Origin: Nitrospinaceae bacterium
GTDB taxonomy: Bacteria; Nitrospinota; Nitrospinia; Nitrospinales; VA-1
DNA: 38,172 nucleotides
Direction of reading: 5' to 3'
NCBI GenBank assembly: GCA_029261455.1
Contig: JAJDBH010000014.1
Span: 1-38,172 of the forward strand
Below, piece by piece: positions 1 through 38,172 of the stretch (its first letter is position 1; every line of letters begins with the position of its first letter). A model generated the notes under the pieces. The model searched no databases. It was not told the origin of the DNA and worked only from the letters and a program-made list of their open reading frames with translations. A program made the position numbers and the translations under genes.

Positions 1-1419
1 GATGGGTCCGACACAGGGAGTCCATCCTAACGCGAAGGTAGCGCCAAACAAAAAATACCCTATAAACGTGGAGGCCGGCTTGCCTTGAAAGGTTGCTCCG
101 GAAAAACCTTTTCCGAAAAGGGTCATGACACCAAAAACTCCCACGATACCACCGCCGATTTGAGTTATCTGGAACATATAATCTCTAAGGATTTGGCCCA
201 AAGCACTGGCAGAGGCTCCCATCGCGACAAACAACGATGCTAGCCCGAAAAAGAAGGCCAGAGACATGAGGCCCATGCGTCCTCGATCAGATTGTGCGGT
301 CACGGCAAAATAAGCGGGAAGAATGGGCAATGTGCAGGGGGATAAGAAACTGAACACTCCTGCAATAAAAGCCAGTAAGGTCAGAGCAACGATTCCTGAA
401 TCAGGCAGATTGGGTTTGGGTTGAAAAGGGTTCAAGGGTGCAGACTTTGCGGATGTTGGTTGTTTCTCAGGTGAAGGCGAAATTGAAGGCGTTGAAAAAG
501 CTGTGCCGGTCTTCGCGAAGGCTGCAGTCGCCGCTTTCATAACAGCAGGCTGGCTTGTGCTGACACATCGAAACCCTACATCTGGTGCGGGTTCATCGGC
601 ACTGGAGTATTGTCGGTAACCGCTTCGGGCAAACATCTTGATGGCCTGATCGTACAGGGCACCGGGAAAATGACCGATATCACTAGCGGAATGGCCGCGC
701 AGAATTTTAAAGCCGGCTTGATAATATTCGCTTTGATAGGTGCTTCCCTTATAAGGCTGATAGTCGTCCTCCACCCATTCCCAAACATTGCCGATCAGAT
801 CATGAACTCCTTCCGGGCTGGCACTTTTGGAAAAAGAGCCGACCGTTACAGGCTGGTTTTTGCTGCCGGGTCGATCTGCAAGGTTTGCCCACTTTCCCTG
901 AAAGGTGTCTCCCCAAGGATATTGATATCCATCTTTACCTCTTGCGGCCCGCTCCCATAATTTTTCTGAGGGTAATTTTTTATTGGCCCATTGGCAGAAG
1001 TTTGCCGCGTCAAACCAGCTGACGTAGGTTACCGGATCATTATCTTTACCCTGCGGAAAATTTGTACCCTGCCAGTTTGTCGGCGGAACGGCCTCAAGAG
1101 CATCGATATATTTTTTGTAGCGCTTATGTGTGACCTCATAGCGGTCAATATAGTATCCCTTGAGAAAAATTTTCTGCTGTGGAGTTTCGTCAGCGTACCA
1201 GGGTTTTGGAATGCCAATGGACAGTGCTTCGGCGGCTTCGTCTTTTTTGTCAGTGCCGAATAAAAATGGGCCGGGTGGGATATAAACCATATCCCCTTCA
1301 AGGGAATGATCCTGTTCAGTTTGAGCCCAACTCTCATACGGGAATAATAAAAGGAAAGTGAATAGGACAACTGAGAATAGACTGGAGGTTGAGTTTTTTA
1401 TAGACAGGGCATTTTGCAT
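1..1419 (-). CDS. SUMF1 (formylglycine-generating enzyme-like) domain fused to CcdA-type membrane thiol reductase, 3' end beyond window
   Basis: An open frame starts at the ATG complementary to 1417-1419 and reads to the left edge without a stop. Residues 1-34 look like a signal peptide or membrane anchor. About residues 45-283 form a SUMF1/FGE-sulfatase fold domain: MVYIPPGPFLFGTD at the start, then YIDRYEVTH, PVTYVSWFDAANFCQWA, LPSEKLWERAARG, YPWGD, GNVWEWVEDDY and GFRC at the end. A Pro/Ser-rich linker of about 50 residues leads into hydrophobic segments with the CcdA/DsbD hallmarks FLSPCTLPILP (about residue 361) and GWTPCVGPI at the edge. These are the two membrane cysteines that pass electrons from cytoplasmic thioredoxin to the periplasm. 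The TlpA thioredoxin gene lies just upstream on the same strand, a fitting partner. I checked the fusion codon by codon through 300-600 and found no frameshift. The role of the SUMF1 part is unknown to me. Confidence 0.85.
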   Translation of the reverse strand, partial: MQNALSIKNSTSSLFSVVLFTFLLLFPYESWAQTEQDHSLEGDMVYIPPGPFLFGTDKKDEAAEALSIGIPKPWYADETPQQKIFLKGYYIDRYEVTHKRYKKYIDALEAVPPTNWQGTNFPQGKDNDPVTYVSWFDAANFCQWANKKLPSEKLWERAARGKDGYQYPWGDTFQGKWANLADRPGSKNQPVTVGSFSKSASPEGVHDLIGNVWEWVEDDYQPYKGSTYQSEYYQAGFKILRGHSASDIGHFPGALYDQAIKMFARSGYRQYSSADEPAPDVGFRCVSTSQPAVMKAATAAFAKTGTAFSTPSISPSPEKQPTSAKSAPLNPFQPKPNLPDSGIVALTLLAFIAGVFSFLSPCTLPILPAYFAVTAQSDRGRMGLMSLAFFFGLASLFVAMGASASALGQILRDYMFQITQIGGGIVGVFGVMTLFGKGFSGATFQGKPASTFIGYFLFGATFALGWTPCVGPI

Positions 1420-1430
1420 GGACAACAGAT

Positions 1431-1946
1431 TCAGTTCGCTAAAAGGTTTTCAAAGTACAGAATGTTGTCAGGGCTTGCCCAGTCTTCCGCTCCTCTTAGC
1501 TCACCGATGATATTGCCTTCCGGGTTTATCATGAAAGTGGTGGGCAGGCTGACCACTCCAAACTTGTTACTTGCTTGCAATTGTTGGTCGAGCAAGACGG
1601 GAAAGGTAAGATTATTTGCTTTAATAAAAGGTTCCACAATTTGCGCGCCAAACATATCGTTGGAGATGGCAAGCAGGGAAAAATTTTTCGATTTGAAACG
1701 CTGGTGCAGGGTTTCCAGTGAAGGCATTTCTACTTTGCAAGGTCCGCACCAGGTTGCCCAGAAATTAACCAGAACGTATTTCCCTCTTTGCTGGCTGAGG
1801 CTGACTTCTTCTCCGTTGAGCGATTTGAGAGTGAAGTTTGGTGCCGGTATGGTTGGTTCTGCCACGGCAAAGGTCGAAGAAAGCAATAGCACAATGCAGA
1901 CAGATGCCAGATGATAAATCAGTGCGGTTTTTTTATTGAGGCTCAT
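1431..1946 (-). CDS. TlpA/ResA-family periplasmic thiol-disulfide oxidoreductase
   Basis: 171-residue thioredoxin-fold protein. Residues 1-29 are a signal peptide or N-terminal anchor (hydrophobic core, cut near FAVAE). The AhpC/TSA-like start PAPNFTLKSLNGEEVSL is followed by the redox motif ATWCGPC (Cys67 and Cys70) and the cis-proline region VSLPTTFMINPEG. Members reduce disulfides in the periplasm, for example during cytochrome c maturation, taking electrons from CcdA or DsbD. The CcdA fusion begins only 11 bases downstream, which strongly suggests co-transcription and a shared pathway. I chose the Met at 1946 because the longer frame (to 2024) would place 26 non-secretory residues before the signal peptide and overlap the upstream nfu gene. 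Confidence 0.9.
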   Translation of the reverse strand: MSLNKKTALIYHLASVCIVLLLSSTFAVAEPTIPAPNFTLKSLNGEEVSLSQQRGKYVLVNFWATWCGPCKVEMPSLETLHQRFKSKNFSLLAISNDMFGAQIVEPFIKANNLTFPVLLDQQLQASNKFGVVSLPTTFMINPEGNIIGELRGAEDWASPDNILYFENLLAN

Positions 1947-2002
1947 ATAAGACTCTGGTTTGGTTGGGTGTATATCGGGGACAAATTGGAAAAGAGGGAG
2001 AT

Positions 2003-2224
2003 TTAGTCTACCGCTTCGACGCAACGTACCATCGGGATAGCTTTTTTCAAAGCTTTCTCAATGCCCATCTTCAGAGTCATGGTGGAACTGGAGCAGGAAA
2101 CGCAGGCTCCCACAAGCCGGACCTTTACAACGCCGTCATCAATATCTACCAACTCAACGTTGCCACCATCCGCAATGAGCATGGGCCGTACACTTTCGAG
2201 CACCTCTTCGACTTCTTCTCTCAT
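2003..2224 (-). CDS. NifU C-terminal domain (Nfu-type) Fe-S scaffold
   Basis: 73-residue single-domain Nfu protein. It begins [25 protein letters not shown], the usual start of this domain, and keeps the cluster-binding CxxC as [18 protein letters not shown] (Cys41 and Cys44). The common form is CGGC followed by Pro, so the surroundings are slightly altered but both ligands are present. Such proteins carry a 4Fe-4S cluster between two monomers and hand it to apo-proteins. It lies between a 2[4Fe-4S] ferredoxin gene (upstream) and tlpA (downstream), so delivery to the neighbouring ferredoxins is a reasonable inference. Confidence 0.9.
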
Positions 2225-2290
2225 GGGACCCCTCTTTTTGAGATTACTTTATTTCCAAACCTTATCACAGGAAACAGGTCAAAGGTTCAT

Positions 2291-2352
2291 TAAGCCGAGA
2301 TAACCTATTGCCAGCCGGTGAACGCTATTGCAGCAGGCCCCACGCCCAGTGG
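2291..2352 (+). repeat. Dispersed ~60-bp intergenic repeat, copy A
   Basis: Starts TAAGCCGAGA and contains CTATTGCAGCAGGCCCCACG, then CCAGTGG. It matches copies at 3531-3591 (opposite strand) and 35298-35358, and partly 12392-12442. It ends exactly at the stop codon of the ferredoxin gene, in antisense to it. Confidence 0.65.
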
Positions 2353-3109
<757 letters not shown>

Positions 3110-3169
3110 ACAACATTCTGTGACGTTTGGCTTTTGTTGTCAAATAGTTTTGGTGGATATATTGCTGTT

Positions 3170-3460
3170 TCAGGGGTGGGTTTTAATGACCAGATCGTCA
3201 TTAACGGTGACTTGACAGGCCATGCGGAAGTCAGCGGGCTTTTTAGCCAGCTTTTCTGTTTCGGTTTCGTTGCGAGGCTCCACGTTTCCTGCAACAATCT
3301 GGACGGTGCAGGCGGTACAAAGTCCGCGCCCCCGACAGTTCAGAATTTTATGAATATTGGCATAAATACTGAATTTATTGCGGATAGCCGCTTGTCGAAG
3401 GTTTTCTCCAGGCTCGACCTGAATGGTGCGATTCTCTCTCTCAAAATGAACTTTATGCAT
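3170..3460 (-). CDS. 2Fe-2S ferredoxin (adrenodoxin/plant-like fold)
   Basis: About 96-residue ferredoxin with four cluster ligands arranged NCRGRGLCTACTV plus a distal Cys in RMACQV, the C-x5-C-x2-C...C pattern of 2Fe-2S ferredoxins. It starts MHKVHFERENRTIQVEPGE, a normal first beta-hairpin. In-frame starts at 3469 and 3496 would add 3 or 12 residues. A GGAGG-like run lies about 16 bases before the 3496 ATG, so the longer form cannot be excluded. It probably carries electrons for a cytoplasmic oxidoreductase; the partner is not in view. Confidence 0.88.
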   Translation of the reverse strand: MHKVHFERENRTIQVEPGENLRQAAIRNKFSIYANIHKILNCRGRGLCTACTVQIVAGNVEPRNETETEKLAKKPADFRMACQVTVNDDLVIKTHP

Positions 3461-3530
3461 GGCTGACATCCGCGAATTATAAGTTTCCCGGATCATACCG
3501 GACTAGCTACCCCCTCCGCAATCATTTTCT

Positions 3531-3591
3531 CCACTCGGCGTGGGGCCAACTGCAATAGCTTGATCTGGCTGGCAAAGGGTTTCTCGGTTTG
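3531..3591 (-). repeat. Dispersed ~60-bp intergenic repeat, copy D
   Basis: Read on the minus strand it runs CCGAGA, TTGCCAGCC, then CTATTGCAGTTGGCCCCACG and CCGAGTGG. The 20-base core is identical to copy B at 35298-35358. It lies between the cytochrome c and 2Fe-2S ferredoxin genes, in the same sense as them. Confidence 0.65.
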
Positions 3592-3659
3592 ATGAGGGTT
3601 GGGATGATTCACATCCAGGAGGGTTGTTTTTGCGCGCTTGCTTGTGATCTTCCCTCGAA

Positions 3660-3684
3660 AAAGTGAACACTTTTATCAGTGTCC
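3660..3684 (-). terminator. Possible weak rho-independent terminator after cytochrome c gene
   Basis: On the minus strand ACACT-GATAAA-AGTGT forms a 5-bp hairpin, followed by TTCACTTTTT. It sits just past the cytochrome c stop. The stem is short, so this is tentative. Confidence 0.35.
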
Positions 3685-3692
3685 ATCTGTGG

Positions 3693-4061
3693 TTACAATT
3701 GCATCAGTTTTTTGCGGATGTAACTCACTACGGAACGGATTTCTTTTTTTGTTAGGTTTGATTCCCACGGCATCATGGCGGTGCCTTTTCTTCCTTTTGT
3801 GATGGAGTGGATCATTCGCTCTTCGGACAGTTCTTTTTTTGATTTTTCGGCGGTGAAATTTTTTGGTGGTGGATTCAGCACATTCGCGGCAAAGGTTTTA
3901 CCGTCACCTTTATCTCCGTGGCAGGCTTTGCAATGCTTGTAGAATATATCGCGCCCGATTTCGAGATCAGCAGGGTTTGCGAAGGCCTTGGGCAGGAGGG
4001 GTCCACTGATGAATATCAGGAACAGTGCTACGCTTAAAATCTTCCCCCTACAATCTGCCAT
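3693..4061 (-). CDS. Periplasmic class I cytochrome c
   Basis: 122-residue small monoheme cytochrome. Residues 1-28 form a signal peptide ending KAFA. The haem motif is CKACH (Cys44, Cys47, His48) in the context YKHCKACHGDKGDGKT, and the distal Met is in GTAMMPW (Met96 or Met97). The length and order of motifs fit the cytochrome c553/c6-like group that carries electrons to periplasmic oxidases or reductases. The ATG overlaps the glnD stop by one base (TAATG), implying translational coupling, which is odd for two unrelated functions. Confidence 0.92.
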   Translation of the reverse strand: MADCRGKILSVALFLIFISGPLLPKAFANPADLEIGRDIFYKHCKACHGDKGDGKTFAANVLNPPPKNFTAEKSKKELSEERMIHSITKGRKGTAMMPWESNLTKKEIRSVVSYIRKKLMQL

Positions 4062-6751
4062 TACCGCACGTCTTCCAGTTTTTCGATCATCAGAGTATGG
4101 ATCATATGTTCTTTGAAGCTGCGGATCACTTTGTTGAGGTCGAAATTCGGATTTCTCAGCGATACATAGAAAACATCAATGGCACGATCACCTTGAGTGG
4201 AAATCTTGGCTCGATGAATTCGAATGCCAAAATCTGCAAACACGGCAGAAACTTTGTAGAGCATGCCGATATGGTCCCGGGCTTCTACTCGGATCACTGT
4301 GAAAGGATTGCCCACTGTTCTTTCAACATGGACTCTGGGGACCATAGCCATCTTTTTCTGCTCACCCGCGTAACGGATTCGGGACTTCAACATTTTTTGT
4401 AAACTGGTTTCTCCCGTAAACAACTGACTCAGGCTATTTTTAATATCTTTCCATATTTCGAGATCTTCGGCATCAGCTTTGGCATTTGCTTCTACCTGCA
4501 GTGTGACAATCACGATGCCATCTTTTTTGAGATAGATTTGTGCGCCGAGGATGTTTAAGTTTTTGGCGGTAATGGTTCCTACAAGTTTTTTAAAAGCTTC
4601 ACTACCAATGGGGCAACAAAGAGTCAGGTTGTGATAGTTCCCTTCTTCATGGAACTGATGATGAAGAATAAACAACTTATCCTTGAAAGACCGGATGAGG
4701 CGGATGTGAAGCGCAACCTCTTGGGATGATGCTGTCATTAGATAATCTTCCGGCATTTGGCGAAGATGTTCTTCGATGTCGTTCACAGGCAGTTCGCGTT
4801 GCAGGGCTTTGAAAACCCCTGCCCGTGTTGCCAGGGGTTGTTGTTCCAAAGACTCAGGATCTTGCAGATGTTTCAGGGTTCTTTCATATAATTCTGAAAG
4901 TAATATTTTTTTCCAGGCGGTCAAAGTTCCCGGTGCCACTGCTCGCAACTCGGCATAGCTAAGCAGATAGAGTCCCTTCAACATTTCCGGGTTTGCAACC
5001 GTTTCCGCAAATTTTCGGATCACTGTAGGTTGGTGGATATCCTGATGCAAAGCCGTTTCGATCATGGTGTAAGGATGGGCCAGAAGGAAATGCAGGACTT
5101 GCCCATCCTCCTCATCGAGGCTTAGTCTTTCTGTCAGAGATTTTAAAAATTCTCCTGGTTCGTCAGTGGGTACTTTCCCCACCGATTGCAGAAGAGCCGA
5201 TAGCTTCAAAATCCCTTTTCTCAGATAACTCTGATACAAGGTGGTCAGATCGGTGGGGTTAGTGATGCCGGTTACAGCCAGTTCATCAAGAAAGCGAATG
5301 ACGCGCAGGGAATGTTCATCGGCAGTATAATGATGATAGAAGTCATGGTTCACCTTGCAGTGTGCCCACCCAAATTCTGGCAGGATCTGTTCCAGAATGT
5401 CTGTTTCATGCATCAGTCGCAGAATCTTCGCAGCAAACTTATCTTTCAAAATAGAGAACAAGAGACCCCTAACTTCTTCTCCTTTCATGAATTGGGCGTT
5501 AATGAGATTTTTACTCAGTCGCATTTGCCGTTGGAGTTTGTAATCGGGCAGAACCTGATGTTGTTTACAAAGCTCTAACGCGGTCAATAAAAGTGATTTA
5601 TCTTTTTTGAAATCTTCTTTCGCGTCACCGCTATAAATAAGGGAAGAATCTGAAATATGGAACCCATGGCCTACCGATTTTTTTGTCAATGAGGAGATTA
5701 CTTTTTTGAGCGATCTCTTAGGTTGGCGGCAATGCTCGAAAAGGTTTTGCGAAAAAGTATAGATATTGGTGGCATGCAGATAGTAGTCGCGCATGAACTC
5801 TTCCACAGGCTGACCCTGGTCGGAAGACTGGTACCCCAGGTTGGTGGCCAGTTGCTTCTGAGTGGCAAAAGTCAGGACATCGGTCTTTTTCTCGGTCAGA
5901 TAATGAAGTTCATTGCGGACTCGTAGTGAGAAATCAACAGAATGGTAGAGCGACTCAATTTCTTCGTTGGACAGAGCATGGGCTTCATTTATTTCTCGAA
6001 GCGAATGGCAACCATAGCGCACGGCGGTGGCCCATAAGGCGCTGTGGTAGTCCCGCAATCCTCCAGGTCCGTTTTTGATGTCGGGTTCCGGGTGACAGAC
6101 CACGCTGTCACCTTGGCCGTATCGGGTGTATTTTTCTTTTAATTTGGAGTTTAAGAACTGTTTTACGTGTTTTTGCAAAACATTTTTATGAATGGAGTTG
6201 TAAAACTTGTCATAAGTGGTTCGATTGCCAATGAGGAACCGGGTTTCTATCATGGAGGTTTTGATGGTCAAATCCTCTTGAGCAAGTTTCACACAGTCTT
6301 TAATGGTGCGGGAGCTGTGACCAATTTCCATGTCGAATCCCCAGATCACAGATAGCGCATCCTTAATAAATGTTTCTGTGATGGGTTGAGTTTTTCCAGA
6401 AAGGAGAAACAGGAGGTCAATATCTGAAAGCGGATTAAGTTCTCCCCGACCATAACCTCCTACAGCGATGAGGGTGAAATCTTCCAGAATGTTAGCTTCA
6501 GAATAAATCTCAAGCTGTGTCATGGAAAGAAGGACATGCCGAATGACCTCATCGACCAAACTGGTATGTGCCTGGATGATTTCGCGTCCACCTGTTCCCG
6601 AGCGATGCCAGGCTTTGATCTTTTCTTTCTCATCCTTCAATAGTTGCTTAAAGGTCTGGAAATAGGGCAGTCTCTGCTTGGGGTCGGCAGGGATATTCTT
6701 AACTTGGCTGAAATCAAGCGCCAGTCGGTAGTTGTTTTCAGAATTATCCAT
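4061..6751 (-). CDS. glnD: GlnD-family PII uridylyltransferase with degenerate HD (uridylyl-removing) domain
   Basis: 896 residues, the normal GlnD length. The nucleotidyltransferase site is intact: GGYGRGELNPLSDIDLLFL (residues 98-116, metal-binding Asp110 and Asp112). NGPGGLRDYH (about 228-236) and the GlnD-specific helical region follow. The HD domain begins normally (NHDFYHHYTADEHSLRV, His480). The canonical HD pair is replaced by Gln522-Ser523 (ALLQSVGKVPTDE, where E. coli has ALFHDIAKGRGGD), the later His aligns with Pro560, and the last Asp aligns with Glu601. Two C-terminal ACT domains follow (about 720-765 and 815-885); the first lacks the usual DRPG start. The enzyme should modify PII-type proteins when nitrogen is short, but deuridylylation looks lost. 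It is the first gene of the minus-strand run. Confidence 0.92.
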   Translation of the reverse strand: MDNSENNYRLALDFSQVKNIPADPKQRLPYFQTFKQLLKDEKEKIKAWHRSGTGGREIIQAHTSLVDEVIRHVLLSMTQLEIYSEANILEDFTLIAVGGYGRGELNPLSDIDLLFLLSGKTQPITETFIKDALSVIWGFDMEIGHSSRTIKDCVKLAQEDLTIKTSMIETRFLIGNRTTYDKFYNSIHKNVLQKHVKQFLNSKLKEKYTRYGQGDSVVCHPEPDIKNGPGGLRDYHSALWATAVRYGCHSLREINEAHALSNEEIESLYHSVDFSLRVRNELHYLTEKKTDVLTFATQKQLATNLGYQSSDQGQPVEEFMRDYYLHATNIYTFSQNLFEHCRQPKRSLKKVISSLTKKSVGHGFHISDSSLIYSGDAKEDFKKDKSLLLTALELCKQHQVLPDYKLQRQMRLSKNLINAQFMKGEEVRGLLFSILKDKFAAKILRLMHETDILEQILPEFGWAHCKVNHDFYHHYTADEHSLRVIRFLDELAVTGITNPTDLTTLYQSYLRKGILKLSALLQSVGKVPTDEPGEFLKSLTERLSLDEEDGQVLHFLLAHPYTMIETALHQDIHQPTVIRKFAETVANPEMLKGLYLLSYAELRAVAPGTLTAWKKILLSELYERTLKHLQDPESLEQQPLATRAGVFKALQRELPVNDIEEHLRQMPEDYLMTASSQEVALHIRLIRSFKDKLFILHHQFHEEGNYHNLTLCCPIGSEAFKKLVGTITAKNLNILGAQIYLKKDGIVIVTLQVEANAKADAEDLEIWKDIKNSLSQLFTGETSLQKMLKSRIRYAGEQKKMAMVPRVHVERTVGNPFTVIRVEARDHIGMLYKVSAVFADFGIRIHRAKISTQGDRAIDVFYVSLRNPNFDLNKVIRSFKEHMIHTLMIEKLEDVR

Positions 6752-6794
6752 TGAGAAAAATCAGAGGGAAGATAGTTTAATGAAGAATATAATT

Positions 6795-6823
6795 ATTATA
6801 CCAAATTTTAAGTTTTGTTCATT
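6795..6823 (-). promoter_or_regulatory. Predicted glnD promoter (extended -10)
   Basis: On the minus strand TGGTATAAT is a perfect -10 with the TGn extension; the -35 area is weak. It lies about 45 bases before the glnD ATG. Confidence 0.5.
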
Positions 6824-6946
6824 TATGGTTTTATAAAATGAAAGCTTTGGGGCTTGTAAAATGAATGCTTTACCGACAGTTTCGGTTCTGTTTCCTTTTA
6901 GTCCTTTTTTCAGTGTTTTTGAGGAAAATTGTTGGACCAAAATTGC

Positions 6947-6975
6947 TTGACAAGAAGGGGGTAATAATTTAGCTT
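6947..6975 (+). promoter_or_regulatory. Predicted icd promoter
   Basis: TTGACA (perfect -35), 17-base spacer, TAGCTT as a weak -10. It would give an untranslated leader of about 110 bases. Confidence 0.45.
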
Positions 6976-7075
6976 AGCCGTTCTTCTATACATATTGCGA
7001 TGGGCTTACCTGTTATATCTGCCATTCGAGATTTGATAATTTTTGTGATTTATTAATAAACATATTTTAAAGTAA

Positions 7076-9325
<2,250 letters not shown>

Positions 9326-9367
9326 TAAGTCTGATCATATAAAAGGCGGTTAACGCTGCTAATAACA

Positions 9368-9392
9368 GACCAAACCTGATTCAGGTTTGGTC
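9368..9392 (+). terminator. Strong inverted repeat between icd and mdh
   Basis: GACCAAACCTGA-T-TCAGGTTTGGTC: perfect 12-bp arms around one base. No T-run follows, so it may be a transcript-stability or processing hairpin rather than a true terminator. It lies 17 bases before the mdh start. Confidence 0.5.
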
Positions 9393-9409
9393 GCATGTAA
9401 GGGGACTGT

Positions 9410-10363
9410 ATGTCAAGCGCGAGAAAGAAAATTACTGTAGTTGGCGCAGGTCAGGTTGGGGCGACTGTTGCCCAACTGACAGCTTATAAAAACCTTGGCG
9501 ATGTGGTGATCATTGATATCGTCGAAGGGGTGCCGCAAGGCAAGGCGTTGGATTTGCAAGAGTCAAGCTGTCTACAGGTTTTCGATAGTCTCGTTACAGG
9601 TACTAACGATTACAAGGATACGGCCAATTCCGATATCGTGGTGATCACGGCAGGGCTCCCCCGCAAACCAGGCATGAGTCGCGAAGATCTTCTTGCTACC
9701 AATGCGAAAATTGTGCAATCGGTGACGGAAAATATCATGGAGCATTCCCGTGATCCGATTATCATCGTAGTGTCGAATCCACTCGATGCGATGGTGTACA
9801 TGGCTAAAAAAACCGGCAACCTGCCGAAGAACAAAATCATCGGTATGGCTGGCGTGCTCGACTCGGCGCGGTTGCGTACTTTTGTCTCGCTGGAGCTGGG
9901 GTGTTCACTGGTAGATGTGGATGCAATGGTTCTTGGCGGGCACGGTGACTCCATGGTGCCGCTTCCTCGTTATACCTCAGTGTCGGGGATCTCGATCACC
10001 GAACTGATGACCCCGGAACAGATTGAACGGGTGGTTGAGCGCACACGAAAAGGAGGGGCAGAAATCGTCCAACTGCTTAAAACCGGTAGCGCCTTCTATG
10101 CACCCGGTGCTTCTGTTGTGAAAATGATTGAGGCAATTTTGCAGGATAAACGTCGCATCCTCCCTTGTACTGCTTATCTTGAAGGGGAGTATGGCTGGAG
10201 TGGGATTTTCTTCGGTGTGCCCGTCATGATGGGCATCCACGGAATCGAGAAAGTCATTGAACTAAATATGACCGATGAAGAAAAAGCCGCTCTCGATAAA
10301 TCTGCGCAGGATGTGAAGAAAACCTGTGATGAAATTGATGAAATCCTGAAAAACGGTTCCTAA
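9410..10363 (+). CDS. mdh: Malate dehydrogenase (LDH-like, type III)
   Basis: 317 residues. The N-terminal Rossmann motif is [14 protein letters not shown], and an acidic residue ends beta-2 (VVIID), indicating NAD use. The substrate loop [17 protein letters not shown] carries the Arg (in LPRKPG) that selects malate/oxaloacetate over lactate/pyruvate. SNPLDAMVY and the catalytic His in [10 protein letters not shown] are present. It interconverts malate and oxaloacetate in the TCA or reductive TCA cycle. A ribosome binding site AAGGGGA precedes the ATG. It probably shares transcripts with icd, separated by the inverted repeat. Confidence 0.96.
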
Positions 10364-10504
10364 CTACTCGGCGTACCCCTTCGGGGCATGAAGATTGATG
10401 AAGGATCATAACATGCTACCAATGAGCAATAACTGCTATTGCTTGCCAAAACGCATCTCTGCAAAATGAACCTCTGATATTTTCTACCCTTGCAAGAGGG
10501 CGGC

Positions 10505-10521
10505 GAGCCTTCGGTGGCAAT
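10505..10521 (+). repeat. Short GGCAAT repeat, diverged copy
   Basis: GAGCCTTCGGTGGCAAT resembles the hairpin-AGGCAAT elements at 13676 and 15049, sharing the GAGCC..CG..GGCAAT frame. The stem is imperfect here. Confidence 0.35.
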
Positions 10522-10555
10522 AAAAAATCTTCCCCTTTTTGAAGAGTATTAAGAT

Positions 10556-10987
10556 TTATGCGACCGGAAGACTTTTCTTGAAAGTTTCCATCAATACGGT
10601 TGTATAAGAAGGTTCATCTCGAATTAGTTCATGGGTATACCCTTCTTCTAGAAAATCTGATATTCCTTCTAATTTGGACTTATCAACAGACTCCAAATCT
10701 GCAAACCCCATGCTCCAACCTTTGAAGCTTCTCTTCGAAATTTCTCCATTATAAATTAATTTCAGAGAGCGATGCCTTTCATCGGTTTTGATGGTTTCCA
10801 ATAAATCAAATATAACCTGCTTCCCTCCTTCTAAGATCTGCATAAATTCCCTGGTCCGTTTCTGATAAACAAGTAGACCCGTGACTTCCAAACGAGCATT
10901 CTTTTCACGAGATACTTTCAATATATCCAGGATGTCAGCATCCCGCATCTCCCGGGTTGCCATGCTGCAGTAGAATAGTTCGTGCAT
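10556..10987 (-). CDS. BLUF-domain blue-light sensor (FAD)
   Basis: 143-residue short BLUF protein. All photocycle residues are present: Tyr6 (LFYCSMAT), Asn30 (REKNARLEVTGLLVY), Gln50 (FMQILEG) and the Trp91/Met93 pair (FKGWSMGF), which correspond to the Tyr/Gln/Trp/Met set known from AppA and similar proteins. Only about 45 residues follow the core, so there is no output domain. Short BLUF proteins act by binding a separate partner, which is not evident among the neighbours. The gene stands alone between mdh (convergent) and a phosphatase gene. Confidence 0.93.
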   Translation of the reverse strand: MHELFYCSMATREMRDADILDILKVSREKNARLEVTGLLVYQKRTREFMQILEGGKQVIFDLLETIKTDERHRSLKLIYNGEISKRSFKGWSMGFADLESVDKSKLEGISDFLEEGYTHELIRDEPSYTTVLMETFKKSLPVA

Positions 10988-11024
10988 AGGTGTCGCGACC
11001 TTTTCAAGAGAGAAATATTGTTTG

Positions 11025-11052
11025 ATTATAGCTAAAAATGTCTCTGTGTTAT
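11025..11052 (-). promoter_or_regulatory. Predicted promoter of the BLUF gene
   Basis: On the minus strand ATAACA, 16-base spacer, TATAAT (perfect -10), about 40 bases before the ATG. Confidence 0.45.
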
Positions 11053-11128
11053 AGGTTGTATGACCTCATGTCCGGTGCGGGACTTAGGAGAAGGAGGAGC
11101 CACACTGGACCTAACGTCATGTTGGTGG

Positions 11129-12295
11129 TTATAAAGGTGGTGGCTCGGGAGTCAGTGAGTAGGGCTTGCGAGTCTTGGTTTTAATTTCAAACTCCTCATA
11201 AATTGCAACGCCCTCTGGTTTACCGTCGCATTCCAGAGTGATGCTATTCCAGAAATCTTTTCTCGACTTCCAGCGTGGATTCCATTTGTCACCGGGGTCA
11301 TCTTTCACGCATACCCGCCAAACAGTTCCCTTCAATATACCCCGAGAAATATCCAAAGTAATAAAATGATTCATCAGTGCCCTTTTTGCCAGAGCGTCAA
11401 ACACTTCTTTCGGTGCGGTGCGTTTTTCATTGCCCTGCAGATCGGCAAAAGGTTTGAAGGTGGCTCCGCCACCACCCGAAACAATGTGCATCGTTCCATC
11501 ACCACTTTGATATTTCCCTGTTTCTGATTTTGTGATTTTTAAGGTGTTGTCTTCGCCCAGACTCAGTGGGTGGAATCGTTCGTAAGAGTGCTGGTGACCC
11601 GCTAACACCAGGTCGGGTTTTAAAGCGCTCAACTGTTTGAGAAGGGTGTCGCGTTTGTTGATATACCATGCTGTTGTGAGCGCCGGTTCGTGGAAGGCAA
11701 GAATAACCCAGAGCCCCTTTTCTCTTGCTTCTTGAATGCGCGGCTGAAGCCACTCGGTGGGGTCTTGCCAGGGAAAGCTCAGAATGACACCTATGAACGC
11801 GTTGCCAACAACACGGGTGCCTTCAAAGGCGCGTGGAGTTTTTGGGTCGTCGAAACCAGAATCGAGTGGATCAATTTTATCCCAACATCCTGAAGCCTTG
11901 GGTTTGAATTTATGAGGTGGCAGATCATTATCGCCCGCAACAAAAAGTCTTAGTGGATAAGGCTCAACTAAAGTCTTTTTAATTTCTTCGATGTATTGGT
12001 CGGGGCAGGAGTCTGGAAACAGTTCAGGCTGGTAAACAAAATCGCCAAGGTGAAGTAACGCGTCTGGTGTTGTTTCGCGCATGGCTTTTTGAACTGCGGA
12101 AAACCCTGGCGGATAGGCCCGCTCTCCCGTTCCAGTATCACCGACTATAGTGATGCGTGTGACCGTGTCTTGGGGGAACGGGGCCATGACCTTCTGGATG
12201 CCCGGTATTATACGCGGAGCACTCTCGCTGAGTGAATAGTTGACGAAGAAGGCCAGCATCAAAAGAAAAATGATTTTCATAGTGAACCATTTCAT
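11129..12295 (-). CDS. Secreted purple-acid-phosphatase-like metallophosphoesterase
   Basis: 388 residues from the chosen start. An N-terminal signal peptide (MKWFTMKIIFLLMLAFF...) predicts export. The calcineurin-like metal motifs are in order: VGDTGTG (Asp), LHLGDFVY (Gly-Asp), FVAGDNDLPPH (in place of the usual GNHD), AFHEPALTT (His) and VLAGHQHSYERFHPL (GHxH). This set is typical of the purple acid phosphatase branch, which hydrolyses phosphate esters in the periplasm. I chose the ATG complementary to 12293-12295 because a strong GGGGGA ribosome binding site precedes it and it opens the signal peptide; the frame itself extends to 12352. Confidence 0.85.
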   Translation of the reverse strand: MKWFTMKIIFLLMLAFFVNYSLSESAPRIIPGIQKVMAPFPQDTVTRITIVGDTGTGERAYPPGFSAVQKAMRETTPDALLHLGDFVYQPELFPDSCPDQYIEEIKKTLVEPYPLRLFVAGDNDLPPHKFKPKASGCWDKIDPLDSGFDDPKTPRAFEGTRVVGNAFIGVILSFPWQDPTEWLQPRIQEAREKGLWVILAFHEPALTTAWYINKRDTLLKQLSALKPDLVLAGHQHSYERFHPLSLGEDNTLKITKSETGKYQSGDGTMHIVSGGGGATFKPFADLQGNEKRTAPKEVFDALAKRALMNHFITLDISRGILKGTVWRVCVKDDPGDKWNPRWKSRKDFWNSITLECDGKPEGVAIYEEFEIKTKTRKPYSLTPEPPPL

Positions 12296-12391
12296 AGAAA
12301 TTCCCCCAGGTTGTAAATCACTCCAGCCCCTCTTTTCTGTAAACTCGAACAATAGCGGGTATCTTATTCGATGAATTGGGTAAAGGTTTGT

Positions 12392-12442
12392 TAAGCCGAG
12401 AACATTTTTGCTCGCCCCATAAGGCTATTGCTAGTTGAGTCC
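12392..12442 (+). repeat. Dispersed ~60-bp intergenic repeat, diverged copy C
   Basis: Starts TAAGCCGAGAA and carries GGCTATTGCTAG, matching the beginning and middle of copies A and B; the rest is degenerate. Like A and B it sits just past the 3' end of a minus-strand gene, in antisense. Confidence 0.4.
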
Positions 12443-12458
12443 AGTATCACGCTGGCGG

Positions 12459-12890
12459 TTACCACAAAACCTCTGGCAGGGTTTCAACGAAGGTGCGGAT
12501 CTCGTCCCGCACCCTGCGATAATGATTCAGAGCTTCCTCTTCTGTTTTAGCCTTTTCGGCGAGTTTGGGTGGATCATCAAACCCGAAATGCACGACCGTG
12601 GTGGAGCAGGAAAAAATTGGACAATTTGTATCAGCGTGACTGCATACAGTGATCACGAAATCGAAAGGAATGGTTTCCACTTCTTCCATTTTTTGCGATT
12701 TCTGATCGGTGATGTCCACACCAGATTCCTGCATGACCTGAACCGCATTGGGATTGAGCCCATGCGCTTCGAGTCCAGCCGAAAATGCCTGGATGGAGTC
12801 GTTCTTCAAGTGCCGTGCCCAGCCCTCAGCCATCTGACTTCTGCACGAGTTACCGGTACATAAAAATAGAATTTTCAGTTTCTCCACCAT
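12459..12890 (-). CDS. arsC: Arsenate reductase, thioredoxin-coupled (low-molecular-weight phosphatase fold)
   Basis: 143 residues. The phosphate-binding loop is CTGNSCRSQMAEG (Cys11 to Arg17). The two extra cysteines of the arsenate reductase relay are present in VCSHADTNCP (Cys83 and Cys90), and the general-acid Asp is in GFDDPPK. The Cys11/Cys83/Cys90 spacing matches the pI258 ArsC group, which reduces arsenate to arsenite with thioredoxin. No arsR, arsB or acr3 gene is adjacent, so efflux must be encoded elsewhere. Confidence 0.88.
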   Translation of the reverse strand: MVEKLKILFLCTGNSCRSQMAEGWARHLKNDSIQAFSAGLEAHGLNPNAVQVMQESGVDITDQKSQKMEEVETIPFDFVITVCSHADTNCPIFSCSTTVVHFGFDDPPKLAEKAKTEEEALNHYRRVRDEIRTFVETLPEVLW

Positions 12891-12905
12891 CGCTTTAGAG
12901 TACCA

Positions 12906-12926
12906 CCCTCCAACGAGGGAGGCAAT
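12906..12926 (+). repeat. Hairpin-AGGCAAT element, copy 1
   Basis: CCCTC-CAAC-GAGGG followed directly by AGGCAAT. Same design as the elements at 13676, 13756 and 15049. Confidence 0.5.
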
Positions 12927-12961
12927 CCACCTCAGCTTGATTTTCGTCTAATTTTCGCTTA

Positions 12962-12989
12962 CCCTCTAGCGAGGGAGGTAGATAGCAAT
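12962..12989 (+). repeat. Hairpin-AGGCAAT element, copy 2 (with insertion)
   Basis: CCCTC-TAGC-GAGGG then AGGTAGATAGCAAT, that is, the tail with an extra seven bases. It has the same stem as copy 1 with a different loop. Confidence 0.4.
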
Positions 12990-13005
12990 GACTGCTTTAG
13001 GCGAA

Positions 13006-13039
13006 CAAGCTTGCCCTTGGTTTGATGGGCCAGTGCAAT
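13006..13039 (+). promoter_or_regulatory. Possible lexA promoter with palindromic operator
   Basis: TTGCCC (13011-13016), 17-base spacer, TGCAAT (13034-13039). The palindrome CAAGCTTG overlaps the -35, a position suited to LexA self-repression. The match to any known SOS box is weak. Confidence 0.3.
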
Positions 13040-13081
13040 ATTTCCGTAGTTTTCTTAGAGAAAATCGAAGGAGTTTAAACT

Positions 13082-13675
13082 ATGCATCTCACCAAACGGC
13101 AACGGGAGATTTATGAGTATCTCAAGGAGCATATTTATTCCAAGGGATATGCCCCCAGCATTGTGGAAATTGGCAAACATTTCCAGCTCAGTTCCCCGGC
13201 AACGGTGCACAAGCATCTGAGCCATTTGGAAAAGAAAGGGCTGATTAAGAAACAGCATAATTTGAGTCGAGCCATTGAAGTGGTGGAAGAGCCGAAGCGG
13301 GAATACCCAGTGCTGGGGAATATTGCGGCAGGTAAACCGATAGAGGTGATGGACCACCGTGAAGTGATGGCTCTGTTGCCTGATGCTGGTGACAAGGATA
13401 TTTTTGTCCTCAGGGTTAAAGGAAGTTCAATGATCGAAGACCACATTCAAGATGGAGATTATGTGATTGTGGAGCGACGCTCGGTCGCCGAAAATGGCGA
13501 GACGGTGGTGGCATTGATAGACAACGACAGGGCGACTTTGAAACGGTTTTATCGGGAAAACGGCCGGGTACGTTTGCAACCCGCCCACCCGGATATGAAA
13601 CCGATCATCATCCGTGAAGGCGACTTCGCCATTCAAGGCGTGGTCATTGGCGTGTTACGCAAGTTTGACAAATGA
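13082..13675 (+). CDS. lexA: LexA repressor of the SOS response
   Basis: 197 residues. The N-terminal winged helix starts MHLTKRQREIYEYLKEH with the recognition region SIVEIGKHFQLSSPATVHKHLSHLEKKG. The self-cleavage site is Ala83-Gly84 in NIAAGKPIE, with catalytic Ser116 (VKGSSMIED) and Lys154 (ATLKRF). On DNA damage, RecA filaments stimulate cleavage and derepress SOS genes. A ribosome binding site GAAGGAG precedes the ATG. The translesion polymerase gene dinB follows in the same direction, a common SOS pairing. Confidence 0.96.
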   Translation: MHLTKRQREIYEYLKEHIYSKGYAPSIVEIGKHFQLSSPATVHKHLSHLEKKGLIKKQHNLSRAIEVVEEPKREYPVLGNIAAGKPIEVMDHREVMALLPDAGDKDIFVLRVKGSSMIEDHIQDGDYVIVERRSVAENGETVVALIDNDRATLKRFYRENGRVRLQPAHPDMKPIIIREGDFAIQGVVIGVLRKFDK

Positions 13676-13697
13676 CCGGTGAGCCACCGGAGGCAAT
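13676..13697 (+). repeat. Hairpin-AGGCAAT element, copy 3
   Basis: CCGGTG-AGC-CACCGG followed by AGGCAAT, starting immediately after the lexA stop codon. It faces copy 4 in opposite orientation across the lexA-dinB gap. Confidence 0.5.
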
Positions 13698-13755
13698 GGG
13701 TCGGTGTGGTTCATGGCACATTTGAAAGTTGTGCTTCTGGATTTAAGTTTTTCTA

Positions 13756-13776
13756 ATTGCCTCCCACGCTAGTGGG
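13756..13776 (-). repeat. Hairpin-AGGCAAT element, copy 4
   Basis: On the minus strand CCCAC-TAGC-GTGGG followed by AGGCAAT. With copy 3 it makes an inverted pair about 100 bp long, like a REP doublet. Confidence 0.5.
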
Positions 13777-13799
13777 CTGTGGTTAATTGAGGTTTTGAA

Positions 13800-14978
13800 T
13801 TGAGTTTGCGACAAATTTTACATGTAGATATGGACGCGTTTTTTGTGTCGGTGGAAGAGGTGCTTGATCCGTCCCTTAAAGGCCGACCTGTGATTGTGGG
13901 AGGTAACCCTGATAGCAGGGGGGTAGTCGCGGCAGCATCTTATGCGGCGAGAAAATATGGTATTCATTCTGCCATGCCGATTGCAAAAGCGAAAAAGTTG
14001 TGTCCACACGCAATTTTTTTGCGCGGTTCTCATGGGCTATACAGAAAGTACTCGGAAAAGGTTTTTGAAATTTTAAAAGGTTATTCCCCATTAGTAGAAC
14101 CGATGTCTCTTGATGAGGCATTTGTCGATTTAACCGGATGCGAAAGATTGCATGGCCCGGTCCTCAAGGCGGCAGAAAAGATTCGCAACGAAATTCGTGA
14201 GGCATTAGGATTGAACGCTTCTATCGGTATTGCTTCCAACAAACTGCTGGCAAAAATCGCCTCGGCTTATTGCAAACCCAATGGAATGCTGTGGATCACG
14301 TCGGGTATGGAACAAAAATTTCTGGCTCCGCTTCCCATCCGCCGCGTTCCTGGAATCGGGCCGAAAGGCGAGGCCGAACTTAAACGTATGGGAGTTAAAT
14401 CTGTGGGAGACCTTGCCCGCCTGCCGCTAGAAGTTCTCGAAGAGGCTTATGGGAAATGGGGTACGTCCCTTTATCGCAAGGCCAAAGGAATCAGTGATAG
14501 TCCCGTCATTAGTGCAACAGGTGATCCGCGTTCGATAAGCCGTGAGACGACATTGGAGACAGATTCAATAGATCCGTTATTTCTGGAGTCTACGCTCAGT
14601 TACCTGACCGAAAAGGTTGCGAGTCAACTCAGGGAAAACAAGTTGTTTGCCAGTACGGTGGTGTTGAAACTGCGTTACTCTGATTTTCAGACAGTGACCC
14701 GATCAAAAACACTGGATATGCCGACAGTAGAAGATCACATATTGTTTAAAACAGGAGTAGGATTGTTCCGTAATTTATTTTCCTGCGAGGCGCAGGTGCG
14801 TCTCATCGGTTTCACATGTACTTCGTTAACTGCGCATCCTAATCGACAGGAAGAGTTGTTTGATAATAAGGGCGGGCAAAGCTGGGACGGTTTGTATCAA
14901 GGCATCGACCAAATTCGTCATAAATACGGTTTTAAATCCCTTTTACGAGCAACTAGCCGTGGGGGCAACTGGAAATAG
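13800..14978 (+). CDS. dinB: DNA polymerase IV (Y-family translesion polymerase)
   Basis: 392 residues. Catalytic carboxylates are in HVDMDAFFVSVE and SLDEAFVDLTG, with the steric-gate Phe in the first motif. The fingers (YAARKYGIHSAMP), the thumb helix-hairpin-helix (RRVPGIGPKGEAELKRMG) and a little-finger domain follow. Near the C-terminus RQEELFD fits a beta-clamp-binding peptide. The start is TTG at 13800 with GAGG seven bases upstream; no ATG fits, because the conserved HVDMDAFF follows within eight residues. It copies past damaged bases during SOS. Confidence 0.94.
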   Translation: MSLRQILHVDMDAFFVSVEEVLDPSLKGRPVIVGGNPDSRGVVAAASYAARKYGIHSAMPIAKAKKLCPHAIFLRGSHGLYRKYSEKVFEILKGYSPLVEPMSLDEAFVDLTGCERLHGPVLKAAEKIRNEIREALGLNASIGIASNKLLAKIASAYCKPNGMLWITSGMEQKFLAPLPIRRVPGIGPKGEAELKRMGVKSVGDLARLPLEVLEEAYGKWGTSLYRKAKGISDSPVISATGDPRSISRETTLETDSIDPLFLESTLSYLTEKVASQLRENKLFASTVVLKLRYSDFQTVTRSKTLDMPTVEDHILFKTGVGLFRNLFSCEAQVRLIGFTCTSLTAHPNRQEELFDNKGGQSWDGLYQGIDQIRHKYGFKSLLRATSRGGNWK

Positions 14979-15048
14979 GTTCTTGGGTCACGATAAAGAG
15001 TTACTCGTCTGATAAAGTTATTGTTTATTTTCAGTGGGGAATTCCACG

Positions 15049-15067
15049 GCGAGCCATCGCAGGCAAT
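15049..15067 (+). repeat. Hairpin-AGGCAAT element, copy 5
   Basis: GCGA-GCCA-TCGC followed by AGGCAAT, about 50 bases before the aminotransferase start. Confidence 0.45.
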
Positions 15068-15116
15068 AGGGCTGCTGCAATAATTTCCTCTGATAAGGGG
15101 GCCAAGGGAGTTTTAA

Positions 15117-16256
15117 ATGGATTTAGAAAACATTAGAAAAGAGTTTCCTGTGATGGAGGAGTTGATCTTTTTCGATCATGCTCGAGTAGCTCCTTTACCT
15201 GAACGGGTACGAAAAGTGGTGACGGGATTTGTAAATGATGCCACACACTATGGAACCGCTCATTACGAAACTTGGATAGGTGAGATAGATAAGGCGCGGA
15301 AAAGTTTTGCTCGGCTCATCAACGCCGGCACGGATGAGGTAGCATTTATTAAAAACACTTCCGAAGGTCTCTCCATTGTTGCCAATGGCCTGGATTGGAA
15401 GTCGGGCGACAATGTGGTCATCCCTGACATTGAGTTCCCTGCCAATGTATATCCCTGGTGGAACCTGAAACGTCTGGGTGTTGAAACCCGCATGGTCCGT
15501 GCTGTGGAAGGACGGGTTTTGTTTGATGATCTAGTCAGGTAAGTGGATGCACGGACGAAACTCATTTCTATCAGCTCGGTAGAATGTAACAGTGGGTTCC
15601 GCTGTGATCTTAATCGTATTGGTGCGTTCTGCAAGGACAAGGGGATTCTGTTTTGTGTTGATGCCATTCAAAGCCTTGGCATCCTGCCTATGGATGTGAA
15701 ACGCGACCATATCGATTTCCTCTCTGCGGATGGGCATAAATGGATGCTCAGTGTCGAAGGGCTTGGCGGATTTTACATTTCAAAAGAAGTTTTAGAAAAG
15801 GTGTATCCGGTAACGGTGGGATGGGGGAATATGGTCAACGCTGCTGATTTTATGAATTATGAGTTTTCCTTCAGGCCAAACGCGCAACGCTTTGAAGAAG
15901 GTTCGCTCAACACAATGAGTATCCACGCGTTTGGCGCGGCGTTGGACCTATTGCTGGAGACAGGAGTTGAAAATATCGAGAACAGGGTAATGGTTTTGGG
16001 CGATAAGATTATTGAACAACTCAATCAGCGTGGACTGAAAGTTTATAGCTCCACTCGCCCAGAAGAACGCTCCGGAAATATTGCTTTCGTGATGGATCAG
16101 AATATCAACAAGCTTTATGAATGGATGTTGAAGAACAAGGTGAAGCTCACAGTGCGCGATGGTCTTGTTCGTCTCTCTCCGCATTTTTATAACAGTGAAG
16201 ATGAGATCAGTCGCTTATTTGCCCTGCTGGACAAATTTGGGGCATCGGAACTATAA
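15117..16256 (+). pseudogene. Class V aminotransferase (NifS/CsdA-like fold) interrupted by one in-frame TAA
   Basis: Reading through one stop gives about 380 residues, the full family length. The first part (15117-15542) contains FFDHARVAPLP, the cofactor-binding region FIKNTSEGLSIVANGL and PDIEFPANVYPW. A TAA lies at 15540-15542. The second part continues in the same frame with ISISSVECNSGFRCDL, FCVDAIQSLG (PLP-binding Asp), SADGHKWMLSVEG (Schiff-base Lys) and RFEEGSLN. No other lesion is seen. Readings: a recent nonsense mutation (one base from CAA or AAA), a base-call error, or stop read-through. A GTG directly after the stop could restart translation but would make a fragment without the N-terminal half. 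Members act as cysteine desulfurases or related PLP lyases; the exact reaction is unknown. Confidence 0.8.
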
Positions 16257-16295
16257 GGGAGTCTTTTAAATTTTTGGGGAATTGCTGGTTGGTTG

Positions 16296-17555
16296 TTACC
16301 CGGTTCGGGTCACAAAGTTTTTCAGTTTTTCTTTTCTCTGTATATGTTTGGCGAGTTCAATAGCATCCTGCTTGTTTTTAAATTTATCTATTTGTACTTT
16401 GTATATCTTGTTGTGGGTTACAAAAGCGTTATAGCCTTTCCCCACCAGTTTCTTTAAAAGACTTTGAGCATAGGCTTTGGTTTTATAGGCCCCCACCTGC
16501 ACGGTGTATAACGTTGAGCTTTTATTTGTGTTAGCTTTTTCGTGGGACAACTGGCTTTCTATGTGGGTTGGTATGGCCAAGGTTGTTTTATACGTGTTCA
16601 TAGGAACCGGGGTGACAATTTTTTTTCTTTTTACTTTGACGGTAGCAGGAAGCTGGGCCATTTCTGATTCTACGGCTTTAACTTTTCGAACGACTACGGG
16701 CACTTCATTTCGAGTTTTTTCTGTTGATATGAGAGGTTTTTTTTCCTGAGCCAGTATGCCGCTTTGGGTTTCCTGATAGGTCAAGACTTCCATTTCATCG
16801 CCTAGAGAGAGCGCCTCATTCCATTCAGCTTTGAGTTGTTGGAGTTCTTCAATTTTTTTCAGGTCAGTGGTGGCATTTTTGGCGATCATTGTTTCTTTAA
16901 ACTGTGTTTCCTTCACTGCATTTTCAGGTTTCTTCACCAGGGCAGTGAGTTTGTCGACCATTTTAGAGGTCATCTTGCTCAGGTTGAATTTGTTGGTCAC
17001 AAATTGAATGGGGGCGAGCAGGGCAGTTGTGATTCCAGTTGGTATTTTCCCGATGCCGGAAAAATCATGCTCCGTTTGTTCGGCTCGCCATAGAATCTCC
17101 CCGGTGCGTGTGTCTACCATTTGTACAGAAACACTGAGTTCAATAGAGGAGTGTACAATAAAGTAGCTGCGTTCCACTTTGTTGATGCGGCTGAATACAA
17201 TAGCATCAGCCCCCAGAATTTCACCAAACTGCATGGGATTGATATTGAGAAAACTTGCGGGATTGTTCAAGTGGTTCTGTTTCAACAGCCCGTCTACAAT
17301 ATATTTTTCCAGTAAATTGAATTTGGATTGCTTGAGGTTGGCATATAAACCTTGCCGAAACATTTTTGCCATTTCCATTTGTCCTGCATCGCTCGCTTCA
17401 ACGGGCAGGATGGCCACAGTTTGGTGCTTGGACAGTCCGTTTAGATGGCCGGATACTTTGGTCTGCAGGTCTGAGGCGCAGGCAGAAACCAGAGTTGCCA
17501 AAAGTAGTACTCCTAGAGACCGGGCAAGACTGGAAATGTTTTTAGTCAATATCAT
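16296..17555 (-). CDS. GNA1162/DUF799-like lipoprotein with C-terminal SPOR domain
   Basis: 419 residues. A lipoprotein signal ends in LVSAC (Cys26). Residues about 45-190 resemble the GNA1162-like lipoprotein fold: VAILPVEASD, FGEILGADAIVFSRI and VQMVDTRTGEILWRAEQTEHDFSG. A basic linker of about 150 residues follows, then a SPOR domain (about 347-419: YTVQVGAYKTKAYAQSLLKK and KIYKVQIDKFKNKQDA) that should bind denuded septal peptidoglycan. It is paralogous to the upstream gene and only two bases separate them, so the two are surely co-transcribed. The family assignment rests on motif patterns only. Confidence 0.75.
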   Translation of the reverse strand: MILTKNISSLARSLGVLLLATLVSACASDLQTKVSGHLNGLSKHQTVAILPVEASDAGQMEMAKMFRQGLYANLKQSKFNLLEKYIVDGLLKQNHLNNPASFLNINPMQFGEILGADAIVFSRINKVERSYFIVHSSIELSVSVQMVDTRTGEILWRAEQTEHDFSGIGKIPTGITTALLAPIQFVTNKFNLSKMTSKMVDKLTALVKKPENAVKETQFKETMIAKNATTDLKKIEELQQLKAEWNEALSLGDEMEVLTYQETQSGILAQEKKPLISTEKTRNEVPVVVRKVKAVESEMAQLPATVKVKRKKIVTPVPMNTYKTTLAIPTHIESQLSHEKANTNKSSTLYTVQVGAYKTKAYAQSLLKKLVGKGYNAFVTHNKIYKVQIDKFKNKQDAIELAKHIQRKEKLKNFVTRTG

Positions 17556-17557
17556 AG

Positions 17558-18493
17558 TTAGTTGGTGGACGAGGCATCAAATTGAACCATACCGTCCTTA
17601 TAGAACTTTTTCCCCGTTAGACCATTTTTGTCCTGCAGGGTACCGACTATCAGAGAGCTGCTAACATGATCAGAAGATTTTATGGTGTAGCTTCCGGTAT
17701 AAAGACCGGGTACGATTTCTTTTAAGGGTATGTCTGATTTCCAGCTTCCAATACCGAAATAACCCGTCAGGCCCGGGTCGCCTTTCAGGTTTACATAAAT
17801 TCGGTCGTTAGGCTTCAATTTCAAGCTTGGTTTTAAGTTGGTCTCAATGCTGATGATTTTGGGTAGACGAATTTCTTCTGTCCAGCTGTCGGCAGGGTCA
17901 GGGATTTCCTTCATCATACCGATCGAAAATATTTCTGCTGTTTTATAGTAGGCCTGATGTACCTTTACGTTTTCCATTTGATCTTGAATGATCTCGACAA
18001 TTGTTGGAGAAAGTATTCCTGAATAAGTGCTTTCCTTATGTTCGGTTTCCCAGAGAATATCTCCTGTTCGCAGATCAAGCATATCAATTTTTGCTTTAAT
18101 GGAAGTCTCAGCGTGAATGCCGCCGGTGAAATTATTGGCAGATAGAACACGGCCGCGAATCACCGCATCTACTCCTAAGATTTCCCGGAGCCTTTCAGGG
18201 CTCAACTCTATAATCTTTTTATTGTCGGTCAGACCCGCTAGGCTTAATTTTTCGTTAATGGTTTCCAAGGGAAGATCGACATAACCTAAAAAGCTAAAAT
18301 AATTATAAAAACAGTCTCGGAACAGGTCGTGAGGAGAAACGTCTTCATGAACCGGCTCCTCAAGAGTGAAGGGCAAAATGGCAACAGAGCGGGGTTGCAT
18401 GCTTATATTTGTATTGTTCTGGCGTATCTCCAGATCAACGGTGCCACACCCGACAAATATAAAACTTAAAAGTACGAGGGATAATTTCATCAT
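17558..18493 (-). CDS. GNA1162/DUF799-like lipoprotein, paralogue of the downstream gene
   Basis: About 311 residues from the chosen start. The signal MMKLSLVLLSFIFVGC has a lipobox Cys16. The shared fold shows SVAILPFTLEEP, REILGVDAVIRGRVL and MLDLRTGDILWETEHKESTYSG, matching the next gene nearly motif for motif. Instead of SPOR it ends in a beta-rich domain (about 205-310) with LKPNDRIYVNLKGDPG and PGLYTGSYTI. The frame runs up to 18532, but the double Met at 18488-18493 opens the lipoprotein signal. The likely site is the outer-membrane inner leaflet; the exact role is unknown. Confidence 0.72.
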   Translation of the reverse strand: MMKLSLVLLSFIFVGCGTVDLEIRQNNTNISMQPRSVAILPFTLEEPVHEDVSPHDLFRDCFYNYFSFLGYVDLPLETINEKLSLAGLTDNKKIIELSPERLREILGVDAVIRGRVLSANNFTGGIHAETSIKAKIDMLDLRTGDILWETEHKESTYSGILSPTIVEIIQDQMENVKVHQAYYKTAEIFSIGMMKEIPDPADSWTEEIRLPKIISIETNLKPSLKLKPNDRIYVNLKGDPGLTGYFGIGSWKSDIPLKEIVPGLYTGSYTIKSSDHVSSSLIVGTLQDKNGLTGKKFYKDGMVQFDASSTN

Positions 18494-18840
18494 TGAAAAA
18501 ATACGGCTCTGGATCACGATTTGTTGCCCCATCTAAAATATTGATTATTTGGGTCTTTTGCCTATATTTTGGATTAATCTAATATATGAAATCCTGCCAA
18601 ATTTGTCAATATTTTATGTAATTCATTAAAATTCAGTTGTATTTGTGGTCCGGGTCGTGTTTCACTCCTCATCACTTTATATTTATGAAAATGGCATAGA
18701 GTCTCCTAATGATTTATCGTCATTTTTACGGTAAGAGATGAGAGGGGACTTGAAAGGGAGTAGCTGGATGCTTGATTAGAAATATCATATTTGCTAAAGT
18801 TGCTAATAAGACGGGTGAAACTAATTTTGAGGGTTTATTG
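18494..18840. other. Divergent lipoprotein/mlaC intergenic region
   Basis: About 350 AT-rich bases with no supported ORF. It holds a strong minus-strand promoter (18581-18609) and a weaker plus-strand candidate near 18772-18800 (TTGATT, 17-base spacer, TAAAGT). Confidence 0.5.
18581..18609 (-). promoter_or_regulatory. Predicted promoter of the lipoprotein pair
   Basis: On the minus strand TTGACA (perfect), 17-base spacer, TATATT. The start site would be near 18574, giving a leader of about 80 bases to the ATG at 18493. Confidence 0.6.
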
Positions 18841-19470
18841 ATGAATAGGAAAATTACTTTGGGTTGTATGTTGATTGCGGTTTCTTTGTTTTTGTGTGCC
18901 GGACAGGTATTTGCAGAATCGCAAATCACTGCGGACGTGCGTGAAACCATCGATCAGGTTCTTGAAATTGTTGCTGATGAAAACCTCAAGAATGATCCGG
19001 TCTTAAGAAGAGAAAAACTGCGTAAGGTGATAGGCCTGCGCTTCAATTATAAGCAGATGGTGATGCGTTCTCTGGCCAAGAATTATAAAACCCGTAGCGA
19101 TGAGGAGCGTAAAGAGTTCACATTACTATTCAAAAAATTACTTGAAAACTCCTACGCCAGCAAAATTGAGAATTATAAGGATGAGACCATTAATTATGTA
19201 GACGAACAAGTTAAAGGGAAATATGCTCTGGTCAGAACCCAGATTGTCCGTAAAGACGGTGTGATTGATGTCGACTACAAAATGCTCAAAGATGATGGCC
19301 AATGGTTGGTCTATGACTTCGTGATAGAAGGGGTGAGCCTTATCCGCAATTATAAGTCTCAGTTTTCCAAAATAATCAGCACCGAATCCTACGCGGCTCT
19401 GGTCAGCAAGCTGAGCAAAAAGATCGACGATCTTGAAGCTAGAAAAAATACGGATGCTGAAAACCTCTAA
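18841..19470 (+). CDS. MlaC/Ttg2D-family periplasmic phospholipid-binding protein
   Basis: 209 residues from the chosen ATG. A signal peptide ends near VFAES. The Tol_Tol_Ttg2 family pattern is present: TIDQVLEIVADENLK, RREKLRKVIGLRFNYKQMVMRSL, the LLENSYASKIENYKDE region and VDYKMLKDDGQWLVYDFVIEGVSLIRNYKSQF. Relatives shuttle lipids across the periplasm, paired with an Mla ABC transporter or with an RND/MMPL protein (HpnM with HpnN). No mlaDEF lies here, but an MMPL exporter is encoded 3 kb away on the other strand. The start follows GAGGG; a longer frame from 18772 lacks one. Confidence 0.88.
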   Translation: MNRKITLGCMLIAVSLFLCAGQVFAESQITADVRETIDQVLEIVADENLKNDPVLRREKLRKVIGLRFNYKQMVMRSLAKNYKTRSDEERKEFTLLFKKLLENSYASKIENYKDETINYVDEQVKGKYALVRTQIVRKDGVIDVDYKMLKDDGQWLVYDFVIEGVSLIRNYKSQFSKIISTESYAALVSKLSKKIDDLEARKNTDAENL

Positions 19471-19484
19471 GAGGTTCTGAGCGA

Positions 19485-20495
19485 GTGTCCCGCATTAAAA
19501 GCTCTGCCCCCACTCGCATTGATTTGGCCGGGGGAACCCTTGATATATGGCCCTTACACCTTTTTTTTGATAATCCCCCCACCCTCAATGCAGCGATTGA
19601 CCTTTATGCCTCGGTTGAAATCATTCCCAGAAAAGATAAACGTATTTTTCTGACCTCATGCGATTTAGGTTTGAGCGACAACTTTTCCTCGTTGAACACT
19701 CTTCCTGATAATCACCCGCTGGAACTTATTGTGCGCATGTTGAAATTCTACGCGCCAAAATCAGGGCTGGAAATATCGACAAACTGTCAAGCTCCTCAAG
19801 GTTCGGGTATAGGCGGTTCCTCCGCCTTGAGTATTGCGCTGAATGGGGCGCTCAATCGTTTAACGGGTCGGGGTTACCGTAAGGCGGAGATGATTGAAAT
19901 CGCTAAAAATATTGAGACTCAAGTCATTAAAGTTCCCGCAGGATGTCAGGATTATTTCCCAGCAATGTATGGAGGAGTTCGAAAAATTGTTCCCGGAGTA
20001 CGAGGTACCGAGACCGAAAAGTTTGCCATACGCCCTGCTGAACTGACCCAACATTTTGTTTTATGCTATACCGGGAAACCGCGAAACTCCGGGATCAACA
20101 ATTGGGAAGTGACGAAAAAAGCCGTGGATGGAAACCGGGCAGTGATCCGTCACCTGAAATCCATTCGCGATTGTGCTGTGGAAATGGAGCAGGTATTGAG
20201 CCGAGGACAGCTTAAGAACTTGGCACCAATTTTTGCAAAGGAATGGAAAGCCCGTAAACAGTTAGCCCCCAATATCAGCACTCCTCAGATGGACCAGTTG
20301 ATCCGTGCTGCCATGAAAAAAGGAGCTTTGGCGGCCAAGGTTTGCGGTGCAGGCGGTGGCGGATGCGTGGCCTTCATCGTGCCTCCAGCTAAAAAACAAT
20401 TGGTAATAGAAGAACTCACCATACAGGGCGGACAGGTGCTTCCCTTTAGCTTCGTCTCCCGCCCGCTCCGCGTGGAGCGAATTAGCAACCACTAG
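19485..20495 (+). CDS. GHMP-family sugar kinase (heptose- or fucose-kinase-like)
   Basis: 336 residues with the three GHMP motifs: APTRIDLAGGTLDIW at the N-terminus (motif 1), PQGSGIGGSSALSIAL near residue 105 (ATP-binding motif 2) and KVCGAGGGGCVAF near 285 (motif 3). The opening SRIKSSAPTRIDLAGG resembles D,D-heptose-7-phosphate 1-kinase and L-fucose kinase types, so nucleotide-activated heptose or another envelope sugar is a likely product; the substrate cannot be settled from sequence alone. The start is GTG with GAGG upstream, 14 bases after the mlaC-like gene, so they probably form one operon. Confidence 0.85.
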   Translation: MSRIKSSAPTRIDLAGGTLDIWPLHLFFDNPPTLNAAIDLYASVEIIPRKDKRIFLTSCDLGLSDNFSSLNTLPDNHPLELIVRMLKFYAPKSGLEISTNCQAPQGSGIGGSSALSIALNGALNRLTGRGYRKAEMIEIAKNIETQVIKVPAGCQDYFPAMYGGVRKIVPGVRGTETEKFAIRPAELTQHFVLCYTGKPRNSGINNWEVTKKAVDGNRAVIRHLKSIRDCAVEMEQVLSRGQLKNLAPIFAKEWKARKQLAPNISTPQMDQLIRAAMKKGALAAKVCGAGGGGCVAFIVPPAKKQLVIEELTIQGGQVLPFSFVSRPLRVERISNH

Positions 20496-20634
20496 CCGTG
20501 ATATTTCCTCTTAAACTTCCGATTGTGAGGAATCAACACGATTTCATGAAAAGAACGGTTGTCGATGGGTAAGTGAGGTTTATTCCCCCGTAGTCCAACC
20601 CCCAAGCATAAATTTTATCTGGAGATAGGTCAGT

Positions 20635-21996
20635 ATGTCAGATCCACACCAAAATAATTTCTATAATTCCAGCAACCCGAAACGTTTAAGGTGGAGGCGA
20701 CAGATATGGTTTACTGGAGTTGCCTTGATCAGCATTTTCTTTGTTGGGGCTTCACATCAATTCCAAGGCGTGCTCACCCAAAAGGCCGATAAACCCCAAG
20801 TTGAGCAAATTGAATTTCTTCCATTGGAATCAAAATCACTACAAGTGCCAGAGTCCGAATTAAAGGAACCGGAACTTGAAAAACCGGTTTACCGTTTGAT
20901 CAAAGGGGGCATTGCCCGAAACCAAAGCTTGTCACATTTAATGAGCGACCATGGAATACCGGTGAAGACCGTGTTGGAACTGGTGAAACAAACCCGGTCA
21001 ACCTATAACCTACGCCGCCTAAGCCCTGGGCACCCCTATTCGATCAAACTGAATTCTGATGACCAATTGGTTGCCTTTACCTATCAAACCGAAAAGAACG
21101 GTGAGCTGTTCATTGAACGTAAAGGCGCTGAATTTGTCTCTCGCTTAATAGTGCCTGACTATGAAATCCGATTGGGAACTCTGGAAGGTGTCATCCAGGA
21201 AAACTTGATAAATGCCGTGTTGGAAGCAGGAGGAAGCTATCAGGTAGCAATTAACCTTGAAGAAATTTTTGCATGGCAGATCAATTTTTTTAAAGACCTG
21301 CGAGTGGGGGACTCATTTAAAGTTCTGGTAGAAAAAAAGTATCTCGATCAAGAGTTTTCCGATTTTGGAAAAATAAAAGCCGTTATGTTTCAGAACCGTG
21401 GCAAAAACCTGTCCGCAGTTTATTTTGAGCCCGAAGGCGAACATGGTGGATACTACACCTCTGATGGCCGTCCATTAAAGAAACAGTTTTTGAAAAGCCC
21501 ATTAAAATATACACGGATCACATCCCGATTCACCCACAAACGGTTTCATCCCATCTATAAAAAACACATGGCTCATCGCGCTGTAGATTATGCAGCACCA
21601 CGAGGAACACCGATTTATGCCATCAGTGATGGAGAGGTTCTTAAAGTGTCGCGCAGTTCCCGTTCAGGAAAACATATTAGGTTGAAACATAGTAGTGGGT
21701 ATGAAAGCTCTTATTCTCACTTGTTGCGATATGCTACGAAGCTGTCGCGGGGAAAGAAAGTCCATCAAGGCCAGATAATCGGCTATGTAGGCGCCACCGG
21801 TGCAGCAACTGGCCCCCACCTTTGTTTTCATCTTAGGAAAAATGGAAGGTCGATCAACCCTCTGACATTCCAGTCACCGGGCGGGCCAGACTTGCAAGAA
21901 AAAAGCCAGAAGGCTTTCCGTTTGCATGCTCAACAAGCGATGCAGGCATTGAACCCTCCTGAAGTACAAAAAATTAAATTGGTTAACAATACCTGA
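20635..21996 (+). CDS. Membrane-anchored M23 peptidoglycan endopeptidase (MepM-like), Zn ligand His to Cys variant
   Basis: 453 residues. One membrane anchor lies at about 24-40, then a Pro/Glu-rich stretch. An OapA/LysM-like region follows (RNQSLSHLMSDHGIP; YNLRRLSPGHPYSIKL), then a middle domain as in MepM (INLEEIFAWQINFFKDLRVGD). The C-terminal M23 domain has His314 and Asp318 (HRAVDYAAPRGTP), His362 (YSHLLRY) and GPHLCF. The last motif is normally HxH; here it is His395-Leu-Cys397, so the third zinc ligand is Cys. Such enzymes cut peptide crosslinks to let the cell wall grow. The start follows GGAGATAGG. Confidence 0.92.
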   Translation: MSDPHQNNFYNSSNPKRLRWRRQIWFTGVALISIFFVGASHQFQGVLTQKADKPQVEQIEFLPLESKSLQVPESELKEPELEKPVYRLIKGGIARNQSLSHLMSDHGIPVKTVLELVKQTRSTYNLRRLSPGHPYSIKLNSDDQLVAFTYQTEKNGELFIERKGAEFVSRLIVPDYEIRLGTLEGVIQENLINAVLEAGGSYQVAINLEEIFAWQINFFKDLRVGDSFKVLVEKKYLDQEFSDFGKIKAVMFQNRGKNLSAVYFEPEGEHGGYYTSDGRPLKKQFLKSPLKYTRITSRFTHKRFHPIYKKHMAHRAVDYAAPRGTPIYAISDGEVLKVSRSSRSGKHIRLKHSSGYESSYSHLLRYATKLSRGKKVHQGQIIGYVGATGAATGPHLCFHLRKNGRSINPLTFQSPGGPDLQEKSQKAFRLHAQQAMQALNPPEVQKIKLVNNT

Positions 21997-22167
21997 ACGT
22001 GGGTACCCCTTCTTTTAAGTTTACAGTCCAGAGACGATTAGACATTTTATTATTGATGTTTGGAATGAAAGATTAACAGCATACTAGGCTTATTGAATTG
22101 TATGGTATTAAATTTCTTAGCATTCATGTCCTGCACGGATATGTGATGTCCTCTTCCTTAGTCCTCA

Positions 22168-22182
22168 TACCCTGAAAGGGTA
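22168..22182 (-). terminator. Small hairpin between convergent genes
   Basis: TACCCT-GAA-AGGGTA, perfect 6-bp stem, in the gap between the M23 and RND genes. No T-run. The rest of this 286-base gap holds nothing I recognise. Confidence 0.25.
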
Positions 22183-22282
22183 AAGCCAGGTGTTCGGGAT
22201 CGCCGCTCCGCTTCAAGGCTCACTATGATGTTCTTTATTTTTGCAATTTAAAATGGTGATTGCTACTTTTGAAGCATGCAGG

Positions 22283-24778
22283 CTAGTTAGGTTCGGCGGC
22301 AGGCTGGCCGAGGGGGCGGAATACAACGATCAAAAGAGGGAGTAGGGTGAGAGCGCCGATCAGGGCGACCACCATTGCTGCTCCGGTCAGCAGACCGAAA
22401 TAGATAGTGGGCATGAACTCTGAAAGTGCCAGGATTGAAAAACCAAGAGTGATGGTCACTGATGTGTAGTACATGGCTTTGCCTATGCTTCCGTGGCACC
22501 GATCCATTGAGGCCAAGTAATTTTGGTCGACCTTAAACTCAGTTTGAAAACGGTGGATGTAATGGATCGTGTCATCCACCGCGATTCCCACCGTGATGGC
22601 GGCTATGGTAATGGTCATCATATCCAGCGGAATTCCTATCCAACCCATGAGGCTCAATACGGTTCCCGCCGCAAGCAGGTTCGGAACGATGCCGATCAAC
22701 GCCATGGACACACTTCTAAACAAAATCATGAACATGAACATGATGGAGACAAAAACCACGCCGATCGTGAGAATCTGCGACCGGTACAGGCTCTGCAACA
22801 TATTGTTATAAAGCACCACCATTCCTGTGAAGTGGATGGTCTCTGGTGCGAACTTCAAGTCTTCAACAAGATGAGTACGGATTTTTTCTATCAGTTGTGA
22901 GCGTCTCAGGGTAGGGTCAGACTCGATCAGCCTCATATTGATATGAATCTGGTTGGCATCCTTAGACAGGTAAGGGTTGACCAGAGAATCCTTAACATTT
23001 TCGGGCATGAGTTTGCGTATCAGTGCCAGATCATAATCGTCGGGCTTGCGGCCTTTATCCAGTTGCGTGAAGACTTTGATAAGAGTGGATATGGACTGGA
23101 CCTTGCCCATCTCTGGCAGGCTTTCCAGGTAGTCATGAATGCTTTCCACCCGGTTAAGCATATTGGAGTTGAACCAATAATTGTTTTCTACTTCTTCGGA
23201 TGCTTCTGCGAAAGGATCATCATCATCTGCTTCTTCACTGGCTTCTTTTAAATAATCGAAATACTTTTGGTCCGGATTTATTACAATGTCGAGAGGGGTG
23301 GTGCCTCCTAACTGTTGGTCGATCACTTCCATTCCTTGATAGATTTCGGTGTTACTTTTAAAGTGGTCGATGAAACGGTTTTCCACTTCCAGCTTGGATA
23401 CCCCGATAGCACTCACCACAGCCAGGAGGAACGAAACCCACAAGATGACTTTACGGTTGCGGTTGGTGAACGCGGCAACAGCGAGGGTGAAGTTGCGAGT
23501 GCCGTCTTTGGCGAAACCGGGAGGCTCTGCTTGCAATAAAACCAGTGCTGCTGGAAAAAAGATGAAGTTCAGGCCGAATGCCACGGCGATTCCTATAGTC
23601 ATGATCCAGCCGAAATCGATCACCGGGCGAATACCGCTGATGATAAGGGAAATGAACGCTACGATCGTGGTGATTGCGGTATAAAAACAAGGTTGAGCCA
23701 TGAGACGAACCGTCTCCCAGACTAGTTCTTTCTGGCTCAGACCCGGATTGCTGTCGTTGATGTCCCTATAACGCACAATCAAATGTATGGTCAGGGACAT
23801 GGTGATAATGAGTAGAATAGAAACGAAATTGGATGAGATCACTGTCACCCGCCAATCCATTAATCCTAAAAACCCTACCATCACCAGAACAGTGATGATG
23901 CAGCAGCACATGGGCAGTGCCACCCAGCGAAATTTTTTGAAGAACAAGCTGAGCATCAGAATCAGAAAAGCCAGCACTCCCAATCCAAATGTTTCCAGAT
24001 CGTGTTCGATAAAACCGATCATGTCGGAAGTGATCATGGGAACCCCTCCGAGGAACATCTCGGCGTGCTCACGATGTCTGTCCATGATATCTCGAACGGT
24101 TCTTATGAGCTTGTCTTCAGCATCCAGCACCTGGGCGTGATAATCGCGGAATTCCTGTCGGGCTTTGACAAATAAGGCTTCATCTTCTTTGTCGAGTCCA
24201 AATTCTTTTTTCTTATCACGCAAGTCATTACGTTTATACATCAGTGCGAAATATTTCTCATCGCGCTTGAAATTAATCCGAATGATTGTGATTTTCCCAT
24301 CAGGACTCAATAACAGGCTTTTGTAAATAGGGCTTTCGAGAAATTCTTTACGGGCCATTTCCCGATCCACTCCGGGAGTTTCGAGAGTGCGGATATCGGT
24401 ATCGAGCTTGGAAATTTCAACACGTGGACTGTTCAACAGGGGAACGTTGAGGATGCTGTCTATGGAGTGAACCCGGTTCAGGCCAACTAGTTCATCGCTC
24501 AGCGATTTTAAATCTGCCAGCACTGCGTCGGACATCAAGTCCTTGAATGGCGCGTAGGTGATGATCAGGAAATCATCAGAGCCATATGATTTGCTGATCG
24601 TCCTATAATATTGCAGAGAGTTGTCATTTTCCAGAACCAGAGATTCGGCAGAAGCATCAAGCTTGAAACTTGGGATATGAGAAGAAAAATAACCCACTAC
24701 CAGTAAAACAACCATCAGGCTGGCAAGGGGTTTTTCGATCACCCATTTTCGATAATTATTGGATAATAAATTCAGCAA
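22283..24778 (-). CDS. RND-superfamily (MMPL) exporter
   Basis: 831 residues in two similar halves. Each half has one membrane helix, a large periplasmic loop and a five-helix sterol-sensing-like bundle. A short motif with charged residues (LTIHLIVRYRDI, and VDDTIHYIHRFQTEF in the second half) marks helix 4 of each bundle. The N-terminus has SHIPSFKLDASAESLVLENDN, typical of COG1033-type lipid or hopanoid exporters. It probably moves hydrophobic molecules out of the inner membrane using the proton gradient, and a MlaC-type protein 3 kb away could accept them. The start is TTG with AAGGGAG upstream. Confidence 0.9.
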   Translation of the reverse strand: MLNLLSNNYRKWVIEKPLASLMVVLLVVGYFSSHIPSFKLDASAESLVLENDNSLQYYRTISKSYGSDDFLIITYAPFKDLMSDAVLADLKSLSDELVGLNRVHSIDSILNVPLLNSPRVEISKLDTDIRTLETPGVDREMARKEFLESPIYKSLLLSPDGKITIIRINFKRDEKYFALMYKRNDLRDKKKEFGLDKEDEALFVKARQEFRDYHAQVLDAEDKLIRTVRDIMDRHREHAEMFLGGVPMITSDMIGFIEHDLETFGLGVLAFLILMLSLFFKKFRWVALPMCCCIITVLVMVGFLGLMDWRVTVISSNFVSILLIITMSLTIHLIVRYRDINDSNPGLSQKELVWETVRLMAQPCFYTAITTIVAFISLIISGIRPVIDFGWIMTIGIAVAFGLNFIFFPAALVLLQAEPPGFAKDGTRNFTLAVAAFTNRNRKVILWVSFLLAVVSAIGVSKLEVENRFIDHFKSNTEIYQGMEVIDQQLGGTTPLDIVINPDQKYFDYLKEASEEADDDDPFAEASEEVENNYWFNSNMLNRVESIHDYLESLPEMGKVQSISTLIKVFTQLDKGRKPDDYDLALIRKLMPENVKDSLVNPYLSKDANQIHINMRLIESDPTLRRSQLIEKIRTHLVEDLKFAPETIHFTGMVVLYNNMLQSLYRSQILTIGVVFVSIMFMFMILFRSVSMALIGIVPNLLAAGTVLSLMGWIGIPLDMMTITIAAITVGIAVDDTIHYIHRFQTEFKVDQNYLASMDRCHGSIGKAMYYTSVTITLGFSILALSEFMPTIYFGLLTGAAMVVALIGALTLLPLLIVVFRPLGQPAAEPN

Positions 24779-24888
24779 GAAGAGGACTCCCTTCTATAGA
24801 AGTTTGTTTCGGAAGAGGACATTTTTTGGGAAAGCGAGTCGTTTGTTTTGAGTTGTAATGAGCACAACTGGGAAAAATCTTTTTGCTA

Positions 24889-24924
24889 TGTTCCGCTGGA
24901 TGCATCCAGACAGTGTGTGGAACA
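24889..24924. promoter_or_regulatory. Nested palindrome upstream of the RND gene
   Basis: A perfect 14-bp palindrome CTGGATGCATCCAG (24896-24909) lies inside outer arms TGTTCC (24889-24894) and GGAACA (24919-24924). It falls about 115 bases before the RND start, downstream of the predicted promoter. A regulator operator or leader hairpin is plausible. Confidence 0.4.
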
Positions 24925-24947
24925 GTATCCCAGACGAAAGCGAGTGT

Positions 24948-24976
24948 ATTCTATACTTATCCGGCGAAATCTCCAA
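24948..24976 (-). promoter_or_regulatory. Predicted promoter of the RND gene
   Basis: On the minus strand TTGGAG, 17-base spacer, TAGAAT. Confidence 0.4.
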
Positions 24977-25111
24977 TAGTCAAAATGAGGCAATATAAAC
25001 TCAAAGAAAACAACCCTCTAAAAGAAGTCTGAAAATAAAAATAGAATTGTCTGAAAAGTGCTGACAAATTGGCAATTAAACGTTTGAAATATGGTGTTAC
25101 CAATATTTTCC

Positions 25112-25139
25112 TTGTATTTCAATTGGGCTGTGATAAAAT
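25112..25139 (+). promoter_or_regulatory. Predicted promoter of the receiver-domain gene
   Basis: TTGTAT, 16-base spacer, TAAAAT; leader of about 50 bases. Confidence 0.35.
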
Positions 25140-25197
25140 TTCGCCATATTTTTCAACTAAATACCAGTGCTTCAGTTTTCAAGTGGAGGAATGTTTT

Positions 25198-25599
25198 ATG
25201 TTCGCCAACTGTAGTGTTCTGATTGTGGATGATGACTCGTTTGCTAGAGGGATTATCCGGCATCATTTAGTCCGTATAGGATTCAAAAATATTATCGAGG
25301 CCAGTGATGGCGAGCAGGCGATTAATACAATGCGTTCAGCCAGAATGCAACTGGTCATTGCCGACCGTTATATGCCTGTTCTGAACGGGTTGGAGCTATT
25401 TTGCGGTATGCAGACAGACCCGGCTTTGAAAGGCACACCTTTCGTCATGATTACTATGGAAGACAATAGAGCCAAAATTGAGGATGCGGCAAAACTAGGT
25501 ATCCGTCATTATCTGGTCAAACCGTTCAATGCTGAAATGTTTGATGCAAAAATTCATGAAGTTCTTCTTCAGCCCGATACAGAGACACTGATCGAATGA
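25198..25599 (+). CDS. Single-domain response regulator (CheY-like)
   Basis: 133 residues, receiver domain only. The acidic pocket Asp11-Asp12-Asp13 (VLIVDDDSFAR), phosphoacceptor Asp56 (VIADRYMPVLNG), Thr86 (VMITMED) and Lys108 (YLVKPF) are all present, so it should be phosphorylatable. There is no output domain and no histidine kinase nearby, so the partner is elsewhere. The start is well fixed by GGAGGA seven bases before the ATG; a longer frame reaching back to 25069 is not supported. Confidence 0.92.
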   Translation: MFANCSVLIVDDDSFARGIIRHHLVRIGFKNIIEASDGEQAINTMRSARMQLVIADRYMPVLNGLELFCGMQTDPALKGTPFVMITMEDNRAKIEDAAKLGIRHYLVKPFNAEMFDAKIHEVLLQPDTETLIE

Positions 25600-25746
25600 T
25601 TAAGAGCTAATAACCACCTGCCCGTGTGCCCGTTTTTTAGGGATGGCCAAGAGCGTATTTTTTTTCCATTTTTAGAAGTTCCTCCCAAGCATTCTCCCGT
25701 GTTAACCTGATGTAATCTTCCTTATAATATTCATTAGGAGTCTTTA

Positions 25747-26439
25747 ATGAATTTTCTCTTCAAACCAGCACTTAAATATTTTCTTATTGTTGCCGTGACG
25801 TTGGCGATGGGGTTTTCCGTTTGGCTTCTGCCGCATGGAACAAAGAAAAAGGAAGAGTCGGTGTCGATCACTACTCCTATAGATGCTAAAGACGAGGCTG
25901 GACGTTTCCTGCAGCAGGCATCGGAAGATTTTTTCTACCACGAGTTTGACAAAGCCATCGAGAATTATGGCAAGGCCATGATCGCCTTTGAAAAAGAAAA
26001 CCAACTGGAAAAAGCCGCGAAGGTTTATGAGTCCATAGGTGACCTGTATAAATTCCGTACAAGAATTAAGGAAGCCGAGGAGCAGTATATCTTCGCTATG
26101 GAGTATCACCACAAAATCAAAAATCCTCTGGGCGAAGCCCGGGCCATGAACAGCGCCGGGGATTTGTTTATGGAACGGGGTGAGCATGCCTCTGCAGAGG
26201 GCTGGTATAAAAAAGGTGTTGAACTGGTGAAAGACCTTCCCTCTCACCAAATCCAAGCGGTTCTGTTCGAGAGTATGGGGCGCATTTACTGGAAAATTAA
26301 AGAGAATATTCCCGAAGCCATCATTTGGTATACCCGCGCTCGCGATAGCTTCTCAGACTTGGAAAACCAGATGGGCTACGATCATATGACCGCAGTCCTC
26401 AACAAGCTCCGTGGTGGCCAAAACCTGAACATACACTAA
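25747..26439 (+). CDS. Membrane-anchored TPR protein
   Basis: 230 residues. One N-terminal membrane segment (about 9-29) is followed by at least four tetratricopeptide-like helix pairs, for example FFYHEFDKAIENYGKAMIAF, AAKVYESIGDLYKFRTRIKE, ARAMNSAGDLFMERGEHASA and YWKIKENIPEAIIWYTRARD. The repeats should face the periplasm and bind other proteins. No specific function can be given. It may share a transcript with the receiver gene 147 bases upstream. Confidence 0.8.
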   Translation: MNFLFKPALKYFLIVAVTLAMGFSVWLLPHGTKKKEESVSITTPIDAKDEAGRFLQQASEDFFYHEFDKAIENYGKAMIAFEKENQLEKAAKVYESIGDLYKFRTRIKEAEEQYIFAMEYHHKIKNPLGEARAMNSAGDLFMERGEHASAEGWYKKGVELVKDLPSHQIQAVLFESMGRIYWKIKENIPEAIIWYTRARDSFSDLENQMGYDHMTAVLNKLRGGQNLNIH

Positions 26440-26440
26440 C

Positions 26441-26459
26441 TGATTCCTGCCTGGAATCA
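26441..26459. terminator. Hairpin between convergent genes
   Basis: TGATTCC-TGCCT-GGAATCA, perfect 7-bp stem, just past the TPR stop and before the MFS stop. No T-run on either side. Confidence 0.35.
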
Positions 26460-26472
26460 TTCGCTTATCCCC

Positions 26473-27711
26473 TCAAGGCTTGAGAAAAAAGAAGGCAAAA
26501 AGTCCTGCAACAATATTCAACGCGATCAGTACCATCAATCCGATGGAGATGTGAGTCATTTGGGCGGCCAAGCCGATCAAGAAAGCACCCGCTATTCCTA
26601 TTACTCCAATAATGGCTCCATTAAGGCCCAAATATCGGGGACGGTTATTTTTGGGAAGATTCTCTTGCAGAAAAAGAGTGGTGGATATTGAAAGCCCTTT
26701 GTTCGCCAACATGATCAAAAAAAATGCTGGTGCATGCATATAAGGAGTCTGCCATCTGGGAACAAATTCTATACTCACACAATAAATTCCAGCGATTGCT
26801 GCCATAGCCGCAGACAGAGATAGGTTTGCTTTCAATCCTTGTTTTAAAAGAGGACCCCAAACGGGAGTGCTGACGAGTGCGCCTAAAGCCGTAGCGAAAA
26901 TAAAAACGCTGAGGTTGCTGGCAGAGTTGTTGTGAAGTGTCGTTGCGTGAATGGCATAAAAAGGTAGCGCCAAGGTTACAGATAAGAACAATACCCGCAT
27001 CTTCATAAAACGAATAAACCAGGGAGCCTTCATGATCAGTTTAAAGTCTTCACGTAAGTCAAATTTGGATGTTGTTGTCACCGTAATGGGGCTTTCGGTT
27101 TCCTGAAATGGAATCAATAATAATCCAGCAGTTGCATAAAAAGCGGCTCCCATCCAAATATGCGTCAGGTGACTGGGCATGGACTCTGGATGTCGGCCAA
27201 GAAAATGTGTCAGCGCGGCGACACACAAAGTTAAAAACCCTCCTAAAGAATTTACCAGCGAGAGAAGTTTTCCCATTTGTTCTTTGGGGATGCTTTTCGC
27301 GTTCACATCTTGCGACGCGACCACAGCAATACCTTTAGAAAATCCCATAACCAGAGTGATGACCGGGAACAAAATGAACACCCAGACCAGAGATAAGCGC
27401 ATGATCACCGTAGAGACCAGTAACAATAGACACCCGATAACGAAAATTAAAATTATAACGATCCATTTTCGTTGTCGAAAAGCACTGACGATTGCACCTG
27501 CCAGTAATTGCGAAAAAAAGGAACCTGCTTTGAATAAAGGGAGGATCAAGGCGGCTAGTAAATGAGGGGCACCGATTGAAGCAACTATCCAGGGGAGGAC
27601 GAGATTTGGGGCAGAAAATTGCCGGGCCAGAAGGATCAAACTATTATGGCCGATCAATAAATTAAAGTTTGAGCGGCTTGAGGAGTCAAAGGGCTTTTGT
27701 TTGTTGTCCAC
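26473..27711 (-). CDS. Major facilitator superfamily transporter
   Basis: 412 residues, almost wholly hydrophobic with about 12 membrane helices in two halves. The segment after helix 2 (AIVSAFRQRKWIVI) carries the basic loop usual in this place. NRPRYLGLNGAIIGVIGIAGAFLIG lies in the C-terminal half. The substrate cannot be predicted. The start is GTG at 27711 with an AGGA sequence directly abutting it, so the true start is uncertain by some residues. Confidence 0.82.
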   Translation of the reverse strand: MDNKQKPFDSSSRSNFNLLIGHNSLILLARQFSAPNLVLPWIVASIGAPHLLAALILPLFKAGSFFSQLLAGAIVSAFRQRKWIVIILIFVIGCLLLLVSTVIMRLSLVWVFILFPVITLVMGFSKGIAVVASQDVNAKSIPKEQMGKLLSLVNSLGGFLTLCVAALTHFLGRHPESMPSHLTHIWMGAAFYATAGLLLIPFQETESPITVTTTSKFDLREDFKLIMKAPWFIRFMKMRVLFLSVTLALPFYAIHATTLHNNSASNLSVFIFATALGALVSTPVWGPLLKQGLKANLSLSAAMAAIAGIYCVSIEFVPRWQTPYMHAPAFFLIMLANKGLSISTTLFLQENLPKNNRPRYLGLNGAIIGVIGIAGAFLIGLAAQMTHISIGLMVLIALNIVAGLFAFFFLKP

Positions 27712-27752
27712 TCCTGACTAAATCCTTTTTGTTTCAGTTAGTCCTATCTTAA

Positions 27753-27780
27753 TTGAGGGGAAAAGAAAAAAATATATAAT
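27753..27780 (+). promoter_or_regulatory. Predicted promoter of the YHYH gene
   Basis: TTGAGG, 16-base spacer, TATAAT (perfect -10), 50 bases before the GTG start. Confidence 0.55.
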
Positions 27781-27830
27781 AATGCGTTGTCATAGTTTCG
27801 TAATAGATAAGATAACTAAGAGGGCAGTGG

Positions 27831-28688
27831 GTGAATATAAGAACTAATAATAAAAGTCTGGTGCTTTTAGGGATTCTTTTATCCTGGTCTTCATGGGCTG
27901 AAGCCCAAGCCCATCACTTCACCAACCCTGATGTGCGTGTTCAGATCACGGAAGACTATCTGGAAGTTTCTACTACAGGGTATCCCGATCATAAATGGGA
28001 AAGGGTCAACCCCAACCGTCCAACAAAACAGAATTTTAATTTTAAAATACCAAGGTTTCCGCAAAAAGCTTCCCGCACTACTCCCGTACCTTCGCGTGGC
28101 CCCATCGCAGTTGCTATTAACGGCGTGGTCTTCTTTGGTCCGGAAGACAGAGAAGGAAAAATTGCTTTGGAAAATCACGGGCTCGATTCATGCCGGGGGC
28201 ATCCGGCTCCGTCCGGCGTTTATCATTATCACTGTACACCGGAGTGCGTACATCGAGATTCGTCTCGCCAACATTCGCCAGTGATCGGCTATGCCTTTGA
28301 TGGTTTTAAAATTCACGGCCTGCAGGGTGAGAATGGGCAACCTCCCAAAGATCTGGACCAATGCAACGGACACACAGATAGCGAACGAGACTATCACTAC
28401 CACACGACAGAAAAATTTCCCTTCGTGCTGGGGTGTTATAGAGGGACTCCTGTTACGGCAAACTACGGCAACCGTCAGAAAAGTGGTGATGGAAGAAATG
28501 GGATGAGAAGAAAGGGGGCCGATCCCATACGACAATACTGCGAGGTGGATCGTCAGAAGTATTGTCCCAACATGCCACCCAGCCGTGAGATGATGCAATG
28601 TATGATGCGTAATAAGAATAATTTCAGAGCCAAGTGCAGAGAGGCTTTACAAAATCACCGCCCGCCTACTAGACGTAGAGGTGGCTAG
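27831..28688 (+). CDS. Secreted YHYH-domain protein with Cys-rich C-terminus
   Basis: 285 residues with a signal peptide cut near AEAQA. The YHYH domain spans about 70-220 and shows both hallmark motifs, GVYHYHCTPEC and DYHYHTTEKFPFVLGCYRG, plus AINGVVFFGP and PVIGYAFDGFKIHG. The His/Cys clusters suggest metal binding. Residues about 238-275 (YCEVDRQKYCPNMPP, then QCMMRNKNNFRAKCREAL) resemble the cysteine-rich GLG1-type repeat (PF00839). YHYH proteins are common in marine bacteria but have no settled function. The start is GTG at 27831. Confidence 0.85.
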   Translation: MNIRTNNKSLVLLGILLSWSSWAEAQAHHFTNPDVRVQITEDYLEVSTTGYPDHKWERVNPNRPTKQNFNFKIPRFPQKASRTTPVPSRGPIAVAINGVVFFGPEDREGKIALENHGLDSCRGHPAPSGVYHYHCTPECVHRDSSRQHSPVIGYAFDGFKIHGLQGENGQPPKDLDQCNGHTDSERDYHYHTTEKFPFVLGCYRGTPVTANYGNRQKSGDGRNGMRRKGADPIRQYCEVDRQKYCPNMPPSREMMQCMMRNKNNFRAKCREALQNHRPPTRRRGG

Positions 28689-29000
28689 AAATAGCTGGTT
28701 CTAGCTGGCAAAGAGTTGTCTCACCTTGAAAATATTTTGCCCCCGGTTTTTTAAGAAACCTTGGAAATTTCATACAGCCTGTGTACTTTTTTACAACTTG
28801 AAGACTATCGCCCTCTCCCCTTCTTCTTTAAATTTATTCTTAGGCATTAAAAAAATCATTTGCTTTCAAGTGTTTAAGTGCTCTCCGGCCGAATCTTATT
28901 CACCCTTGGCATACAAATTGCTAATTAAAGTGTGTGTGAGCCCAGAGTTGAGGGTGACTGAGTACAGAAAGCTTATAAAATAATAGATTGTAGGTGAATC
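28689..29000. other. Intergenic region upstream of the cyclic-nucleotide-binding gene
   Basis: 312 bases, AT-rich, no supported gene. Its main content is the sigma-54 promoter at 28907-28922. The upstream 200 bases would be the place for activator sites, but I see no clear dyad there. Confidence 0.5.
28907..28922 (+). promoter_or_regulatory. Predicted sigma-54 (RpoN) promoter
   Basis: TGGCATACAAATTGCT matches TGGCACG-N4-TTGCW at 12 of 12 fixed positions except C6 and G7. GG and GC are exactly ten bases apart. It lies 78 bases before the ATG at 29001. Confidence 0.65.
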
Positions 29001-29459
29001 ATGAAAATAAATGCGCGGGCTTTTATCAAAGAGGATGCTGGTTGGTTCGTTGAACAACTCAAAAAAGTCAAAGCATTTTCAGTTCTTTCGGATAAAGATC
29101 TGTTGGGTCTAGTTTCGCAAATGAGAAGCTATGACTTTAAGGCTGGGACAACGCTTGTGAATCAAGGGGAGTCTGCAAATTTGTTTTTTATAGTTCATGA
29201 GGGCTTGGTTGAAGTTTCAGTGAAAAAGTTTTTCTTCTGGGAAAAGAAAGTCGCAACCCTTAAAGCAGGAGATTTTTTTGGTGAAAGCGTTCTGGTCTCG
29301 AATTCTAAACGAACAGCTACAGTCAAAGCACTAACAGATACCTCATGCTATGTTCTGCTCAAACCCAGCTTTAAATCCACGCTTAACCATAATTCCCTTT
29401 TCAAAGAAAATATGAAGGTCGTCTTCGCAAGACGAAAACGCCAGCTTCAAAAAACCTAA
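29001..29459 (+). CDS. Stand-alone cyclic-nucleotide-binding-domain protein
   Basis: 152 residues, CRP-like beta-barrel only and no helix-turn-helix. It contains LVNQGESANLFFIVHEGLVEV (barrel core) and the phosphate-binding cassette GDFFGESVLVSNSKRTATVKA, where Glu and Arg are the ligands that hold the cyclic phosphate and ribose. The C-terminus is strongly basic (FARRKRQLQKT). It is probably a cAMP- or cGMP-responsive regulator acting on a partner. Control by sigma-54 is inferred from the promoter upstream. Confidence 0.88.
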   Translation: MKINARAFIKEDAGWFVEQLKKVKAFSVLSDKDLLGLVSQMRSYDFKAGTTLVNQGESANLFFIVHEGLVEVSVKKFFFWEKKVATLKAGDFFGESVLVSNSKRTATVKALTDTSCYVLLKPSFKSTLNHNSLFKENMKVVFARRKRQLQKT

Positions 29460-29594
29460 TAGGCCAGCAGTCGGTAGTTGAGATATTCCAATATTTGCTT
29501 CATTCAACGTAAGTATTAGCGGGCCATAACTTTAATTGGTGCAATAACAGTTCTTGGCGTGAGGGTGTAGTAATGCAGAAAGATTTCTTTGCTT

Positions 29595-29643
29595 GAGGCT
29601 TTAACTGGACGGGCATTGAGGGTTGAAAGCCTCAGAAAAATCG
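29595..29643. other. Long-arm inverted repeat between convergent genes
   Basis: GAGGCTTT (29595-29602) and AAAGCCTC (29636-29643) are perfect 8-bp arms; the next bases inward (AAC and GTT) can pair with one bulge. No T-run follows. The gap of about 230 bases holds nothing else I recognise. Confidence 0.3.
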
Positions 29644-29688
29644 TAAGATTGAATGCTCTTTTTCTGAAGTTGGAAGAGAACTGGTTTT

Positions 29689-30945
29689 TTAGCTGGCAGT
29701 TTGAGAGGAGTGCTTAAATACAAAAGATTTTTTTTTATTATTTATTTCAGAAACAATACTTCGCCTTGCATTCAGGTTTCTCCTGGCATGCTGAAAAAAA
29801 GCGAGAGCGCTTCCAAAGAACAGGCCTAGTAATAACCCTGTGAAAATGATTGAAGGTTTTTTGTTTTGGATGGGTTGAGTAGGAGGAATGCTGGGTTGGT
29901 CAATAACGACAACGTCGGGACTCTTTAAGGCTTTGAAAGACTCCCATGTCTTTAATTCCATATCCAAGTTCTTTTTCTTAGTGTTATCACTGAGCTTTGC
30001 TCTCTTGGTAAATTCGATCAGTTTTGCTTTCTCGATAGAATCACTATGCTTGGCTTTAGACTGTAAAACTTTTAATTCCTCTTCAAGAATTTTTGCCCCA
30101 TATAAATACCATCTTGGAGCTCCGTTGAGAGGTTGGTCAGATTTGAAATTATTTTCTTCTATATTCATGCTTCGAGCCAAGGCCAATTCTTTTTTCAATA
30201 GCGCAATTTCTTCTTCGTATTTTTTCCTTTTTGGTTCCTGATTTTTATTTTTTTGTGAGAGAAGCAATGCTTTCTTGGCCGAAATAGTTTTCAGGCGTTG
30301 GTCGATTATACTGGAAAGATGGTCTTCGATAGGTATAGTTTTAATTCCTGCTTTTACCAAAGCGTTAAAAAATTCAGCCATAGCCTCAGGTTTAGAACCT
30401 TCCATTTCTAAGAATACCGGTTGATTGAAAAGTTCAGTATTCTTGGCAGGGACACCTGTCAGGATGATAGACTTATTTATTTCCAAGACCACCGCGTCTG
30501 ATTTAACGGAACCGTTAGGGTTGTCAACAAACTTCTCCAGAAAGTTCCCACTTTCAAATACTTCTCGTTGAAAATTATAGGACTGGATCTTCATCAAAAA
30601 TTGTTGATAAAGAGGTATCTTGGTTTCTTTTAAAATATTCTGGAATTCTGTAGTATTTTTTGTCGCGATAGCTTTAGGTGGAGTAATTTCCTGAGGCATC
30701 AAGAAACCAATTGTTGCTTTATACTTAGGAATGATTGATTGTGCATAGCCGACAGCAAGTAGCGCGAAAATAATTGTAACAGAAAGTATAAGGTTCCTTT
30801 TTCTGATCATAAAATCCACTATTCTGACCATAAAATCTAATACCTCAGTGAGACTTATTTCGTCATTTGGGGTTTCATTGAATCTTTTGTCCGAGGCTAT
30901 CTGAACTGGGTCAATTTGGACAGGTGGATTTTTAGGAGCATTCAT
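29689..30945 (-). CDS. Wzz-type polysaccharide chain-length/co-polymerase protein
   Basis: 418 residues with the standard topology: a cytoplasmic N-terminus of about 48 residues, TM1 (RNLILSVTIIFALLAVGYAQ), a large periplasmic part with coiled coil (about 210-330), and TM2 near 366-386 preceded by the Pro-rich PSIPPTQPIQNKKP and rich in glycine (GLLLGLFFG). Wzz proteins set O-antigen or capsule chain length. No glycosyltransferase, flippase or polymerase gene is near, so it is an orphan here. A ribosome binding site GAGGG lies eight bases before the ATG. Confidence 0.85.
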   Translation of the reverse strand: MNAPKNPPVQIDPVQIASDKRFNETPNDEISLTEVLDFMVRIVDFMIRKRNLILSVTIIFALLAVGYAQSIIPKYKATIGFLMPQEITPPKAIATKNTTEFQNILKETKIPLYQQFLMKIQSYNFQREVFESGNFLEKFVDNPNGSVKSDAVVLEINKSIILTGVPAKNTELFNQPVFLEMEGSKPEAMAEFFNALVKAGIKTIPIEDHLSSIIDQRLKTISAKKALLLSQKNKNQEPKRKKYEEEIALLKKELALARSMNIEENNFKSDQPLNGAPRWYLYGAKILEEELKVLQSKAKHSDSIEKAKLIEFTKRAKLSDNTKKKNLDMELKTWESFKALKSPDVVVIDQPSIPPTQPIQNKKPSIIFTGLLLGLFFGSALAFFQHARRNLNARRSIVSEINNKKKSFVFKHSSQTAS

Positions 30946-30990
30946 GAATTAGCCCTCATATACAAATGATGTTGAAAACCCATTGCGATT

Positions 30991-31006
30991 AAAGGCTTTA
31001 GCCTTT
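30991..31006. promoter_or_regulatory. Inverted repeat upstream of the wzz-like gene
   Basis: AAAGGCT-TT-AGCCTTT, perfect 7-bp arms, about 50 bases before the wzz-like start. It could be an operator for that gene or a terminator-like hairpin after the Sel1 gene. Confidence 0.3.
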
Positions 31007-31146
31007 AGGCAGGGTGCTTTAGATCAAAACATGAAGCCAAAGTATAAATTTAATGGCCTGTATTTATACGTATCGGAATCTGAGCTCTATACTTAAGCCA
31101 GGGAATAACAATAATTTAATGTGAATCTATTAGGTGGGAACGCAGA

Positions 31147-31830
31147 TTACAGTTTCTCCATCCATTCTCTTGCAAGCCCTATAGCTGCGATAATCTGACC
31201 GGGCTTCATTTTTTTTTCAATAATGTCTGCGTTTCTGCGTCCTGTTTCATTTCCGTTCACACCGGCTATGTTGAACCATTTGTGTGCTTCTACATAATCC
31301 TGCTTCACCCCCTGGCCTCTTTCATACATCAAGCCAAGGTTTGACTGCGCACCGGAAATCCCCTGCTCGGCGGCCAGCCGATACCATCGGACTGCTTCCT
31401 GATCATTCATCGGGACTCCCTCACCTCGCATATGCATCAACCCAAGATTGTATTGGGCCTGACCATATCCCTGATCGGCAGCCAGCCTGAACCATTTTAT
31501 CGCATCAATGTAATCTCTTACGGCCCCCTGGCCTCTGCCATACATTACTCCCAGGTTATGCTGTGCTTGGGCTAGTCCCTGCTCGGCGGCCAGCCTGTAC
31601 CATTTGATCGCTTCTGCATAATCTTGTTCAACTCCCTGCCCCTTTCCATACATCAGACCGAGATTAGTTTGCGCCTCGGGGAACCCTTGTTCCGCCGCCA
31701 GTCGATACCACCTGACGGCCTCCTTATCGTTTTTGGGGATTTCTTTGCCTCTACTGTAAACCAGGCCAATATTGTATTGCGCTTCGGCAACTCCTTCTTC
31801 TGCCAGAGGCATCCACTCGTAAAAATTCAT
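31147..31830 (-). CDS. Sel1-repeat protein
   Basis: 227 residues made of five 36-residue Sel1-like repeats of the form AxxQYNLGLMYxxGQGVxxDYxEAxKWYRLAAEQG, with a shorter C-terminal cap. There is no signal peptide or membrane segment, so it is probably a cytoplasmic protein-binding scaffold. The repeats are also close at DNA level. It is the last gene of a minus-strand group with the zinc-ribbon membrane protein and two tiny membrane proteins. Confidence 0.88.
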   Translation of the reverse strand: MNFYEWMPLAEEGVAEAQYNIGLVYSRGKEIPKNDKEAVRWYRLAAEQGFPEAQTNLGLMYGKGQGVEQDYAEAIKWYRLAAEQGLAQAQHNLGVMYGRGQGAVRDYIDAIKWFRLAADQGYGQAQYNLGLMHMRGEGVPMNDQEAVRWYRLAAEQGISGAQSNLGLMYERGQGVKQDYVEAHKWFNIAGVNGNETGRRNADIIEKKMKPGQIIAAIGLAREWMEKL

Positions 31831-31866
31831 GTTTGTTTTACCCTCGTTCTAGCGCTAAAAGTTTTC

Positions 31867-32493
31867 CTATTGCATGTTACGACGCAACTGCAACCCCATA
31901 TATCCCACAGTTAAGGTGAGCATGCTGATAAAATACATAATTAAAACGGTTACCCAGAACTCTCCTGTATCGGCGACGGAGTCATAAATGACATGGCAGG
32001 TGCGGTTTCTGCCTGCGAAACACTCCACACTGCCGTTGAGCACTGATCCTGCAAGGTACAAACACGTAATCGAACCTAACGCCATTAAAATGAAGATAGC
32101 CTTTTTATCGTATACATTAAATCCATCCAACCCCCACTTTGTTTGGCTCTCTGCCTCGAACCGTCCCAACACAGTGGCCGCTCTGGGGACAATCTGATAC
32201 CCCAACCAGCACATCGCAAGCAGCATCAACAGTCTGAAAATAGGATCGAGAAACGGAGGGAATTGCAGGAAAAAAATGCTTCGGGCAAAAAGAACTAAAA
32301 TGAAAATGGCTCCCATTGCAAAGAACATTGCATTACCATTACTGTCTTTTTTGGGTGTTGAAGATGATCTGAAAGGGCGGGTTTCTTCCTCTTGTCTGTT
32401 TTCTTGTGCTTCCTTGTATTTGGAAAAAATAACACCACAATTTGTGCAAAAATCCGAGGCCGGCTGTTCAAATTTGCATTTAGGACATTTCAT
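31867..32493 (-). CDS. Zinc-ribbon membrane protein of unknown function
   Basis: 208 residues from MKCPKC. The N-terminal zinc ribbon is CPKCKFEQPASDFCTNCG (four Cys). A charged linker of about 35 residues and about four hydrophobic membrane segments follow. Two Cys in the loop ECFAGRNRTCHVIYD may form a disulfide outside. I do not recognise the family. An in-frame start three codons earlier (32502) is possible. It follows the tandem small membrane proteins by 46 bases, so a common transcript is likely. Confidence 0.75.
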   Translation of the reverse strand: MKCPKCKFEQPASDFCTNCGVIFSKYKEAQENRQEEETRPFRSSSTPKKDSNGNAMFFAMGAIFILVLFARSIFFLQFPPFLDPIFRLLMLLAMCWLGYQIVPRAATVLGRFEAESQTKWGLDGFNVYDKKAIFILMALGSITCLYLAGSVLNGSVECFAGRNRTCHVIYDSVADTGEFWVTVLIMYFISMLTLTVGYMGLQLRRNMQ

Positions 32494-32539
32494 AACGCAC
32501 ACTCTTTTCAGAATGAAACCACAATTTCAGTGTTGAGGA

Positions 32540-32644
32540 TCAATATCCCAAAACCGTGTGAAACACAGCGCCGATTCCAACGCACCAGTATATTGCAGCG
32601 CCGATCAGGTTCCAGATTGTGGCTGTGATTTGTTCAAAGTTCAT
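32540..32644 (-). CDS. Small single-span membrane protein (34 residues), second of a pair
   Basis: MNFEQITATIWNLIGAAIYW continues to a C-terminal TVLGY. One hydrophobic helix covers most of the peptide. Its ATG overlaps the stop of the preceding small gene (ATGA), and AAGGTGG stands at the right distance before the start, so coupled translation is likely. No known family comes to mind; accessory subunits of membrane complexes often have this size. Confidence 0.6.
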   Translation of the reverse strand: MNFEQITATIWNLIGAAIYWCVGIGAVFHTVLGY

Positions 32645-32745
32645 TGAGCCACCACCTTTACTACAAAGAAAAAAAACGCGAGGGTGGTGATCGCGGTGTT
32701 TGCCACCGCCGACCAGATCATGAGTTTGTGCGATAACGTTTCCAT
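32641..32745 (-). CDS. Small single-span membrane protein (34 residues), first of a pair
   Basis: METLSHKLMIWSAVANTAIT continues through a Phe-rich helix to VVKVVAQ. AAGGAAGG before the ATG is one of the strongest ribosome binding sites in the window. It has the same length as its downstream neighbour but no clear sequence similarity. Function unknown. The tight packing with the next gene and the zinc-ribbon gene is the best evidence that it is real. Confidence 0.6.
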   Translation of the reverse strand: METLSHKLMIWSAVANTAITTLAFFFFVVKVVAQ

Positions 32746-32899
32746 AGGCCTTCCTTAAATTTTAAGCCCGCAACCTTCTGGGCCAAAAGTGTGTGTAGCC
32801 AAGTTACTGGATACCTGTATTTCCCTTTAACTAATCCCTAGCAACAATTATTAAATTTTACAGGTTTGGCAGAGGTAGTACAAGGCTGCCCGATTATCG

Positions 32900-32905
32900 T
32901 ATAAT
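32900..32905 (+). promoter_or_regulatory. -10 element directly before the DUF2784-like gene
   Basis: Perfect TATAAT ending only nine bases before the ATG at 32915, with no ribosome binding site between. Transcription would start about three bases before the ATG, that is, a leaderless message. The -35 is weak. Confidence 0.4.
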
Positions 32906-32914
32906 TTAAACACT

Positions 32915-33271
32915 ATGGTTGAACTGGTTCTTATTGTTCATTTTATTATTATTGTATTTGTCATTGTGGGGTTTCCGGTTGGACTTATCATTGACTCTCT
33001 CCTGTTCCGCATTATTCATGTTACTACTCTGGCAGGGATCGCCCTGCTGATGGTTTTGGACATCCCCTGTCCCCTGACTATTCTGGAAGAAACCTTAAGA
33101 CAAGCTCCGGTTTATGAAGGCTCTTTTATAGGGAGCTGGCTCAATCGGATTATCTATCTGGAAGATTTTGATGCCTCCTTCGTCCCATACTTGGCGGTGG
33201 GGTTTCTCGTGTTGACGGTTTCTTCCTTTTTCTGGAGACCTGTTAAGCGTCACCATAAAGGTAGGTCCTAA
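32915..33271 (+). CDS. DUF2784-like small membrane protein
   Basis: 118 residues with about three membrane helices. It has the family features of an early His (IVHFIIIVF), the conserved CPLTILEETLRQ and the region YEGSFIGSWLNRIIYL. DUF2784 proteins are inner-membrane proteins of unknown role. The assignment rests on the motif order and size. Confidence 0.72.
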   Translation: MVELVLIVHFIIIVFVIVGFPVGLIIDSLLFRIIHVTTLAGIALLMVLDIPCPLTILEETLRQAPVYEGSFIGSWLNRIIYLEDFDASFVPYLAVGFLVLTVSSFFWRPVKRHHKGRS

Positions 33272-33382
33272 TGTGACAAGCTCTAATAATTCATAACCTC
33301 GTTCTACATTTCTTCAGCTGTTTTATCTCGCCGAATGGTGATAAAATTTAAATTCAAAATTCTTGATGTGGAGAAATTCGAT

Positions 33383-33910
33383 ATGAATAAGACTTTATTT
33401 GCGATGATTCTTTGCTTTTTGTTTATAGGGACATTTTCGGCGGTTGCAGATCAGAGGCAACATAAACCCTATGTCGGATCAAAAGCCTTCGAACGCATGA
33501 AGCAATTGGTAGGAAACTGGGAAGGCACTATGGACATGGGGAAGGAAACCATGAAGATGAAGGCCAGTTATAAATTGACTGCTGCAGGAAGCGCACTGGT
33601 CGAAACATTTCATGAAGGGACCCCACATGAAATGGTATCGGTCTGGCACGACAACAAAAAAAAGAAACTGACCATGACTCATTATTGCGCTGAACACAAC
33701 CAGCCTAAACTGGTTATGCAGGGAATGGATGACAAGCAAGTGACGATGGACCTTGCCTCTGACAGTGAAATTGATGTTGCTAATGAGAGTCACATCCACT
33801 CTGCTGCTATCCAGTTTGGGGGGAATGACAGGATGACCCACATGTGGACCAGTTTCAAGGATGGCAAAAAAGATATGGTGGTTAAAATTGCCTTCAACCG
33901 TGTGAAATGA
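33383..33910 (+). CDS. Periplasmic DUF1579-like protein
   Basis: 175 residues after choosing the ATG at 33383, which has GGAG upstream and opens a signal peptide (MNKTLFAMILCFLFIGTFSAVA). The mature part shows the DUF1579 pattern: MKQLVGNWEGTMDM, ALVETFHEGTPHEMVSVWH, LTMTHYCAEHNQPKL, and the lipocalin-like strand order. It is a small beta-barrel protein of unknown role. Confidence 0.75.
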   Translation: MNKTLFAMILCFLFIGTFSAVADQRQHKPYVGSKAFERMKQLVGNWEGTMDMGKETMKMKASYKLTAAGSALVETFHEGTPHEMVSVWHDNKKKKLTMTHYCAEHNQPKLVMQGMDDKQVTMDLASDSEIDVANESHIHSAAIQFGGNDRMTHMWTSFKDGKKDMVVKIAFNRVK

Positions 33911-33930
33911 TTTGTTGAAATGAGGCACGT

Positions 33931-33985
33931 AGAAGGAGAGAAAAAACACATTGGACTCGCCGCATTATAGGCTCCTTCTTTTTTC
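33931..33985 (+). terminator. Possible terminator after the DUF1579-like gene
   Basis: AGAAGGAG (33931-33938) pairs with CTCCTTCT (33972-33979), followed by TTTTT. The loop of 33 bases is long for a terminator, so this is tentative. Confidence 0.4.
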
Positions 33986-34095
33986 TGAAAAACCGTTAAA
34001 ACCTGCCAAAAGAAAGAGAGGCGAAATCAAGTTGTTTCGATATTCATCGAATCGATGCTAGCGAGAAGTGGTTTTAGAGCTGACCCAGCACTACT

Positions 34096-34124
34096 TTGAC
34101 CCTTTACAACCTTGAAGCTATACT
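34096..34124 (+). promoter_or_regulatory. Predicted promoter of the DUF4124-like gene
   Basis: TTGACC, 17-base spacer, TATACT: ten of twelve consensus positions. Leader of about 27 bases. Confidence 0.6.
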
Positions 34125-34157
34125 GGTTAAGAATTTAATCTATCGGGGATTCCTCTC

Positions 34158-34718
34158 ATGGTAAAGATTATTTTAGTTTTATTTTGTTTTTTGTTGGCAA
34201 CCCCGGCCTGGGGGGAGATTTATAAATGGGTCGATGAAAAAGGGAAGACCCATTTCACCGATGATTTAAGAAGAGTTCCTGCTGACCAGAGGCCCAAAAT
34301 GCCGAGTCAGCCTGCGCCCAGAATCCCCCGCCCCTCGACTAAAAAAGAATCTTCCAAAAAAAGCAAGGATAACGCACCTTCTACCAGCGCGGGAGGAAGT
34401 TCGTCTTCGAAAAGCACGGGTCAAATCATCAACATAACCATTGAAGAATGTGGAAATGATATTCGGCAGGGTAAAGCCAAGTCTCATCTTGATACAGTGC
34501 TCGACACATCTCAATGCAAAAAAAATACTATCGCCAAATCAATGTCTGCTTGGAAGTGCAAAACTGGACCGAACCAAACAAGGTTTTGTGATAACCAATT
34601 GGCTTCTTTCTGTTCACGCAAATACACATGTGTTGAGGAAACAGAGGGTTATAGTCGAGCCAAGTTCAGTATGCAAGATGAAGTGAAAAAGTCCCCAGTC
34701 GATTTTGCAGTGCCATAA
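34158..34718 (+). CDS. Secreted DUF4124-domain protein
   Basis: 186 residues. A signal peptide ends at PAWGE. It is followed at once by the DUF4124 hallmark IYKWVDEKGKTHFTDDL. A Pro/Ser/Lys-rich low-complexity linker (about 45-90) leads to a C-terminal domain with eight Cys, including ECGND, SQCKK, WKCKTG, RFCDNQ, SFCSRKYTC, probably disulfide-bonded. The function is unknown; members are periplasmic and often near envelope genes. Confidence 0.8.
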   Translation: MVKIILVLFCFLLATPAWGEIYKWVDEKGKTHFTDDLRRVPADQRPKMPSQPAPRIPRPSTKKESSKKSKDNAPSTSAGGSSSSKSTGQIINITIEECGNDIRQGKAKSHLDTVLDTSQCKKNTIAKSMSAWKCKTGPNQTRFCDNQLASFCSRKYTCVEETEGYSRAKFSMQDEVKKSPVDFAVP

Positions 34719-34810
34719 TCAAAGTTTTATTTTGTGAGTCGGAACCAAACAACGGGATGTTTTGAGATACCCCGGCATGACAAGTTACCCTTCCCTTCTC
34801 GATGAAAATT

Positions 34811-35140
34811 TTATGAGTTGTCGGTAACTTCTTGCGGCTTGGCGGGTTCTTTGTCTACGGCTTCTTCATTTTCGATGCCGCCCCAGTTGTCGTCAACAAA
34901 ACGGTCAGTCATGGTATGCAGGTCTTTTTTGTTGCGCTGGATTTTTTTCAATAGCAGTTTTGTTTCTTCATCCGGGAACAAATCGTTGAGGTCGCTTTCT
35001 TCATCGGGGAAAACTTCGTTCAGGTCCACTTCCGACTCTGGAAAAGGTAGTTCGTTTTGCGGTGTAAAAATCTTCTCCTCACCCTCTACAATTTCAGTAT
35101 TCAAAGATTCCGGTGGTATTTGTTCTGCTGCCTCGTTCAT
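34811..35140 (-). CDS. Acidic low-complexity protein with DLNxxFPDEE repeats
   Basis: 109 residues, about a third Asp/Glu. Residues 38-60 hold a tandem repeat VDLNEVFPDEES/SDLNDLFPDEET. It has no signal peptide or membrane segment, and a short basic helix follows (LLLKKIQRNKKDLHTM). It is not recognised as any family and is probably mostly disordered. TTGGAGA precedes the ATG, which supports translation. Confidence 0.6.
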   Translation of the reverse strand: MNEAAEQIPPESLNTEIVEGEEKIFTPQNELPFPESEVDLNEVFPDEESDLNDLFPDEETKLLLKKIQRNKKDLHTMTDRFVDDNWGGIENEEAVDKEPAKPQEVTDNS

Positions 35141-35232
35141 GGTCGGGTCTCCAAGGAAATGCTCATTTGATTCGATATTTTACTCAAGTTTGTAGAATTA
35201 ATCAAATCCTCTGCAGGTCAATCACCATGGCT

Positions 35233-35272
35233 CTCTTTTAGAAAGAGGGAGCAAACCCAACCCCCTTGTCAG
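35233..35272. repeat. Two adjacent small hairpins
   Basis: CTCTTT-TAG-AAAGAG followed by GGAGCAA, then CCCCC-TTGTCA-GGGGG. They resemble the stem-plus-tail design of the AGGCAAT elements near lexA, though the tail differs. Confidence 0.35.
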
Positions 35273-35297
35273 GGGGGAATTTGATGAAAATACTTGT

Positions 35298-35358
35298 TAA
35301 GCCGAGACAACTATTTCCAGCCCGTTAACGCTATTGCAGTTGGCCCCACGCCAAGTGG
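35298..35358 (+). repeat. Dispersed ~60-bp intergenic repeat, copy B
   Basis: TAAGCCGAGA, then the core CTATTGCAGTTGGCCCCACG, then CCAAGTGG. The core is identical to copy D at 3531-3591, which is on the other strand 32 kb away. It ends four bases from the stop of the Cys-rich gene. Confidence 0.65.
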
Positions 35359-35362
35359 AAGG

Positions 35363-35686
35363 TTAGGAGCAGGCTTCAATTTGTATGAAATCGTGTAGCT
35401 GGCCTTTCCCCCAGTAACCGTAGAATGCGCTACCTGCGGTGGTGCAGGAGGTGGTCATGTGGATGAACTGCTTTTGACCATTGTCGCCTTTTAGTACACC
35501 TACTTGTGAGAATGGAGGGATGCATCCGCCGCAATTGGCACATTGGGTGGAATGGAGTTCGCATAGCTTATGCAGGCAAGGCTGGCAGACTATGGGGTTG
35601 AACAGATAGATTTCTTCCCCTTGATACTCAATCACGGTGGGAACTGTGTTCACCGGAGTTTTGCATTCCTGACAGACAGAGCTCAT
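35363..35686 (-). CDS. Cys-rich protein with paired CxxC motifs
   Basis: 107 residues with CxxC motifs at CQEC, CQPC and CANC, and further Cys near them, suggesting one or two zinc-ribbon or treble-clef sites. The tail (IHMTTSCTTAGSAFYGYWGKG) is unusual. There is no signal peptide. I do not recognise the family. It lies 49 bases downstream of mreB on the same strand, where mreC is often found. Confidence 0.7.
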   Translation of the reverse strand: MSSVCQECKTPVNTVPTVIEYQGEEIYLFNPIVCQPCLHKLCELHSTQCANCGGCIPPFSQVGVLKGDNGQKQFIHMTTSCTTAGSAFYGYWGKGQLHDFIQIEACS

Positions 35687-35735
35687 AGAAATCCGAAAAG
35701 ATAATTAGGTGGTAAAAAATCCTACATCAACCCAA

Positions 35736-36770
35736 TTAATTGATACAGACTTTTTTCATGTTTTGAAAGTCATCGAGAACGGCGCCAGCTCCTTTGACAA
35801 TGCTAAGGAGGGGGTCTTCGGGAATAAAGACTTTCAAGGTGGTTTTTTCTTCGATCATCTTATCCAGTCCGCGGATGAGGGCACCACCTCCGGTAAGGTA
35901 TATGCCATTGGAATGAATATCGGCAGAAAGTTCTGGCGGAATTTTTTCCAAAGCGCGCATGATGGACGTGACAATGTTGGTCACTGGCTCTTTAAGTGCT
36001 TCGCGAATTTCATCGTCGCCTATGGTGATTGACATGGGGACGCCGGTTTTAACATTCAATCCTCTAACTTCGGTCGTCATAGACCCGGGTTGTGGAAACG
36101 CACTGCCGATTTCTTTTTTGACGCGTTCGCCTTCGAACACTCCGATATTTAGATGATGTTGGAGCCGCATATAGCGGACAATGGATTCGTCGATTTCGTC
36201 TCCGGCCACACGTACGGATTCACCATAGGCTATAGCGGATAATGAAATGACTGCGACATCGGAGGTGCCTCCGCCAATGTCGATGACCATATTTCCTTCG
36301 GGGCGGTGTACGGGAATGCCAACGCCGATCGCGGCGGCCATGGGTTCTTCTACAAGATGGACTTCCCGAATTCCAGCCATCATTGAAGCGTCGATCACTG
36401 CCTTCTTTTCTACCTGAGTAATACAGGTCGGCACGCCAACAACCATACGGGGTTTAAAGAACCGGTGTTGGCTCAGGACTTTCTTAATGAAGTATTGAAT
36501 CATCCGGTTGGTGATGTCAAAGTCGGCAATGACCCCGTCTTTCATAGGCCGGACGGTGTTAACTCGAGAGTGTGTGCGTCCAAACATTTTTTTTGCTTCG
36601 ATTCCAACGGCTTCAATCGAATTATCATCTACATTCACTGCAACGACGGAAGGCTCGTTCAGCACGATCCCTTTTTCGGTGATGTAAACGAGGGTGTTTG
36701 CTGTGCCCAGATCCATTGCGATATCTGTGGAGAACAAGCTGAAAATATTGTTGAATAGTTTTCTTATCAT
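35736..36770 (-). CDS. mreB: Rod-shape-determining actin homologue MreB
   Basis: 344 residues, full family length. Actin-fold nucleotide motifs are clear: phosphate 1 DLGTANTLVY, phosphate 2 VIDIGGGTSDVAVISL, and the adenosine motif IYLTGGGALIRGLDKMI. The N-terminus MIRKLFNNIFSLFSTDIAMDLG includes the membrane-binding helix. It polymerises under the inner membrane and guides lateral wall synthesis. Its ATG overlaps the stop of the upstream GAF protein gene (ATGA). mreC and mreD do not follow here, which is unusual. Confidence 0.97.
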   Translation of the reverse strand: MIRKLFNNIFSLFSTDIAMDLGTANTLVYITEKGIVLNEPSVVAVNVDDNSIEAVGIEAKKMFGRTHSRVNTVRPMKDGVIADFDITNRMIQYFIKKVLSQHRFFKPRMVVGVPTCITQVEKKAVIDASMMAGIREVHLVEEPMAAAIGVGIPVHRPEGNMVIDIGGGTSDVAVISLSAIAYGESVRVAGDEIDESIVRYMRLQHHLNIGVFEGERVKKEIGSAFPQPGSMTTEVRGLNVKTGVPMSITIGDDEIREALKEPVTNIVTSIMRALEKIPPELSADIHSNGIYLTGGGALIRGLDKMIEEKTTLKVFIPEDPLLSIVKGAGAVLDDFQNMKKVCIN

Positions 36771-38172
36771 GCCATTGCTTTCTTTTTCTGGGTCAGCCGG
36801 TTGCGTGAAAGATTAATGAGGTTGAGTAGTTCTTTTCCTTCCTCGGGATAAGCAGAAAGTCCCCATTGAAATTGTGCCTGTATGGAAACTCCATTTACAT
36901 ATAGCGGGTTATATTCCAGCAGGTGCTTCAGTTTTGATTTCAAGAGCCCTATATCTTTTTGGCTGCGATCCATGAGTAAGATTAGAAAACAAGTTTCCGA
37001 CAGGCGGAAAACAAACTTTGGCGATGGGACCACCTTCGAAAATAAGGCCATCATTTGTTTCAGGTACGCATCTCCATTTTCTACTCCATGGATTTCATAA
37101 AGCTCTGTAAGATTGGTGATGCCGAAAGTAAGAAAAAACACTTGTTCTTCGGGCTTAAAAACTTCATCGGATAATGATAGATGATACTCCGTCAAAAACC
37201 GGTAATTAGGAACTCCCGTGATGGGGTCCAGGTTTTTGTCATAAACCCACCGATCTTTAGTATCTGCGCAGAACAAAGCAGAGGCGGCGGCTGAAACGAT
37301 CAGTGCTAGTTTATCCAGATCGGCGTGGCTCACCCCATCGGGCTCTGGGGAACCTACCAGAAGAACTCCATAAAGTGTGTCGCCATGCTGAATGGGTATG
37401 GCGGCTGCGCATTGCAGGCCTTCGGATTTCTCGTCCTCCGAAAATATAATTGTCTTTCTGCCTTCATGAATTTGCAATAGAAGAGGCGACTTGTTTTTCG
37501 CGCAAGAACCTACCAGTCCTTTGCCAAGGAAGACCTGGGTTTCTGAAAGGTCATGAGCAAAACCTCTATGACCGATGATTCGCCCTTCTGACTGGTTATC
37601 TTCGAACCAAGTCACAGCGATAGCAGGGCAGGGAAGCAGGGATATGGGTATTTGAGTCAGCCTGTCTGCAACGGATGATCTATCCGGTGATTCGGCAAGA
37701 AACCGGCAGTAGGAATTGATCTCTTGCAAAATGGGTTGGGTTGATGATGAAGCGTCGGGGGTCTTTGATTCCAGGCTCCAGGCAATCTGTTGGGCGAACT
37801 CAGACAATATTTTCTGTAGTTTGATGGAGAACTGGTATCGCTCCTTGGTGTCAATGGCGAGTACTGCTACTTGGTCCGCATAAATTACTGGAATAGCAAT
37901 AAAACTTTTAAGGTCTTCATTTTTTTTGTAGATGCCGAGAATGCGGGTGTTCTGATCAAAATTTTCTATTAATTGTGGCTTGCGTGTTTGCGCCGCCAGA
38001 CCAATAGGGCCCTTACCAAGGGCTATTTTTGCTCCCCGATCCAGATTGCGACTGAGGGTGAAATGTTCGCGTAGACCGAGTTTTTTTTCGTCTGGCTCCA
38101 TCGTGAACAGAGCGCAAGTATAGGCATCGGCAACGTTTCCGATCAGTTCGATGAGATGTCCCAAAATGATGT
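36767..38172 (-). CDS. GAF-GAF protein with degenerate GGDEF domain, 5' end beyond window
   Basis: The frame is open to the right edge, so the N-terminus is missing; a TTG at 38164 is unlikely to be the start. At least 465 residues are visible. A first GAF domain (about 1-130, with ALGKGPIGLAAQTRKPQLIEN) is followed by a second (about 160-300, with FLGKGLVGSCAKNKSPLLLQ and AAAIPIQHGDTLYGVLLVG). The C-terminal GGDEF fold starts canonically (LDPITGVPNYRFL), but the active-site loop reads FRLSETCFLIL instead of GGDEF, so it cannot make c-di-GMP. It may act as a sensor or bind GTP. The 4-base overlap with mreB implies coupled expression. Confidence 0.85.
   Translation of the reverse strand, partial: IILGHLIELIGNVADAYTCALFTMEPDEKKLGLREHFTLSRNLDRGAKIALGKGPIGLAAQTRKPQLIENFDQNTRILGIYKKNEDLKSFIAIPVIYADQVAVLAIDTKERYQFSIKLQKILSEFAQQIAWSLESKTPDASSSTQPILQEINSYCRFLAESPDRSSVADRLTQIPISLLPCPAIAVTWFEDNQSEGRIIGHRGFAHDLSETQVFLGKGLVGSCAKNKSPLLLQIHEGRKTIIFSEDEKSEGLQCAAAIPIQHGDTLYGVLLVGSPEPDGVSHADLDKLALIVSAAASALFCADTKDRWVYDKNLDPITGVPNYRFLTEYHLSLSDEVFKPEEQVFFLTFGITNLTELYEIHGVENGDAYLKQMMALFSKVVPSPKFVFRLSETCFLILLMDRSQKDIGLLKSKLKHLLEYNPLYVNGVSIQAQFQWGLSAYPEEGKELLNLINLSRNRLTQKKKAMA

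Follow-up and report, generated by a model that had tools for sequence, protein, structure and literature searches.

In the present study, two small overlapping genes, here called A and B, were followed up in a window of 38,172 nucleotides (the whole stretch of DNA that was analysed) from the genome of a marine nitrite-oxidising bacterium of the Nitrospinaceae. On the comparative sequence evidence, A and B are genuine protein-coding genes for small membrane proteins, because purifying selection specific to their reading frames, relatives in three genera and a conserved overlap have been observed. We tentatively propose, at a probability of roughly 0.45, that the pair might be a translationally coupled two-gene unit, and that the two helices would pack together and, as accessory subunits or regulators, against a larger membrane protein. 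The features of the locus are as follows.

32641-32745, minus strand: ORF A, 34 aa, a single transmembrane helix, METLSHKLMIWSAVANTAITTLAFFFFVVKVVAQ (from the ORF list, relatives, pN/pS and AlphaFold2)
32540-32644, minus strand: ORF B, 34 aa, a single transmembrane helix with a conserved C-terminal GAVFHTxLGY, MNFEQITATIWNLIGAAIYWCVGIGAVFHTVLGY
32641-32644, minus strand: ATGA stop-start overlap, combining the TGA of A and the ATG of B
32652-32658, minus strand: ribosome-binding site of B, AAGGTGG, lying within the 3' end of A
32749-32756, minus strand: ribosome-binding site of A, AAGGAAGG, read from the sequence
31867-32493, minus strand: zinc-ribbon membrane protein, 208 aa, downstream neighbour outside the conserved unit
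31147-31830, minus strand: Sel1 ORF, downstream of A and B on the same strand
32915-33271, plus strand: DUF2784 membrane protein, divergent neighbour (Pfam DUF2784, E=2e-16)

This layout agrees with an earlier sequence-only reading, which had described two 34-residue ORFs overlapping by ATGA, a ribosome-binding site ahead of each, one hydrophobic helix in each product, and zinc-ribbon and Sel1 ORFs downstream on the same strand; the strong site of A, however, is not conserved as such among relatives. A further ORF of the window (33335-33910) has a signal-peptide-like start and a weak match to DUF6488, and is an ordinary hypothetical protein.

A scan of named genomes placed the relatives of the genome of the window (3.5 Mb in 234 contigs, estimated to be 84.5% complete) in the Nitrospinaceae, with Nitrospina sp. 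LS_NOB among them. Among 46 Nitrospinaceae species genomes from nine genera, a profile of B detected relatives of 32-34 residues in 18 genomes, belonging to three genera (g1, g6 and g7), and a profile of A placed A directly upstream of B in all 18. The ATGA overlap is kept in 17 of these genomes, and G065 has TAATG. Reading-frame conservation, the absence of which had been named beforehand as refuting, was found for both ORFs, with purifying selection in both frames. The pooled pN/pS among four close relatives was 0.30 for A and 0.11 for B, and the genus-level values were 0.33 for A (six members) and 0.20 for B (seven members); for A, the ratio was approximately 0.3 in each of the three genera. 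Among the other frames of the four close relatives, eight of ten showed values from 1.1 to 6.7, and the two low values (0.55 and 0.18), one antisense frame per region, probably reflect the constraint on the sense frames. The variable columns of B in seven g1 genomes fall at codon positions 1, 2 and 3 in 12, 8 and 30 cases, respectively. Moreover, a purine-rich site ahead of B (AAGGAGA, CGGAGGTG or TGGAGGG) was observed in most relatives and is weak in G065, and the residues of A encoded over this site vary (K-V-V, K-E-M, K-E-I and N-G-G).

Both products have the properties of single membrane helices. The best 19-residue Kyte-Doolittle mean is 1.92 for A and 1.75 for B, and AlphaFold2 predicted one helix for each protein, spanning residues 2-33 in A (pLDDT 88.8) and 3-32 in B (pLDDT 92.4). 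The conservation follows the helix period in A (p=0.004) and in B (p=0.005), suggesting one constrained face on each helix, and a single conserved face per helix in turn suggests that each would pack against another helix, although this conservation leaves the contact of the face unspecified. In 19 sequences of B, the residues N12, G15, V22, G23, G25, F28, H29, L32, G33 and Y34 are invariant. Homology between A and B through tandem duplication was considered and rejected, as profile comparison gave a probability of 1.4%.

The sequence-only reading had also suggested a complex with the 208-residue zinc-ribbon protein, and this suggestion was not upheld. No co-occurrence was observed over the 46 genomes (Fisher p = 0.69), with full-length zinc-ribbon relatives in four of the 18 genomes with the pair and four of the 28 without it, and the genes are neighbours in some species of one genus only. 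The zinc-ribbon gene adjoins the pair in three genomes only (G000, G003 and G004); G010 has a 5' fragment of it, and in G036 the pair and a zinc-ribbon relative lie on different contigs. In other words, the adjacency is a one-genus neighbourhood and no conserved unit. As a separate observation, in G010 (L007 from 1636, G010:C93) approximately the first 11 zinc-ribbon codons are joined to a Sel1-like fragment in a deletion fusion. The neighbours of the pair differ among its three genera, and no larger partner gene travels along. A DUF2784 gene, frequent but not universal in the genus, lies near the pair in G001, G004 and G010; in G003 it is truncated together with A, and DUF2784-gene sequence replaces the 5' end of A while B is intact. 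For tiny genes of this kind, same-strand adjacency thus says little about function.

A longer homologue of B, here called long B, was observed in the sister genera g2, g4, g5 and g8, and also in g15, a genus of another family of the same order (Nitrospinales). It is a single-helix protein of 46-52 residues with the core RPLKExLWNLFGILFYITVAVGAVYHL, the same core as in B, and profile comparison supports the homology of the short and long forms with 97.8% probability (E 1e-12). The two are alike in the core WN(L)xGxxxYxxVxxGAVxH and in one conserved helix face (p=0.016 in long B), whereas long B differs in its N-terminal tail, which is charged or contains proline, in the lack of an A gene and in its steady locus. 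A was not detected in the family genomes with long B, and no genome carries both the short pair and long B. In g5 and g8, long B lies between TrmL/TPR genes and a group comprising an SGNH hydrolase, a methyltransferase-like gene and HflX (gene names by inspection). The TrmL/TPR-to-HflX locus is steady in g2, g5 and g8; g2 and g4 show parts of the gene order, g4 on the HflX side. The methyltransferase-like gene also has a homologue in g7 (48-50% identity), located approximately 4.4 kb from the pair, and it is possible that this represents a trace of the ancestral gene order.

The pair is accessory in the family, and it is absent from several family genomes of 92-97% completeness. In a GroEL tree of 39 genomes, whose root is not fixed, the multi-member genera form clades, and eight changes among the states of pair, long B and none were counted, consistent with inheritance and repeated loss. 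In G020 (92% complete), which has no pair, a decayed remnant aligning to the second half of B was found at the syntenic site between a DUF1343 gene and a yqeY-like gene (L283, approximately 4424-4500; G020:C11). By inspection, which also gave the gene names, it reads YLFVEGGAVFHTFVEY followed by a stop; nothing of A or of the first half of B is left. In G013, a second copy of B lies 2.9 kb from the first, and its A is split by an insertion (G013:C24:321343-321584; L020, and L067 near 9384). The inserted sequence of approximately 40 bases, ending CTTCATGCCCCGGAGGGGTA, has loosely similar counterparts twice more within 20 kb and may be a short interspersed repeat. Another contig of note is filed under Flavobacteriaceae NORP142 (L151, NVSL01000002.1); in this contig, flavobacterial-type genes turn at approximately 4738-5330 into the end of a Nitrospinaceae cytochrome c gene and an A-B pair; this region contains many N and is 95% identical to G066 over 648 bases. 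Transfer of the pair to Flavobacteriaceae was rejected, as the contig looks chimeric or contaminated.

Several other explanations of these observations have to be weighed. Short ORFs are common in this DNA (119 of at least 25 aa across approximately 9 kb of the window), as might be expected if A and B were chance open frames with no product. However, in 200 dinucleotide shuffles of the window, in which ATGA-linked pairs of small ORFs occurred 6.6 times per window, pairs with both ORFs hydrophobic were found at 0.01 per window, and none of the 200 contained such a pair with both ribosome sites. Together with the frame-specific selection, the relatives in three genera and the conserved overlap, this makes chance frames scarcely credible. 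More weight might be given to the view that only B is functional and that A is mainly a short leader ORF, which opens or feeds the start of B. Consistent with this view, long B stands without A in the sister genera, and A varies more than B (mean column identity of 68% in a 10-sequence alignment versus 76% in 19 sequences). Moreover, G003 has lost the 5' end of A but retains B, and the A of G064 does not begin with ATG, so that B may function on its own. Nevertheless, the protein-level purifying selection and the conserved helix face of A would be needless for a pure leader, and we regard this explanation as unlikely.

The sequences might also be read as encoding membrane-depolarising peptides, either like type I toxins or like two-peptide bacteriocins, since the genes are tiny, hydrophobic, adjacent, patchy in distribution and sometimes lost or broken, and small toxins such as TimP are known to act on the cytoplasmic membrane (PMC7667032). 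However, no convincing match was obtained with PHROGs, NCBIfam or Rfam models, no relatives of B were found in phages or IMG/VR and none of long B in plasmids (searches of limited power with such short queries), neither a leader peptide nor an immunity gene was recognised beside the pair, and the distribution mostly tracks the species tree. A toxic role thus appears decidedly improbable, and an origin from phages or plasmids was rejected, as the phage, plasmid and viral-contig searches returned no relatives. A role of A and B in electron transport, as small helices serving a membrane enzyme linked to cytochrome c in the nitrite-oxidising chain, is suggested by a monoheme cytochrome c gene directly upstream of the pair, on the same strand, in three g6 genomes, by cytochrome c genes of the same family near long B in G018, G019 and G022, and by the invariant His29 of B. 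However, this cytochrome family is strongly expanded in Nitrospinaceae (5-29 matches per genome, with 29 in the genome of the window), so chance neighbours are expected; no such cytochrome was observed at the other g6 loci or at any g1 or g7 pair locus, many nitrite-oxidiser relatives are without the pair, and FixP_N does not exceed its cut-off. Cytochrome c was rejected as a conserved partner, because its family has too many members and the g6 copy is more closely related to a cytochrome that adjoins a membrane protein of 213-217 aa in some g1 genomes. We consider the electron-transport role itself quite unlikely.

The leading, tentative reading is that the pair would be a subunit or regulator of some membrane complex other than one with the zinc-ribbon protein. 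Where genes overlap by ATGA, translation of the second is commonly coupled to that of the first. In A and B, ribosomes ending A would restart on B at the ATGA, which would provide roughly equal amounts of both proteins. The helices of A and B might then pack together through their conserved faces, and we infer that the resulting pair would attach to a larger membrane protein in an accessory or regulatory role, in the manner of CydX and other small single-helix proteins that form parts of larger membrane enzymes (PMC4325964, PMC6005532). Long B would be the older form; the short form has no charged N-terminal tail on B and would have gained A. As long B occurs in genomes with no detected A, the core component is probably B, with A joining later. 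Counting against this reading are the differing neighbours across genera, the pair-less genomes at 92-97% completeness, the occurrence of long B without A and the state of A in G003 and G064 described above. As a more speculative version, to which we would give little credence, A and B might be dedicated helices of an unrecognised Nitrospinaceae membrane complex, possibly linked to cytochrome c, in which a coupled two-helix module replaced long B as the single ancestral helix.

Among known nitrite oxidisers in the marine water column, the most abundant belong to the Nitrospinota (PMC10839748). No study devoted to small proteins of this phylum was found among the papers searched. The pair provides a well-delimited test case, with a conserved overlap, a clear homologue that lacks the partner gene, and losses in nature, one of which has left a remnant. 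Thus, comparison of strains that have the pair with strains that lack it might give access to its function.

Compared with known systems, neither A, B nor long B had a curated-family match above cut-off, where one was shown, in Pfam or NCBIfam. The weak matches to AA_permease_C, DUF6868, CcmD, SecE and FixP_N are mutually inconsistent and below the shown cut-offs, and were rejected. No convincing match was obtained among solved structures, and Rfam has no family at the locus, which says little on uncurated RNA. AA_permease_C (PF13906) has a similar helix motif, and seven of 19 B sequences match it (best E 0.0028); however, the B of the window scores 15.3 bits against a cut-off of 27, and PF13906 is the C-terminus of large permeases whereas B stands alone. 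This match is likely to represent a shared helix pattern. FixP_N, the N-terminal anchor of the cbb3 oxidase subunit CcoP, is also a single helix, and one long-B member matches it weakly (E 0.019). In none of the 46 genomes was FixP_N above its curated cut-off, and neither B nor long B was among the matches listed. The best FixP_N-like match in the family is a 63-residue single-helix protein (G028, L228 1420-1611; also G019, L229), encoded after a cytochrome c gene that in G028 resembles cbb3 subunit II; this protein is possibly a stand-alone small subunit. Identity of the pair with a small cbb3 subunit was rejected, since no FixP_N match exceeds the cut-off and the likely cbb3 locus has another small protein. 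The closest parallel considered for the proposed role is CydX of E. coli, a protein of 37 aa that is part of cytochrome bd oxidase and required for its function (PMC4325964, PMC6005532). CydX resembles A and B in its size, its one hydrophobic helix and the ease with which it is overlooked in annotation, but it is an oxidase subunit, whereas A and B adjoin no recognised oxidase gene. Searches of Pfam and NCBIfam with A, B and long B gave no CydX-type subunit model at E<=1, and inspection of the neighbourhoods recognised no CydA or CydB genes. With no curated match above the shown cut-offs, no convincing solved structure and no phage, plasmid or viral-contig relative, the pair is a new family of single-helix small proteins without annotation, and belongs to a kind that is already known.
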